Below, piece by piece: positions 1 to 57,390 of a stretch of DNA of 57,390 bases (position 1 is its first letter; each line of letters starts with the position of its first letter). The stretch comes from Desulfotignum sp. (GTDB taxonomy: Bacteria; Desulfobacterota; Desulfobacteria; Desulfobacterales; Desulfobacteraceae). Under the pieces are notes generated by a model that was not told where the DNA came from, did no database searches, and was given only the letters and a program-made list of their open reading frames with translations. The DNA lies in the NCBI GenBank assembly GCA_011390635.1, contig JAABSA010000023.1, positions 1 through 57,390 on the forward strand, written 5' to 3'. The position numbers were made by a program, and so were the translations under genes.

Positions 1-1679
1 GAACTGCCCAGGGCTCCGGCAACAACCGGGCCGGTGAAAATGCCGATTCGGGTGCCGGCTGTCGGAAGTTTCTGTGTTTCCAGGGCCGCATTGAGTTCCT
101 CCACTTTCTGCCCCATGGCAATGGCACAAGTAACAGCATTAACCGCATCCTGTGCGATGGCGGCCCGGGTTTCTCTGGGAAACGGCACCCCGAAATTGGC
201 TTTGATGCCGTCCCCGGCGTAATCATCCACAACCCCGCCATGGGCCATGATGGTTTCTGTCATGGCCCCCATATAGGTGTTCAGCCATTCAATCAGGGTC
301 TGGGGTTCAAGGGTCTCGGAAATGGTTGTAAATCCCTTGATATCAGAAAACAGAATGGTCACGGTCATTTTTTGGGGGACAGGACGTCCATTGCTTAAAA
401 ACTGGTCCCGCTGATCCCAAATAGAATCTGCTATTTCCTTGGAAACATGTTTGGAAAACAGCTGCATCAGCACAGATTTGTGTTTTTTTTCCCTGTTGGA
501 CACATAGGCGGTTGACAGTCCGGCGGATGACAGCCAGGCCAGTGCCGGAGGCACCAGGGGTACCCACCACTGGTGCAGGAAGGCAGCGTAGGATAAGATC
601 CAGAGGAAAACAAGTCCGCAGCAGATCACCAGGGAAAACCGCCAGGGGGAACGGATGAAAAATCCGGTTAATGAGCCGGCCAGTCCCCATGCCCATATGA
701 AAGCCGATGCCTGTTTTTTCCCGGCGGTTTTCAAGGGGCGGCTCTCATGCAACCCAAACCGGATCAACTGGCTTGTGAGCCGGGCATGCAGAACAACCCC
801 CGGCATTTGCTGCTCCGCCCGGATACCGAGGCTGAGGGGCGTATAAAAAAGATCTTTGACACTTTGTGCGGAAACACCGATCAATACTATTTTGTCCTGA
901 AAATCTGAAGGATTGATCTGGCCGGACAACAGACGGGTCAGGGAATATGACAGATAAAAATCAGGCGGATCCATGAAATCAATGAGGAACTGATATCCCC
1001 TGTCATCAGAGTCAACATAGCCGCCCTGATTTTTCCCCAGAGGTTTGATGGTGGTTCCGCCCAGCTTCAAATATTCCGGGTGATGTTCATCCGGCTGGGC
1101 GCTGATGCCCTGTTGTTGTAAAAAATGAAGGGCAAGAAGCAGGTTGAACGCGTAATAAACCTCTTTTGTGTCATCCAGAAAAAGAAGCCCTCTTCTGACA
1201 ATACCGCCGGGGTCCACCAAAATGTCATTAAACCCCACCTGGGCGGTATTTTCCAGGATCGGCGGCGGCGGTACACCCCCATTGCCGAATTTTGTCACGC
1301 AGATGATGTTGGAGTTGCTGTCCAGCAGGTCGGTTAATTCTTCAGAACCGGGCGGAATAGGGATATCCCTGAAAATATCCACGCCAATGGCACAGGGGTC
1401 ATGCACCAGGATGTTTTTCAGTGTCTGTGATAAAACGGCATCTGTCAATGGCCACCTGCCTAACGTTTGAATATCCTGTTCAGTGATATGGATCACCACA
1501 ATCCGGGGAACGGGATGCTGTGATTTCGGCCGAAGCCTTATAGACCAGTCATAGGCTGTGAGTTCAAGGCTTTCAAGGGAACCGGAGCTGCGTAACAGCA
1601 GGATCACCAGAAAACAGAGGCCGGATACAATGACCACGGCAACCGGGGTGAACCGTATCAGCTTTTGCCAGGACCGCAT
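1..1679 (-). CDS. CHASE2-domain adenylate/guanylate cyclase (C-terminus cut by window edge)
   Basis: This is a membrane-bound class III nucleotide cyclase that would make cAMP (or cGMP) in response to a periplasmic signal. About 559 codons are in the window. They give a TM segment near residues 10-28, a CHASE2 sensor (about 30-320), two or three further TM segments (about 335-400), then the cyclase domain from about 440. The two metal-binding aspartates are present: D446 in FSDIKGFT and D490 in the YAGDGIKANFG stretch. The end of the catalytic domain lies beyond position 1, so the transition-state residues cannot be checked. The start ATG at 1677-1679 lies 15 nt after the CHAT-gene stop, so the gene is the last visible member of the four-gene secretion operon. 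Family assignment is secure, but whether the nucleotide is ATP or GTP is not decided. Confidence 0.88.
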   Translation of the reverse strand, partial: MRSWQKLIRFTPVAVVIVSGLCFLVILLLRSSGSLESLELTAYDWSIRLRPKSQHPVPRIVVIHITEQDIQTLGRWPLTDAVLSQTLKNILVHDPCAIGVDIFRDIPIPPGSEELTDLLDSNSNIICVTKFGNGGVPPPPILENTAQVGFNDILVDPGGIVRRGLLFLDDTKEVYYAFNLLLALHFLQQQGISAQPDEHHPEYLKLGGTTIKPLGKNQGGYVDSDDRGYQFLIDFMDPPDFYLSYSLTRLLSGQINPSDFQDKIVLIGVSAQSVKDLFYTPLSLGIRAEQQMPGVVLHARLTSQLIRFGLHESRPLKTAGKKQASAFIWAWGLAGSLTGFFIRSPWRFSLVICCGLVFLWILSYAAFLHQWWVPLVPPALAWLSSAGLSTAYVSNREKKHKSVLMQLFSKHVSKEIADSIWDQRDQFLSNGRPVPQKMTVTILFSDIKGFTTISETLEPQTLIEWLNTYMGAMTETIMAHGGVVDDYAGDGIKANFGVPFPRETRAAIAQDAVNAVTCAIAMGQKVEELNAALETQKLPTAGTRIGIFTGPVVAGALGS

Positions 1680-1694
1680 GAAAGACGTTTATAC

Positions 1695-4073
1695 CTACAG
1701 CCAGTTATTGATGAGCAAAAAGGGAGACCAGTATCCCGGGTGTTCATATCTTGAATCCTCCAGCAGGCGCAACTGGGCATGCTGAAGCGCCGCAGCCCTT
1801 GAAACAGAAGGATCTTTGATCTGCAGATAAAACTGTTTGATCATAAGGGAAGATGCCATGTCATTGATGAACCACAGGGTGGCCAGCGCACTTCTTGCCC
1901 CGGCTTTTACAGCCACTCCTGCCATGCCCAGGGCCGCCAGGTCGTCACCGGCAGCACTTTCACAGGCACTCAATGCCAGCAGATCCAGAGGGGTGTTGCG
2001 AAACTGCAGAAACCCGGCATACTTGTCCAGTGTTTCCATGGTCAGTTTTTCGTCAAACGCCAGGATAAAGGTGCGGTCTGCATCCCCCTGGAACTGGCCG
2101 TGAGAGGCAATGTGCAGGATGTTGAATTCATCCTTTTTCAAATCCTGTTCCATATTGGAAATCAGGAATTCCTGATCCAGCAGCAGTTTGCTTGAAAAAA
2201 GCCTGCTGATATTCTGAAGTTCGGAGGCGACTTCCGGCAGCGGTGGAAACCCCTGGGATGCCCGGGTAATGCCGGCGGCAAGGATTTTCAGGTCTTCTCT
2301 TTTTATGGGGGTGGGATCAACGAGATTCAGCCCTACTGTAACAGCACTGGCATATTTCTGGACAAGAAACCGGGTGCCGTCATGAAGTGCCGCCATGGGA
2401 ACGGTTCGCAGCGGGCCCGGTGGGACAAACACAAGGGTGTCGGGTGGAAAGGTGGAAAGCTCCTTTTCCAGGGGGCGTATCAGATAATCATATAGTTTCC
2501 GGGCATGGGGAAGAAACTCCCAGGTGGTGAGTTTTTCCAGTTTTCTGCGAAACTCTCTGATCTCTCTGGTCACTGTTTCCTGTCGTTCATGAACCGTAAA
2601 CTGCTGCATGCCTGATGGAAAACTCACCAGCAGTTCCATGCGGTTCTCAAGCATGATGGGATAAATCACTACAGTGTTTTTGGAAATGTCTTCAAGATCA
2701 ACATGCTGGAAACTGCCGGCATCCACACAATCATCCTTGAAATACTCTCTGAGTTCATACACCCGCAGCAGCTCCACAACCTCTCGTGCTTCAAGCAGGA
2801 GCGATTCACGTGCCTGCTGATCTTTCATAGAGCTGCTTTGCTCAAGCAGTAAATCAACCAGTTCAAAACAGACAGATCCGACAATTTTTCTGAAGGCAGC
2901 CTGCTGGATATCATGGCAGTTGTCAATTTCATAACGGATGGACTCCAGGGTATAAATCGCCCGCCGATATGCATCAACCGCTTCGGGCATGTTGTCCATC
3001 TGTTTATGAATACGTCCTGTCTGCCACTGCCATCTGTAAAGGGATTCAGGCGCATACACCTGTTGTGCCGACAGCACGGCCTTCCGGGTCATTGTCAGCG
3101 CATCCGCATATTGGTGCGTATCTTCATACAACCTGCCTGTATAGCCGAGGGCGTAGGATGCTGTGCGGTGATCACCGAGCCTTTGGGCAATTTGTGAAGC
3201 CTGGGTGAAAAGGGTGTGGCAGCGGCGCAGCATTTCATTGTCAGGATCCGGCAGCAGGTTTTCAAGCGCCTGCCAGGCAAGACCCGCTTGTATCAGTCCC
3301 AGTGCCTTGGATCTTGAGTCTTTCAGGCGCTGAAGATTATTCACAGCCTCTTCGAGTAAGGTCTGGACACCGGTAACGTCATTGTTTTCCATGCAGGCCC
3401 GGGCCTGGTTTATCTGGGCAGTGCCTGTTAAAAGAAAATTTTTGTCTGTTTTTGAAAGTGCTGCGCTGCTTGCATATGTTTGTACTGCAGCTGGAAAATT
3501 TTTCCTGACCAGATAAAGATTGCCCTGGTGATTCAGAATAGATGCTGTAAGCGCAGGGTCATCGAGTTTTTGTGCAATGGAAAGGCTGTGGGCCAGACAT
3601 GTTTCAGCAAAATCATTGTTCCCCAATACAGTGTGCAGGTTTCCCAGCTGATTCAGTACAGATGCCTGGTAGAAATGATTTTCCGAGGATTCTGCCAAAG
3701 ACAGTGCTTTATCCAATATGTCCAGGGCCTTATTACTCTGTCCCGTCGTTTCATATGCCCGTGACAGTTCAATCATCACCATGCACTGGCCTGCAGTGTT
3801 TTTATTTTTTCCAAACATTTTTTCTGCCTGGATCCAGTTGGTGACTGCTGATTCAAACTGGCCTTTGTTACATGCGGTCTTTCCTTGTTCCTGAAAATCC
3901 CGGGCTGAAAGGGTTTTTTGGGACAAAACCGGTTTGTTTCCATCGGCTCCTTTTGACCTGGTTTGTAACGTACATCCGGAAAACACCAATCCAGCCATTA
4001 TCGATAGAACCATTGTCAACAGGAAAATCCCCTTAACAGAGATACATTGTTTTATTGATATATGTCGCATCAT
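1695..4073 (-). CDS. TPR-CHAT caspase-like lipoprotein
   Basis: A 792-aa protein with a lipoprotein signal (hydrophobic stretch ending in the lipobox VFSGC near residue 34). About 350 residues of TPR-like helical repeats follow (about 55-400), then a C-terminal CHAT domain (about 480-790). The CHAT cysteine-protease dyad appears intact: H658 in IASHGQ and C704 in LSACES. CHAT proteins are caspase-like peptidases often coupled to TPR arrays, so this one is predicted to act on the periplasmic side of a membrane. It lies 24 nt downstream of the TpsB gene and 15 nt upstream of the cyclase gene, so it is almost certainly co-transcribed with both. The substrate is unknown. The exported TpsA protein or the TpsB barrel are natural candidates by context only. 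Confidence 0.9.
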   Translation of the reverse strand: MMRHISIKQCISVKGIFLLTMVLSIMAGLVFSGCTLQTRSKGADGNKPVLSQKTLSARDFQEQGKTACNKGQFESAVTNWIQAEKMFGKNKNTAGQCMVMIELSRAYETTGQSNKALDILDKALSLAESSENHFYQASVLNQLGNLHTVLGNNDFAETCLAHSLSIAQKLDDPALTASILNHQGNLYLVRKNFPAAVQTYASSAALSKTDKNFLLTGTAQINQARACMENNDVTGVQTLLEEAVNNLQRLKDSRSKALGLIQAGLAWQALENLLPDPDNEMLRRCHTLFTQASQIAQRLGDHRTASYALGYTGRLYEDTHQYADALTMTRKAVLSAQQVYAPESLYRWQWQTGRIHKQMDNMPEAVDAYRRAIYTLESIRYEIDNCHDIQQAAFRKIVGSVCFELVDLLLEQSSSMKDQQARESLLLEAREVVELLRVYELREYFKDDCVDAGSFQHVDLEDISKNTVVIYPIMLENRMELLVSFPSGMQQFTVHERQETVTREIREFRRKLEKLTTWEFLPHARKLYDYLIRPLEKELSTFPPDTLVFVPPGPLRTVPMAALHDGTRFLVQKYASAVTVGLNLVDPTPIKREDLKILAAGITRASQGFPPLPEVASELQNISRLFSSKLLLDQEFLISNMEQDLKKDEFNILHIASHGQFQGDADRTFILAFDEKLTMETLDKYAGFLQFRNTPLDLLALSACESAAGDDLAALGMAGVAVKAGARSALATLWFINDMASSLMIKQFYLQIKDPSVSRAAALQHAQLRLLEDSRYEHPGYWSPFLLINNWL

Positions 4074-4097
4074 ACCTGTACGCCTTTTTTCATGGTG

Positions 4098-5717
4098 TTA
4101 AAAATTTTGTACCAGAAATTGAAAATGTATCCCATCATCCTGTAAATTGCCCCCGGGTGTGTCAATATCCCGTAACGGAATTCCCCAGTAGATTTCAATT
4201 TGCGGACGTATTTCAAAGGGTGTCTTCAGTAAACATCCGGACCATCTCAATCCGAGGCCGATGCTGGAGATATGGTCCGGAGAGGGCGTATCGAGTGATT
4301 TGTTCCAGGCTTCTCCAAAGTCAAAAAAAGCCGCCAACTGGAGGTATTCTGTCCAGCCTTTGTCCTGAATCAGGGGCACCCGGGCTTCCAGTGAAGTTAT
4401 GAATGCCTGATCCCGAACCAGCTGGTTTTCCCGGTATCCCCTGACCGTGTATCGGCCCCCAACGTCAATCTGTTCAAGGCCCAGCAGGGAATCACTGGCA
4501 AGCTGCAGGTCGGCTCTGAACAGCAGCTGGGTATCCAGTGTGTTGAATTTTTTTGCCCATTGAAACTGGCCCAGCCAGGAAAAAAAATCCCCATCAGGAA
4601 GACCATTATCATGTATGGTTGCATCCAGTTCATTTATGCCGAGGCTGAATTGGGACCGCAGGGCCGCAACCTGTTTTTGGGTGCGGTATGTCCACTCCTG
4701 GGAGAATCGCAGCACTGTATTGACCGATTTTCCATTTTCAGCCCCCTGGGAGAATGAAAATGGTTCTCCCAGCAAATAGGTTCTGCTCCTGTTGTTTTCA
4801 CCGGATAAGGCCAGGGCAAATTCCTGGGTAAGGGTTCGGTAAAAAGGATGTCTCAGGGTAATCTGGTATACTTCCGACTCGCTGCTGATATCAAGGTCTT
4901 CAAAAATGCCTTCTGTAACATCAAAATCACTTTTACGATAACGCATGGTCAATGTGGTGTCACGGGCGGTTACGGGAAATAAATACCAGACATCGATCTG
5001 GGTATTGTTTTCCTCTGATAACAGTCCGTTTACATGAAAAATATCCCCGTGTCCGGTAAGATTCTGGTGGGTGATGTTTGCCATCCACTGCTCGGAGCCA
5101 ACAGCAGGCACCTGGTAATTATTGAATCCCAGCTGCACCTGAAAAGGGTTTTGTTCCTCCACTCTTACGTTCATCAGGCTGTCCCCCAAATTTATCCCGG
5201 GTTTGAGTTCCGCCTGAATATGGGCGATACGGTGGTCCTGCTGCAGCTGCTGCAGTCTTTTCTGCAGTGATGCAACATTCAACGGGCGGTCTGTTTCCAA
5301 AAAAAGCCTGTCTTCTATATATTTTTTGGAAAACCATTTATTATCGAAAATATCTACCTGGGACACCCTGCCTTCAATAATGTGAAATACGATTTTTCCT
5401 TTTTCAGCAATCTGGTCAGGAATAACCGCCCCTGAATTTACATACCCTTTGTTAATATAATTCAGTGTCAACACATGCCGGATCTCTTCGATGATTTCAT
5501 CTGTCAATGGGTGATTTACATATGGGTCTGTGATCTTTTTGAGTTCCCGGTCTGAAAAAACCGTGCTTCCTTTTACCTGTATCTCTTTTATGACAACACC
5601 TGGCCTTTGGGCCTGGGCATGTACATTCAGGACCATTGTGCAGATAATGATTGTAAGGGCAAAGGAAAACAGACTTTTTCCGATCCCGGGAGGTGTCAAA
5701 ATCTGAAAATTATCCAT
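4098..5717 (-). CDS. TpsB outer-membrane transporter, ShlB/FhaC/HecB family
   Basis: A 539-aa two-partner-secretion translocator that would move the neighbouring TpsA exoprotein across the outer membrane. It has an N-terminal signal peptide (about residues 10-36), a POTRA-type region (about 40-200, beginning VIKEIQVKGSTVF), then a C-terminal beta-barrel. The barrel carries the family motif VRGYRENQ in its last quarter. The chain ends in phenylalanine (LVQNF), as is usual for barrels assembled by BamA. Length matches the family. The start at 5717 lies 24 nt after the TpsA stop and is preceded by AAAGG at a workable distance. Gene order TpsA-TpsB is standard for this secretion type. Confidence 0.92.
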   Translation of the reverse strand: MDNFQILTPPGIGKSLFSFALTIIICTMVLNVHAQAQRPGVVIKEIQVKGSTVFSDRELKKITDPYVNHPLTDEIIEEIRHVLTLNYINKGYVNSGAVIPDQIAEKGKIVFHIIEGRVSQVDIFDNKWFSKKYIEDRLFLETDRPLNVASLQKRLQQLQQDHRIAHIQAELKPGINLGDSLMNVRVEEQNPFQVQLGFNNYQVPAVGSEQWMANITHQNLTGHGDIFHVNGLLSEENNTQIDVWYLFPVTARDTTLTMRYRKSDFDVTEGIFEDLDISSESEVYQITLRHPFYRTLTQEFALALSGENNRSRTYLLGEPFSFSQGAENGKSVNTVLRFSQEWTYRTQKQVAALRSQFSLGINELDATIHDNGLPDGDFFSWLGQFQWAKKFNTLDTQLLFRADLQLASDSLLGLEQIDVGGRYTVRGYRENQLVRDQAFITSLEARVPLIQDKGWTEYLQLAAFFDFGEAWNKSLDTPSPDHISSIGLGLRWSGCLLKTPFEIRPQIEIYWGIPLRDIDTPGGNLQDDGIHFQFLVQNF

Positions 5718-5741
5718 GTATCAAATACCTTTATCAATGCT

Positions 5742-8486
5742 TTATTGTGAGGGCAAAGGGCTTGACAAAAACCTTTCAGGACCTGTCGGGATGCTGTCCC
5801 GCCCTTTTATCATGAAACTGCTGTATTCTCCTTTTTGCACCCTTGCCAGACAGGGTTCTCTGAGCAGGGCCACCACACTTTTGAAATCCTTTGATAAAGG
5901 CGATACAAGACCGGATACATTGGTTATCGGTGACCGGATATCCACCTGGCCGTCAATGCCAAGGGAGGAGGATGCATCAACGATGCTGCCAGGATCAGCC
6001 AGAAACAGATCAGATACAATTGCAATATTGCCCCCTTTTCCTTCAAAAGCATTGGCTGTGATTCTGCTGTCCTTAAGGAGGACATACCGGGGATCGATAC
6101 TGATATTACCGCCAATTGTCTGAATGCCTCCTCCGACACTGGCGGTAATCCTGCTGTCATCCAGGCGGACCATATAGGGAGCGGTAATAAATATATCCCC
6201 GCCATCGGCATGCATGGCCTCTGTTGTGACAGCACTATTCCTCATCAGCAAGGCTTCATCCGCCGCTACAGATACACTTCCGGCATTGCCGGTCCCGAAA
6301 CCGGCACTGCTGATTCGACCGCCATCAGTCAGGTTAAGGTTTCGACCTGCTATTGCAATGCTGCCGCCAATGCCTGCGCCCTGGGATTCAGCACTGATTT
6401 CACCCTCTTTGACAACTGATAAATCCCCGGACAGATTGGCGTTGATGTTTCCGCCCCGCCCATCCATGGTAGAGGTTGATAGACCCGTAAAATCAAAATC
6501 AAGGAGATCAGACGGCGGCAGGTTCCCGGCACCGGTGATGGTCATCGTCCGGGCATTGATGGCTATGTCACCGGAATTGCCGGCACCCAGAAAAGAGTCA
6601 GCATAGATCCGCCCGCGCGATGTAAGATCAATGGCCCCGGCATTGATGATAATGTTACCAGCCTGGCCAGGTGCACTATAATCAAGACCGGTCCGTATGG
6701 CCCCGCCTTTGGACAGGGATAACTGATCTGATGTAATTTCTATGTTGCCGCCAAGGCCGGTGGCGTAGTCTCCAAATACCCGGCCGTCTATGGAGGACAA
6801 ATAGTATACGTCGGAATCTGCAGCAAAACCGCTGACCATAAGATTCCTGGTATTTATCTTAAGATCAGCGCCCTTTCCCGAGCCATAAAGAACCGTGCTA
6901 ATACGTCCTCCATCAATGATGTGCAGATTCTCGGCTGTTACTTTTATGGTGCCGCCGTCTGAATAGTAATCAGTCTGGGCATATATGCCGGTTTCTGCGT
7001 AGATCTCTGTCAAGGCAGAACGGTTGGCAGCGGAAATAAAAATATCCGGAGCTGATACATCAATATCGCCTCCCTTACCGCTCCCAAATGCAAGAACGCC
7101 AATATTTGCTGCATCGGAAATCCGTAATGTGCCGGTGGAATGCAGCACAATATCCCCGGTGTCTCCCTCTGCGAAGGTTTGCGAGGCTATCATAAAACCG
7201 TTCTGCAATACAGTATTGCCGGTTGCAATATCAATATTTCCTGTTTTTCCAGACCCGGCGGATGCGGAAGAGATATATCCGTAAAAACCGATGCTGGTGA
7301 AAGAATCTTCATTAATATTTTCATCGCCCAATTGAACATTCGCAGCAGTTATACTTATATCACCGCCATTGCCTGAGATGCTGCTGGTATAGGGATCAAG
7401 CGGGCTGGTCTGGGTGTCGATCAACGCCGCATGGGTCATAAGGAAATCGTTTTCAAGTGCGATCCGACAGCCCGTCCCCGGATGGTTGTTTTCACCATAA
7501 CTTGCTGCAAAAATGTAAAAATTATCAAGATGCAGTGAGTCTCCCCTTATATCTGCAACACCTCCCGGGTTACCATAGATATCCATGCCGCCATCCTTGA
7601 AAAGAATTCTGCCTCCCCTGATAACGATGGAACCCGCACCCTGGGTTGTGTAATCATTTGCCATAACACTCAGTTTTGCGCCTTCAGAGAATGTGATTTT
7701 TCCCAATTGAGAAAATGAGTCTATCCCGAAGTCGATACCTCCAGGGCCAACCTCTCCTGGTGAAGCAACACTGACAAGATGTATTCTGCCTGCCGGCGCC
7801 GTAAGCACGCCGGGCATATATAATATATCTTCAGGTGTAACCGGAGTGCCGGTAAAAGTGATATCTCCGCCGATTACCGATACCGTTTCTCCTTGAGGCA
7901 CTTGCAGAAAAGAATTATTTGCGGATATTTCCGCCGGAGAGGAAGTCAGGAAACCAAAAGCTGCTGGTGGATCAACAGTTAGAAGGCTTGTTTTTGCCGG
8001 ATCTGCATAAAAGATTCCGATGTTACCCAGAGAAATATAATCTGACGTGCTCACATGAAAAGATCCATTCACATCCAGTCTGGCATTGGGGCCGAATAAA
8101 AACCCGCTGGGATTCATCAAATACAAATTGGCAGAGGGAACTGCCGCTATAAGCCCGTCAATGCTGGAAGGGGTTCCACCGGTTATCCGGCCGATAATAT
8201 TTTGGATAGCAGCCGGCCCACCAAAGGTTGCACTCTGATCCGCATCGAGATTGAATTTTTTGAAACTGTGAAATAGATTACTGTTATTTATGATTCTGCC
8301 ATATTCGGCATTGATTTGAAAATCAGGTCCGCTTAGTGCCATTTGAGGTCCGAGTGTCCCATCTAAGGAAACCTCTGCCTGGCTCACAAGCACATAAAAA
8401 AACACTTCACAAAAAAGAAAGATTAGAAAAAAAAAAGAAAGATTTGCCGGTAAAACGAAGTAAATTACACATTCCCACCACCTCAT
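5742..8486 (-). CDS. TpsA exoprotein with filamentous-haemagglutinin N-terminal domain
   Basis: A 914-aa secreted beta-helix protein. After a very hydrophobic N-terminus comes a TPS secretion domain (about residues 40-290) with the usual signatures, such as FHSFKKFNLDADQSATF and NLYLMNPSGFLFGPNARL. The rest is repetitive, glycine- and isoleucine-rich sequence of the kind that forms a beta-helix, with recurring GNIxI and GGDI strings. The C-terminus (EPCLAR...SSFMIKGR) matches an ending I recall from other stand-alone TpsA proteins. No toxin domain follows and no small immunity gene is present. The start is uncertain: the purine-rich GAGGTGG is at codons 1-4 rather than upstream, and a run of T's inside the signal sequence is prone to slippage. 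It is the first gene of the operon with TpsB, CHAT and cyclase genes. Confidence 0.88.
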   Translation of the reverse strand: MRWWECVIYFVLPANLSFFFLIFLFCEVFFYVLVSQAEVSLDGTLGPQMALSGPDFQINAEYGRIINNSNLFHSFKKFNLDADQSATFGGPAAIQNIIGRITGGTPSSIDGLIAAVPSANLYLMNPSGFLFGPNARLDVNGSFHVSTSDYISLGNIGIFYADPAKTSLLTVDPPAAFGFLTSSPAEISANNSFLQVPQGETVSVIGGDITFTGTPVTPEDILYMPGVLTAPAGRIHLVSVASPGEVGPGGIDFGIDSFSQLGKITFSEGAKLSVMANDYTTQGAGSIVIRGGRILFKDGGMDIYGNPGGVADIRGDSLHLDNFYIFAASYGENNHPGTGCRIALENDFLMTHAALIDTQTSPLDPYTSSISGNGGDISITAANVQLGDENINEDSFTSIGFYGYISSASAGSGKTGNIDIATGNTVLQNGFMIASQTFAEGDTGDIVLHSTGTLRISDAANIGVLAFGSGKGGDIDVSAPDIFISAANRSALTEIYAETGIYAQTDYYSDGGTIKVTAENLHIIDGGRISTVLYGSGKGADLKINTRNLMVSGFAADSDVYYLSSIDGRVFGDYATGLGGNIEITSDQLSLSKGGAIRTGLDYSAPGQAGNIIINAGAIDLTSRGRIYADSFLGAGNSGDIAINARTMTITGAGNLPPSDLLDFDFTGLSTSTMDGRGGNINANLSGDLSVVKEGEISAESQGAGIGGSIAIAGRNLNLTDGGRISSAGFGTGNAGSVSVAADEALLMRNSAVTTEAMHADGGDIFITAPYMVRLDDSRITASVGGGIQTIGGNISIDPRYVLLKDSRITANAFEGKGGNIAIVSDLFLADPGSIVDASSSLGIDGQVDIRSPITNVSGLVSPLSKDFKSVVALLREPCLARVQKGEYSSFMIKGRDSIPTGPERFLSSPLPSQ

Positions 8487-9165
8487 TTTTCAAAATAATA
8501 TGAAAAAAATTTCAGATACCTGCGTTCATATTCAAAATTTCTGCCTGCAAAGAAAAAGAATTCATCTGTTTAAAGTTGAAAAAATTATTTCAGATAAATC
8601 AATTAGCAGGGACAAAGGGGCAGGATCATGCGGCAATAGAGAAAAAGCAGAGTGATGTATATATCAAGAACAATAATCAGAAGGAAGAATAAAAACAATA
8701 TTTCCCTTTCCGTATTCTGGTTCCTTATATCAATACCTCTCCTGTGTCAACATATAAAATTGAATTTTCCATGTATTTTCTATATCGGACACAAATCTTT
8801 TTGGGATGGGGAAAGTAATTAATATATTACAAAAAATGAAAGAAAGATAAAAAAGAATCAGACATGTTTCTGTGCCCCTGAATAGAGTATAATGCAATTA
8901 AAATTTGCAGGAACAAGTGTTTACATTCAATTAAAAATACTGTTAAGTTGGGGAAAGACCTTTGGTAAAAAATTCTACAAAAAGCAGGGCCATGCATTTT
9001 TTTTCCACCAGAACCAAATTGATATTTGTTCTCAGCCTCCATTTTCACGCTGCCCGGGCTGGAAAACATTACCCGGGACATCCTGGCAGCCAAAAACAAG
9101 GGCCGTAATTGTATTGTTTTGGACGGGCAAACCCCAACAGCAGATGAATAAAAGAGGAGAAGGCC
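8487..9165. other. AT-rich intergenic region with a GC step and a possible gene remnant
   Basis: About 680 nt with no intact gene between the divergent TpsA operon and the NTF2-like gene. Positions 8487 to about 9030 are strongly AT-rich with many A/T runs, unlike the rest of the window. At about 9035 composition switches to GC-rich. A short open stretch then reads on the plus strand to a stop at about 9147-9149, with codon use like real genes (LPGLENITRDILAAKNKG...). It has no good start and looks like the 3' end of a decayed gene. A possible minus-strand promoter is listed separately. I saw no tRNA-like or CRISPR-like structure. Confidence 0.5.
8724..8750 (-). promoter_or_regulatory. candidate sigma-70 promoter for the TpsA operon
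   Basis: On the minus strand TTGACA (8750-8745) is followed after 15 nt by TATAAG (8729-8724). The -35 is perfect but the spacer is short; shifting to TAAGGA gives 17 nt with a poorer -10. It would leave a leader of about 230 nt before the TpsA start. Confidence 0.3.
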
Positions 9166-9582
9166 ATGAAGCTGACAAGAAAAGAGATAAAACAGCAGCT
9201 GGCAGACTGGTACAGGGCCTGGGACAGGCATGATCTGGACCAGGTCATGACATTTTTCCACGAGGACATCTTTTTTGAAAACTGGACCGGGGCATATGTC
9301 AAGGGAAAAGAAAACCTCCGCTCCGCCTGGCACTCCTGGTTTGAAAACCACGGCAATTTCCGGTTTCTGGAGGCGGAAACCTTTGTGGATGAAGCCATGC
9401 AGAAAGCCTGTTACCGCTGGCTTCTGGAATGGCCATCCATGGAGCCGGGATATGAAAACAAGACCGAGCTGCGCAAAGGGGTGGATGTGCTGCATTTCAA
9501 AGACGGCAAGATCATCTCAAAACTGACCTTTTCCAAAACCTTTGTTGAAATAGACAACCACCGCCATATCCTGCATCTTTGA
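9166..9582 (+). CDS. NTF2-like / SnoaL-like protein
   Basis: A 138-aa soluble protein with the cone-shaped NTF2-like fold pattern: an N-terminal helix pair (LADWYRAWDRHDLDQVMTFF), acidic and aromatic pocket residues (FFENWTGAY), then four beta strands ending in KDGKIISKLTF. Members of this fold are polyketide cyclases, isomerases or small-ligand-binding proteins, and sequence alone does not say which. AGGAGAAGG lies 5 nt before the ATG. It stands alone, divergent from the TpsA operon and convergent with ligA. A second, unrelated NTF2-like protein is encoded at 52203-52628. Confidence 0.75.
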   Translation: MKLTRKEIKQQLADWYRAWDRHDLDQVMTFFHEDIFFENWTGAYVKGKENLRSAWHSWFENHGNFRFLEAETFVDEAMQKACYRWLLEWPSMEPGYENKTELRKGVDVLHFKDGKIISKLTFSKTFVEIDNHRHILHL

Positions 9583-9727
9583 CATCCTCCCTGGAGAAAA
9601 AGGATTCATGAACACTCTCTGCGTCCCAACAGGGATGACCCCAGGGGCACCGGGAGCGAGGCACAGTGCCCGGTTACCCGGTACTGCAGGTTCATGTTTC
9701 ATCAGTCGCTATTCCCATCAGCCGGCA

Positions 9728-12522
<2,795 letters not shown>

Positions 12523-12762
12523 CCTTTACCTCATCTATAATATCATAAAACCACATGATATCTTCCACAGACAGACGTCCGGCCTTGGAAGGTGCCCGAT
12601 CGGTACCGTCTTTTTTTTTCAAAATCCTGGGCCCGATCTGGACCTTGGGCTCCCCGTCTCCATACTGCTGAATGGAGACCAGCAATCCTGTCTCTTCATT
12701 TTTCCACTCTTTGATTTTTTTGTCTTTTTCAGGATCATAACCTGGCATATCTGCTCTCCTCT

Positions 12763-13803
12763 TTATAAAATTATCACACCCCTGGTATCAATTTTTGTAT
12801 CCAGCAGTGCGGCATCCGGTATTGCATGCAGCACTGTCTGCCATGATGCACCCAGCCGGGATATATCTTTTTTGCTGCCCACAGCCCAGAGGCACCCGCC
12901 CCCGCCCGCACCTGTAAACCTTGCCCCGCAATGGTGCTGCTGTGCTGTTTCATATAATGTTTTACCCGTGGTGTCCAGGACATCCGGTGTCATGTCCATG
13001 CGCATTTGCGTTTCCTGGTTCATGAGATCAGCTGCAAGGGAGAAATCATTGTTCTGGATGGCCTGAAAAAAACCTCTGGTGATACCAATTATCCGTGCAA
13101 AAACCGACCTGTTTTTTCCCTGTACAAAAGCCTGCACCCACTGGCTGTTGATATCTTTGGACACATGGGGAATGCCGCAATAGGCCACCAGCATGTGGGG
13201 GGCGAACCCATGGATCCGGTCATCTGATGGAAATACAGGAAACCGTTCGAATGCAGGACCTTTTTTCCCCATTTTCCATTCCCACAGATGGGCCCCGCCG
13301 AATGCGGCGGCAGCCTGGTCCTGGACCCCGCAGGGAACCCCTGCTACGCTGGATTCTATATAATGGGCCAGCCATGCGATGTTTTCCGGATCAACCGCGT
13401 GATCAAGGGCTGCATAAAAGGCTGCCAGAATGGCCACTGCAGCGGCAGAAGACCCGCCCAAAGCGCTGCGCGGCGGAGAGGCGGAATCGATATGGATATG
13501 TACCCCATGGGCGTTAAAATACTGGGCACAGGCAAACATCAGCCCCATGGGATGATCAAAAGGGGCTGTTCCCTGTGCAAACTCGGCTGTATCAAATCCC
13601 CGGGAAGAAACCTTGATCCTGCCCCGGGTATGGGGAAAGAGTGTGACAACGGTCCGCAGATCCATGGCCATGTTCAATCCCGCAGGCTTCAGATGGGCCA
13701 GGGGCAGATAAAAGGTGGAAATATCGAGGGTCCCGCCAAAATCCAGGCGGCAGGGTACAGACGAGCGAATCGGTTTGTTTTCCAATATCCGGCTTATATC
13801 CAT
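12763..13803 (-). CDS. GHMP-family sugar kinase
   Basis: A 346-aa ATP-dependent small-molecule kinase of the galactokinase/homoserine/mevalonate/phosphomevalonate (GHMP) superfamily. Motif 1 near the N-terminus (VPCRLDFGGTLD) positions the substrate. The phosphate-binding loop PPRSALGGSSAAAVA lies near residue 110, and the C-terminal GARFTGAGGGGCLWA block closes the active site. The nearest characterised relatives with this pattern are heptose or fucose-type sugar kinases, so an envelope-sugar role is plausible but unproven. The start overlaps the 3' end of recO by 10 nt; 14 nt separate its stop from the next gene. Confidence 0.85.
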   Translation of the reverse strand: MDISRILENKPIRSSVPCRLDFGGTLDISTFYLPLAHLKPAGLNMAMDLRTVVTLFPHTRGRIKVSSRGFDTAEFAQGTAPFDHPMGLMFACAQYFNAHGVHIHIDSASPPRSALGGSSAAAVAILAAFYAALDHAVDPENIAWLAHYIESSVAGVPCGVQDQAAAAFGGAHLWEWKMGKKGPAFERFPVFPSDDRIHGFAPHMLVAYCGIPHVSKDINSQWVQAFVQGKNRSVFARIIGITRGFFQAIQNNDFSLAADLMNQETQMRMDMTPDVLDTTGKTLYETAQQHHCGARFTGAGGGGCLWAVGSKKDISRLGASWQTVLHAIPDAALLDTKIDTRGVIIL

Positions 13804-14579
13804 TGTTCCTGTCGCAATCGCTTTAAAAAAGTTAGACTTTTGAATTCCCGTCCGATGTGAAAAGGGATAAAGGACTCTAAAAGCACCTGGCCCTCCTGGA
13901 TGGCAAAGCTGGAAAATCTGATGCGGTCAGCTCTCTGCATATCAGCATTATTCATCCAGAACAATTGCTTCAAGGTACCTTTGGATACATCCATGCCATA
14001 TCCGGAGCCATTGACCCGGCACCTCGGGCAGACAATGCCGCCCTCTCGAAAATCAAACCGCAGGGTTTTCACAGCGATATTATCCACAGGGGTTTTACAG
14101 TTTTCACACATGTGCATATTGGGGGTAAACCCGGAAATGCTCATGAACCGGATCTGGAACAACAGACTCAACACCTCTTTGGGAATATCGGACCGGTTGA
14201 GCATATCAAGGGCAAACACCAGCAGATCATACAACAGGGGCTGGGACCTGCCCTCCTCCAGCCACAGATGGGTCATCTCCACCCAGTAGCTGGCATAGGC
14301 GGTTTTAAATACATCATACCGGATATTGGCAAATCCGTTTTCCAGGTCTGCCTGGGCCAGGGTAACCATGGCATCTTTGTTTTTTTTGGGAAAGGTGCAC
14401 TGGATATGGTTAAGGGAAAACAGATCCAGGGAGCCGGAAAACCGTTTCACGCTTTTTTTGGCATTTTTTGCCATTACCGTGGTTTTTCCCCTGGCCTGGG
14501 TCATAAAAGTGATGATCCAGTCATGGTCTCCATATTCAATCTTGCGCAACAAAATGGCATTTGTCCTGAAATCGGACAT
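13794..14579 (-). CDS. recO: DNA repair protein RecO
   Basis: RecO loads RecA onto single-stranded DNA with RecR and RecF in gap repair. The 261-aa protein shows the family layout: N-terminal OB fold (NAILLRKIEYGDHDWIITFMTQARGK, then the basic strand AKNAKKS), a helical core, and a zinc-finger region with four cysteines (CENC near 160 and CPRC near 187). Its stop overlaps the GHMP kinase start. About 100 nt upstream separates it from the PpiC-like gene; that gap holds a GCAGAC-ATT-GTCTGC palindrome and repeated CCGGCAGA strings. Confidence 0.93.
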   Translation of the reverse strand: MSDFRTNAILLRKIEYGDHDWIITFMTQARGKTTVMAKNAKKSVKRFSGSLDLFSLNHIQCTFPKKNKDAMVTLAQADLENGFANIRYDVFKTAYASYWVEMTHLWLEEGRSQPLLYDLLVFALDMLNRSDIPKEVLSLLFQIRFMSISGFTPNMHMCENCKTPVDNIAVKTLRFDFREGGIVCPRCRVNGSGYGMDVSKGTLKQLFWMNNADMQRADRIRFSSFAIQEGQVLLESFIPFHIGREFKSLTFLKRLRQEQWI

Positions 14580-14654
14580 ATCAACACCTGATGGTCATCT
14601 TCCGTATATTTTTTTGGCCGGGCATTGGTTTGTTTCTGCCGGGCTTTCTGCCGG

Positions 14655-14669
14655 GCAGACATTGTCTGC
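14655..14669. repeat. 15-bp palindrome between the SurA-like gene and recO
   Basis: GCAGAC-ATT-GTCTGC, two 6-nt arms with a 3-nt centre, in the gap between the PpiC-like stop and the recO start. The same arms occur at 21006-21020 around CTT, also intergenic. Without a T-run it is not a clear terminator; it could be an operator or a scattered repeat. Confidence 0.4.
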
Positions 14670-14679
14670 CGGGAACATC

Positions 14680-15624
14680 TTACAGCATGATTTTTATATG
14701 GGCATTTTTTTTCAACGATGTGATCCAATCGGCAAATTTCTGCTCCACCTGCTCTCGGTACAGGATATCCTGGATCTCATCTGCTGCCTGCTCAAGGGTT
14801 TTTCCACCGGTAGCCTGGATATCTTCCACATAGATAACCTGATATCTTGGACCTGTCTGAATCACCCGGGAAAATTCCCCTTTTTCCAACGGCAGGACCG
14901 CATCCTGTATGATCTCACTGAAATTATCCACATCAAACATTCCCAGATCTCCGCCTTCATCTGCATTGGAGGCCAAGGAGTACTGCCTGGCAGCTTCCGG
15001 AAATGTCAGGTGTTTTTTCTCAAGCTGTGCGACAACCTCCTGGATACCCTGTTTTGTATCCATGAGAATATTGCGAAGATGGTATTTTTTTTCCCCCTGA
15101 AACGCATCGGCATTTTTTTCATAATAGGCTGCTATATCTTCCTGGGTGATAACCACTTTGGACCGGACCGCCCGGTTGATCAGCATGGATTGCAGGATAT
15201 CTTCTCTGATGCGCTCCTGATATTGCGCCAGGGTTATCCCCTCTGCCTCAAGGCCTTTTTCCAGGCCTTCCTGATCCATGTTGTTTGTTTGCTTGAAGTT
15301 TTCCATGGCGGTTAGAACATCGGCATCAGACACAGATATCTGGTACCTGGCTGCTTCCTGGCGGGTCAGGGTCCGGTCGATCAGCTTGTCAAGAATATCC
15401 TGTTCAAGGGATTGGATCATCTGCTCTTTATCCGCCCGGGATCTGTCCGTTGCGGCAATCCGTTCCCTATACGGCCGGGTCTCCTTCTCGAGCTGTGACA
15501 GGGTGATGATATCATTGTTGACAATGGCAACAATACGGTCAACAATTTCTTCTTTTGCAGACACAAAAGAACCTGCTCCCAAAAAACATATACCCGCCAG
15601 CACCACAAGGGTTTTTTTAATCAT
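14680..15624 (-). CDS. SurA-like periplasmic peptidyl-prolyl isomerase
   Basis: A 314-aa exported folding factor for outer-membrane proteins. A signal peptide (MIKKTLVVLAGICFLGAGSF) is followed by the SurA N-terminal domain opening EEIVDRIVAIVNNDIITLSQLE, which is diagnostic. One parvulin/rotamase domain (about 165-265) then follows, with YSLASNADEGGDLGMFD as its signature. I chose the ATG at 15622-15624 over an upstream in-frame ATG because it directly precedes the signal peptide and is spaced correctly from GGAACATCC. That ribosome site is duplicated by a 15-bp tandem repeat. The gene overlaps the end of the companion lipoprotein gene by 8 nt. Confidence 0.9.
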   Translation of the reverse strand: MIKKTLVVLAGICFLGAGSFVSAKEEIVDRIVAIVNNDIITLSQLEKETRPYRERIAATDRSRADKEQMIQSLEQDILDKLIDRTLTRQEAARYQISVSDADVLTAMENFKQTNNMDQEGLEKGLEAEGITLAQYQERIREDILQSMLINRAVRSKVVITQEDIAAYYEKNADAFQGEKKYHLRNILMDTKQGIQEVVAQLEKKHLTFPEAARQYSLASNADEGGDLGMFDVDNFSEIIQDAVLPLEKGEFSRVIQTGPRYQVIYVEDIQATGGKTLEQAADEIQDILYREQVEQKFADWITSLKKNAHIKIML

Positions 15625-16378
15625 TGGATGTTCCTTTTTTGGATGTTCCTTTTTTCCCATTTCCAATAAACATTCGGGCAACCCGGGGTTTATTTATATC
15701 CACAGAAAGACCCTGTTTCAAGGAATAAACCCATTCCTGGTACAACATCTGTCCTTTTTGCCGCCGCAGCTGCGCCACCAGTTGTGTTTCATCAACAAGC
15801 CCTGCCTTGTCGGGCAATGCTGCATCTTCGGCCTGATGTTTTTCAAAAAATGATTTCACATCATCCGCGGTGATGTGTATTTTGTCAATCAACTCCTGTT
15901 GAACCAGTTTTTCTATCACCAGAGATTTTTCCAGCCTGTTTTCCCAGACCAGATGGGAAATGGCATTTTCCAGCAGCATCTGGTCAAAACTGTTTTCAGG
16001 ATAGGTTTCTTTAACACGGGCTTTGGCAGCTTCCACTTCCGAACTGCTTACCGTGATCCCTTTTTCCCGTGCAACCGCCAGCAGCAGGGTTTCTTCAGAC
16101 AAAGTGGCCACAAGATCCACCACCACTTCATTGTATTGTTCCGGGGTGTTTTTGATATCATAGGGATAGGCAGACAGCTTCAGGTCCAGCTCTTCCACAA
16201 ACTCAGTCGGGGTGACAACCACTGGCCCTGCTTTGATGATATATTCAGGCGTATCTGTCTGCGGGGCACGGTCACATCCGGCCAGAAAAAACCCTGTAAA
16301 AATGGCAACCACTATTATCCGATTTATCCAATCCCCCGGCATCAAGCACAACATCATCCTTGTTTTATCCGTGTTCAT
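15617..16378 (-). CDS. SurA N-terminal-domain lipoprotein (PPIase-like chaperone)
   Basis: A 253-aa lipoprotein (lipobox FFLAGC near residue 34) with a SurA-type N-terminal chaperone region but no complete parvulin domain. The helices run from EFVEELDLKLSAYPYD through an ITADDVKSFFEKHQ segment. Its likely role is periplasmic chaperoning alongside the PpiC-like protein encoded immediately downstream; paired genes of this kind are common in Desulfobacterota. An upstream ATG at 16441 is in frame but lacks a ribosome site and would put 21 hydrophilic residues before the signal. The ATG at 16378 or the MM pair 21 nt later are better. The C-terminus is formed by a 15-bp tandem repeat (KKGTSKKGTS). 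Confidence 0.8.
   Translation of the reverse strand: MNTDKTRMMLCLMPGDWINRIIVVAIFTGFFLAGCDRAPQTDTPEYIIKAGPVVVTPTEFVEELDLKLSAYPYDIKNTPEQYNEVVVDLVATLSEETLLLAVAREKGITVSSSEVEAAKARVKETYPENSFDQMLLENAISHLVWENRLEKSLVIEKLVQQELIDKIHITADDVKSFFEKHQAEDAALPDKAGLVDETQLVAQLRRQKGQMLYQEWVYSLKQGLSVDINKPRVARMFIGNGKKGTSKKGTSND
15626..15655. repeat. 15-bp tandem repeat spanning a ribosome-binding site
   Basis: Two perfect copies of GGATGTTCCTTTTTT (15626-15640, 15641-15655). On the minus strand each copy carries AAAAAAGGAACATCC, so the Shine-Dalgarno of the SurA-like gene is present twice. The repeat also encodes KKGTS-KKGTS at the C-terminus of the upstream lipoprotein. Confidence 0.85.
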
Positions 16379-16470
16379 CTTACGCTTGTATGGTTCCCAT
16401 GGCTCACCGTCCGTTGTTACATAAATTTGAGACACTACCATTGCAGCAGTATTTGTGCAACAGTGAATGG

Positions 16471-17433
16471 CTAAAAAAAATGACAGGCACGCACATGGCC
16501 CGGGTCTGTCTGCGTGGGCAGAAGGGCCGGCTCAGTCTGCCGGCAGATGGTATCGGCATGGGGGCATCGGGTATGGAAACTGCATCCAGTGGGCGGGTTT
16601 TCCACTGACGGGACCTCCCCCTTCAAGACAATGCGCTGTTTTTTTGCACCGGGGTCCGGCAGCGGGATCGCGGAAAGCAACGCTTTGGTGTAAGGATGAC
16701 GGGCATGGTGATAGATGGTTTTCGCATCTGCCATCTCAACAATTTTGCCGAGGTACATCACACCGATCCTGTCAGCCATATGCCGGACCACGGACAGGTC
16801 ATGGGAGATGAACACATAGGTAAGCCCCATGGTTTTCTGCAGTTCCAGCAGAAGATTCAATATTTTTGACTGCACTGATACATCCAGAGCTGATACCGGC
16901 TCATCGCAGATGATAATTTCAGGATTCATACTCACTGCCCGGGCAATGCCGATCCGCTGGCGCTGCCCTCCTGAAAATTCATGGGGATATTTTGTCAGAC
17001 TGTCTCTGGAAAGCCCGACATTTTCCAGCAGCTCCCCGATAACCTTGGAAAGATTGCCCGGATTTTTGCCGTGAATTTTATATTTTTCTTCCAGAACCTG
17101 CCGCACGGTCTGCCGGGGATCCAATGATTCATAGGGATCCTGAAATATCATTTGAAGATGGGAGGACAGCTCTTTTTTCTGTCCGGATGTCAGCTTTGAT
17201 ATGGATGTGTCCTTGACCCGCACCGATCCGCCTGTCATGTCGTACAACCCCATGATACATCTTCCCAGGGTGGTCTTTCCACACCCTGATTCTCCCACAA
17301 GGCCGAAGGTTTCTCCTTTTTTTACACAAAATGAGACATCATCCACAGCATACACCCATCCTGTGCGCCTGAGAAACACACCCCCCAGGACGGGAAAATA
17401 TTTTGTAAGCCGGCTGACTTCCAGAATCGCCAT
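16471..17433 (-). CDS. oligopeptide/dipeptide ABC transporter ATP-binding protein (OppF/DppF type)
   Basis: A 320-aa ATPase that would power peptide import with OppD. It has Walker A GESGCGKTT, the signature LSGGQRQRIGIARA and Walker B IIICDEPVSALD. The oligopeptide/dipeptide C-terminal extension carries the cysteine cluster GCSFHTRCPHADTICRQ. I chose the ATG at 17433, since translation from the upstream in-frame ATG (17514) would add a non-conserved hydrophobic stretch. A cold-shock gene with its own terminator separates it from the OppD gene, so it needs its own promoter; an extended -10 lies 34 nt upstream. No permease genes are present. Confidence 0.92.
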   Translation of the reverse strand: MAILEVSRLTKYFPVLGGVFLRRTGWVYAVDDVSFCVKKGETFGLVGESGCGKTTLGRCIMGLYDMTGGSVRVKDTSISKLTSGQKKELSSHLQMIFQDPYESLDPRQTVRQVLEEKYKIHGKNPGNLSKVIGELLENVGLSRDSLTKYPHEFSGGQRQRIGIARAVSMNPEIIICDEPVSALDVSVQSKILNLLLELQKTMGLTYVFISHDLSVVRHMADRIGVMYLGKIVEMADAKTIYHHARHPYTKALLSAIPLPDPGAKKQRIVLKGEVPSVENPPTGCSFHTRCPHADTICRQTEPALLPTQTDPGHVRACHFF

Positions 17434-17466
17434 GATTTTTCCCAGCATTGTTGCAGACCAGGATGT

Positions 17467-17475
17467 TATATAGCA
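17467..17475 (-). promoter_or_regulatory. candidate extended -10 promoter for the oppF-type gene
   Basis: On the minus strand TGC-TATATA (17475-17467) lies 33 nt before the start codon and after the csp terminator. No good -35 is visible; an extended -10 can compensate. Support is limited to position and sequence. Confidence 0.35.
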
Positions 17476-17512
17476 TATCCCAAAAGGGAAAAAAACACTG
17501 AATATGAAACGC

Positions 17513-17557
17513 AAAAAAGGGTTTTACACCCCCTCCCGGGGTTGTGCAAAACCCTTT
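17513..17557 (-). terminator. rho-independent terminator of the cold-shock gene
   Basis: On the minus strand a 10-nt arm AAAGGGTTTT (17557-17548) pairs with AAAACCCTTT (17525-17516) around a GC-rich inner hairpin. A run of T's follows directly. It lies 18 nt after the csp stop and isolates csp from the downstream ATPase gene. Confidence 0.8.
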
Positions 17558-17575
17558 GGATCGAAAATAGGAAAA

Positions 17576-17776
17576 TTATTGAACGACTACATTGACTGCT
17601 GCCGGGCCTTTTTGACCATCTTCCACGTCAAAGGTAACCCGGTCACCCTCTTTTAAAGATCTGAAACCAGTGGAGCTGATTCCACTATGATGCACAAATA
17701 CGTCAGGCCCGTCTTCCTGTTCGATAAACCCATACCCTTTTGCATCGTTGAACCATTTAACAATCCCGTTTGCCAT
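17576..17776 (-). CDS. CspA-family cold-shock protein
   Basis: A 66-aa single cold-shock domain that binds single-stranded nucleic acid and melts RNA structure. Both RNA-binding motifs are visible: GYGFIEQ (RNP1) and VFVHHSGI (RNP2). The gene begins [14 protein letters not shown], as is typical. A strong AAGGAG lies 9 nt before the ATG at 17776. It has its own promoter and terminator and sits between two ATPase genes of a peptide transporter, which is an unusual place. The predicted leader of about 120 nt fits the long, temperature-sensitive leaders of csp mRNAs. Confidence 0.96.
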
Positions 17777-17902
17777 TGCGACTTTCTCCTTACTTTAGGT
17801 AAAAAATTGGGTAGTTTCAAACTTCAGGTCGAGCCATTGGAATAAACAGGTCTTGCCTTTAGAACGAAACTGCAAAGCCTTTACCATACAGGCTTTAGCT
17901 GT

Positions 17903-17930
17903 ATCTTATTCGGTTTGTTTCAAAAATCAA
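17903..17930 (-). promoter_or_regulatory. candidate sigma-70 promoter of the cold-shock gene
   Basis: On the minus strand TTGATT (17930-17925), 16-nt spacer, TAAGAT (17908-17903). It lies just after the OppD stop and would give a leader of about 120 nt before csp. Confidence 0.5.
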
Positions 17931-17955
17931 GGTTTTTTTTGCTCTGGTATCATTT

Positions 17956-18945
17956 TTATGCCGATGCTTGCGGAAACAGATGACAGGCTGCTGTATGTCC
18001 TTCTCCCACAAGACGTTCCAGTGGCAGAATCTGTCGGCAGACATCATGTACAAAAGGACACCGGTCCGCAAAACGACACCCCTCAGGCATATCAGACAAA
18101 GACGGCACGCTCCCGGCAATAGTGGGCAAAACTGCTTTCGCTGTTTTCGCGCGGGACGGAATCGAGGTGAGCAACCCCCGGGTATAGGGATGCATGGGGT
18201 AGTTGAAAAGGGATCTGACATCGGCTGTTTCGGCGATACGGCCGGCATACATGACCACCACATGGTCACAATTTTCCGCAATCACTCCAAGGTCATGGGT
18301 GATCAGGATGATTGCCATTCCGGATTTTTCCCTCAACGAAGTGATCAGCTCCAGAATCTGGGCCTGAATGGTCACATCCAGGGCAGTGGTGGGTTCATCG
18401 GCAATGAGAATATCAGGTTCACAGCTCAGGGCCATGGCAATCATGATCCGCTGGCGGATGCCCCCGGAGAGCTGGTGGGGATATTTTTTCAACACCTGGC
18501 CGGGATCGGGAATACCCACCCTGGTCAGCATTTTTACAGCCTCTGTGTGCATGTTTGCAGCGCTCATCCCGGGAAAATGCAGTGCAAACACCTCTTTCAT
18601 CTGCCGGCCCACATTATGCACCGGGTTCAATGCAGTCATGGGTTCCTGGAATATCATGGCAATTTTTTTGCCCCGGATTTTTTGCATCTGCCGGATGGGT
18701 ATTGTCAAAAGATCCTGGCCCTGAAACAGAATCCGGCCCGCCAGAACAGATGAAACCGGTTTGGGAAGCAGACGGATAATGCTCAGTGCGGTCACGCTTT
18801 TACCGCAGCCTGATTCTCCGGCAATCCCCAGAATACTGCCCCTTTCCAGATGAAATCCCACACCGTCAACCGCCCGGACCTGCCCCTGTTCCGTATCAAA
18901 AGCCACCTTCAGGTCTTGTATTGTCAACAGCGGAGTGTGTTTCAC
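17956..18945 (-). CDS. oligopeptide/dipeptide ABC transporter ATP-binding protein (OppD/DppD type)
   Basis: A 329-aa ATPase partner of the OppF-type protein. It has Walker A GESGCGKSVTALS, signature LSGGIRQRIMIAMAL, Walker B ILIADEPTTALD and the C-terminal peptide-transporter cysteine motif GCRFADRCPFVHDVC. The start codon is GTG at 18945, overlapping the TGA of the binding-protein gene as GTGA, so the two are translationally coupled. In usual opp/dpp operons two permease genes lie between these; here they are absent. Confidence 0.93.
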   Translation of the reverse strand: MKHTPLLTIQDLKVAFDTEQGQVRAVDGVGFHLERGSILGIAGESGCGKSVTALSIIRLLPKPVSSVLAGRILFQGQDLLTIPIRQMQKIRGKKIAMIFQEPMTALNPVHNVGRQMKEVFALHFPGMSAANMHTEAVKMLTRVGIPDPGQVLKKYPHQLSGGIRQRIMIAMALSCEPDILIADEPTTALDVTIQAQILELITSLREKSGMAIILITHDLGVIAENCDHVVVMYAGRIAETADVRSLFNYPMHPYTRGLLTSIPSRAKTAKAVLPTIAGSVPSLSDMPEGCRFADRCPFVHDVCRQILPLERLVGEGHTAACHLFPQASA

Positions 18946-20858
18946 GGCAGATCCCCCACAACCCTGAACCGGGTGTCTTCAATCGTTTCAGGTGTCAGGG
19001 AGATATCCTGTTCCATGGCAGAAACCGTCTTATCAAAGATATCTGTATCCAGCCAGAAAAGGCCGCCCACAGTGGCGGAAAACGGATCAAACAGATCTTC
19101 GGACATCCTGGTACCGTAAAATTTTGGCAGCTGCAGCCACCGCCAATAGGCGATACGGACATAGGGCACCATAAAGGTGGGCACATATGCACAGATATCA
19201 TGAATTTTATTCTGGATGACCTTTGACAAAACGATACGTTCCTGCTCATCCAGGCTTTCCCTGTACTGGTCAATGAGGGCATCCAGTTGCGGATCATCCG
19301 TATTGGTAATATTGTTGGTCTGGGGTTTGTGGGCATTGTCCGAATGCCACCCCTGCCAGTAGGACGGCCGCATGCTGGTACTCCAGCCCATCCAGGCCAC
19401 ATCATGCTGTTTTTCCAGAAATTTTTTAAACATGGCGGACGTATCCAGTTTTTCCAGGTTCAGTTCTATGCCGGCCCTGCGGGCCTCTTCCTTGAGCACT
19501 GCCAGCTGCGGCATATGATCGGCATATCCATAGGTAACGGTAACCGAAAACCTGCGGCCATCCTTTGTCCAGATGCCGTCATCACCGCGTTTCCAGCCCT
19601 GGTCTGTCATCAGCGACTCCACCTTTTTGATATCATATTGTCTGGGTGCAATGGTGTAATCGGTATATTCGCCATACCCGAAAAACGGCTGGGCCAGCCT
19701 GAAATAGTCTCCCCGAAGCACTTTTTCAATGACTCTTTCAATGTTCATGGCATGGGCAAAGGCCTCCCGCATATATTTTTGGGAAAAAATATCCTTGTCC
19801 TGGTTCAGCCACATGCCCAGACTGGGGCGGGGCAGGTCATTATAAAACCAGATTCTGTGTACATACCCGTTTTCAACCACCCGGGTCCTGGATTTGTCAT
19901 ACCAGTATTTGGGCTGAACAAGACCAAAGGTTTCCAGGTCCCCTTTTTTAAAATACTCCCACTGGAGGTTCAGATCCCTTATCACGGAATACTGGACAGT
20001 GTCCACGTTGAAACGGTTTTGAAAATATCGCCTGTCTCTTGCCCACCAGTTCTGTTTGCGGGCAAACCGGATATACCGGCCTTTTTTGAATTCCGATATC
20101 TGGTATGCCCCGGTATTGGGCACCACAGCCCAGTTGTATCGGGAGGTGAAATCTTTTTGCAAAGGATGAAAAAAATGCTCGGGAGTCGGACTGATACCCA
20201 GTTTCAGGTGCAGGTCTGGCACCGCTTTGGTACTTTTCACCCCGATGGTATGGTCATCATACACCATCACTTTCTCAATCTCTTTGGAATAATAGTCATT
20301 ATACCAGGGGGCGATGATATGTTCCGAGCGCATAAAGGTCAGGGTATAGGCAAAATCCCAGCCCGTAACCGGCCGGCCGTCTGACCACCGGGCTTCCGGG
20401 TCCAGTTTGAAATACATGGTTTTTTTATCCGGATCAAATGCCCAGTGGGTGGCAAGTTCCGGAATGATATTTTTTGTGTTGGGATGTATATTGATCAACG
20501 CCAGCTGGTTATCCAGAATCGCAGATCTGAAACTGCCGTTGGAATCAGGTCCCACCACCCGGAAAGTCATGGGAAAACTTGAAATGGCCGCCCTGAAAAG
20601 CCCGCCTTTTTGTGCCCCGGGCGATGCAAACACAGGATCACTGTCGTTGGTCACCCACTGGATGTTTCGGGGCAGCAGATCATAGACCCGATCCTGAATC
20701 CGGGCTTGGGAGATGATTGTATCAGGGAGCAGGTTTTCTGCGCTCAGGTTTTTTTTTGCAGAGCCGTTTTTGGCATCCCGGCCATCCTGACATCCCGGGC
20801 AGCTGAAAAGGGTCAGCAAAAACAGCAGCAGAACTGCCGGCAGATTATGAAACGACAT
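18942..20858 (-). CDS. extracellular solute-binding protein family 5 (peptide-binding lipoprotein)
   Basis: A 638-aa substrate-binding protein of the oligopeptide/dipeptide type. The start at 20858 follows GGAGAAAGC and begins a lipoprotein signal (LLLFLLTLFSCPGC). An in-frame ATG 72 nt upstream lacks this fit. The family core is clear: ELATHWAFDPDKKTMYFKL, RWSDGRPVTGWDFAYTL, and the MGWS...NITNTDDPQLDALIDQYRESLD region. It delivers peptides or related ligands to the membrane permeases, which are not encoded in this window. The first 100 residues carry an insertion rich in Lys and Asn before the conserved core. Confidence 0.9.
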   Translation of the reverse strand: MSFHNLPAVLLLFLLTLFSCPGCQDGRDAKNGSAKKNLSAENLLPDTIISQARIQDRVYDLLPRNIQWVTNDSDPVFASPGAQKGGLFRAAISSFPMTFRVVGPDSNGSFRSAILDNQLALINIHPNTKNIIPELATHWAFDPDKKTMYFKLDPEARWSDGRPVTGWDFAYTLTFMRSEHIIAPWYNDYYSKEIEKVMVYDDHTIGVKSTKAVPDLHLKLGISPTPEHFFHPLQKDFTSRYNWAVVPNTGAYQISEFKKGRYIRFARKQNWWARDRRYFQNRFNVDTVQYSVIRDLNLQWEYFKKGDLETFGLVQPKYWYDKSRTRVVENGYVHRIWFYNDLPRPSLGMWLNQDKDIFSQKYMREAFAHAMNIERVIEKVLRGDYFRLAQPFFGYGEYTDYTIAPRQYDIKKVESLMTDQGWKRGDDGIWTKDGRRFSVTVTYGYADHMPQLAVLKEEARRAGIELNLEKLDTSAMFKKFLEKQHDVAWMGWSTSMRPSYWQGWHSDNAHKPQTNNITNTDDPQLDALIDQYRESLDEQERIVLSKVIQNKIHDICAYVPTFMVPYVRIAYWRWLQLPKFYGTRMSEDLFDPFSATVGGLFWLDTDIFDKTVSAMEQDISLTPETIEDTRFRVVGDLP

Positions 20859-21230
20859 GCTTTCTCCAAAGACGTTATGGTCTTCAACCGCATTCACGCA
20901 CATTGCATATTGTTTTTCCCGCCAGGGCATGGAGGGTATGCATGATTATTCATGACAAACATATCAGATTCCACGCCCATGGTACAACGATTCTTTTTGG
21001 TCGTGGCAGACCTTGTCTGCGCAGGGCAATTCCATGAAGATATGACTCCGGGTTTATTGCCCGGGACACCCCCGGAAAAAGGGCATGGGTAAGCGGAACA
21101 CGATTTTTTTAGATGCAAATGCCCTGCCTGCATGTGAGCTTTGTCTTGACACATGGGGTATTACCGTCCTATTTTATGTGAACGTATTTTGGGTGAACCT
21201 GACCCGCAAAATCAAGGAACCAGAGGCTTT
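20859..21230. promoter_or_regulatory. divergent promoter region, binding protein / motA
   Basis: About 370 nt without a gene. It holds the motA promoter (separate entry), a GCAGAC-CTT-GTCTGC palindrome at 21006-21020 and a GC-rich inverted stretch around 21048-21080 (CCGGG...CCCGG). A weak minus-strand promoter-like pair (TTGTAC, then TATGTT 18 nt on) may serve the transporter genes. Confidence 0.4.
21146..21175 (+). promoter_or_regulatory. candidate sigma-70 promoter for motA
   Basis: TTGACA (21146-21151), 18-nt spacer, TATTTT (21170-21175), about 55 nt before the chosen motA start. Flagellar genes often use other sigma factors, so this would suggest constitutive expression of the stator operon. 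Confidence 0.45.
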
Positions 21231-22004
21231 ATGGACATCGCTTCATTCATCGGTATAATATCGGGTATTTCTCTGATCATTACAGCCATTTTCCTTGGGG
21301 GAGAACTGCATAATTTTGTCAACATCCCCGGGCTGATGATCGTATTCGGCGGCACCGTTGCAACCACCCTCATCACCTTTCAGTTCAGGGATGTCATTGC
21401 TGCATTCAAGGCCGCCTATTTTGTATTTTCCAAGGACAAGGATGATCCCAATGATGCCGTGGCCACCATGATTCAACTCAGCCATATCAGCCGCCACCAG
21501 GGACTGATGCATCTGGGAAAAATCAAGACCAGTTCCGCTTTTTTGAAAAAAGCCTGCGGTCTCCTGGCGGACGGATCATCGGAAGATGTGATCCGGGCCG
21601 CTTTGACCACGGAAATCCAGTCATTGCAGATGCGCCATTTCATCGTCCAGGATGTGTTCCGGAAAATGGGAATCTATGCCCCGGCATTCGGCATGCTGGG
21701 CACCCTCATCGGCCTGGTCCAGATGCTGAGCAGGCTCCAGGATCCCTCCAATATCGGGCCTGCCATGGCGACCGCCCTGTTAACCACGTTTTATGGATCA
21801 CTGCTGTCCACCCTGTTTTTTTTGCCGGTGGCGGGCAAGCTCAGGTCCAGGACCGTCATTGAAATCATCAACCTGGAAATCATGCGGGAAGGTGCCATTT
21901 CCATCATCAACAACAACAACCCCGTGATCATTTATGAAAAATTATCCAGCTTCATCTCCTCCAGGCTGCGCAAGCCCCTGGAAAAAATGAACAAAAAACC
22001 ATGA
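21231..22004 (+). CDS. motA: flagellar motor stator protein MotA/PomA
   Basis: A 257-aa inner-membrane stator subunit that, with MotB, uses ion flow to turn the flagellum. Four membrane segments are visible: about 4-22, 30-48, then a pair in the C-terminal half containing APAFGMLGTLIGLVQML and TALLTTFYGSLLSTLFFLPVA. The start is the ATG at 21231, preceded by a purine-rich GAGG. The longer reading frame from 21153 would place 26 hydrophilic residues before the first membrane segment and overlaps the promoter. Its stop overlaps the motB start by 4 nt (ATGA). Confidence 0.93.
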   Translation: MDIASFIGIISGISLIITAIFLGGELHNFVNIPGLMIVFGGTVATTLITFQFRDVIAAFKAAYFVFSKDKDDPNDAVATMIQLSHISRHQGLMHLGKIKTSSAFLKKACGLLADGSSEDVIRAALTTEIQSLQMRHFIVQDVFRKMGIYAPAFGMLGTLIGLVQMLSRLQDPSNIGPAMATALLTTFYGSLLSTLFFLPVAGKLRSRTVIEIINLEIMREGAISIINNNNPVIIYEKLSSFISSRLRKPLEKMNKKP

Positions 22005-22735
22005 GAGACACCCAGTATCAGAACAGTTTCATCACCTATGATGATGATGCCACCTGGCTGGTCACCTATGCCGATATGATGACGCTGCTGCTGGTATTTT
22101 TCATACTGCTTTACTCTCTGTCCTCTTATGAAAAGCAAAAATATGAAACTGCCATGGAAGCGGTAAAACAGGAGCTTCAGCAGGAAAAAGATCCCAGCGA
22201 ACTCATGGAATTGCTGACATTTTCAGAGGAAACGGAGCAAAAATTCAGCATTGAAGATTTCACAGGGCTTAACCTGCGCAAAAAATCGCTTTTCAAGGAT
22301 ATGAACCGCTTTATCAACAGTGTCAGTCAGGCCGGGCATTTGGACGCCTATGCCGTTGGCGGGAAAATCATACTCAGGGTTTCAGGAGAGGTGTTGTTTG
22401 CATCGGGTTCTGCGGCCCTCAATCCGGAAGCACTGCCCCTTTTTGACCGCATGGCCGGCATATTTGAAGACTATCCGGATTTTACCATTAATATAAAGGG
22501 ACATACAGACGATGTTCCCATTTCCACACAGGCGTTCCCATCCAACTGGGAACTGTCTGCCATACGTGCCACAACCGTTTTGCAATATCTGGTGTCCAAG
22601 GGCATCCAGCCCCAGCGGCTGACAGCCACAGGCTACGGGGATATCATGCCCCTGGTGCCCAACACCACAGATGCCGGCAGGGCGGAAAACAGGAGGGTTG
22701 AATTTGTTCTGGAAAAAAGCCAAACCAGCTTCTGA
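22001..22735 (+). CDS. motB: flagellar motor stator protein MotB
   Basis: A 244-aa partner of MotA. A single N-terminal membrane segment (TWLVTYADMMTLLLVFFILL) carries the ion-binding aspartate D25. A plug and linker follow, then the peptidoglycan-binding OmpA-like domain (about 110-240) with INIKGHTDDVPI and NWELSAIRATTVLQYL. It overlaps motA by 4 nt at its start and the PilZ gene by 32 nt at its end, so the three are one translational unit. Confidence 0.95.
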   Translation: MRDTQYQNSFITYDDDATWLVTYADMMTLLLVFFILLYSLSSYEKQKYETAMEAVKQELQQEKDPSELMELLTFSEETEQKFSIEDFTGLNLRKKSLFKDMNRFINSVSQAGHLDAYAVGGKIILRVSGEVLFASGSAALNPEALPLFDRMAGIFEDYPDFTINIKGHTDDVPISTQAFPSNWELSAIRATTVLQYLVSKGIQPQRLTATGYGDIMPLVPNTTDAGRAENRRVEFVLEKSQTSF

Positions 22736-23120
22736 TCCTGTTCCCGCACTGGATATCCGGGACAGCCAGAACCAGCGGGAAGCTTTCCGGTATGTATTTA
22801 CGGATCAGGACCGCATTTTTATCCGATTTCTGGGTAAAAAAGTACCTGTCGTGGATGTCAGCGCCCTGGGCATGGCCTTTATGAACCAGGGATTTGTGCA
22901 GTATGATGTCGATCAGATCCACATGGACCTGGATATCCCAAATTTTAGGGGGAATACCCATTTTTCGGCCCGGCTGCGGATACTGGGCATCACAGATGAC
23001 CAGATCTGTCACTGCATATTTGAAAACTGCACCATTGATCAGTATGAGATACTTCACAAATATGTTCTGGAACTGCAGAAAAGAGCATTGAGAAACAAAA
23101 CCCATGATCCTGCACATTGA
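22704..23120 (+). CDS. PilZ-domain c-di-GMP receptor, co-translated with motAB
   Basis: A protein of about 138 aa carrying both halves of the PilZ c-di-GMP-binding signature: RxxxR (R25EAFR29) and DxSxxG (D51-S53-G56 in VVDVSALG). PilZ proteins next to motor genes can brake or tune the flagellar stator, so c-di-GMP control of motility is a reasonable inference. The start is unusual: AGGAGG at 22691-22696 sits 7 nt before a TTG at 22704, inside the end of motB. An in-frame ATG at 22671 has no ribosome site. The C-terminus overlaps the next gene by 17 nt. The remainder (NFRGNTHFSARLRILGITDD) fits a PilZ beta-barrel. Confidence 0.78.
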   Translation: MFWKKAKPASDPVPALDIRDSQNQREAFRYVFTDQDRIFIRFLGKKVPVVDVSALGMAFMNQGFVQYDVDQIHMDLDIPNFRGNTHFSARLRILGITDDQICHCIFENCTIDQYEILHKYVLELQKRALRNKTHDPAH

Positions 23121-24573
23121 TATGGATGCCTTTTTTGCTGCTGTGGAACAAAGGGACAATCCAGGCCTGCAAAACAGGCCGGTGGTCATCAGCGGCAACT
23201 CTCCGCGGGCGGTTGTATCAACCGCAAGCTATGAAGCCAGACAATTTGGCATCCATTCCGCCATGCCCCTGTTCCAGGCCCGGCAGTGCTGCGACCACCT
23301 CATGGTAGTGCCGGCGGACATGAAAAAATATTCAGAAAATTCCCGGCGGATCATGGCCATCATATCACAGTTTACCCCTTTGGTGGAACCGGTGTCCATT
23401 GACGAAGCCTATGCAGATATTGCAGGATGCGAAACCCTGTTCGGACCGCCCTCGGCCATTGCCATGAAAATCAAACAGGCAATATTAACTGATCTGTCTC
23501 TGACCTGCTCCATTGGTATTGCACCGGTAAAATTTCTGGCCAAAATAGCCTCGGATATGAACAAACCGGATGGATTGACCCATATTTCGCAGGAACAGAT
23601 GCCGCAGTTTATCCAGGATCTCCCCATCCGTAAAATCCCCGGTGTGGGCACCCGGGCCATGAAACAGATGGCCATATTGAACATTCATACCCTCGGGGAT
23701 GTCCAGCGGTTTGATGCTGCGCTGTTAACCCATAAGTTTGGGAAATTCGGCCTCCGGCTTTTTCAGCTGTGCCGGGGCATTGATGATACCAGGGTACAGG
23801 CACAGGCCCTTCGCAAATCCATTTCCGGTGAAACCACCCTGGCAGCTGATATTTTTGATTTTCAGACCGCCAAAGAAGTGCTGCTGACACAGGCCCGGCG
23901 GGTGGGAAGGGATCTGAGAAAAAAAGGGCTGGTCTGCCGCAGCGTATCCATCAAAATCAAATTTTCTGATTTTACCCAGACCACCCGGAGCCGGAAAACA
24001 GATGAACACATCTGCTCTTCGGAGGCAATTTTCGGCATTGCATTATCCCTGTTCAAACAGGTGGTAATACAAAAGAAAATCCGTCTGCTGGGGGTGGGTG
24101 TTTCCCATCTGCAATCCAAAGATGCCCCGGTTCAGATGGAATTTCTCCAGCCCGCCGGCCATAAAATCAAAAGACAATGGGAATCAGTAGACCGGGCCGT
24201 GGACAGCATTTTTGAAAAATTCGGCCGGGACATGGTGGCACCGGCCGTATTACAACCCGCGTTTACAAAACCGGTGGGAAAAGGAGGCGGCATGACAGAA
24301 AAAACGTGTATAAAAGCGGTGATTTCAGGAAAGGTACAGGGGGTGTTCTTCCGCATGGAAACCCTGAAAGCCGCACAGAAAATCGGGGTCTCGGGATATG
24401 TCAGAAACCTGGCGGATGGATCGGTGGAAGCCGTGTTCCAGGGAACACCCGACCAGGTGGCCCGGATGGAAAAATGGTGTCACAAAGGTGCCCCCGCATC
24501 CCGGGTGGACCTGGTTTTTACCGAAAAAATACCGGTCATCCCTGATCGTCACAGTTTTGAAATCCGTTATTGA
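23104..24573 (+). CDS. dinB: DNA polymerase IV (DinB) fused to acylphosphatase
   Basis: A 489-residue open frame. Residues 1 to about 385 are a Y-family translesion polymerase: catalytic acidic residues in HIDMDAFFAAVE (D6, D8) and SIDEAYAD, a helix-hairpin-helix stretch (IRKIPGVGTRAMKQM) and the little-finger domain with GETTLAADIF. Residues 397-489 are a complete acylphosphatase, with SGKVQGVFFR (catalytic Arg417) and GYVRNLADGSVE (Asn435). Acylphosphatases hydrolyse carboxyl-phosphate bonds and are normally separate 90-aa proteins. AAGGAGG at 24281-24287 precedes the internal ATG at 24292 that starts the acylphosphatase, so a free form is probably also made. No obvious beta-clamp peptide remains at the DinB end. 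Confidence 0.9.
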   Translation: MILHIDMDAFFAAVEQRDNPGLQNRPVVISGNSPRAVVSTASYEARQFGIHSAMPLFQARQCCDHLMVVPADMKKYSENSRRIMAIISQFTPLVEPVSIDEAYADIAGCETLFGPPSAIAMKIKQAILTDLSLTCSIGIAPVKFLAKIASDMNKPDGLTHISQEQMPQFIQDLPIRKIPGVGTRAMKQMAILNIHTLGDVQRFDAALLTHKFGKFGLRLFQLCRGIDDTRVQAQALRKSISGETTLAADIFDFQTAKEVLLTQARRVGRDLRKKGLVCRSVSIKIKFSDFTQTTRSRKTDEHICSSEAIFGIALSLFKQVVIQKKIRLLGVGVSHLQSKDAPVQMEFLQPAGHKIKRQWESVDRAVDSIFEKFGRDMVAPAVLQPAFTKPVGKGGGMTEKTCIKAVISGKVQGVFFRMETLKAAQKIGVSGYVRNLADGSVEAVFQGTPDQVARMEKWCHKGAPASRVDLVFTEKIPVIPDRHSFEIRY

Positions 24574-24640
24574 TCCTGCTGCCCTCCTGATAGCCGATAT
24601 CCGCCGCCGGCATTACCCAAACTATTCGGGGTAACTTTTT

Positions 24641-24682
24641 GGTAACTTTTCGGGGTCTGACCCCGAAAAGTTACCTTTTTTT
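24641..24682 (+). terminator. strong rho-independent terminator shared by convergent genes
   Basis: GGTAACTTTTCGGGG (24641-24655) pairs perfectly with CCCCGAAAAGTTACC (24661-24675) around TCTGA, and TTTTTTT follows. The TAA of the minus-strand DUF166 gene lies within the right arm. A partial copy of the left arm (GGGGTAACTTTTT) precedes it at about 24629-24640. Confidence 0.82.
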
Positions 24683-25294
24683 CAGGCTGGTCTTCAAGGC
24701 AGCGGTGTGAATATCTGCCGCTACATGCACCGGGCTTTTGCCGTAAAGAGGATCCCATCCGGCCGGATTGGCTGAACAGAAAAACTGGACCTCCAGGCCG
24801 AAACGGGTCATGGCTTCTGCCAGGGGCAGGCCGGCAACTTTTTTTGCTGCCAGCCAGGTGGCACCGCAGGGCGCTCCCCGCTGCACCCGGATATCGGCAA
24901 TGCGGTCATGATCCAGTTCCACCTGGATTTTCGGGGCCCCGAACAAGGTACCATACTCCCCAAGTCCTTTATACTCTGCCAGAGTGCAGCAGGTAGGGGG
25001 GCAGATGGCATTACCGGTGCATATTTTTTTTCCCGATGCCACCAGGGGAATTCCCAGCTTTTCACATAACCGGCTCAAATCTTCTGACAAATCCTGGTGT
25101 TTGAGATAATCCAGGACCAGATCCGCGTGAATGACTTCTGGCAGATAGGCTGAGGTATCATCCAAGACCTCCGGCAGGTCCGGTGCGATATCAAATATCT
25201 GTATCTGGAACTGCCGGTCACCAAACCGGTTGATCCCTTGTATCTTGGTATTTCCGGAGCCATTCTGTTGAAAAACCGCTATGGTCTGCATCAT
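24671..25294 (-). CDS. DUF166-family protein
   Basis: A 207-aa protein of the family annotated DUF166, best known from methanogenic archaea and some anaerobic bacteria. The most visible feature is a cysteine cluster near residues 93-104 (CTGNAICPPTCC) and a second region GAPCGATWLAAKKV, which suggest metal or Fe-S binding. Some family members have been labelled thymidylate synthase-related; I see no firm support for that here. Its start directly follows the stop of the LUD gene with no gap. The last codons read into the terminator hairpin. Confidence 0.75.
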   Translation of the reverse strand: MMQTIAVFQQNGSGNTKIQGINRFGDRQFQIQIFDIAPDLPEVLDDTSAYLPEVIHADLVLDYLKHQDLSEDLSRLCEKLGIPLVASGKKICTGNAICPPTCCTLAEYKGLGEYGTLFGAPKIQVELDHDRIADIRVQRGAPCGATWLAAKKVAGLPLAEAMTRFGLEVQFFCSANPAGWDPLYGKSPVHVAADIHTAALKTSLKKR

Positions 25295-25948
25295 TTAAAA
25301 CCCCAGATCCTCGTTCACCAGAATGATTTTGATCCGTTTTTTGACAAAGGATTTTTCCATAATGGTCCAGTAGTTGCAAATGCGGTCCGGGCTGGCACAT
25401 TCCTGACAGATGCCGGTGGCAGCGCAGGGGGTTTTCTTGTCCAGGTTCATGGTGTTCACCGGCGCAGCATAGTTTTTTATCCGGAACATGGCATCTTCCA
25501 GATCCTGGCACAGCTTGTTTCTGCCGATGATGAGCAGCACATGTTTCGGACCCCACATCATGGCTGCCACCCGGTTGCCCATCATGTCCAGGTTTACCAG
25601 CTGGCCTGCTTCGGTCAGTGCATTGGTACCGGTGATGAACAGATCGGTCATCAGAGACTGCCGCCGTCTTTCCATCATATCTTCACCGGACAGACTCCTG
25701 TCAAAGGTATTGATAATATCAAGGTCTTTGTTTTCCATGAGGGCATGGAAAAGCCCGGTGGCCACAAAGGACATGGACCCGCCCCAGGAAACGCTCTTGA
25801 TATCCAGGGCCGGTATGATCTGCTCTGTGGCAAGCGTTTTTGCGGCCCCGGCCGTATCTGCAATAAATACCTCAAAATTATTTTTCTCCAGATTTTCCTT
25901 TACTGCACTGAGTTTAAGATTCCAGTAATTATCAATGGGATGTTTCAT
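25295..25948 (-). CDS. LUD-domain protein (LutC/YkgG-like, DUF1121 type)
   Basis: A 217-aa protein with the LUD fold found in lactate-utilisation subunits. Visible features are VSWGGSMSFVATGLFHAL (the glycine-rich ligand loop), LFITGTNALTEAGQLVNLD, and the C-terminal cysteine-bearing tail CAATGICQECASPDRICNYW typical of the DUF1121 subgroup. LUD proteins bind small metabolites or take part in redox complexes; in this subgroup no reaction is established that I know of. GAGGAAAGG precedes the start at 25948. A 20-bp tandem repeat 34 nt upstream is a likely operator. Confidence 0.82.
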   Translation of the reverse strand: MKHPIDNYWNLKLSAVKENLEKNNFEVFIADTAGAAKTLATEQIIPALDIKSVSWGGSMSFVATGLFHALMENKDLDIINTFDRSLSGEDMMERRRQSLMTDLFITGTNALTEAGQLVNLDMMGNRVAAMMWGPKHVLLIIGRNKLCQDLEDAMFRIKNYAAPVNTMNLDKKTPCAATGICQECASPDRICNYWTIMEKSFVKKRIKIILVNEDLGF

Positions 25949-26513
25949 GATACAATCCTTTCCTCGGGTTTGTGTGATTTGCTGATCACTGTCATATCAC
26001 ACTGATCACAATCATATCACAGACAGATGTTACATATGCATACACTTTCCAGACTATACCCGGCAAACCATTGCCTGGCAATGATTTTTTGTTTTCCAGT
26101 GCAGGGATACCTGCCTGTAAATTTTCCTGCAATAAAAAAAAAATCAGGCAAATGCCATTTTTTTTATTGACTTACGCCGATATTATTAATAATTGAGTGG
26201 AAAAGGATAAATCGAATTCAGCAAATAATACCGATTTTTACCCTCGACCTGGACGTTGCCTCCTTCTGAGCCGGCCTTTGAAAACAATATTGCTGATCTT
26301 CAGCAATTGCAGCATATACAGTACCAGCGCATGTAATTTTCCAACTGCTGTACAGTACACACAAGAGACACCTTAGTATATATAAAGCCAGGTTTAACAC
26401 CACGGTAAAACCGTTTATCCAAAGGGCGGACAAAAGGAGGTGATACTTTTCTCATAACTTATTAAAATTATAGATTATTAGTCATAATCACAACCATAAA
26501 AAGGAGATGCCGC
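25949..26513. promoter_or_regulatory. 565-nt divergent regulatory region, LUD gene / acs
   Basis: No gene seen. Besides the tandem repeat it holds a GCAGG-GATA-CCTGC hairpin near 26101-26114. A perfect ATTGCTGA-TCT-TCAGCAAT palindrome lies at 26289-26307 and ACGGT-AAA-ACCGT at 26402-26414. A TATATAAA box lies near 26375. A near-complete anti-Shine-Dalgarno complement (AAAGGAGGTGAT, 26433-26444) has no start codon behind it. Such an elaborate leader suits tight control of acetate activation, but no known regulator site could be assigned. Confidence 0.45.
25982..26021. repeat. 20-bp tandem repeat upstream of the LUD gene
   Basis: Two adjacent 20-nt units, read on the minus strand as TGTGATATGATTGTGATCAG and TGTGATATGACAGTGATCAG, differing at two positions. 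Each contains two TGTGAT/GTGATC-like half-sites. The spacing of two helical turns suggests binding of a regulator as adjacent dimers. It sits 34 nt upstream of the LUD start. Confidence 0.7.
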
Positions 26514-28544
26514 ATGAGCAAAAAAGAAGTTGTCGAAACCACGGAAGCCCAGATCGCTGTCCACTGGAAAGAAGAAGAGTACTATTATCCTTCCCCCAAA
26601 TTCATCGGCCAGGCAAACCTGACCGACCCGGACATCTTTGACCGGTTCAGTCTGGACAATTTTCCCGATTACTATACTGACTTTGCCGAAATGCTCACCT
26701 GGTATAAATACTGGGACCAGGTGCTGGATACCAGTGACGCTCCCTGCTTTAAATGGTTTAAGGGCGGCCTGATCAATGCCAGTTACAACTGTATTGACCG
26801 CCATTTAAAAAACAATAAAAACAAGACCGCCATCCATTTTGTTCCGGAACTCGAAGAAGAACGCATCGACCATATCACCTACCAGGAACTGTATGTCAGG
26901 GTCAATGAATTCGCCTCGCTGCTGCGCAATTTTGCCGGACTCAAACGCGGGGACCGGGTCACCATTCACATGCCCATGTCAGCCGAGCTGCCCATCACCA
27001 TGCTGGCCTGCGCCAGGCTGGGGGTGATTCATTCGGTGGTGTTCGGCGGGTTCTCCGCATCCGCCTGCGCCGACCGCATCGTGGACTCCAACTCCCGGGT
27101 GCTCATCACCATGGATGCCTATTACCGGGCCGGCAAGCTGCTCAACCACAAACAGCATGCCGACGAAGCCGCCAGAATTTCCGAAAAACAGGGCCAGGTG
27201 GTGGATAAGGTCCTGGTGTGGCAGCGGTATCCGGGCAAATATTCCTCAGACACCCCCATGCAGGACGGCAGGGACGTGTTTGTGAATGAAGAGTTGAAAA
27301 ACCATTATGGTGCCCGCATTGAACCGGAAAAAATGCTGTCTGAAGACCCCCTGTTTCTCATGTACACCAGCGGCACCACCGGCAAACCCAAAGGGTGCCA
27401 GCACGGCACCGGCGGATACCTGGCCTATGTCACAGCCATGTCCAAATATATCCAGGATATCCATCCGGAAGATGTCTACTGGTGTATGGCGGACATCGGG
27501 TGGATCACAGGTCATTCCTTTATCGTCTACGGACCTCTTGCCCTGTGTGCTTCCTCTGTAATATATGAAGGGGTTCCCACCTACCCGGATGCAGGCAGGT
27601 CCTGGCGCATCGCCCAGGAACTGGATGTCAATATCTTCCACACCGCCCCCACCGCCATCCGCGCTTTACGAAAACTGGGACCGGAAGAGCCGGCCAAATA
27701 CACCTATCATTTCAAACACATGACCACCGTGGGTGAGCCCATAGAGCCCGAAGTATGGAAATGGTATGAAAGTGCCGTAGGCAAAGGCGAAGCCATCATC
27801 GTGGATACCTGGTGGCAGACGGAAACCGGTGGATTTTTATGTTCCACCGTGCCGGGCATCAAACCCATGAAACCGGGCAGTGCAGGTCCGGGTGTCCCCG
27901 GGATTCATCCCTTCATCTTGGATGATGAAAACAAGGAGATCACCCAGACCGGTATTGCCGGCAATATCTGCATCCGCAATCCCTGGCCCGGACAGTTCCA
28001 GACCATCTGGGGCGACCGCCAGCGCTTTGTAGACACCTATTTTGCCCCCATCTGCACAAATCCGGACAGCAAAGACTGGAAAGACTGGCCCTATCTGGCA
28101 GGGGATGCCGCCATGATGGCGGATGACGGGTATTTCAGGATCCTGGGACGGATCGATGATGTGATCAATGTATCGGGTCACCGCCTGGGCACCAAGGAGA
28201 TCGAATCAGCGGCCCTGGTGGTGGAAGAGGTGGCGGAAGCAGCGGTGGTACCGGTGGCCCATGACATCAAAGGCAAGGAACCGGATCTGTACGTTGCCCT
28301 GAAAACCGGGGTCCAGCCGTCGGAAGAACTGGCAAAGAAAATATCCGATGCAATATGCGACCAGATCGGCAAAATCGCCAAACCCAGAAAAGTCTGGCTG
28401 GTGCCGGATATGCCCAAAACCCGGTCCGGCAAAATCATGCGCCGGGTCCTGGGTGCCATTTCCAACAGAGGAGATGTAGGGGATGTCATGACCCTGGCCA
28501 ACCCGGAAGTGGTGGAAGAGATCAAAAACATGGTTCAAAAATAA
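26514..28544 (+). CDS. acs: acetyl-CoA synthetase (AMP-forming)
   Basis: Activates acetate to acetyl-CoA via acetyl-AMP, the entry step when acetate is oxidised or assimilated. The 676-aa length and order of motifs fit: an N-terminal Acs region, the ATP-binding loop MYTSGTTGKPKG (about 282-293), the acyl pocket DTWWQTETGG, the hinge ILGRIDDVINVSGHRLG, and the C-terminal catalytic lysine in KTRSGKIMRR, which in this family is the usual site of regulatory acetylation. AAAGGAG lies 8 nt before the ATG. It heads a plus-strand gene block with a second acyl-CoA synthetase and a symporter. A sirtuin gene lies at 46273, too far away to infer a link by context. Confidence 0.95.
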   Translation: MSKKEVVETTEAQIAVHWKEEEYYYPSPKFIGQANLTDPDIFDRFSLDNFPDYYTDFAEMLTWYKYWDQVLDTSDAPCFKWFKGGLINASYNCIDRHLKNNKNKTAIHFVPELEEERIDHITYQELYVRVNEFASLLRNFAGLKRGDRVTIHMPMSAELPITMLACARLGVIHSVVFGGFSASACADRIVDSNSRVLITMDAYYRAGKLLNHKQHADEAARISEKQGQVVDKVLVWQRYPGKYSSDTPMQDGRDVFVNEELKNHYGARIEPEKMLSEDPLFLMYTSGTTGKPKGCQHGTGGYLAYVTAMSKYIQDIHPEDVYWCMADIGWITGHSFIVYGPLALCASSVIYEGVPTYPDAGRSWRIAQELDVNIFHTAPTAIRALRKLGPEEPAKYTYHFKHMTTVGEPIEPEVWKWYESAVGKGEAIIVDTWWQTETGGFLCSTVPGIKPMKPGSAGPGVPGIHPFILDDENKEITQTGIAGNICIRNPWPGQFQTIWGDRQRFVDTYFAPICTNPDSKDWKDWPYLAGDAAMMADDGYFRILGRIDDVINVSGHRLGTKEIESAALVVEEVAEAAVVPVAHDIKGKEPDLYVALKTGVQPSEELAKKISDAICDQIGKIAKPRKVWLVPDMPKTRSGKIMRRVLGAISNRGDVGDVMTLANPEVVEEIKNMVQK

Positions 28545-28575
28545 TGCTGCGCTGTTAATGTGAGGAGGAATTGCA

Positions 28576-30477
28576 ATGTCCAATCTGTATGACCAGGCCC
28601 ATGCACAATCCATCAAAGACCCGGAAGGATTCTGGGGACCCATTGCCGAAGAATGCCACTGGTATAAAAAATGGGACACGGTGCTGGATGACTCCAACAA
28701 GCCCTTTTACCGGTGGTTTGCCGGCGGGGAAACCAACACCTGTTACAACGCGGTGGACCTGCATGTGGAACAGGGAAGAGGAGACCAGGCAGCCATCATC
28801 TATGACAGCCCGGTGACAGACACCATTACCACCTATACCTACAATGACCTGAAAGACCAGGTATCACACTTTGCCGGTGCCCTGATGGAACGGGGGGTGA
28901 CCAAAGGAGACCGGGTGATCATCTACATGCCCATGATTCCCCAGGCCGTGTTTGCGATGCTGGCCTGTGCCAGGATCGGGGCTATCCATTCGGTGGTGTT
29001 CGGCGGGTTTGCCGCCCATGAACTGGCCACCCGGATCAATGATGCCAAACCCAAAGTCATTGTATCTGCTTCCTGCGGCATCGAGATCAAGCGGATAATT
29101 GAATACAAACCGCTATTGGACAAGGCCATCGACCTGTCTGATGCAAAGCCTGATGCCTGTATCATCTTCCAGCGGCCCCAGGCGGCTGCCGACATGCAGG
29201 AAGGCAGGGATTATGACTGGGATGAGGTGCTGGACAATGCAGCCCCGGCGGATTGTGTGCCCGTGGCTGCCACAGATCCCCTGTATATCCTGTACACCTC
29301 CGGCACCACCGGCCAGCCCAAAGGCATTGTCAGAGACAACGGGGGCCATATGGTGGCCCTGAAATGGACCATGAACGCTATTTACAACGTCAACCAGGGG
29401 GATGTCTACTGGGCTGCCTCGGACATCGGCTGGGTGGTGGGGCATTCCTATATCGTGTATGCGCCGCTGTTCAAGGGCTGCACCACCATCCTCTATGAAG
29501 GAAAACCCGTGGGCACACCGGATGCCTCCGCTTTCTGGCGGGTCATCTCCCAGCATAAGGTAAAAACCATGTTCACAGCCCCCACCGCTTTCCGGGCCAT
29601 CAAACAGCAGGACCCGGGCGCCAAATTGATGGCGGGCTTTGATCTGTCCCATTTTAAATACCTGTTTCTGGCCGGGGAGAGGACCGATCCAGACACCCTT
29701 TCCTGGGCGGAAAACAGCCTCAAAATTCCGGTGATCGATCACTGGTGGCAGACCGAGACCGGGTGGGCCATTGCGGCCAACTGTGTGGGACTGCACCAGT
29801 TTGAAGTCAAACCGGGGTCCCCCACAAAGGCGGCCCCGGGGTGGGATCTGGCCGTGCTGGATGAAGCGGGAAAACCGGTGGGTCCGGGGGGTATCGGCGC
29901 CATTGTGGCAAAACTGCCCCTGCCGCCGGGCACCCTGCCCACTTTGTGGCAGAATGATGACAGATACATTTCCGCTTATCTTGCAACATTCCCGGGATAC
30001 TATGAAACCGCGGATGCCGGGTATATTGATGCGGACGGATATGTGTTTGTGATGGCCAGAACCGATGACATCATCAACGTGGCCGGTCACCGCCTGTCCA
30101 CCGGCGCCATGGAAGAGGTGATCGCCGGCCATCCGGATGTGGCGGAATGCGCGGTCATGGGGGTGGAAGATGCCCTCAAGGGCCAGGTACCCCTGGGCAT
30201 GGTGGTGCTCAATGCCGGGGTGGACCGGGACCATGATGAACTGATCAAAGAAGTGGTGCAGCGGGTCAGGGACACCATCGGTCCGGTGGCGGCCTTTAAA
30301 ACCGCCGTGGTGGTCCAGCGGCTGCCCAAGACCCGGTCCGGTAAAATCCTGCGGGGCACCATGCGGTCCATTGCAGACAAAAAAGAGTATAAGGTACCTG
30401 CCACCATAGATGATGACACAATCCTGGATGAAATTACAGCATCTTTGGGAAAGATCGGATACGGAAAACAGGCATGA
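28576..30477 (+). CDS. prpE: propionyl-CoA synthetase-like acyl-CoA synthetase
   Basis: A 633-aa AMP-forming synthetase closely related to PrpE, which converts propionate to propionyl-CoA. Motifs: LYTSGTTGQPKG, DHWWQTETGW (GW instead of the GG seen in the acs product, a difference expected in the acyl pocket), MARTDDIINVAGHRLS, and the C-terminal lysine in KTRSGKILRG. GAGGAGG lies just before the ATG and the acs stop is 31 nt upstream, so the two are co-transcribed. Substrate choice between propionate, acetate and similar acids is inferred from family resemblance only. Confidence 0.85.
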   Translation: MSNLYDQAHAQSIKDPEGFWGPIAEECHWYKKWDTVLDDSNKPFYRWFAGGETNTCYNAVDLHVEQGRGDQAAIIYDSPVTDTITTYTYNDLKDQVSHFAGALMERGVTKGDRVIIYMPMIPQAVFAMLACARIGAIHSVVFGGFAAHELATRINDAKPKVIVSASCGIEIKRIIEYKPLLDKAIDLSDAKPDACIIFQRPQAAADMQEGRDYDWDEVLDNAAPADCVPVAATDPLYILYTSGTTGQPKGIVRDNGGHMVALKWTMNAIYNVNQGDVYWAASDIGWVVGHSYIVYAPLFKGCTTILYEGKPVGTPDASAFWRVISQHKVKTMFTAPTAFRAIKQQDPGAKLMAGFDLSHFKYLFLAGERTDPDTLSWAENSLKIPVIDHWWQTETGWAIAANCVGLHQFEVKPGSPTKAAPGWDLAVLDEAGKPVGPGGIGAIVAKLPLPPGTLPTLWQNDDRYISAYLATFPGYYETADAGYIDADGYVFVMARTDDIINVAGHRLSTGAMEEVIAGHPDVAECAVMGVEDALKGQVPLGMVVLNAGVDRDHDELIKEVVQRVRDTIGPVAAFKTAVVVQRLPKTRSGKILRGTMRSIADKKEYKVPATIDDDTILDEITASLGKIGYGKQA

Positions 30478-30511
30478 ACCATGAAACCAATATATACCGC
30501 AATTGTAATGG

Positions 30512-30537
30512 AAAGGAGGTGGTGTGATATGCCCTGA
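30512..30537 (+). other. consensus ribosome site with a two-codon ORF upstream of the symporter
   Basis: AAAGGAGGTGG (30512-30522) is followed at normal spacing by ATG-CCC-TGA (30529-30537), a minimal ORF. The same stop also closes an 18-codon frame from 30481. A similar strong site without a start lies upstream of acs. It could be a leader ORF controlling symporter translation or a relic. Confidence 0.35.
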
Positions 30538-30612
30538 TTATCTTCATGATTCATGATAATCAACCATGATCCGATCAATTCTACAGTATGAGACAACAGG
30601 AGGAAACAAATT

Positions 30613-32397
30613 ATGGATCCAAAAATATGGGTATGGATTTTTCTGGTACTATATATCATTTACTGCTTCTATATGGGCCTGAAGGGGTTTTTCTCTGAAA
30701 AAAAAGCCTCGGGCTACGCCATTGCAGGCCGGTCCATTCCGTTCATCGCGTTTTTGATGGCAGCCACTGCCGCCTCTTTTTCCGGGTGGACCTTTATCGG
30801 GCATCCCGGTCTGATCTGGAAGGCCGGACTGGTATATGCCTATGCATCCTTTTACGTACTCACCATTCCCATCACCGGGGCATTCTTCGCCAAACGCAAC
30901 TGGCTGATGGGCAAGCGCTACGGGTTTATCACGCCGGGTGACATGTTCGCCTATTACTACAACAATGAGGCGGTCCGCTGGCTCACGGTTCTGGCCGCGT
31001 TTCTCTATTCCATTTTCTACTCCGGGCTCCAGCTCATTGCTGCTGCCAAACTGTTCTACTGGACAGCCGGCGTGCCCGAGACCGCGGGGTTGATTTTCAT
31101 GGCCTTTATCGTCTGGTTCTATGTGGTCACCGGCGGTCTGAAAGCCTCCACCTGGGTGGGGGTGCTGCAGTTCTGCCTCCTGGTGGGCGGTATTGTCCTT
31201 CTGGGATTTTACACCATCACAAGTCCCCTTTTCGGCGGCTGGTCCGGGTTTGTTGCCTCCATGGGCGGTCTTGAAGACAAATACATGAAAGTACCGGGCC
31301 TGATTCACTTCGGCCTGGGCAGCGGCGGGTGGACCGCGGTGATGATCCTCACCTATATGTTCGCCCTCATGGGGATCCAGTCATCCCCTGCCTTTATTTT
31401 ATGGAATTTCGGTATTCTTTCTCCCAAACCCCTGGCCTGGCAGCAGGTGTTCATGTCCACCTTTGTGGTGGGCCTGGCCCTGTTCTTTTTCACCGCGTTC
31501 CAGGGTGTCGGCGCAAGGATCCTGATGATGGCCGGAAACCTGGCACCCCAGGTGGACGGTGATGTGGTACCCATGCTCATGACCAAGTTCCTGCCCGGCC
31601 CGGTCCTGGGCCTGGTGTTCATGGGCGCCATTGCGGCCATCCATTCCACGGCAGCCCCCTACATCGGCACGGGCGGCACCATTATCCAGCGGGATGTGTG
31701 GTGGCGGTATGTGAAAAAACAGGGCGGTTCCCACTCCGAGCAGATCTGGACCAACCGGATCTTTGCCACCATACTGGCATGTGCCGCAGTGGTGGTGTCA
31801 TTGACCTCCACTGATGCCATCGTTATGATCGGCGGATTTGCCACGGCATTCGGCACCATCATGTACCTGTGCCTTCTGGGGGTCCACTGGGGATTCAAAT
31901 TTCCCAGTATCGGCGTTGTCCTGGGGCTGATCTGCGCCATTATCGCCTGTTTTCTCACCTACTATGTATGGCAGTATCCCTTGTCCATCCATACGGCAGG
32001 CTGGGGGATTTTTGTCGGGCTGGGCGTAGCATATCTGTGCCGTGGTCTTGGTATCAAAGACAATGAAGAAACCATTGCCCGGCAGAAAGAGGTCAGAGAA
32101 TGGCTCAACTCTATTGACGGCCCCTCTGAAAAAGGCAAACGCTGGCGCGGTTACATGAAGATCGCCGTCCCGGTCTGGTATTTCATGGCCCTGGGACCCG
32201 GGGTTCTCATCGGCAACGATGCCATCTCCTTTGCCGGATTTCCGCACATCTGGTCCTGGCAGATCATCTGGTGGATCCTGGGGATCATCATGATGTGGGG
32301 GCTGTGCTTTAAAGCGGAAATGTCCACCACCTCTGCCGAACAGATCCGGCGGGCGGATGAGGAAACCATGGATGTCACCAAGGAAGCCGACGATTGA
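30613..32397 (+). CDS. sodium:solute symporter (SSS family), probable short-chain carboxylate importer
   Basis: A 594-aa integral membrane protein with about 13 hydrophobic segments and SSS-family features. These include an early TM pair with SGYAIAGRSIPFIAFLMAA, the substrate-region strings ATAASFSGWTFIGHPG, VVTGGLKASTWVG and the long conserved stretch FMGAIAAIHSTAAPYIGTGG. SSS members such as ActP import acetate or related acids with Na+. Its position between acyl-CoA synthetase genes and the signalling genes argues for acetate/propionate uptake. CAGGAGG precedes the ATG. No DUF485/DUF4212 small subunit lies upstream; a 28-aa membrane peptide is encoded just downstream instead. Confidence 0.9.
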   Translation: MDPKIWVWIFLVLYIIYCFYMGLKGFFSEKKASGYAIAGRSIPFIAFLMAATAASFSGWTFIGHPGLIWKAGLVYAYASFYVLTIPITGAFFAKRNWLMGKRYGFITPGDMFAYYYNNEAVRWLTVLAAFLYSIFYSGLQLIAAAKLFYWTAGVPETAGLIFMAFIVWFYVVTGGLKASTWVGVLQFCLLVGGIVLLGFYTITSPLFGGWSGFVASMGGLEDKYMKVPGLIHFGLGSGGWTAVMILTYMFALMGIQSSPAFILWNFGILSPKPLAWQQVFMSTFVVGLALFFFTAFQGVGARILMMAGNLAPQVDGDVVPMLMTKFLPGPVLGLVFMGAIAAIHSTAAPYIGTGGTIIQRDVWWRYVKKQGGSHSEQIWTNRIFATILACAAVVVSLTSTDAIVMIGGFATAFGTIMYLCLLGVHWGFKFPSIGVVLGLICAIIACFLTYYVWQYPLSIHTAGWGIFVGLGVAYLCRGLGIKDNEETIARQKEVREWLNSIDGPSEKGKRWRGYMKIAVPVWYFMALGPGVLIGNDAISFAGFPHIWSWQIIWWILGIIMMWGLCFKAEMSTTSAEQIRRADEETMDVTKEADD

Positions 32398-32430
32398 TTT
32401 GACAACCTGGACCATTGATTCGACAACCTG
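32393..32430. repeat. 17-bp direct repeat after the symporter stop
   Basis: ATTGATTTGACAACCTG (32393-32409) and ATTGATTCGACAACCTG (32414-32430), one mismatch, period 21 nt, spanning the symporter stop codon and the leader of the miniprotein gene. It could be a duplication by slippage or a binding site; no function is clear. Confidence 0.6.
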
Positions 32431-32450
32431 AGAAACAAAGGAGAAATACC

Positions 32451-32537
32451 ATGGCTTTGGAAGACAAATATCTCATTGCAACCATCATTTTCTGCGTGTT
32501 GTTCACAGCCTCATTCAGCTGGGGCTGGTGGGGATAA
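32451..32537 (+). CDS. 28-aa single-pass membrane miniprotein
   Basis: ATG at 32451 runs 28 codons to TAA at 32535-32537. An excellent ribosome site (AAAGGAG, 7 nt upstream) and a 54-nt distance from the symporter stop support translation. The peptide begins MALEDKY, has one hydrophobic helix (about residues 8-21) and ends SWGWWG, a tryptophan-rich tail likely at the membrane interface. I do not recognise a family. By position it is a candidate small subunit or stabiliser of the symporter, as small membrane proteins often are. It is easily missed because of its length. Confidence 0.75.
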   Translation: MALEDKYLIATIIFCVLFTASFSWGWWG

Positions 32538-32569
32538 TTTTCATCATTATCCATAATCTCTAATGCATC

Positions 32570-32609
32570 GGAAGCATTTTGGACAAAACCCTTTGTCTGG
32601 AATGCTTCC
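32570..32609 (+). promoter_or_regulatory. hairpin overlapping the start of the sensor-exonuclease gene
   Basis: GGAAGCATT (32570-32578) pairs with AATGCTTCC (32601-32609), with an inner GACAAA/TTTGTC pairing (32582-32587, 32592-32597). The left arm contains the only Shine-Dalgarno-like sequence (GGAAG) for the TTG start at 32579. It may mask translation, act as a weak terminator after the miniprotein gene, or both. Confidence 0.55.
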
Positions 32610-34657
32610 GTAATTTTGCGCCCATGACCTTAAGCCACCGTTTCTGGATATTCGCCCTGGCAGCTGCCGGCATCATACTGTTTGTTGTTGCAGGCACGGC
32701 AGCCTATATCTGGTTTGGTCTGACCCCTGAAAAGGCAGCTGCAGTGGCATCCATCTGTCAACAGCATGCCATTGTCCTTTTGTGTGTGTTTCTTGTTCTG
32801 TGTCTGATATTCTGGGCTGCATCAGATCTGGTGTACAGCAATTACATCAAACCGGTAAAAAAAATATCCGGTGAAGTGGCCATGATTTATGCATCCAACC
32901 CGTCTTTGCGTATTCCTGTGAACGGAAACCACGATATCCAGGCCCTGGCCAGATCCATCAACACCTTTGCCGATACGTTTGAAACCTTGAACAACACCAT
33001 TGCCCGGCAGGTGGTGGACGCCCGAAAAGAAACCGAACAGGAAAGAAACCTGCTGGCTGCCATCATGGGAGAACTGCCCCAGGGAATTATCATCTGCAAT
33101 ATCAGCGGCCGGATCCTGCTGTACAATTCTCTGGCAAAAAAAATATTCACCCGGACCATGGATCTGAAAAAAACCGAACAATTCATGGGGCTTGGCCGGT
33201 CTATTTTTCACCTGCTGGACAAAGACCTTATCGCCCATGCCATGGAAGAGATTCAGGTACAGCTGGCCACCGGACAAAACAGTGCCGGATCTTTTTTTAT
33301 CACCACGGTGTCCACCCATTGTCTGATCAGTGTGGAAACCATCCCCGTCCTGGACAGAAACAATTGCATGACCGGATTTATTCTGGCATTCCAGGACATA
33401 TCCCAGGACATCAGCAAATATCAAACCATCCAGAAACATCTGGCCCGGTTTCACCAGTCTTTGGACGACAAAACCATCGGGGAAGAAAATTTTCACACCC
33501 TTTCAGACGCAATCCTGGACAGTTTTCTGTCCCGCCTGCCTTTGACCCGGCTGGATCCGGCACAATTTTTTTTCCAGGTCCAGAAGCTTACCGGCCATCT
33601 TCATGATATCCGGATCAATGTATACAACAGTGCACACAATGAACTGATCCTGGCAGACACCTATTCTCTGACCCGGGCATTCGTGTTTTTGTTTCAAACC
33701 CTGGCCGGTCTCACACACCGCACAGAGTTTGATCTGGCCGCATCAAAGAGCCATGACCGGATCAGGTGTGACATCACCTGGGAAGATGCCCCTTTGGAAA
33801 TGGCGCAACTTGAAGCCATCCGGCAGATGCGTATCAACGCCCTGCCGGAATTTGAATCGGTTCTCACCCTCAACAACGCCCGGTTCGGTATCCTGGCTTC
33901 CCATGAAACCAAAAGTGCCCATATCACGGTGTCCATCAGGACGACCACTGCACCGGCCCTGCCGAAAAAACACCGGACACCTGTCATGGCCGGGTCCCGG
34001 CCGGAATTTTATGATTTTGACCTGTTCCGGACAAGAGCGCAAAATACAAATCTGCTGGACACCCGGTTAACCGACATCACCTATACCGTTTTTGACACGG
34101 AAACCACGGGGCTGAATCCGGATGGCGGAGATGAGATCATCTCCATGGGCGCTGTGAGGATCGTCAACAACCGCATCCTGTTCGAGGATGTCTTTGAGGA
34201 GCTGGTGGATCCCCGGCGGGATATTCCCATGGCATCCTACAGGATTCACGGGATCAACCATGAGATGGTGGCGGAAAAAGACCCCATTGAAAAAGTGCTG
34301 CCCAGGTTCCGCCAGTTTGTGGCTGACACGGTTCTGGTGGGCCACAATATCGCCTTTGACATGAAGATGATCGCGCGCAAGGAAAAAACAACCCGGATCC
34401 GGTTCCCCAACCCCATACTGGACACCCTTTTGCTGTCGGCTGTTCTGCATCCGGTCCATGAACAGCATGACCTGGAAAATATTGCCAGACGTCTGGGCAT
34501 CAATATCATCGGACGTCATACCGCTTTGGGAGATGCCATCTCCACGGCCCAGATTTTCATAAAATTGATCCCCATCCTGAACAGCAACGGGATTCTGACC
34601 CTGGGGGATGCCATTGCCGTATCAAAAAAATCCTACTATGCCCGATTAAAATATTGA
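32579..34657 (+). CDS. membrane PAS sensor fused to a DEDDh 3'-5' exonuclease
   Basis: A 692-aa fusion. Two membrane segments (about 24-46 and 62-82) frame a short periplasmic loop. A HAMP-like linker (about 85-140), a coiled coil and a PAS domain (about 155-285) follow. The middle (about 290-480) is laid out like a histidine-kinase dimerisation/ATPase core, but I see no H-box or G-box. The C-terminus (about 500-680) is a DnaQ/PolC-type exonuclease with all catalytic residues: D506 and E508 in FDTETTG, D594 in GHNIAFDMK, H647 and D652 in GRHTALGD. It thus looks like a sensor whose output is nucleic-acid or nucleotide cleavage. The start is uncertain: TTG at 32579 inside a hairpin, or ATG at 32624 without a ribosome site. 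Confidence 0.88.
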   Translation: MDKTLCLECFRNFAPMTLSHRFWIFALAAAGIILFVVAGTAAYIWFGLTPEKAAAVASICQQHAIVLLCVFLVLCLIFWAASDLVYSNYIKPVKKISGEVAMIYASNPSLRIPVNGNHDIQALARSINTFADTFETLNNTIARQVVDARKETEQERNLLAAIMGELPQGIIICNISGRILLYNSLAKKIFTRTMDLKKTEQFMGLGRSIFHLLDKDLIAHAMEEIQVQLATGQNSAGSFFITTVSTHCLISVETIPVLDRNNCMTGFILAFQDISQDISKYQTIQKHLARFHQSLDDKTIGEENFHTLSDAILDSFLSRLPLTRLDPAQFFFQVQKLTGHLHDIRINVYNSAHNELILADTYSLTRAFVFLFQTLAGLTHRTEFDLAASKSHDRIRCDITWEDAPLEMAQLEAIRQMRINALPEFESVLTLNNARFGILASHETKSAHITVSIRTTTAPALPKKHRTPVMAGSRPEFYDFDLFRTRAQNTNLLDTRLTDITYTVFDTETTGLNPDGGDEIISMGAVRIVNNRILFEDVFEELVDPRRDIPMASYRIHGINHEMVAEKDPIEKVLPRFRQFVADTVLVGHNIAFDMKMIARKEKTTRIRFPNPILDTLLLSAVLHPVHEQHDLENIARRLGINIIGRHTALGDAISTAQIFIKLIPILNSNGILTLGDAIAVSKKSYYARLKY

Positions 34658-34731
34658 TTAACCAGTACAACAAATGGTAGGGCTGAGTACATGATCAAAA
34701 AACCGGCTACCCCCAAATTGGAGACATGTTC

Positions 34732-35304
34732 ATGAAAAAACCATGGCTGACCTTTGCAGGCCTGTGTTCCGTTGTTCTGGCCATTGTGCTTTTATCTGTG
34801 ATTTTCGGCAGCTACACCAGCATGCTGCGGTCTAAAAACCGGATCAATACCGGTAAAAATCTGCTGGTCCAGGACTGCCGAAACCAGCTGGACCTGGTGC
34901 CGAAACTGGTATCCCTGGCGCCAAAAACCTTTTCCGACGAGACGGTTTCCCGAATAAATGATACGGCACAACAGCTCGGGGAGATCCTGGATTCCTTCCG
35001 GGCCACTGAAGCGCCCCTTGACCCGGACCTTGTGGCGGCCTTTGAAAACACACAGGCCAGGCTTGCAAAGGACATGGATGTATTAACGGCAGCCATAGGA
35101 AAAGATCATTCGTTGTCCAAAGAGATGTATGAACTCTACCTGAAAACCATTTATTCCGCCAAACGCTACAACAAGGAAGCCCTCTATTTTTCCACCAGAA
35201 AGACCGTGTTCCCCGGTTTATTCACCGCCAGGTGGTTCCATCTGGATGAGCTGAACTTTCCCCGCATTGATCTGGATTGTTTTCATCCATGGGGTTTGAA
35301 ATGA
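34732..35304 (+). CDS. LemA-like membrane-anchored protein
   Basis: A 190-aa protein with one N-terminal membrane segment (about 8-27) and a helical periplasmic or cytosolic domain. The stretch NLLVQDCRNQLDLVPKLVSLA resembles the start of the LemA four-helix domain. YNKEALYFSTRKTVFPGLFTARWF resembles its C-terminal helix with the FP motif. The match is weaker than for typical LemA proteins, so I call it LemA-like. The ATG at 34732 is spaced properly from GGAG, unlike the ATG 6 nt earlier. Its stop overlaps the next start as ATGA. Confidence 0.65.
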   Translation: MKKPWLTFAGLCSVVLAIVLLSVIFGSYTSMLRSKNRINTGKNLLVQDCRNQLDLVPKLVSLAPKTFSDETVSRINDTAQQLGEILDSFRATEAPLDPDLVAAFENTQARLAKDMDVLTAAIGKDHSLSKEMYELYLKTIYSAKRYNKEALYFSTRKTVFPGLFTARWFHLDELNFPRIDLDCFHPWGLK

Positions 35305-36755
35305 AATCCGACCAGTCTCTTCTGACTTTTTTCAACCAGCCGGTATCCGCCATCTTCCGGCCCAATATCGCCACCTGCCCCATGGACACACCGGTGCACA
35401 AGGCAGCACAAAAGATGAGCCGCCACAATGCCAGCGCCATCCTGGTCAAAGATGCGGCCCGGAAGATCACGGGCATTGTCACGGATGCGGATCTCAGAGA
35501 AAAAGTGCTGGCAAAAAACCAATCTGGAAACACCCCGGTGTCAGCAGTGATGTCATCTCCGGTGATCACCATTTCAGCAGACTGCCAGGTATTTGAAGCA
35601 TTTTTAACCATGATAGGCAAAGACAAGCGGCACCTGGCGGTTTGCGGAAAATCCGGTGATATTTCCGGCATCATCACGGAAAAAGATCTGATCTCAGCCC
35701 AGACCCGGTCCACTTTTTTACTGCTCAAATCGGTCACATCCGCCAACGACATGGCTGATCTTGAAAACATCCATGCAAAGCTGTGCCGCATGCTTTTGGA
35801 TCCCATCAGCAACGGGGTGAATCCGGACGTCATCACCCGGTTGATCACCACCTTTTCCGATGCCATCCTGGAAAAGATCATGGCCTTTTCCCTTGCAGAA
35901 ACCGGACCGCCCCCCTGTGCATTCGTGTTTTTGACCATGGGATCGGAAGGCAGAGAAGAACAGACCCTGGTATCGGACCAGGACAATGCCATTGTGTATG
36001 CAGATCCCGCATCTGAAGCAGAAGCCGCTGCCGCCGAGACCTATTTCGCCCATCTTGCCGGCCTTGTCTGCTCCCGGCTGGATATGGCCGGATACCGGTT
36101 CTGCGACGGGAACAACATGGCCCAGAACCCCAAATGGTGCCAGCCCCTGTCTGTCTGGAAACAGTATTTTCACACCTGGATCCGCAAGGCCAAGCCCGAA
36201 GATCTGCTGTATTCCAGCATTTTTTTTGATTTCAAAGGCACTTACGGGGATTTGTCTCTTTCCCGGCAGCTGAAAACCTATCTGTTTGAAGCCATATCAG
36301 GCTGGTCCGGATTTTTGCGGAACATGACGGAAAATGCGTTGTATTTCCGGCCTCCCATCGGGTTGTTCGGAAAACTGCGGGTGGAGTCGGAAGGAAAGCA
36401 CAAAGATGCCTTTGACATCAAATATGCCATGCTGCCCATCATTGATGTCACCCGGGTCTATGCCCTGAAATTTGCTGTTTCCCAGACCAACACCCTGCAA
36501 CGGCTGTTCCGGCTGTATACCAAACATGCCATCACCGCCAAGGAACACCACAACATCGTCCAGTCCTATAATTTTTTAATGACACTGCGGTTCCGGCGCC
36601 AGATCACCAACATCATGGACGAAGGCACCGAACCGGACAATTATATCAACCCGGACAACCTGTCCCATCTGGACCGGCACATGCTCAAGGAAATTTTCAA
36701 AACCATTGAAAATTTTCAGCAGAAACTGAATATGGAATTCACCGGAGTGGTGTGA
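35301..36755 (+). CDS. CBS-pair protein with DUF294 nucleotidyltransferase-like domain
   Basis: A 484-aa soluble protein. Two CBS repeats (about 15-140) would bind an adenine nucleotide. A GlnD-like nucleotidyltransferase core follows (about 150-300) with MGSEGREEQTLVSDQDNAIVY, which keeps the G-S and DxD-type aspartates. The DUF294 C-terminal domain (about 310-480) closes the chain. Related proteins beside acetate permease genes in other proteobacteria are proposed to regulate carbon uptake, but no reaction is established that I know of. I chose the ATG at 35301, which overlaps the previous stop (ATGA); the TTG at 35277 is in frame but unneeded. It ends the acetate gene block. Confidence 0.87.
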   Translation: MKSDQSLLTFFNQPVSAIFRPNIATCPMDTPVHKAAQKMSRHNASAILVKDAARKITGIVTDADLREKVLAKNQSGNTPVSAVMSSPVITISADCQVFEAFLTMIGKDKRHLAVCGKSGDISGIITEKDLISAQTRSTFLLLKSVTSANDMADLENIHAKLCRMLLDPISNGVNPDVITRLITTFSDAILEKIMAFSLAETGPPPCAFVFLTMGSEGREEQTLVSDQDNAIVYADPASEAEAAAAETYFAHLAGLVCSRLDMAGYRFCDGNNMAQNPKWCQPLSVWKQYFHTWIRKAKPEDLLYSSIFFDFKGTYGDLSLSRQLKTYLFEAISGWSGFLRNMTENALYFRPPIGLFGKLRVESEGKHKDAFDIKYAMLPIIDVTRVYALKFAVSQTNTLQRLFRLYTKHAITAKEHHNIVQSYNFLMTLRFRRQITNIMDEGTEPDNYINPDNLSHLDRHMLKEIFKTIENFQQKLNMEFTGVV

Positions 36756-36761
36756 TTATTC

Positions 36762-37163
36762 TTACAGCCTGAACTCTTTTTTACACAGATCACAGGAAAT
36801 GGTGGCCAGCATCTGCCGGCAGTGAACGCACTTTTCCATCAGATACCGCTCTTTGCCCTGTTTTTTACTGCAATGGGGGCATGTCCAGTCTTTTTTGGTG
36901 GGAAGTATCCTGGCACAGTGGGGGCACTTGATGGGAAATTTTCTGAATACCAGAAACATCAGCCCCGAGATGATGAAAAACGGCCCCATCAGCTTGAACT
37001 GAATCGTTTCGGAAAACCGGCTGAAATCCGATGAACTGGACAAAATGACAAACAGAAGAAATGCAATGGATGAAACAGCCAGAAACTTGAACCGGTAATG
37101 AAAAAATGCGCAGGGCAAATGTTTTTCTGCCAACTGTTTTTCTGCCAACTGTTTTTTTTCCAT
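36762..37163 (-). CDS. zinc-ribbon membrane protein with two TM segments
   Basis: A 133-aa protein, not otherwise recognised. After a basic N-terminus come two membrane segments (about 27-43 and 58-75). Four CxxC knuckles follow (CPHC, CPHC, CVHC, CDLC), enough for two zinc ribbons. The start at 37163 follows AAGGAG; an upstream frame to 37286 would run into the acyltransferase gene. Its first residues contain KQLAEKQLAEKHL, made by a perfect 15-bp tandem DNA repeat. It is convergent with the DUF294 gene, separated by 6 nt, and lies 4 nt downstream of the DUF374 acyltransferase. Confidence 0.8.
   Translation of the reverse strand: MEKKQLAEKQLAEKHLPCAFFHYRFKFLAVSSIAFLLFVILSSSSDFSRFSETIQFKLMGPFFIISGLMFLVFRKFPIKCPHCARILPTKKDWTCPHCSKKQGKERYLMEKCVHCRQMLATISCDLCKKEFRL
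37122..37151. repeat. 15-bp in-frame tandem repeat
   Basis: Two perfect copies of TTTTTCTGCCAACTG encode KQLAE twice near the start of the zinc-ribbon protein. Copy-number change by slippage would add or remove five residues without breaking the frame. Confidence 0.85.
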
Positions 37164-37167
37164 GGAG

Positions 37168-37836
37168 TCACTCCTTGTCTTTATCACCATAATACAATCG
37201 GGGCAAAAGCCGGTTTTCCAGATCCCGGCGCTGCTGCTCAAACGCTTCAGGTGTATCAACCGGGTCCAGCACAACCTCAGGGCCAAAGGTGATACATACC
37301 CGGGAAAACGGCCTGGGCAGCATGAACCGGTCCCAGGAATGAAAGAACCAGGCGTTGTCTGCCGTCACCGTAAACGGCACCACCCTGGCACCCGCGGCAT
37401 GGGCCATGCGGATGATTCCGGGTTTTATTTTCCCCATGGGGCCCCTGGGACCGTCCAGGATATGGGCTCCGAATCCGTACGCTTTTAGATGGGCGATCAT
37501 GGCATGCATGGCTTCTTTACCCCCCTTAGAAGAAGACCCCCGCGGGGTATGCCACCCCACCCGGTTGGCCACCCCGGATATGAGGTCTCCGTCATGGCTT
37601 CGGGAAATCATCAACCCGGGATTATACCCGGCATAGGTCTTGAAATGGTCTATGGCGGCAAAGAACTGCTGGTGCCAGGTGCACAGCAGCACAGGAATAC
37701 CCTGATCCAGAAGTTTTTTCCAGCAGTCCTCATTTTCAACCCGAAGCCGCAGGGTTCTGCTGTACCACTGCACCAGGTAAAAAGCAAACCAGATAAACGG
37801 CCGGGTGTAAATCACAAATTTCAATCGTTTGAACAT
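37168..37836 (-). CDS. DUF374/LPLAT-family lysophospholipid acyltransferase-like protein
   Basis: A 222-aa protein of the DUF374 branch of the lysophospholipid/lipid A acyltransferase superfamily. The branch signature SRSHDGDLISG, GWHTPRGSSSKGGKEA and ILDGPRGPMGKIKPG is present, along with a hydrophobic N-terminal segment. Such proteins probably transfer acyl groups to an envelope lipid or sugar-lipid; the acceptor is not known here. The start at 37836 has GGAGGAGGG upstream. It is followed after 4 nt by the zinc-ribbon gene, likely co-transcribed. Confidence 0.85.
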   Translation of the reverse strand: MFKRLKFVIYTRPFIWFAFYLVQWYSRTLRLRVENEDCWKKLLDQGIPVLLCTWHQQFFAAIDHFKTYAGYNPGLMISRSHDGDLISGVANRVGWHTPRGSSSKGGKEAMHAMIAHLKAYGFGAHILDGPRGPMGKIKPGIIRMAHAAGARVVPFTVTADNAWFFHSWDRFMLPRPFSRVCITFGPEVVLDPVDTPEAFEQQRRDLENRLLPRLYYGDKDKE

Positions 37837-37917
37837 CAATACCCTCCTCCAGGCAATCAGGGCCATATTTTAGCAGATATGCCGAACAAAACAAGCATAT
37901 CTTCAAATCATGGAAAG

Positions 37918-40443
37918 CTATGGCATCTGGATGTCTCCCTGTTTTGGGTTTTCAGGGGCGCCGGGGACCTCAATCGTAAAACAGCTGCCTTTTCCGGGTG
38001 TGCTCTCAATCTCAAATGTCCCGCCCATCAGGGTAATGCGTTTCTGGATGCTGAACAGACCCAATCCTTTATCGCTGTCATTTTGTCCGTGGCTGCCGGT
38101 ATTGAACCCAACGCCTTTGTCCCTGACACTGACCTTAAGACCGGATCCTGCGGCGGACTGCAAAAAGACCTTTGCACTGGAAACACCGGCATGTTTGACA
38201 GCATTGAACAACAGTTCGCGCAAAGATTCAAACACCAGAACATTCATTGTTTCATTGAGTGCAGCATGATGTTCAATACAAAGATCCACTGTAAAATCAT
38301 ACTTGTCCTGCATCCACTGCTGCAGCCACTTCAGTCCGGCCTGGAGCCCGTTCCTGTGGAGAACAGGCGGACTCAGGTCTGCACTCAGGGACCGGGACAT
38401 CTGGATGCATTCCCCCATAATGGATTCAATCTTGTCAAATTTGCTCTTATGTGCCCCCCGATCCAGTTGCCTTCCAATGGCGCTGGTTTGAAATTTTGCA
38501 GCGACAATATGCTGTTGAAGACCATCATGAAGAACCCTGGCCAGACGTCTGCGCTCTCTTTGTTCAACCATGGTAAGTTCGGCGGTCAGAGCCCTGAGCT
38601 GTTCTGCCCGGTCAGTGAGGCTCTGGTTTGCTTTTTTCAGCATATCTTCGGTTTGACTGCGCCGAATAATTTCAGACTCCAGTGAGGTTACCGTCTGAAC
38701 CAGCGTATTGGTTCTTTCCCGGACTTTATCTTCAAGAACAAGATTCGCCTGCTGTAATTCAGACCGTGTCTGCACACGGTAAATGGCTTGTGCCACATAA
38801 TCGCTGAACGTTTTGATCACTGCCATATCATCAGATGTGAAGGAAGATCTGGTGTCTGAACCAAAAACAAGCATGCCGATCAGATGGTTTTCAACCATCA
38901 GCACCCGGCAGCAGCAGCCCTGGAACCCGCAGGACTGCACAAATCGCTGCAGCCGTTCGGATGTTTTACCGATTGTTTCGGTATACGCACGGTCGGCAGT
39001 TTCAGTGCCACTGCCATCTGAGGCGGTATGAAGTTTCAGATGGCGGAAACCGTTGATCTTGTCCTGCTTCATACCGGCAGAAGATTCCAGGATGAGCCGA
39101 TTTTCAGAACTGTCAGCGGTAAAATACAAAAACATCCGGCTGTCCAGATGGGCCATCACTTTCCGGCACAATGGGTCAATGAGATTCCGGGGATTATCTG
39201 AAGCCAGTAACTGGCCGGATGTATCCGCCAGCAGCCTGAAACGGGACTCACTTTTTTCCAGTGCCGTCTGGATCGCTTTTCTGTCGGTAATATCCTCAAA
39301 AATAGTGGCAAACTGGTTTGGGAACGGTGAATAGGCACTGATGGAAAACCATTTTTTCAAGAATTCAGAATAATTTTCGAACTGGACAGGCTTTCCTGTG
39401 GCTGCTACCTTTCCATACACCCCGATCCAGTCTGCAGGGTCTTTTTCAATGCCGGGGATAACCTGTGAAGCAGGTTTGTCAATCATGTTTTTCAATCCTG
39501 TCAATCTTTCAAAAGCCTGATTGACCTCCAGAAACACATAATCTTCGGGTCTGCCGTCAGGACCATACACCATCCGGTGGTTGGCAAAGCCATCAATCAT
39601 GTTGTCAAACAAGGATTTATACCGTTTCCTGCTCAGATACAGATTTCGGTAAAACAATTCATACGGTTTTGTCAACCCTGTCTGGATAAAAGCCCTGTAT
39701 ACACAATAAAACGCAATCACTTTACAATAATGCCCCAGCAGGTTGGCCGGTCCGTAAACACTGACATATGTCGTAAATGCCAGTTCCGATACAATTGTCA
39801 TCACCAGGGATGCCAGTATCCATTTCAATATGGTTCGGTTAAAGTGTCTTCGGCGTTTTACAGTAATAACGCCGGCACAAAACAGAATCAGGCATATCAG
39901 ATATTCACTGACAATTTTAAACCGGGTCAGTCCACCGCCGGTTTCCATAAAGCAGTCCGGAAAATTTTGCCAGTAGAAAATGGATATCAGCAAAAAAAGC
40001 GTCACCAAACTGTAAACCCACATGATGTGGTATGCCTGAATGCGCCGATGGATCAGCAGAGGGGCTGCCAGCAGTGTCAGGCTCTGCATATAGCGAGCGG
40101 CAATCCAGAGCTGCGTTGATGTATTGGCGGTGTATCCGGAAAAAACCCCCATGCCTTTGTAGGAAAAGGTGTGGGCAAGATCCAGCAGACTGATGAACAA
40201 AAAAGCAATGCCGACGATCAACAGGTATTGATTGTCCAGCATCCGCCGGGAATGCCATACCACCATGAACACACCACAGCCGATTACGATGGAAAACAGC
40301 TCGGCCATGCTGTGAAAAACCAGAAAATTGTAAAGATAAGCGGTATACAGTATGATCAATACAGCCAGAGCCAAACCTGCATTATACAGTTTTTTCAAAA
40401 AACATCCTTTATACATACTGTGTAAAAATATCTGTTTCAGCAT
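37918..40443 (-). CDS. MASE3-PAS-GAF sensor histidine kinase (orphan)
   Basis: An 841-aa membrane sensor kinase. The N-terminal 260 residues hold seven or eight TM segments of the MASE3 type (FLISLLDLAHTFSYKGMGVF is typical). A PAS domain (about 285-395), a GAF domain (about 410-570), a coiled coil, then a NarL-partner type kinase core (HisKA_3) follow. The phospho-acceptor is H639 in RRRLARVLHDGLQQ. The ATPase has N-box ELLFNAVKHA and G-boxes DKGVGF and KGLGLFSI. No response regulator is adjacent, so the partner is encoded elsewhere. The ribosome site for the chosen start is weak; an ATG 27 nt later is possible. Confidence 0.9.
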   Translation of the reverse strand: MLKQIFLHSMYKGCFLKKLYNAGLALAVLIILYTAYLYNFLVFHSMAELFSIVIGCGVFMVVWHSRRMLDNQYLLIVGIAFLFISLLDLAHTFSYKGMGVFSGYTANTSTQLWIAARYMQSLTLLAAPLLIHRRIQAYHIMWVYSLVTLFLLISIFYWQNFPDCFMETGGGLTRFKIVSEYLICLILFCAGVITVKRRRHFNRTILKWILASLVMTIVSELAFTTYVSVYGPANLLGHYCKVIAFYCVYRAFIQTGLTKPYELFYRNLYLSRKRYKSLFDNMIDGFANHRMVYGPDGRPEDYVFLEVNQAFERLTGLKNMIDKPASQVIPGIEKDPADWIGVYGKVAATGKPVQFENYSEFLKKWFSISAYSPFPNQFATIFEDITDRKAIQTALEKSESRFRLLADTSGQLLASDNPRNLIDPLCRKVMAHLDSRMFLYFTADSSENRLILESSAGMKQDKINGFRHLKLHTASDGSGTETADRAYTETIGKTSERLQRFVQSCGFQGCCCRVLMVENHLIGMLVFGSDTRSSFTSDDMAVIKTFSDYVAQAIYRVQTRSELQQANLVLEDKVRERTNTLVQTVTSLESEIIRRSQTEDMLKKANQSLTDRAEQLRALTAELTMVEQRERRRLARVLHDGLQQHIVAAKFQTSAIGRQLDRGAHKSKFDKIESIMGECIQMSRSLSADLSPPVLHRNGLQAGLKWLQQWMQDKYDFTVDLCIEHHAALNETMNVLVFESLRELLFNAVKHAGVSSAKVFLQSAAGSGLKVSVRDKGVGFNTGSHGQNDSDKGLGLFSIQKRITLMGGTFEIESTPGKGSCFTIEVPGAPENPKQGDIQMP

Positions 40444-40490
40444 ATTTTTATCTGCTCATTCCTGAATACAAACAGGTTGTAATCTGCTGG

Positions 40491-42323
40491 TCAGATTACA
40501 TTGTAAAGCGGGCCACCCCGGCAGGCCATCTGATCCACCCGGCGGGATACTTCAGGGTCCGGTTCCAGGGGGGCCGCATGAAAGGGTTTGATTCTGGCAT
40601 CGATGATCAGGGGAGCTTCGCACCCCCAGTGTTTGAACACCGTCTTTTCCTTAATCCCATAAATATCATGGGACGGATTGGACCGCAAAAATGTCACCCA
40701 CAAAAAATTGGCAAAGGTTGCCGCGCAAAACGGTGCATCATCGACCACCACCAAAAGGGCCAGACCGGTCAGGTCACAGGCATTTTGCAGCCGGGTTTTC
40801 AACTGGTTGATCTGCTGTCTTGCCCGGGTATAGGAGGTGAAAACCGGTCCCTGGACCACAGCCATACCCGGGCCGGCCATCATGGCAGAAGAAAAATCAT
40901 CCGGCACTGAAAATGTGGCAGGCAGGGTTCCTTGAAGCTGCCGCTTCACAGAGCCTGCCGCAGCCAGGACCAGTTTGGAGCCCTGATTGATCTGCCGGCC
41001 GGAATAATCCAGGGTATCCATGGTGGTGCGGGTAAAAAAGTGCAGGTCCCGGGAAAAATCTGTGCGTGCCAGGACATGGACAAAAAAGGTTTTTTCATCA
41101 TGCACATCCAGATCCGGGCAGTCTTCATGGGCTGCCAGTATCAGGTATTTGGCAAGAGACAGCTGGCCGGTGCCCAAAATGGCGCTGGCATGGGTGAGCA
41201 GTTCCCGGGGCATGGGTTCTTCATAGGGCAGGTATCTTTCTCTGGCCTTGGCCAGCAGCAGCGGATGCACCCCTGCCGCATCCACCGCATTGACGGCGGT
41301 GACACCGGGTATGGTGTTGGCAACGGCATTGCGGGTGATCTCATGGATAAGCCGGCCGAAGTTGCTGTCCTCCTGTGGCGGGCGGCCCACCACGGTAAAC
41401 GGAAAAATCGCCCCGGCCCTGTGCCACACCGATGCCACCTTTATATACGGAAATGCATGGGTATCGGAATAATACCCCAGATGGTCCCCGAACGGGCCTT
41501 CGGGTTTTGTCCGGTGGGGTACCACCCATCCTGTGATGCAAAAATCCGCATCCCCTGACAGAATAAACCCGTTGTGCCGGGCATACCGAAAATTTCGTCC
41601 GCCTAAGGCCCCGGCAAAGGCGATTTCCGGCACCCCTTCCGGCAGGGGCATGACCGCGGCCAGGGCATGGGCCGGTGGGCCGCCGATGAAAATAGAGACT
41701 TTCAGGGGCTGGTTTGCTGCCAGGGCTTTCTGGTGATGGATACTGATTCCCCGGTGCAGCTGATAATGCAGTCCCACTTCCTGGCTGGGTTTGTACTGGT
41801 TGCCCGACAGCTGAATTCTGTACATGCCCAGGTTGGACTGCAAAACGGAATCGGTGTCCGGATCCCGGGAAAACACCTGGGGCAGCAGTACAAATGCTCC
41901 CCCGTCCCGGGGCCAGCAGGTAATCAACGGCAGCTGGTCAATACGGGTGGTATGGGCCATCACCTCCGGCCTGTGACGTGACACCGGCAGTGCGTGCAAC
42001 AGGGCACAGGCCGCTTTTACCATCCGACCCGGAGATTTTACGGCCTGCATGGGCGCAAATTTCATGTCCACCAGGGATTTGACCTGTTCCAGTTCCGGTT
42101 CAAAAATTTTTAGCGTGCGGCCCCAGGTGCCGTAAAGATTGGACAGGGCCGAAAATTTTGTATTTTTTACCTTTTCAAACAACAGGGCCGGCCCCCTTGC
42201 ATCAAACACCCGCCGGGTGATTTCAGCCATCTCCAGGTGCGGGTCAACCAAATCTGTAATACGGACCAGCTCTCCTTTGTCCTCTAGAAACTGCACACAT
42301 TGGCCAAGGCTGGAAAATTTCAT
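40491..42323 (-). CDS. UbiD-family decarboxylase
   Basis: A 610-aa member of the prenylated-FMN-dependent UbiD decarboxylase family. Typical blocks are visible: an N-terminal region with GPALLFEKVKN, the central FPYIKVASVWHRAGAIFPFTVVGRPPQEDSNFGRLIHEIT, and a C-terminal NQGSKLVLAAAGS. Long UbiD proteins like this act in menaquinone or ubiquinone-type quinone biosynthesis or on aromatic acids; menaquinone synthesis fits an anaerobe but is inference. No UbiX flavin prenyltransferase gene lies nearby. The start overlaps the stop of the PPOX-like gene by 4 nt. Confidence 0.88.
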   Translation of the reverse strand: MKFSSLGQCVQFLEDKGELVRITDLVDPHLEMAEITRRVFDARGPALLFEKVKNTKFSALSNLYGTWGRTLKIFEPELEQVKSLVDMKFAPMQAVKSPGRMVKAACALLHALPVSRHRPEVMAHTTRIDQLPLITCWPRDGGAFVLLPQVFSRDPDTDSVLQSNLGMYRIQLSGNQYKPSQEVGLHYQLHRGISIHHQKALAANQPLKVSIFIGGPPAHALAAVMPLPEGVPEIAFAGALGGRNFRYARHNGFILSGDADFCITGWVVPHRTKPEGPFGDHLGYYSDTHAFPYIKVASVWHRAGAIFPFTVVGRPPQEDSNFGRLIHEITRNAVANTIPGVTAVNAVDAAGVHPLLLAKARERYLPYEEPMPRELLTHASAILGTGQLSLAKYLILAAHEDCPDLDVHDEKTFFVHVLARTDFSRDLHFFTRTTMDTLDYSGRQINQGSKLVLAAAGSVKRQLQGTLPATFSVPDDFSSAMMAGPGMAVVQGPVFTSYTRARQQINQLKTRLQNACDLTGLALLVVVDDAPFCAATFANFLWVTFLRSNPSHDIYGIKEKTVFKHWGCEAPLIIDARIKPFHAAPLEPDPEVSRRVDQMACRGGPLYNVI

Positions 42324-42778
42324 AACACCATACGCTCCCGGGAGCCAAAGCCTTTGCGGTTGTCCATGTAACAGACCAGATCCGGTTCAAACATATACAG
42401 GCGGGCATGGAAAACGGTTTCAAAAAACCCAAAGATATCTGTACCGGAAACAGAAATGCCAAATTGCCGGGCATAGGCCAGTGCAGCAGCTGCGGCCTGT
42501 CTTTTGCTGCCCGGTTCCAGGATATGCCCGCCCATCTGAAGGCCCTCCAGGTTTTCAACCATATCATGGGTGCGGAAAATGGATGCGGAACAGGCCTGAT
42601 TGTTTCCATCCCTGATATGCCGGGAATCCGGGCTGGAAAAAAAATAAAATTTTTTGTCTTTAAAAAGATAATACACCGGTGCAGACCAGGGGCGGCTTTC
42701 TTTGGCCGTGGCCAGGGTCATGACCCGGACATGTGAAATCAGGTCCAGGCAGGTGCCCGGCCACTGGCTACTGGGCAT
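42320..42778 (-). CDS. pyridoxamine 5'-phosphate oxidase-like (split-barrel) protein
   Basis: A 152-aa flavin-type split-barrel protein. The pattern HVRVMTLATAKESRPWSAPVYYLFKDKKFYFFSSPDSRHIRD is characteristic of the PPOX-like family, whose members bind FMN, F420 or haem. The reaction cannot be named. It lies between an M48 peptidase gene (11-nt overlap) and a UbiD gene (4-nt overlap), so the three are coupled. A flavin-binding partner next to a prenyl-FMN enzyme is suggestive but unproven. AAGGAATGG precedes the ATG. Confidence 0.82.
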   Translation of the reverse strand: MPSSQWPGTCLDLISHVRVMTLATAKESRPWSAPVYYLFKDKKFYFFSSPDSRHIRDGNNQACSASIFRTHDMVENLEGLQMGGHILEPGSKRQAAAAALAYARQFGISVSGTDIFGFFETVFHARLYMFEPDLVCYMDNRKGFGSRERMVL

Positions 42779-44120
42779 ATCCCCATTCCTTCAAGCGCTT
42801 GACTGCATACTGGGAATACTGGTTGGACTGGTAATTGATCATTTTCAGATAAGCGGTATAATCATTGGCTGCCGGCCGCTGTCTGCCCATCTTGTCCCGG
42901 GAATACCCTTTGTAAAAGGTCAGCTGGGGATTTCCCGGCAACAGCTGATCACACCTGGTAAAATTGTCCAGTGCCCGGGAAAATTGTCCGGCCCCAACAT
43001 GGGCCAGGCCTGCCATATAATGGCCCTGGGGTTCTTCCGGGTACAGCTGGGTGGCAGCAGTGGCATAAGAGGCTGCCTCTGTGTCTTTTTCCTGGATGAG
43101 CAGGCATCTGGCCATGAGCACATGGGCTGCATAATCATCTTTTGCCTGATGAATGGCGGATGCAAACGCGGTCCTGGCCTTGTCATAGTTTTCCTGTGCC
43201 AGATATTTTTCCCCTTCCTGCATGGCCAGGATGGCTTTTTTTCTGCCCCGCAGCCCAGCAGTATGATCCATGTACCGCTCCTTGTACAAAGGACTGTTTC
43301 TGGTAACAGCATATGGTCCCTGGTCCCGCTGGACGGCTGCTGCCAGGCGTTCGTCGCTCATGGGGTGGGTGGAAAACAGCATCTGGGCCGATGTGGGCTG
43401 CTGTTTGTTCAGGGCATTGAGCATCTCCATGAGACCCACAAACCCTTTGGATCCATAACCGGCACCCACCATGTATTCATGGCCCAGAAAATCCGCCTCC
43501 CGTTCATTTTCCCGGCTGTATCTGGCCAGATACAGGCCCTGGCCCAGGGCACCCAGCTGCTGGGTCAGATTGCCCAGCCCTTTTGCCTGGGAATCCGCCA
43601 GGATGGCCAATCCACCAACCACCAGAGAAGACAACTGGCTTTTGGACACCTGTTCAGCCGTATGCCTGGCATTGACATGGCCCAGTTCATGGCCCAGCAG
43701 TGCTGCCAGTTCCGCCTCATTGTCCAGGCTCAGCAAAATTCCCCGGGTAACGGCAATGGACCCGCCGGGAAAGGCATAGGCATTGATATAGGTGGCATTG
43801 ACGCATTGAAAATTATAGGGCATATCCGGGCGGTGCACATGGGGCACAAGATCGTTGCCCACCTGGTTGATATACTGGTTCAACGCCTGGTCCTGGGTGA
43901 TCCCGAAATCCGATGAGAACTGGAACGGCGACTGCTGACGGTCAATGGCGATCTCCTGGCCCTGCGACAGCATCATCAGCTGGCTTCTGCCTGTAACCGG
44001 ATCCGTTGCACAGCCATAAACCTGGAGCAGACCAGCGGCAGACACCATGGCGGACACACGTAAAAACTGCCGCCGGGTCAACACCCGGTCGACAGGCACC
44101 TGACATTTTTCATCATGCAT
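42768..44120 (-). CDS. Tat-exported M48 zinc metallopeptidase lipoprotein with TPRs
   Basis: A 450-aa BepA/LoiP-like periplasmic peptidase. The N-terminus has a twin-arginine motif (TRRQFLRVS) followed by a lipobox (QVYGC), so export as a folded Tat lipoprotein is predicted. The M48 domain carries the zinc motif HELGHVNARH, with the downstream glutamate in EREADFLGHEYM. The C-terminal third is TPR-like (ALDNFTRCDQLLPGNPQLTFYKGYS). Such enzymes degrade or repair stalled outer-membrane proteins. I chose the ATG at 44120 because AAAGGAAA is spaced well before it. It overlaps the PPOX-like gene by 11 nt. Confidence 0.9.
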   Translation of the reverse strand: MHDEKCQVPVDRVLTRRQFLRVSAMVSAAGLLQVYGCATDPVTGRSQLMMLSQGQEIAIDRQQSPFQFSSDFGITQDQALNQYINQVGNDLVPHVHRPDMPYNFQCVNATYINAYAFPGGSIAVTRGILLSLDNEAELAALLGHELGHVNARHTAEQVSKSQLSSLVVGGLAILADSQAKGLGNLTQQLGALGQGLYLARYSRENEREADFLGHEYMVGAGYGSKGFVGLMEMLNALNKQQPTSAQMLFSTHPMSDERLAAAVQRDQGPYAVTRNSPLYKERYMDHTAGLRGRKKAILAMQEGEKYLAQENYDKARTAFASAIHQAKDDYAAHVLMARCLLIQEKDTEAASYATAATQLYPEEPQGHYMAGLAHVGAGQFSRALDNFTRCDQLLPGNPQLTFYKGYSRDKMGRQRPAANDYTAYLKMINYQSNQYSQYAVKRLKEWGYAQ

Positions 44121-44153
44121 TTTTGTTTTCCTTTGCAGCTTGTCCATGGATTT

Positions 44154-44432
44154 TCACGAACGGACCTTAACAAACATCCCGATAACAAGGAACAAGGTTC
44201 CCAGTCCCAGGACAAACCCGTAAAACGGCAGTTCAAATACCAGGAAATACAACACATTTTCCACCACTTCCAGGGGAATGAGTTCTACCACACCATCAGC
44301 ATAATTTCCCAGAATCCGGGAAAGGGTCAGGTCCACCCAGAAATTATCCGCCTGCATAAACCTGGAAATCCCGCTGAACAGCCAAACAAAAAAGGCACCC
44401 AACAAACACCATATCCCTATTCTGGTCCACAT
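44154..44432 (-). CDS. small two-TM membrane protein
   Basis: A 92-aa hydrophobic protein with membrane segments at about 7-25 and 62-88 and an amphipathic middle (WVDLTLSRILGNYADGVVELIPLEVVENVLYF). I do not recognise the family. It lies 33 nt upstream of the M48 peptidase gene and in the same direction, so it is likely the first gene of that operon. Start choice is the only ATG that precedes the first membrane segment. Confidence 0.7.
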   Translation of the reverse strand: MWTRIGIWCLLGAFFVWLFSGISRFMQADNFWVDLTLSRILGNYADGVVELIPLEVVENVLYFLVFELPFYGFVLGLGTLFLVIGMFVKVRS

Positions 44433-44615
44433 AATTATATTTCCTGTTTTTTTTGTGTCTTGATCATCTTAGTATTGTCCGTACTTTGTTCCAAAGATCA
44501 CCAAGGTTTTGGTTTCCGATTTTTGTTACAGCAAGTATATTCGTACCCCCCTGCCGCGTCAAGTCAAAGAGGCGTAAACCTGTCTTTCTTTGTCAAAAGT
44601 ATCAAAGGTTTGGAC

Positions 44616-44644
44616 TTGAAAGCCTTTCTTTGCTTTGGTATACA
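44616..44644 (+). promoter_or_regulatory. candidate sigma-70 promoter for murJ
   Basis: TTGAAA (44616-44621), 17-nt spacer, TATACA (44639-44644), about 60 nt upstream of the murJ start, in a 272-nt divergent gap that is otherwise T-rich without other features. Confidence 0.55.
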
Positions 44645-44704
44645 CCCGATGGTAAAAAACCTGCTCTTTTCTTTGCCGGATGGTTGTGGTACATCCGAAC
44701 AATC

Positions 44705-46300
44705 ATGACCATATCCACTTCCATATTCAAAAAGATCGGCATTGCCTCTTTTATCATGATGGCCTCCGTGTTTGCCAGCCGCATCATCGGTCTTGTGCGG
44801 GAAATGGCCATTGCCTGGGCAGGCGGTGCCAACGCTGCGGTGGATGCCTACCAGATCGCCTTTGCCCTGCCTGAAATCCTCAACCATGTAGTGGCCAGCG
44901 GGTTTTTATCCATCACCTTTATTCCCATTCTGGCCCGGTATATATCCCGGGGCAAAGATCAGGAAGGGTATGCGGTATTTTCCCTGATTTTCAACGGGTT
45001 CGGCCTGATACTGGCTGCAGGCATTGCCGGTGCCATGATCTGGACCCCTTTTTTTGTGGGCATTCTGGCGCCCGGGATCCAGGATGCCGCCACATTCGAT
45101 CTGGCGGTGCGCATGACCCGGATCATTTTGCCGGCCCAGTTTTTCTTTTTTGCCGGGGGGTTGTTCATGGCAGTGCAGTTTACCAAAGAAAAATTTTTCA
45201 TCCCTGCCCTGGCCCCTTTGATCTATAACCTGGGCATCATCTGCGGCGGAATATTTTTATACCCGTATCTGGGCATGGAAGGCTTTGCCTGGGGGGTGCT
45301 GGGAGGAGCCTTTGCCGGCAATTTTGTGTTACAGTGGATCGGGGCGAAAAAACAGGGGCTTTGCCATCAATGGATCATCAATTTTTTCCACCCGGATTTC
45401 AAGCGCTATATCCTGATCACCCTGCCCTTTATGGTGGGGCTCACCATCACCTTTTCCACGGAAATTCTGATGAAGTTTTTCGGATCATTTCTGGAACCCG
45501 GCCATATTGCCGCCATGAACTATGCCCTGCGGATAATGTTCATCCTGGTGGGTTTTTTCGGCCAGGCCATCGGCATGGCATCCTATCCTTTCATGGCACA
45601 GGTTGCCGTTACCGGTGACATGGACCGGCTCAACGAGATCATCAACCAGACCCTGAAATTCATCTTTCTGGTGATCCCGTTTTCCATTCTCTTTATTATC
45701 CTGCGCCATGAGATTGTATTGATTTTGTTCCAGCGGGGCGAATTTGATGCCGCTGCCACCCGGGTCACCGCCGGCATCCTGCCCTTTTTCATGGCCGGGG
45801 CCTTTGCCTTTTCCGCCCAGACCATTGTGGCCAGAGGGTTCTACGCCCTTGAAAACACCCTGTTCCCGGCCCTGGTATCCACTGTCTGCATGCTGGCCGG
45901 GCTGCCGGTTGTTTATCTGTGCATGCAGGCTTTGGGTGCAAAAGGCGTGGCTCTGGGCCTGAGTCTGACCGTAGTCTTTTCCACCTTTGCCTTGTTTGAA
46001 TCCTGGAATAAAAGAACCGGAAACCCGGGCAAAGGAAGGGTCTATCTTTTTCTGGTCAAACTGATCTTTGCCAGCCTGTGTCTCGGGGCTGTGCTGTTTG
46101 CCGCCCGCCAGGGACTGGCACACATGGTGCAGCCTGTGGATATGGGTCCAGCCCTGCTGATTTGCGTCGCAACCGGGCTTTTGTTCACCATTTTAATGCC
46201 GGCAGCCGGCATGGTGCTGGGGATCCCTGAAATCATGACCCTGTACAAAAAAATACTGGGGAGGATATTGCCATGGGAAAAGAAAAACTTCGGCAGATAA
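44705..46300 (+). CDS. murJ: lipid II flippase MurJ
   Basis: A 531-aa membrane protein of the MOP superfamily with about 14 TM segments that flips lipid II for peptidoglycan synthesis. Family signatures include SRIIGLVREMAIAWAGG at the start, FRLPEIL-like FALPEILNHVVASGFLSITFIPIL, and PFSILFIILRHEIVLILFQRGEFD. The open frame extends upstream to 44453, but MurJ homology begins at the ATG at 44705. That ATG has only a weak ribosome site. The 3' end overlaps the sirtuin gene by 28 nt. Confidence 0.93.
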   Translation: MTISTSIFKKIGIASFIMMASVFASRIIGLVREMAIAWAGGANAAVDAYQIAFALPEILNHVVASGFLSITFIPILARYISRGKDQEGYAVFSLIFNGFGLILAAGIAGAMIWTPFFVGILAPGIQDAATFDLAVRMTRIILPAQFFFFAGGLFMAVQFTKEKFFIPALAPLIYNLGIICGGIFLYPYLGMEGFAWGVLGGAFAGNFVLQWIGAKKQGLCHQWIINFFHPDFKRYILITLPFMVGLTITFSTEILMKFFGSFLEPGHIAAMNYALRIMFILVGFFGQAIGMASYPFMAQVAVTGDMDRLNEIINQTLKFIFLVIPFSILFIILRHEIVLILFQRGEFDAAATRVTAGILPFFMAGAFAFSAQTIVARGFYALENTLFPALVSTVCMLAGLPVVYLCMQALGAKGVALGLSLTVVFSTFALFESWNKRTGNPGKGRVYLFLVKLIFASLCLGAVLFAARQGLAHMVQPVDMGPALLICVATGLLFTILMPAAGMVLGIPEIMTLYKKILGRILPWEKKNFGR

Positions 46301-47076
46301 CTGCCGCCACCAAAGAAAAAATACAGATCATTGCCGCCCGACTCTGCCGGGCCAAACATGTCATCGTGTTCACCGGGGCGGGTATTTCCACGGAAAGCGG
46401 TATCCCGGATTATCGAAGCCAGGGCGGGTTGTGGGACAAATTCACACCCGTGTATTTTGATGAATTCATGTCCAGTGAATCCGCCCGGATCCGCTACTGG
46501 GAACAGCGAATGGACATGGAAAAAAAACTGAAGCATGCCAAACCCAACCGTGGACACAAGAGCATTGCCAGACTCCACGACCTAGGGTGCCTCACCGCCG
46601 TCATCACCCAGAACATTGACGGGCTGCACCAGGCATCGGGTATACCGGATGACAAAATCATCGAGCTGCACGGCAACACCAGACGGGTCAGGTGTATGAC
46701 ATGCAGCCGCATCATTGCCTGGGAAACAGCTGAAAAGCTTGTTCTGGCCGGCAGCAAAGCGCCCCTGTGCGACTGCGGGGGATATTTCAAGCCGGACACC
46801 ATCTCCTTTGGTCAGGCCATGCCCCAACAGGCCACCCGCAGAGCAGCTCAGCTGTCTTCCCGGTGCGATGTGTTCCTGGTGGTGGGCTCCACCCTCCTGG
46901 TCCAGCCCGCCGCACTGATGCCAGGCTATGCCAGGGACGGGGGTGCTTTTCTGGCCATCATCAACCTGTCCCCCACCCCCTATGATGACCTGTGCCAGGT
47001 GCTGATCCAGGAAAAGGCCGGCCCGGTATTGTCTGACATCGCTGATCAGGTGGAAACCAATTCACCACCCATATAA
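46273..47076 (+). CDS. sirtuin-type NAD-dependent protein deacylase
   Basis: A 267-aa Sir2-family enzyme that removes acyl groups from lysines using NAD+. It has VFTGAGISTESGIPDYRS for NAD binding, TQNIDGLH, the catalytic histidine in ELHGN, four zinc cysteines (CMTC and CDC pair) and VVGSTLLVQPAA. The usual FGE motif before the C-terminal lobe reads FGQ here (ISFGQAMP), a minor difference. It begins within murJ behind GGGGAGG. Acs enzymes are classic deacylation targets, but the acs gene is 18 kb away so any link is inference. Confidence 0.92.
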   Translation: MGKEKLRQITAATKEKIQIIAARLCRAKHVIVFTGAGISTESGIPDYRSQGGLWDKFTPVYFDEFMSSESARIRYWEQRMDMEKKLKHAKPNRGHKSIARLHDLGCLTAVITQNIDGLHQASGIPDDKIIELHGNTRRVRCMTCSRIIAWETAEKLVLAGSKAPLCDCGGYFKPDTISFGQAMPQQATRRAAQLSSRCDVFLVVGSTLLVQPAALMPGYARDGGAFLAIINLSPTPYDDLCQVLIQEKAGPVLSDIADQVETNSPPI

Positions 47077-47183
47077 AACCATTGCATACAGGATCGCAGA
47101 CGGAGATATTTTTGGGCAGGCAAGCCGTTGTACACCATGGAAGATATTTTGGTTGAGGTGGCGTAGCAACCGGATTGACCCGG

Positions 47184-50100
47184 CTACCAGGACACCGGTA
47201 CCCGGACCTGGCTGCCGGCCTTGTTTTTGAACACCAGAAACCGGTTTTCCCGGCCGAACCGGTACAGATCCCGGGTGACCCGCACATCCTGGGTGCAGTA
47301 TTCGATAATCTTGTCCAGTTTTCCCTGCTGCCACCATTGCAGGGCCATAAGGCCGTCCGCGCTTTTTTTGGTTCCCAGGGTATTTTGGGCCAGATGGTCC
47401 AGAGACAGCCGGTATCCCAATGTTTCATGGATTTTCACCAGCATGTCCAGGGTGGGCAGGCCGTAAAAATCAAAATCGCACAACCCGGCCAGCACCTTGT
47501 AGTCAAAACCGATAAGGTTGAACCCCACCACCAGATCCAGCCGGGACAGGTGACGGCACATTTCTTCCACCTGGTCCTGGGAATAATCATGAAATTGTCC
47601 GGACTTGGAATCATAGAGCACGGCACAGCTGACCCCCATTTTTTCGGCCCGGTTCCACCCCCCTACTTCTGCGGCGGACCGCCGGGTTTCAATGTCCAGG
47701 ACCCCATACCGCAGGCAAGGATTCTTCGGGGGTTCAGCCGTAAAGGATCTGTTTTGCGACACTTGCGACATAAAGGGAGTTCGGGTTTCCCTGACCTGAA
47801 TGTACGGGTTGTCACAGGTTTTTTCATGGCTCCCGGATGCAGGGGCCAGGGATTGTTCCGCCTGTGGTCTGGCCGCATCCGGTATGTCAAAAACAGGGAC
47901 ACCAAAATTGCCGGATACGGGTGCGAGAATCTGCTCCAGGATCTGCAAGGCGGCATGCTTGTCAACGGGCCGGTTGCCGGACCCGCATTTGGGGGAATGC
48001 ACACAGGCCGGGCACCCGGTATCGCAGCGGCACGATACAATCGCCTCCAGGGTCTGCCTGACAAAAACATCCGCCTTTTCAAAGGCCTGGCGGCACAGCC
48101 CCAGCCCCCCGGGAATCCCGTCATACACAAACACCGCCGGTGCCTGCACCTGGTCATGAAAAGGGGTGGAAATACCGCCCAGATCATTTCTGTCGGTCAT
48201 GACCAGCAGCGGCATAATGCCGATGGCGGCATGCTCCATGGCATGGATACCACCCATGAAATGCAGCCGGTCCGATTCGATGCGGTCCCTGACCCGGTCC
48301 GGGATCTGTATCCACATCCCCTGGGTATCAAACGCCAGCCGGGGCAGGTCAAGGGGCACCATGCCGATGGACCTGCCCGTGGCCACCAGTTTTCGGTCAA
48401 AGCCTGTGACCTGTTCAGTGATACGCAGATGACCGAATCCCACCCGGGTGCTGCCAACTGTCTTTTGGTCCAGCAGGGTGATAATCCGGGTGGATTTTGA
48501 GGACCTGGCCCGGGTATAGTAGTTCACCTCTTTGGCAACGGCTTCTACACTGCCCTTGACATGGTCGAACCGGGTCACCACATAGGATCTGCCCTGGTGC
48601 AGGTACACGGCCCCGTCATGGGTATCGAAATAGGCCCGGTGCAGGTCGATCTCCCCTAAGCTCTGGCGGGTGTTTTCCAGAAAAATGGGGATGGTTCGGC
48701 CGGTGCCCCGCAGGTTCACCTCTCTGTGGGGGGATTTTCTGGCGGCATACCAGATCTCTTTGTCATTGCTGCGCAACAGCCGTCCGGACCTTTCCAGATC
48801 CCCTATCGCTGCTGCAATGGTTTTTCCTGAAAAGGTTTGTGGTTTCAGTCCGGATGTTTCCAGCACATTTTTCCGGGGGACCTTTTGGGGGGACCCGGGG
48901 TAGGCTGCATCACTTTCTTCCAGAAATGGTTCTCCCAGTTTGAGGGTGAGTTCCGCAGCGGCGCATTCCAGGTGGGCCTTGCAGATCATGGGATTGTCAG
49001 GGTTGATGAGCGCAGTTTCCGGGGGCATGTCAAAAAACACATCCGGGTGGTTGATAAAATACTGGTCCAGGGCATCTTCATGGGCGATGAGCACCAGGGC
49101 CGAGGGCTTGCCGTCCCGCCCCACCCGGCCGGCCCGCTGCCAGGTGGACATGATGGTGCCGGGATACCCCACCAGGATGCACAAATCCAGGTTTCCGATA
49201 TCGATGCCCAGTTCCAGGGCCGAGGTGGACACCACACACAGCAGGTCCCCGGATGCCAGCTTTTTTTCAATAACCCTGCGTTCTTCGGGCAGAAATCCAG
49301 CCCGGTAGGCGCTGATCCGGTCCCGAAATTTTTTTGCCCGCCGGGATGCCCAGATGGCAATCAGTTCGGTAATTTTCCGGGATTGTGTATATACAATTAT
49401 CCGCAGATTTCGGTGGATTGCAGCATGGATCAAGGCAATAGCGGTCCGGGCCGCCCCTTCCAGTCCCCGCATGAGCAGCACATCCTTTTTCCCGGCCGGT
49501 GCCCCGGCCTTATCCACCACTTCCACATCCAGAGTGGTGAGACGATGGCACAGGTCGGCGGGATTGGCAATAGTGGCGGAACAGAACACAAACACCGGAC
49601 TGGCGCCATAGAGGCGGCAGATGCGCAGCAGCCGCCGGAACACCCAGGCCATGTTGGAGCCCATCACCCCCCGGAAAGTGTGCACCTCGTCAATAACCAC
49701 ATGGGTGAGATGCCGAAAATAATCTTCCCAGAGATGGTGATGGGCCAGCATGGCCAGATGGAGCATCTCCGGATTGGTGAGCAAAACATGGGGCGGATCC
49801 CTGCGGATTTTGGCCTTATGATGGGCTGACACATCCCCGTCATACACCGCGGCCCGCAGGCCAGGCAGGTTCGGGTTCAGGGCATTGGCCCCGGCGATCA
49901 GGTCCTGCACCGTGTCCAGCTGATCCCTGGCCAAAGCTTTCAAGGGAAACAGGTACAACGCTTTGGATGCGGGATCAGACAACAGCTGGTCCACCACCGG
50001 CAGATTGTACACCAGGCTTTTGCCCGATGCGGTGGGGGTTGCGATCACGGTGTGGGTACGGGCAAGGATCTTGTCCATGGCTTGTTTCTGGTGGATAAAC

Positions 50101-50267
50101 AGCCGGGTGATGCCCAGGTTTTCCATCAACGGGGTCAGGTCATTGATAAAATTGGGCAGTCCCGAAGAAAACCGTGCCGGCACAGGCGCCAGGGACCTGT
50201 GACAGACAATGTCCCCGGCAAAGCCTTTGTAGGCTTTCATGGATTGAATATATTCGGCCAGACTCAC
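47184..50267 (-). CDS. MrfA-type DEAH-box helicase fused to MrfB-type exonuclease
   Basis: A 1027-aa DNA repair protein. Helicase core: Walker A TPTASGKS (about 77-84), DEVH box (193-196), SATI motif and the RAGRVGRDG motif VI. The DUF1998 region with four cysteines (CRCDTGCPACVHSPKCG, near 740-760) marks the MrfA/YprA family. After a linker (about 790-845) comes an RNase H-like exonuclease (about 845-1010) with LDIET, NLIGFDYKVL and YCTQDVRVTRDLY, matching MrfB/YprB. In Bacillus subtilis these are two proteins that repair mitomycin-type lesions. The start is GTG, overlapping the arginase stop as GTGA. Confidence 0.9.
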   Translation of the reverse strand: MSLAEYIQSMKAYKGFAGDIVCHRSLAPVPARFSSGLPNFINDLTPLMENLGITRLFIHQKQAMDKILARTHTVIATPTASGKSLVYNLPVVDQLLSDPASKALYLFPLKALARDQLDTVQDLIAGANALNPNLPGLRAAVYDGDVSAHHKAKIRRDPPHVLLTNPEMLHLAMLAHHHLWEDYFRHLTHVVIDEVHTFRGVMGSNMAWVFRRLLRICRLYGASPVFVFCSATIANPADLCHRLTTLDVEVVDKAGAPAGKKDVLLMRGLEGAARTAIALIHAAIHRNLRIIVYTQSRKITELIAIWASRRAKKFRDRISAYRAGFLPEERRVIEKKLASGDLLCVVSTSALELGIDIGNLDLCILVGYPGTIMSTWQRAGRVGRDGKPSALVLIAHEDALDQYFINHPDVFFDMPPETALINPDNPMICKAHLECAAAELTLKLGEPFLEESDAAYPGSPQKVPRKNVLETSGLKPQTFSGKTIAAAIGDLERSGRLLRSNDKEIWYAARKSPHREVNLRGTGRTIPIFLENTRQSLGEIDLHRAYFDTHDGAVYLHQGRSYVVTRFDHVKGSVEAVAKEVNYYTRARSSKSTRIITLLDQKTVGSTRVGFGHLRITEQVTGFDRKLVATGRSIGMVPLDLPRLAFDTQGMWIQIPDRVRDRIESDRLHFMGGIHAMEHAAIGIMPLLVMTDRNDLGGISTPFHDQVQAPAVFVYDGIPGGLGLCRQAFEKADVFVRQTLEAIVSCRCDTGCPACVHSPKCGSGNRPVDKHAALQILEQILAPVSGNFGVPVFDIPDAARPQAEQSLAPASGSHEKTCDNPYIQVRETRTPFMSQVSQNRSFTAEPPKNPCLRYGVLDIETRRSAAEVGGWNRAEKMGVSCAVLYDSKSGQFHDYSQDQVEEMCRHLSRLDLVVGFNLIGFDYKVLAGLCDFDFYGLPTLDMLVKIHETLGYRLSLDHLAQNTLGTKKSADGLMALQWWQQGKLDKIIEYCTQDVRVTRDLYRFGRENRFLVFKNKAGSQVRVPVSW

Positions 50268-51163
50268 AAAATGCTTTTCCCCAGAGCGGACAGGGTCAGT
50301 TCCACGGCCAGTTTGGCGGTTTTATTGGCCACATCCAGGATAGGATTGATCTCCACCAGATCCATGGAGGTCATTTTTTTGGAATCCGCCAGGATCTCCA
50401 TGAGCAGATGGGCCTCCCGGTAGGTGATCCCCCCGGGCACCGGGGTTCCCACCCCGGGTGCTTCCACCGGATCCAGGGCATCCATGTCCACGGTGAGGTG
50501 GATGCGCTTGAGATGGGCAAATTTCATGACGGCTTTATTGGCCACCGAGGAAATCCCCTGCTCGTCAATATCCCGCATGGTAAACACGGTGACACCGGAA
50601 GTTTTCAACCGTTTTTTCTCGGCCGGATCCAGATCCCGCAGCCCGATCATGACCACGTTTTCCGGCAGAATTTTCGGACCCGGCCGGCCCACGTTCACCA
50701 GTTCTTTGTGGCCGTCTCCCATGAGGATGGCCAGGGGCATGCCGTGGATATTGCCCGACGGAGATGTGTCAGGGGTATTGACATCCCCGTGAGCGTCCAT
50801 CCATATCAGGCCCATGGGCTCATTTTCCGGGGCCACAGCGGACACTGTTCCCACGGCAATGGAATGGTCTCCGCCCACAAACAACGGGAAATCTCCTTGG
50901 GTAACCACCTGCCGTCCCATGGCATAAATGGATTCACAGATCCGGGTGATCTCTTCTATATATTTTTTACCCGGCACCTGTTCCCGATCTGCATCATCCC
51001 TGATGGGGATCAAGACATCCCCCCTGTCTCTGACCGTGTGGCCCAGCTCCCGGAGCCGGGGAATCAGGCCGGTGTAGCGCACCGCAGCCGGCCCCATATC
51101 CACCCCGCGCAGGTCCTGGCCAAAATCCATGGGCACACCGATAAGACTGATCTGTCTGGTCAT
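50264..51163 (-). CDS. rocF: arginase-family ureohydrolase
   Basis: A 299-aa manganese enzyme hydrolysing arginine to ornithine and urea (or a close relative acting on another guanidino compound). All metal-binding motifs are present: GGDHS, WMDAHGDVNTP and VDMDALDP, plus the arginase-type insert TSPSGNIHGMPLA and PVPGGITYREAH. The latter set favours arginase over agmatinase. The start has a strong AAGGAGG. The stop overlaps the GTG of the helicase gene, an unexpected operon partner. Confidence 0.9.
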   Translation of the reverse strand: MTRQISLIGVPMDFGQDLRGVDMGPAAVRYTGLIPRLRELGHTVRDRGDVLIPIRDDADREQVPGKKYIEEITRICESIYAMGRQVVTQGDFPLFVGGDHSIAVGTVSAVAPENEPMGLIWMDAHGDVNTPDTSPSGNIHGMPLAILMGDGHKELVNVGRPGPKILPENVVMIGLRDLDPAEKKRLKTSGVTVFTMRDIDEQGISSVANKAVMKFAHLKRIHLTVDMDALDPVEAPGVGTPVPGGITYREAHLLMEILADSKKMTSMDLVEINPILDVANKTAKLAVELTLSALGKSIL

Positions 51164-51210
51164 CCATCCTCCTTACTTCAGCTGATAAACATGCGTTGCG
51201 GCTGACAGCT

Positions 51211-51240
51211 CCTATAGCATGGCGTAAGAATCAAGTACAA
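51211..51240 (-). promoter_or_regulatory. candidate promoter for the arginase-helicase genes
   Basis: On the minus strand TTGTAC (51240-51235), 18-nt spacer, TATAGG (51216-51211), about 48 nt before the arginase start. Confidence 0.4.
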
Positions 51241-51308
51241 CCAGAATGTAACATATTTTTGATAATAATGGGATCATTACCTGCAAGACCGATCTGTTCT
51301 GAAACCGG

Positions 51309-51337
51309 TTGACAGTCCAGCGGCAGGGCGTTAAAAT
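51309..51337 (+). promoter_or_regulatory. sigma-70 promoter for the histidine phosphatase gene
   Basis: TTGACA (51309-51314), 17-nt spacer, TAAAAT (51332-51337), about 58 nt before the start codon. This is the closest match to the consensus in the window. Confidence 0.65.
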
Positions 51338-51394
51338 CCAGTGTTATGAAATCACAGCATCTTTTTACGCAACCAGGAGACGTTACCCTTTATC

Positions 51395-52120
51395 ATGAAC
51401 CGAAAATACCCTGTCCGATCCGACCAGACCCTCACCGTGATCCAGCAGCTTCTGAACCAGAACATCACAAAAATTGTTGCCATCATCCGCCATTCCGCAC
51501 GGTTTTACGGCACCACCCCCGGCAGCGAACCTTTCATGGGCCTGACCCCGGACGGTATGGAATACGCGCTTGAGATGGGTCAGAACCTGCCTGCTGCCCC
51601 CCTGCCCCGGCTGTACTCCTCTCCGTTCGGCCGTTGCATTGAGACCGCCTATCTCATTGACAAGGGGTTTACCCGCCGGCACGGGATTTTACTACCCCAC
51701 AACCAGCCCAGGGAACTGCTGGCCCCGTTCTACATCAAGGATATCAAAAAAGCGCTGAATCTGCTCAAGGAACAGGGCACCCACACCTATATCCGCAACT
51801 GGTTCAGCAACCGCCTGGATGAGACCGTCATGGAAAACCCGAAAAAAACCTGTGACAGTCTCACCCGGTTCATGCTGGACTGCTTGCAGGACCTGGCGGA
51901 CAATGAAGTTGCCATCTGCGTGTCCCATGACTGGAACATCTTTCCCCTCAAGGAGTTTGCCCTGGGCCTTCCCCACGAGGATGCCGGGGATGTGGGCTAC
52001 CTGGACGGGGTGGTGTTTTTTGAAAACAACGGTCAGGCCTTCATGACCTCATATCAGACCGACCCGCAGCCGGTGGTGCTGAGGCAAGCCCCACGCGCCG
52101 GATTATCGGCCATGCCTTGA
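51395..52120 (+). CDS. histidine phosphatase family protein
   Basis: A 241-aa member of the phosphoglycerate-mutase-like histidine phosphatase superfamily. The catalytic motif is IRHSAR (the family's RHG becomes RHS here). A second arginine lies in YSSPFGRCIETA, and the second histidine is in CVSHDWNIFPLK. The substrate is unknown; SixA, cobalamin phosphatases and PhoE are all relatives. It has its own promoter and is followed after 82 nt by the lipid-modification genes. GGAGACG lies 13 nt upstream of the ATG, rather far. Confidence 0.85.
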   Translation: MNRKYPVRSDQTLTVIQQLLNQNITKIVAIIRHSARFYGTTPGSEPFMGLTPDGMEYALEMGQNLPAAPLPRLYSSPFGRCIETAYLIDKGFTRRHGILLPHNQPRELLAPFYIKDIKKALNLLKEQGTHTYIRNWFSNRLDETVMENPKKTCDSLTRFMLDCLQDLADNEVAICVSHDWNIFPLKEFALGLPHEDAGDVGYLDGVVFFENNGQAFMTSYQTDPQPVVLRQAPRAGLSAMP

Positions 52121-52202
52121 AGGTCACAAAAAAACCTGAAATAATCAGGCAGGCAGCGCAGTTATTTCATATAAAACCTGTTTCAAGAAAAAAGGCGGAA
52201 TC

Positions 52203-52628
52203 ATGGATCCATTGGACACCTTCCTGACCACTTTCAACCGTCTGGACAAAACCAGCCTGTCCCTGCTGGACATCATCTATCACCCGGACATCCGCTTTGT
52301 CGATCCCGCCCATACCCTTAACGGTCTGCCCGCCCTGAGAGAATACTTCTCCTCCCTGTATGAAAATGTGCGGTCCATCCGGTTTGCGTTTGATCCTCCC
52401 ATACAGTCGGACAGCCGGGCGGTTGTGACCTGGACCCTGCACATGGTCCATCCCCGGCTGGCAAAGGGCCGGCCCGTTGCCGTGGAAGGGTGCAGCTGCC
52501 TGACCTTTGCTTCGGACGGCCGGGTGATCCGGCACCGGGACTACTTTGACCTGGGGGCCATGATATATGAACACCTCCCGCTGGTGGGGAGCCTGATCAG
52601 AACCGTAAAAACAAGGCTTGGATCATGA
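52203..52628 (+). CDS. NTF2-like protein of the lipid-modification operon
   Basis: A 141-aa SnoaL/NTF2-fold protein: a long N-terminal helix (LDTFLTTFNRLDKTSLSLLDIIYHPDIRFVDPAHTLNG), then strands with RAVVTWTLHMVHP and VEGCSCLTFASDGRVIRHRDYFD. Genes of this type commonly precede FAD oxidoreductase-DUF1365-cyclopropane synthase clusters, so it probably binds an acyl or lipid intermediate. AAGGCGGA precedes the ATG and the stop overlaps the next start (ATGA). Confidence 0.85.
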   Translation: MDPLDTFLTTFNRLDKTSLSLLDIIYHPDIRFVDPAHTLNGLPALREYFSSLYENVRSIRFAFDPPIQSDSRAVVTWTLHMVHPRLAKGRPVAVEGCSCLTFASDGRVIRHRDYFDLGAMIYEHLPLVGSLIRTVKTRLGS

Positions 52629-53878
52629 AGAAAATCGCCGTCATCGGATCGGGCATTGCCGGATTGACAGCGGCCCATTACCTGTCCTCTCAATACCCGG
52701 TCCACCTGTTCGAAGCCAATGACTATATCGGAGGCCACACCCACACCGTGGACGTGACCGTAAGGGAGGTTCCCTGCGCCGTGGACACCGGGTTCATCGT
52801 GTTCAACGACCGCACCTATCCCAAATTCATACGCCTGCTGGATGAACTGGGGGTGGCGTTCCAGAAAACCGAGATGAGCTTTTCCGTGCGCAACGATGCC
52901 ATCGGCCTGGAATACAACGGCCACACCCTGGACACCTTGTTTGCCCAGCGAAAAAACCTGGTATCCCCTTCGTTTCTGCGCATGCTCATGGATATTGTCC
53001 GGTTCAACAAGCAGGTGAAAAAAGCAACGGCAGCACGGACCTGGCAGACCCTCGAGGAATATCTGGATGCCCGCCGGTTCGGGTCTTTGTTCCGGGACAA
53101 CTACCTGTTTCCCATGGTGGCAGCCATCTGGTCCATGGGCCTGGATGACATCCGGCAGTTTCCTTTAACCTTCTTTGTCCAATTCTTTGACAACCATGGC
53201 CTGCTCAATCTTGTGGACCGGCCCCAGTGGTACACCATCAAAGGCGGGTCCCGATCCTATATCCCGAAAATAACAGCCCGGTTTGCAGAACGGATCCATC
53301 TGTCCACCCCGGTGAAAAAACTGACCAGAGAACCTGGCGGCATACGTGTTGCAACCGACACAGATGAAGAAATGTTCGATCATGTGATTATGGCCTGCCA
53401 TGCCGACCAGGCCCTGAAAATACTGGATGCCCCTGCGGACGAGGAAACCCTGGTCCTGGAAAACCTGCCCTTTATCGACAACCAGGTGGTCCTGCACACC
53501 GACACCCGCATCCTGCCTCGAAATCACAGAGCACGGGCCAGCTGGAACTATAACCTCTCTGCCGACCGCACCACCCGGACTACCCTCACCTACAACATGA
53601 ACATCCTGCAGCGGCTGGATCTGCCCGCCACCTGCCTGGTCACCCTGAACCAGGAGATTGACGTGCACAGCGTGCTGCAGCGGTTCACCTATGCCCACCC
53701 GGCCTTTTCCCCGGCCACCATCAACGCCCAACAGCAGTGGGACCGGATCTCCGGACCAGGGGGGCTGCATTTCTGCGGGGCTTACTGGTTCAACGGGTTC
53801 CACGAAGACGGGGTGAAAAGCGCCCTGCGGGTGTGTGACGCTTTAGGGGTGTGTGAAGCCCCGGGGGTGACCCCGTGA
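52625..53878 (+). CDS. FAD-dependent amine-oxidase-like oxidoreductase
   Basis: A 417-aa flavoprotein. It begins with the dinucleotide-binding motif KIAVIGSGIAGLTAAHYLS and the FEANDYIGGHTHTV stretch of the amine oxidase/phytoene desaturase superfamily. It ends with a flavin-closing block (GLHFCGAYWFNGFHEDGVKSAL). In the conserved cluster it is proposed to oxidise or desaturate a fatty-acyl chain before methyl transfer; similar genes are part of furan fatty-acid synthesis in alphaproteobacteria. This is inference from gene order. Overlaps of 4 nt on both sides show tight coupling. Confidence 0.9.
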   Translation: MKKIAVIGSGIAGLTAAHYLSSQYPVHLFEANDYIGGHTHTVDVTVREVPCAVDTGFIVFNDRTYPKFIRLLDELGVAFQKTEMSFSVRNDAIGLEYNGHTLDTLFAQRKNLVSPSFLRMLMDIVRFNKQVKKATAARTWQTLEEYLDARRFGSLFRDNYLFPMVAAIWSMGLDDIRQFPLTFFVQFFDNHGLLNLVDRPQWYTIKGGSRSYIPKITARFAERIHLSTPVKKLTREPGGIRVATDTDEEMFDHVIMACHADQALKILDAPADEETLVLENLPFIDNQVVLHTDTRILPRNHRARASWNYNLSADRTTRTTLTYNMNILQRLDLPATCLVTLNQEIDVHSVLQRFTYAHPAFSPATINAQQQWDRISGPGGLHFCGAYWFNGFHEDGVKSALRVCDALGVCEAPGVTP

Positions 53879-54621
53879 AATCCGCACTTTACAAAGGACG
53901 GGTGTTTCACCACCGCCACACCCCCCGGCACCACCGGTTCAGCTACCGGTTTTTCATGTGGTTTCTAAATCTGGATGAACTGGATCGGGTCCCGGACCTG
54001 GCCCCCTGGTTCTCGTTGCGGCGGTTCGCCCTGAGCCGGTTCCGGCGCCCCGACTACCTGGGACCGGTCCATGAGCCCCTGCATGTCAGTGTCAAAAAAA
54101 AGATGGCGGAACTCACGGGCAGACCTGTCACCGGACCTGTATGCGGACTGATGAATGTCCGCACCATGGGGCTGTATTTCAGTCCGGTGAACTTTTACTT
54201 TGGCTATGACAGGAACCACACCTGCACCCACCTGCTGGCCGAGGTGTCCAACACCCCCTGGAACGAGCGCCACTATTATGCCCATGATCTTACCGTGTCA
54301 CTGACCCCGGACAACCCCAAAGTATTTCATGTGTCCCCGTTCAATCCGGTTCACCAGCATTACCAGTGGTCTGTTACCCCGCCGCCGGCAGACAGGATCA
54401 CCGTTAAAATTCGGGTGGACGACCCCCGGGGCCACATATTCGATGCCTTCGTGATCCTGAAAAAACAGCCGCTCACCCTGCAGTCGGTGCGGCCGGCCCT
54501 GCTGCGCAAACCGGTGATGACCGCCTTTATCATCCTGGGTATCTACTGGCAGGCGGCCCGGATCTTTTTGAAAAAAATACCCTATGTTCCCTATGTTCCA
54601 TACAAAAAGGAGTTATCATGA
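53875..54621 (+). CDS. DUF1365-family protein
   Basis: A 248-aa protein of DUF1365. Family strings are visible: YKGRVFHHRHTPRHHRFSYRFFMW at the start, YFSPVNFYFGYDR in the middle, and VSPFNPVHQHYQW near the C-terminus. No reaction is established that I know of, but the family is nearly always beside the FAD oxidoreductase and cyclopropane synthase found here. The start is GTG at 53875, overlapping the upstream TGA, and the stop overlaps the next ATG. Confidence 0.9.
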   Translation: MKSALYKGRVFHHRHTPRHHRFSYRFFMWFLNLDELDRVPDLAPWFSLRRFALSRFRRPDYLGPVHEPLHVSVKKKMAELTGRPVTGPVCGLMNVRTMGLYFSPVNFYFGYDRNHTCTHLLAEVSNTPWNERHYYAHDLTVSLTPDNPKVFHVSPFNPVHQHYQWSVTPPPADRITVKIRVDDPRGHIFDAFVILKKQPLTLQSVRPALLRKPVMTAFIILGIYWQAARIFLKKIPYVPYVPYKKELS

Positions 54622-55871
54622 AGTCTGTCACCTCTCCAGGACAAATGTCCCCTGCCCGCACCATGTTCACGGCCCGGCCCAGAACCTGGGCCCGCCGCAT
54701 GGTGCTGAACATGATGAATCACCTGGCATACGGCCGGCTCATCATCCGGGAAAACGACCGGACCCTGGCGTTCGGCCCCGGCAACGGCCCCGAGGCCTTC
54801 ATCCAGGTGCATGACCCGGCGTTTTTCACCCGGGTGGTGGTTGACGGCTCCATCGGCGCGGCAGAATCCTATGTTGACGGGCAATGGGACACCGATGATC
54901 TCACCGCCGTGATCCGCATCATCGTGAAAAACCAGCCGGTCATGGAACAGATGGAAAACCGGCTGGCCCGGCTGGTCAGGCCCCTGCTCCGGCTGGGACA
55001 TTTGCGCCGGCACAACTCAAAGCATGGCGCAAAACAAAACATCCTGGCCCATTATGATCTGGGCAACGACATGTACCAGACCTTTCTGGACCCGGCCATG
55101 ATGTATTCCGCGGCCATCTATCCCCATGAAGCCAGCACCCTGGAAGAAGCGGCCGTCCACAAGCTGGACATGATCTGTCAGCAACTCCACCTGGACCCTC
55201 AAGACCGGGTGGTGGAAATCGGTGCGGGCTGGGGCGGATTTGCCATCCATGCCGCCTCCCGTTACGGGTGCCGCGTCACCACTACCACCATCTCCGATGC
55301 CCAGTATGACGAAGCACAGCGCCGCATCCATGCCCTGGGCCTCCAGGACCGGATCACCCTGCTGAAAACCGACTACCGGGAACTCACCGGGCAGTATGAC
55401 AAACTGGTGAGCATCGAGATGATCGAGGCGGTGGGCCACCAGTACCTGCCCATGTTCATGAAAACCTGCGAATCCCTGCTCAAACCCGACGGCATCATGC
55501 TCATACAGGCCATCACCATCAAAGACCAGCTGTACCACAGGTATCTCAAAAGCGTGGATTTCATCCAGCGCCACATCTTCCCCGGCGGCTGCCTGCCCGC
55601 CACCCACCACCTGCTCCGGGTGCTCACGGACCACACCGACATGGTAGTCAGAAAACTTTCCGATTTCGGATTTGACTATGCCAGAACCCTCAAGGACTGG
55701 CGGCAGCGGTTCACATCCGCTTCCGGCACCCTGTCCCGGCAGGGATATGATGGCCGGTTCAGGCGATTATGGGAATTTTACCTGTGCTACTGCGAAGGCG
55801 GGTTTCTGGAACGGTCCATCAGCGTAATCCACCTGGTGGCCACCATGCCCGGCAACCGCACCCGCATCTGA
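54618..55871 (+). CDS. cyclopropane-fatty-acyl-phospholipid synthase-like methyltransferase
   Basis: A 417-aa SAM-dependent methyltransferase that would transfer a methylene or methyl group to an unsaturated acyl chain. An N-terminal lipid-binding domain (about 1-130) precedes the catalytic domain, with QNILAHYDLGNDMYQTFLD, SAM motif I VVEIGAGWGGFAIHAA, SIEMIEAVGHQYLP and the C-terminal RQRFTSASGTLSRQGYD...YLCYCEGGF. In related clusters the product may be a methylated or furan fatty acid rather than a cyclopropane ring. It ends the operon; the convergent Tim44-like gene is 11 nt away. Confidence 0.92.
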   Translation: MKSVTSPGQMSPARTMFTARPRTWARRMVLNMMNHLAYGRLIIRENDRTLAFGPGNGPEAFIQVHDPAFFTRVVVDGSIGAAESYVDGQWDTDDLTAVIRIIVKNQPVMEQMENRLARLVRPLLRLGHLRRHNSKHGAKQNILAHYDLGNDMYQTFLDPAMMYSAAIYPHEASTLEEAAVHKLDMICQQLHLDPQDRVVEIGAGWGGFAIHAASRYGCRVTTTTISDAQYDEAQRRIHALGLQDRITLLKTDYRELTGQYDKLVSIEMIEAVGHQYLPMFMKTCESLLKPDGIMLIQAITIKDQLYHRYLKSVDFIQRHIFPGGCLPATHHLLRVLTDHTDMVVRKLSDFGFDYARTLKDWRQRFTSASGTLSRQGYDGRFRRLWEFYLCYCEGGFLERSISVIHLVATMPGNRTRI

Positions 55872-55882
55872 CAAACACAGGC

Positions 55883-56812
55883 TCAAGCCTCTATACCTTC
55901 CAGTTTCCACACCCGGCTTCCCGCAGGAGCCGCAAAGGTCCACGCCTCATCAAATTTCACGGAATTTTCAGCATCTCCCTCCACAATCTCTCCGGAATTT
56001 TCATCCACGGTGTAATCCAGCAGATTGGCGGTAAACCGGACCGTAACAAAAATTTCACTGTCCTGGACCCCGGCAGCCGTCAATTCAACATTCCGCACGG
56101 CAATGTTCTCAAGGCGATTGAGATGGCCCTGCTGTTTGAGGTCTTTAAAATGCTGCTCATATTCCGCCAGCAACTGATCCCCCACAAAGGGCTTGAGCAC
56201 GGATGTATCCCGGCGGGTCCATCCGGCCTGGATTTTGAAAAACAGGTCCTGGGCTGTTTCTGTAAATGCATCCGGATCAAAACTGTCGTCAACGGTCCAG
56301 ATTTCTTTCACTCCGGTGACCAGGGGATCTTCCAACTCATTATCCTGGGTCTCCCGGGAAGCGCCAGTTCCGGAAAATAGCTGGAAAGATGGATTCCGAT
56401 CCGGGGGAACGGCCGGCCCGGTATTTCCTGCAAGGGCTTTCCGGCGGGCAAACCACCGGTACATAAAATAACCGGCGCCGGCCAAAAGCAGGATTTCAAA
56501 CAGCCCGAAGCCACTGCCGCCTAAGCCGCCCGCACCCATTCCATGGGCTGCTCCGCCAAAGAGCATGCTGCCCAGAAACCCGCCCATGATGCCGCCGGCC
56601 AGCCCCCGGGTAAAAGAACCGCCCATGGGACTTCCGATGGGTCCGGGGGCCTGGGTTTGTGCGGCCGGTTTTGATACAGCCGGGGCTTTTTTAAACGAAC
56701 GTCCGCCCCTCTTTGAACGGGCATCGGCGGCCTCCATGAATCCGGCTATAATAAAAAACAGCATCACCGTTACAACCGTCAAGGTCATTGTAGATCTTGA
56801 AACTCTCAGCAT
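55883..56812 (-). CDS. Tim44-like domain membrane protein
   Basis: A 309-aa protein with an N-terminal signal or membrane segment (about 8-28), a Gly/Ala/Met-rich low-complexity stretch (about 55-105), a second TM (about 104-118) and a C-terminal Tim44-like domain (about 165-305). The last shows EDPLVTGVKEIWTVDDSFDPDAFTETAQDLFFKIQAGWTRRD, a good family signature. Bacterial members are poorly characterised and may act in membrane association or transport. GGAG precedes the ATG at 56812. Confidence 0.85.
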   Translation of the reverse strand: MLRVSRSTMTLTVVTVMLFFIIAGFMEAADARSKRGGRSFKKAPAVSKPAAQTQAPGPIGSPMGGSFTRGLAGGIMGGFLGSMLFGGAAHGMGAGGLGGSGFGLFEILLLAGAGYFMYRWFARRKALAGNTGPAVPPDRNPSFQLFSGTGASRETQDNELEDPLVTGVKEIWTVDDSFDPDAFTETAQDLFFKIQAGWTRRDTSVLKPFVGDQLLAEYEQHFKDLKQQGHLNRLENIAVRNVELTAAGVQDSEIFVTVRFTANLLDYTVDENSGEIVEGDAENSVKFDEAWTFAAPAGSRVWKLEGIEA

Positions 56813-56880
56813 TAAATTTTCTCCATTGTTTGGTTTTTGGCCATCCCGTATTCATCCATCCGGCCCTGATTCCGCGAACA

Positions 56881-56907
56881 AATATACCATATTTCTTTTT
56901 TTTTCAA
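56881..56907 (-). promoter_or_regulatory. candidate promoter for the Tim44-like gene
   Basis: On the minus strand TTGAAA (56907-56902), 15-nt spacer, extended -10 TGG-TATATT (56889-56881), about 70 nt before the start. The short spacer lowers confidence. Confidence 0.35.
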
Positions 56908-56977
56908 TCATTTTCGGCAGTCAAAAAAATGAATGCTATTTCAATACAAGGCAGCCCGGACAACTGAACACTTATCA

Positions 56978-57006
56978 TTGACATTAATAGGCAATCACCC
57001 GATAAT
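56978..57006 (+). promoter_or_regulatory. sigma-70 promoter for the MBL-fold gene
   Basis: TTGACA (56978-56983), 17-nt spacer, GATAAT (57001-57006), giving a leader of about 93 nt before the ATG at 57106. Confidence 0.6.
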
Positions 57007-57105
57007 TGACTGATAAAGGACAAAAATTGGCCAAAAATTACCATATTGAATGGGATCAAATAAAGGCAATGGAAACAACCTCTTTCCGGAAAAGGAGATA
57101 TCCTC

Positions 57106-57390
57106 ATGACCCGCACCCGCATCACCATTATCTGTGAAAACCGGGCACACATGGCCAGAGATATCATGGGCGAACACGGATTCGCCGCCCTGGTAAAAAC
57201 CCCGGACAACTGCCTGCTCATGGACACGGGCCAGGGACTGGGCCTGGCCCACAATGCAAAGGCCCTGAAAATCGACCTGGCCGCCCTGGACGGCGTGGTG
57301 ATCAGCCACGGCCACTTCGACCACACCGGGGGCTTCATGCAGCTCCCGGCCCGGGAACAGCCCCTGCCCGTCCATGCCCACCCAGACCTG
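57106..57390 (+). CDS. MBL-fold metallo-hydrolase (N-terminal part, cut by window edge)
   Basis: The first 95 codons of a metallo-beta-lactamase-fold hydrolase. The metal site SHGHFDHTGG (HxHxDH) is intact, and CENRAHMARDIMGEHGFAAL with LLMDTGQG matches the COG1237 branch, sometimes annotated as dihydropterin-aminobenzene phosphate synthase-like. AAAAGGAG lies 7 nt before the ATG. The substrate cannot be inferred from this fragment. Confidence 0.85.
   Translation, partial: MTRTRITIICENRAHMARDIMGEHGFAALVKTPDNCLLMDTGQGLGLAHNAKALKIDLAALDGVVISHGHFDHTGGFMQLPAREQPLPVHAHPDL

Follow-up and report, generated by a model that had tools for sequence, protein, structure and literature searches.

A Desulfotignum membrane PAS protein in which a predicted degenerate histidine-kinase core leads to a DEDDh exonuclease, usually encoded near a CBS-DUF294 gene

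What does a membrane-bound sensor protein do when the domain at its output end is an exonuclease? The question is raised by an open reading frame (ORF) in a 57,390-nucleotide stretch of Desulfotignum sp. (assembly GCA_011390635.1, contig JAABSA010000023.1, positions 1 to 57,390), here called the window. The original prediction read this ORF as one gene, as against a frameshift or misassembly fusing two. The latter is ruled out by ten same-genus orthologues from other genomes, which match from residues 1–14 to residue 692 at 66–97% identity with zero internal stops, and the ORF is a single real gene (Table 1). The G003 copy and the second G010 copy, also from the genus, are truncated by contig ends, and the match rows of three family relatives (G022, G034 and G035) each contain one internal stop, with open frames that still run to 679–724 residues. 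The sequence GGAAG lies four bases 5′ of the TTG start at 32579. However, the equivalent of ATG 32624 (M16) is the earliest possible in-frame start in 6 of 12 same-genus ORFs (L003–L014), and the true start may be this ATG rather than the TTG.

Table 1. Features of the sensor-exonuclease gene and of its surroundings in the window.
Feature	Position	Strand	Evidence or remark
Acetate–CoA ligase	26514..28544	+	TIGR02188, 772.1 bits, over cut-off
Second acetate/propionate–CoA ligase-like protein	28576..30477	+	Best models under their cut-offs
SSF sodium:solute symporter	30613..32397	+	Pfam, NCBIfam
Sensor-exonuclease, whole ORF	32579..34657	+	TTG start, 692 codons
Two hydrophobic helices read as membrane helices, very short connecting loop	32630..32848	+	AlphaFold model and sequence
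HAMP-like/signalling helix	32849..32977	+	Weak Pfam HAMP match; helix 103–149 in model
PAS domain	33074..33406	+	Pfam PAS_4
Predicted pseudo histidine-kinase core: short degenerate DHp helices and kinase-type ATPase fold without motifs	33395..33961	+	hhalign, Foldseek
DEDDh (RNase_T/DnaQ-type) exonuclease domain; D506, E508, D594, H647 and D652 intact	34088..34558	+	Pfam, Foldseek, alignments
Small protein of unassigned family, hydrophobic N-terminus (by eye)	34726..35304	+	End overlaps DUF294 ORF
CBS-CBS-DUF294-DUF294_C nucleotidyltransferase, proposed partner	35277..36755	+	Pfam, neighbourhood

A contig scan with exonuclease motifs, in which copies without those motifs cannot appear, returned at least 343 relatives, and the best 80, not all of them complete, were kept as loci. 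Alignment A2 (70 rows) comprises the window protein, two relatives from the order and 67 of the best 80 of these at least 343 loci; the 13 omitted loci include contig-end, broken or sensor-poor copies and near-duplicates of kept ones. By record title, the best 80 of at least 343 come from Desulfobacterales, Desulfuromonadales and alpha-, beta- and gammaproteobacteria, and one or two metagenome-assembled genomes each are titled Nitrospirota, Acidobacteriota, Flavobacteriales/Vicingus, Caldilineaceae, Magnetococcales and others, so that the sensor-exonuclease architecture reaches several phyla as far as titles go. Among 59 related genomes the gene is patchy: by our reading 33, the source genome included, carry it (in G038 the contig stops short of the exonuclease), and none was found in the other 26, part of which are incomplete.

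The AlphaFold2 model, computed from the window protein aligned with 59 relatives, has a mean pLDDT of 85.2 and a pTM of 0.75. Its helices 3–31 and 49–90 (677-residue numbering) underlie the two membrane helices, whose limits were judged from the sequence by eye. PAS_4 matches residues 166–276 above its cut-off (E = 3.6e-5, 24.4 bits against 23.1), while HAMP (PF00672) matches residues 91–133 below its own (E = 0.024, 15.4 bits against 25) and reaches an E-value of 0.01 or better in 2 of the 70 A2 relatives, drawn from the best 80 of at least 343. Of the membrane-HAMP-PAS sensor that had been proposed, the hydrophobic helices and the PAS domain stand, and the HAMP assignment stays below threshold. 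When the whole model was compared with the PDB by Foldseek, WalK came out on top (E = 4.5e-16), followed by sensor kinases such as 4i5s, LOV-kinases and ThkA, with the exonucleases of DinG, PolC and epsilon interleaved among them. The low TM-scores (TMq 0.14–0.21) and high rmsd (16–30 Å) of the whole-chain kinase matches are as expected for a multi-domain chain whose domains are differently arranged. The window protein shares the domain order of WalK-type kinases (TM-HAMP-PAS-kinase), WalK being the best whole-model match, but it differs from them in having neither phospho-acceptor nor ATP motifs and in its added exonuclease. One of the 70 A2 ORFs carries in addition an EamA transporter domain (E = 1.1e-29).

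The output domain is recognised as RNase_T (PF00929, residues 504–660) with an E-value of 4.3e-34 and 118.9 bits against a cut-off of 24. The five catalytic residues of a DEDDh exonuclease are found where they had been predicted (Table 1), and none of the 20 rows of alignment A1 or the 70 rows of A2 (from the best 80 of at least 343) differs at any of them. To judge from these residues, the predicted domain would have 3′-5′ exonuclease activity. By fold it matches the PolC-type structure 2p1j (E = 7.9e-26), with further matches to PolC, DinG, epsilon, ExoX and RNase T. It resembles the exonuclease domains of PolC, DnaQ and DinG in both sequence and fold, but a membrane sensor takes the place of their polymerase or helicase. 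The window protein exceeds the cut-off of the less strict subfamily model TIGR00573 (89.3 bits against 71.5), whereas the DNA polymerase III epsilon equivalog TIGR01406 gives 97.2 of the required 222.7 bits, and no epsilon equivalog exceeds its cut-off among the 25 listed of 40 NCBIfam matches. RNase_T has two matches in the source genome (E ≤ 0.001). The second belongs to a 242-residue exonuclease (G000:C12, L182:1161-3793), a member of PRK09146 with 278.7 bits against a cut-off of 266, a model for which the window protein scores 61.1 bits. The gene of this short exonuclease overlaps a cNMP-CBS-DUF294 gene by 4 bases, and both RNase_T proteins found in the source genome hence adjoin DUF294.

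Between PAS domain and exonuclease lies a region that the original prediction took for a kinase core that had lost its H-box and ATP-binding motifs, the nuclease having become the new output. Three lines of evidence, a profile comparison, fold prediction with Foldseek and traces in HMM searches, agree with this, and they are only partly independent because sequences are shared between them. For the profile comparison, the middle of 60 proteins (the window protein and 59 from the best 80 of at least 343 loci) was aligned, and this alignment was compared with the kinase cores of 24 of 30 HisKA loci fetched from the same genome; these had been chosen by an H-box regular expression, and their histidine is invariant by construction. 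hhalign gave a probability of 97.6% over 212 columns (E = 3.7e-12, for one comparison). Ten column-shuffled copies all failed (≤0.2), the reversed alignment reached 0.7 and the PAS part 0.2; against the HisKA half alone the middle scored 86.5, against the HATPase half alone 95.2. Folded alone (189 residues), the middle gave a pLDDT of 88.0, and Foldseek matched it to ZraS (E = 5.1e-8, the best value) as well as to RetS, HK853, DivL and further proteins that are kinase cores or derive from kinases, at TMq values of about 0.45–0.6. Both DivL and RetS, the latter of which we take to be a histidine-kinase-like protein with altered kinase function, are among the 50 listed matches. The comparison with kinase ATPase domains that had been suggested as a check thus comes out in favour of a kinase fold. 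Among HMM traces of kinase ancestry, HisKA is met in 4 of the 70 A2 relatives (from the best 80 of at least 343), and in L044 the WalK model spans PAS and HisKA (E = 7.9e-16). HATPase_c gave no Pfam match in the window protein, nor does it appear in the list of 21 families from the 70 A2 members.

The catalytic motifs are gone almost throughout. In the mapped columns, the phospho-acceptor histidine is found in 0 of 60 rows, the two N-box asparagines in 2 and 0 of 60, and the second G1 glycine in none of the 60; the G1 aspartate is likewise absent from all 60 rows, with tryptophan in its place in 58. Four of the five columns of G2 (GTGLG) are gaps, and the last holds glycine in 11 of 60 rows. 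Relics persist in the H-box proline (21/60), the aspartate preceding the N-box (45/60) and the first G1 glycine (51/60), the last being an aspartate in the window protein, in which the whole H-box stretch, histidine included, is a gap. The evidence supports reading the middle, by sequence and model, as a probable histidine-kinase core (DHp/CA fold) stripped of its catalytic motifs, a domain in which ATP binding and phosphotransfer would have been lost.

The pseudokinase is also the least conserved part of the protein. In A1 the exonuclease averages 66% pairwise identity, the HAMP/helix region 47%, PAS 44%, the membrane part 30% and the pseudokinase 22%. Fewer than 130 of its residues are aligned in 9 of the 70 A2 rows (from the best 80 of at least 343), and in 6 of the 70 (L094, L104, L105, L109, L112 and L117) it has dwindled to 4–14 aligned residues with the other parts kept; it is likewise lost in L026. 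These copies indicate that the link between sensor and exonuclease is kept while the dead kinase disappears. The membrane part is mostly missing in two A2 rows (L077 and L115).

That a kinase fold can signal without being an active kinase has a precedent in the pseudo-histidine kinase DivL (PMC4211667). DivL is described there as retaining its N, G1, F and G2 boxes and as having the kinase module at its end; in the window protein, unlike DivL, the boxes are mostly gone and an exonuclease follows.

Which process the exonuclease serves is suggested by its neighbours. The gene belongs to a row of same-strand genes that includes two CoA ligase genes and a symporter gene (Table 1), and downstream of it stands a CBS-DUF294 gene whose product contains GSEGREEQTLVSDQDN, a sequence that we take to fit the nucleotidyltransferase GS...DxD motif. 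Within the fetched flanks (up to 8 kb), CBS-DUF294 occurs at 61 of the best 80 of at least 343 loci, lying upstream on the same strand in 30, downstream on the opposite strand in 18, downstream on the same strand in 11 and upstream on the opposite strand in 2. For comparison with the 61 of 80, we estimate a chance rate of about 1–3% per 16 kb from 1–5 DUF294_C matches per genome of 2.6–6.1 Mb. Where at least 5 kb were available on both sides the count is 38 of 50 (again from the best 80 of at least 343). In the remaining 19 of these best 80, DUF294_C lies elsewhere in the genome in 19 of 19, a result made less telling by those same 1–5 matches per genome. Among the 59 related genomes, the sensor-exonuclease lies at 34 places, and at 22 of these DUF294_C is no more than 6 kb away. 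Seven of the other 12 have little or no downstream contig (G002, G003, the second G010 copy, G023, G038, G041 and G042), and five lack DUF294_C despite contig room (G022, G027, G039, G049 and G051). Short exonucleases in the same genomes show the association at 14 of 19 places, with 78–198 bases between matches. DUF294_C is present in 32 of 33 genomes with the sensor-exonuclease and in 12 of 26 without it (Fisher p = 8e-6, uncorrected for kinship or completeness), a co-occurrence that is confounded by both.

Metabolic neighbours recur as well. A second-round search with first-round ORFs placed SSF near 46 of the best 80 of at least 343 loci; an acetate-ligase match with E < 1e-50 lies near 17 of the same 80, and AMP-forming ligases, in a broader second round, near 23 of them. 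Rhodobacter capsulatus (L102) combines the sensor-exonuclease with both DUF294 and SSF genes. The response to acetate that had been proposed is supported by this gene context, the CoA-ligase and SSF neighbours being what speaks for it. NCBIfam ranks the general SSS model and PanF/PutP above the ActP models for the window SSF, all below cut-off. The small protein encoded between exonuclease and CBS-DUF294 is 31–72% identical in same-genus and some same-family loci.

A further connection between the two enzymes comes from an exchange of output domains. Five relatives (G011, G022, G034, G035 and G023) have ORFs of 734–815 codons in which a homologous PAS/pseudokinase module is followed at the end by DUF294-DUF294_C instead of the exonuclease. 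Pfam recognises PAS in all of these except the G011 ORF and, weakly, HisKA in four of them; the G011 ORF aligns by BLASTP with the window protein at 23% identity over 413 columns (E = 3e-18), through PAS, pseudokinase and linker as far as the start of the exonuclease. The five form one clade (support 100/100) among the order's sensor-exonucleases, where the weak backbone (45/12) leaves the direction of the swap unreadable. A scan of 297 phylum members that used the G011 PAS/pseudokinase as its only query (E 1e-15) matched 6 genomes; it missed the source genome's own copy and so says nothing on frequency. All five ORFs that were read have the exonuclease motif, and the remaining match is the truncated G038 copy. 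In G011 (L193:6511-13965) the swap ORF shares 4 bases, counting the stop codon, with the ORF of an acetyl-CoA hydrolase/transferase whose end is GNAT-like, and genes for a response regulator and a 939-residue kinase are convergent with the swap ORF. The swap ORF of G023 (L195:558-4882) adjoins a UbiD gene.

A soluble counterpart is already known. In Pseudomonas putida, PP_0353 (RNase_T) and PP_0354 (CBS) form an operon and are targets of MxtR/ErdR, ErdR binding the PP_0354 promoter; a PP_0353 mutant is slow on pyruvate, a PP_0354 mutant is unaffected, and neither is affected on acetate (PMC9927547). The window pair is similar in that an exonuclease-family protein stands beside a CBS protein in connection with carboxylate use. 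PP_0353 differs in that it is reported with a Pfam RNase_T hit alone and no known secretion signal (PMC9927547), whereas in the window protein membrane helices, PAS and pseudokinase are present as well; the 242-residue exonuclease and cNMP-CBS-DUF294 pair of the source genome resembles PP_0353/PP_0354 in general make-up. The protein Pflu5625 has cAMP-binding, CBS and nucleotidyltransferase domains, and its mutant is without phenotype (PMC5715377). In the literature searched, which left subscription journals mostly outside, we recognised no paper on a sensor-fused exonuclease, on its pseudokinase or on the PAS/pseudokinase-DUF294 fusion. New here are the DUF294 nucleotidyltransferase as usual neighbour and the output swap.

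On balance we lean, by a modest degree, towards a membrane-anchored PAS/dead-kinase exonuclease that opposes CBS-DUF294 and thereby tunes how acetate, propionate or pyruvate is taken up and activated. A signal sensed by PAS, and perhaps by the membrane helices too, would alter both the helix bundle and the dead kinase core; this core could serve as a dimerising relay or clamp under allosteric control and so switch or position the 3′-5′ exonuclease at the membrane. DUF294 would add nucleotides to the 3′ end of an RNA or oligonucleotide, or to a protein, and the exonuclease would take them off; both substrate and signal are presumptive. A tail on RNA appears more likely than one on protein because of DEDDh chemistry as generally understood, and the kinship of DUF294 with GlnD/GlnE makes a protein tail conceivable as well. 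Several observations count against the proposal: NCBIfam scores place the window SSF outside the ActP type, DUF294_C is missing at the five places with contig room, HAMP falls below its Pfam cut-off, and the lack of a pyruvate phenotype in the PP_0354 mutant speaks against a simple two-enzyme cycle (PMC9927547).

The nearest competitor keeps the same protein and changes the target. DUF294, as a relative of GlnD/GlnE, would transfer a nucleoside monophosphate to a protein (the symporter, a regulator or Acs), from which the exonuclease domain, as a phosphodiesterase, would remove it. GlnD_UR_UTase and GlnE do match the DUF294 proteins, weakly and below cut-off. PolC, DinG, epsilon, ExoX and RNase T, whose structures match the DEDDh domain, act on polynucleotides, which argues against a protein target. 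DUF294_C has been grouped with the C-terminal domains of GlnD/GlnE (PMC3710099), and a CrbS/R-controlled protein with the same kinds of domain as Pflu5625 is said to be predicted to act via nucleotidylation (PMC5715377). We consider this version unlikely, if worth keeping in mind. Slightly less probable again is a membrane-tethered decay factor for mRNA or oligoribonucleotides that acts alone, DUF294 being merely co-regulated. Its attraction is that mRNA decay was the authors' speculation for PP_0353 and that the PP_0354 mutant has no phenotype (PMC9927547); the four gene arrangements and the exchange of exonuclease for DUF294 indicate instead a shared step.

Two further readings are very improbable. 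A replicative proofreading subunit fused to a sensor would accord with the DnaQ-family domain, the TIGR00573 score and the two RNase_T matches of the source genome, among which no other classical epsilon is seen; it is rejected on the membrane anchor, the same-strand run with CoA ligases and symporter and the NCBIfam cut-offs given above, and the gene was not found in 26 of the 59 relatives, some incomplete. An anti-phage defence protein, about as improbable, is brought to mind by the PADLOC models DEDDh and PDC-S48. These match the generic exonuclease domain and nothing beyond it, the window neighbours are metabolic, and no PADLOC model matches the window DUF294 protein; this reading was set aside accordingly.

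If the preferred reading of an exonuclease opposing CBS-DUF294 is true, a sensor-kinase chassis can directly drive nucleic-acid enzymes once phosphotransfer is lost, and DUF294 and its exonuclease partner, both widespread and little characterised, would be tied into one testable pathway; this would also give a starting point for explaining why the PP_0353 mutant of P. putida is slow on pyruvate. The arrangement suggests an undescribed, carbon-source-dependent switching of nucleotide tails or tags. More tentatively, and with doubts prevailing, a dead PAS module derived from a kinase and placed before two opposed enzymes, the DEDDh exonuclease and DUF294, could form, together with the CBS- and cNMP-sensing versions, a widespread system of reversible tailing or tagging with nucleotides, reporting on acetyl-CoA/acid status. 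Such a pair would work like kinase/phosphatase pairs do with phosphate.

DUF294 genes are found in other settings too. DUF294_C matches cluster in G032:C7 (three within about 8 kb) and in G019:C111 (four within about 13 kb), on partly opposite strands. In the window, a MASE3 sensor histidine kinase gene (37918–40443, minus strand; PAS, GAF, HisKA_3 and HATPase_c matches) lies close to the DUF294 gene, and an ORF that appears UbiD-like by eye (40491–42323, minus strand) is located a few kb from it.
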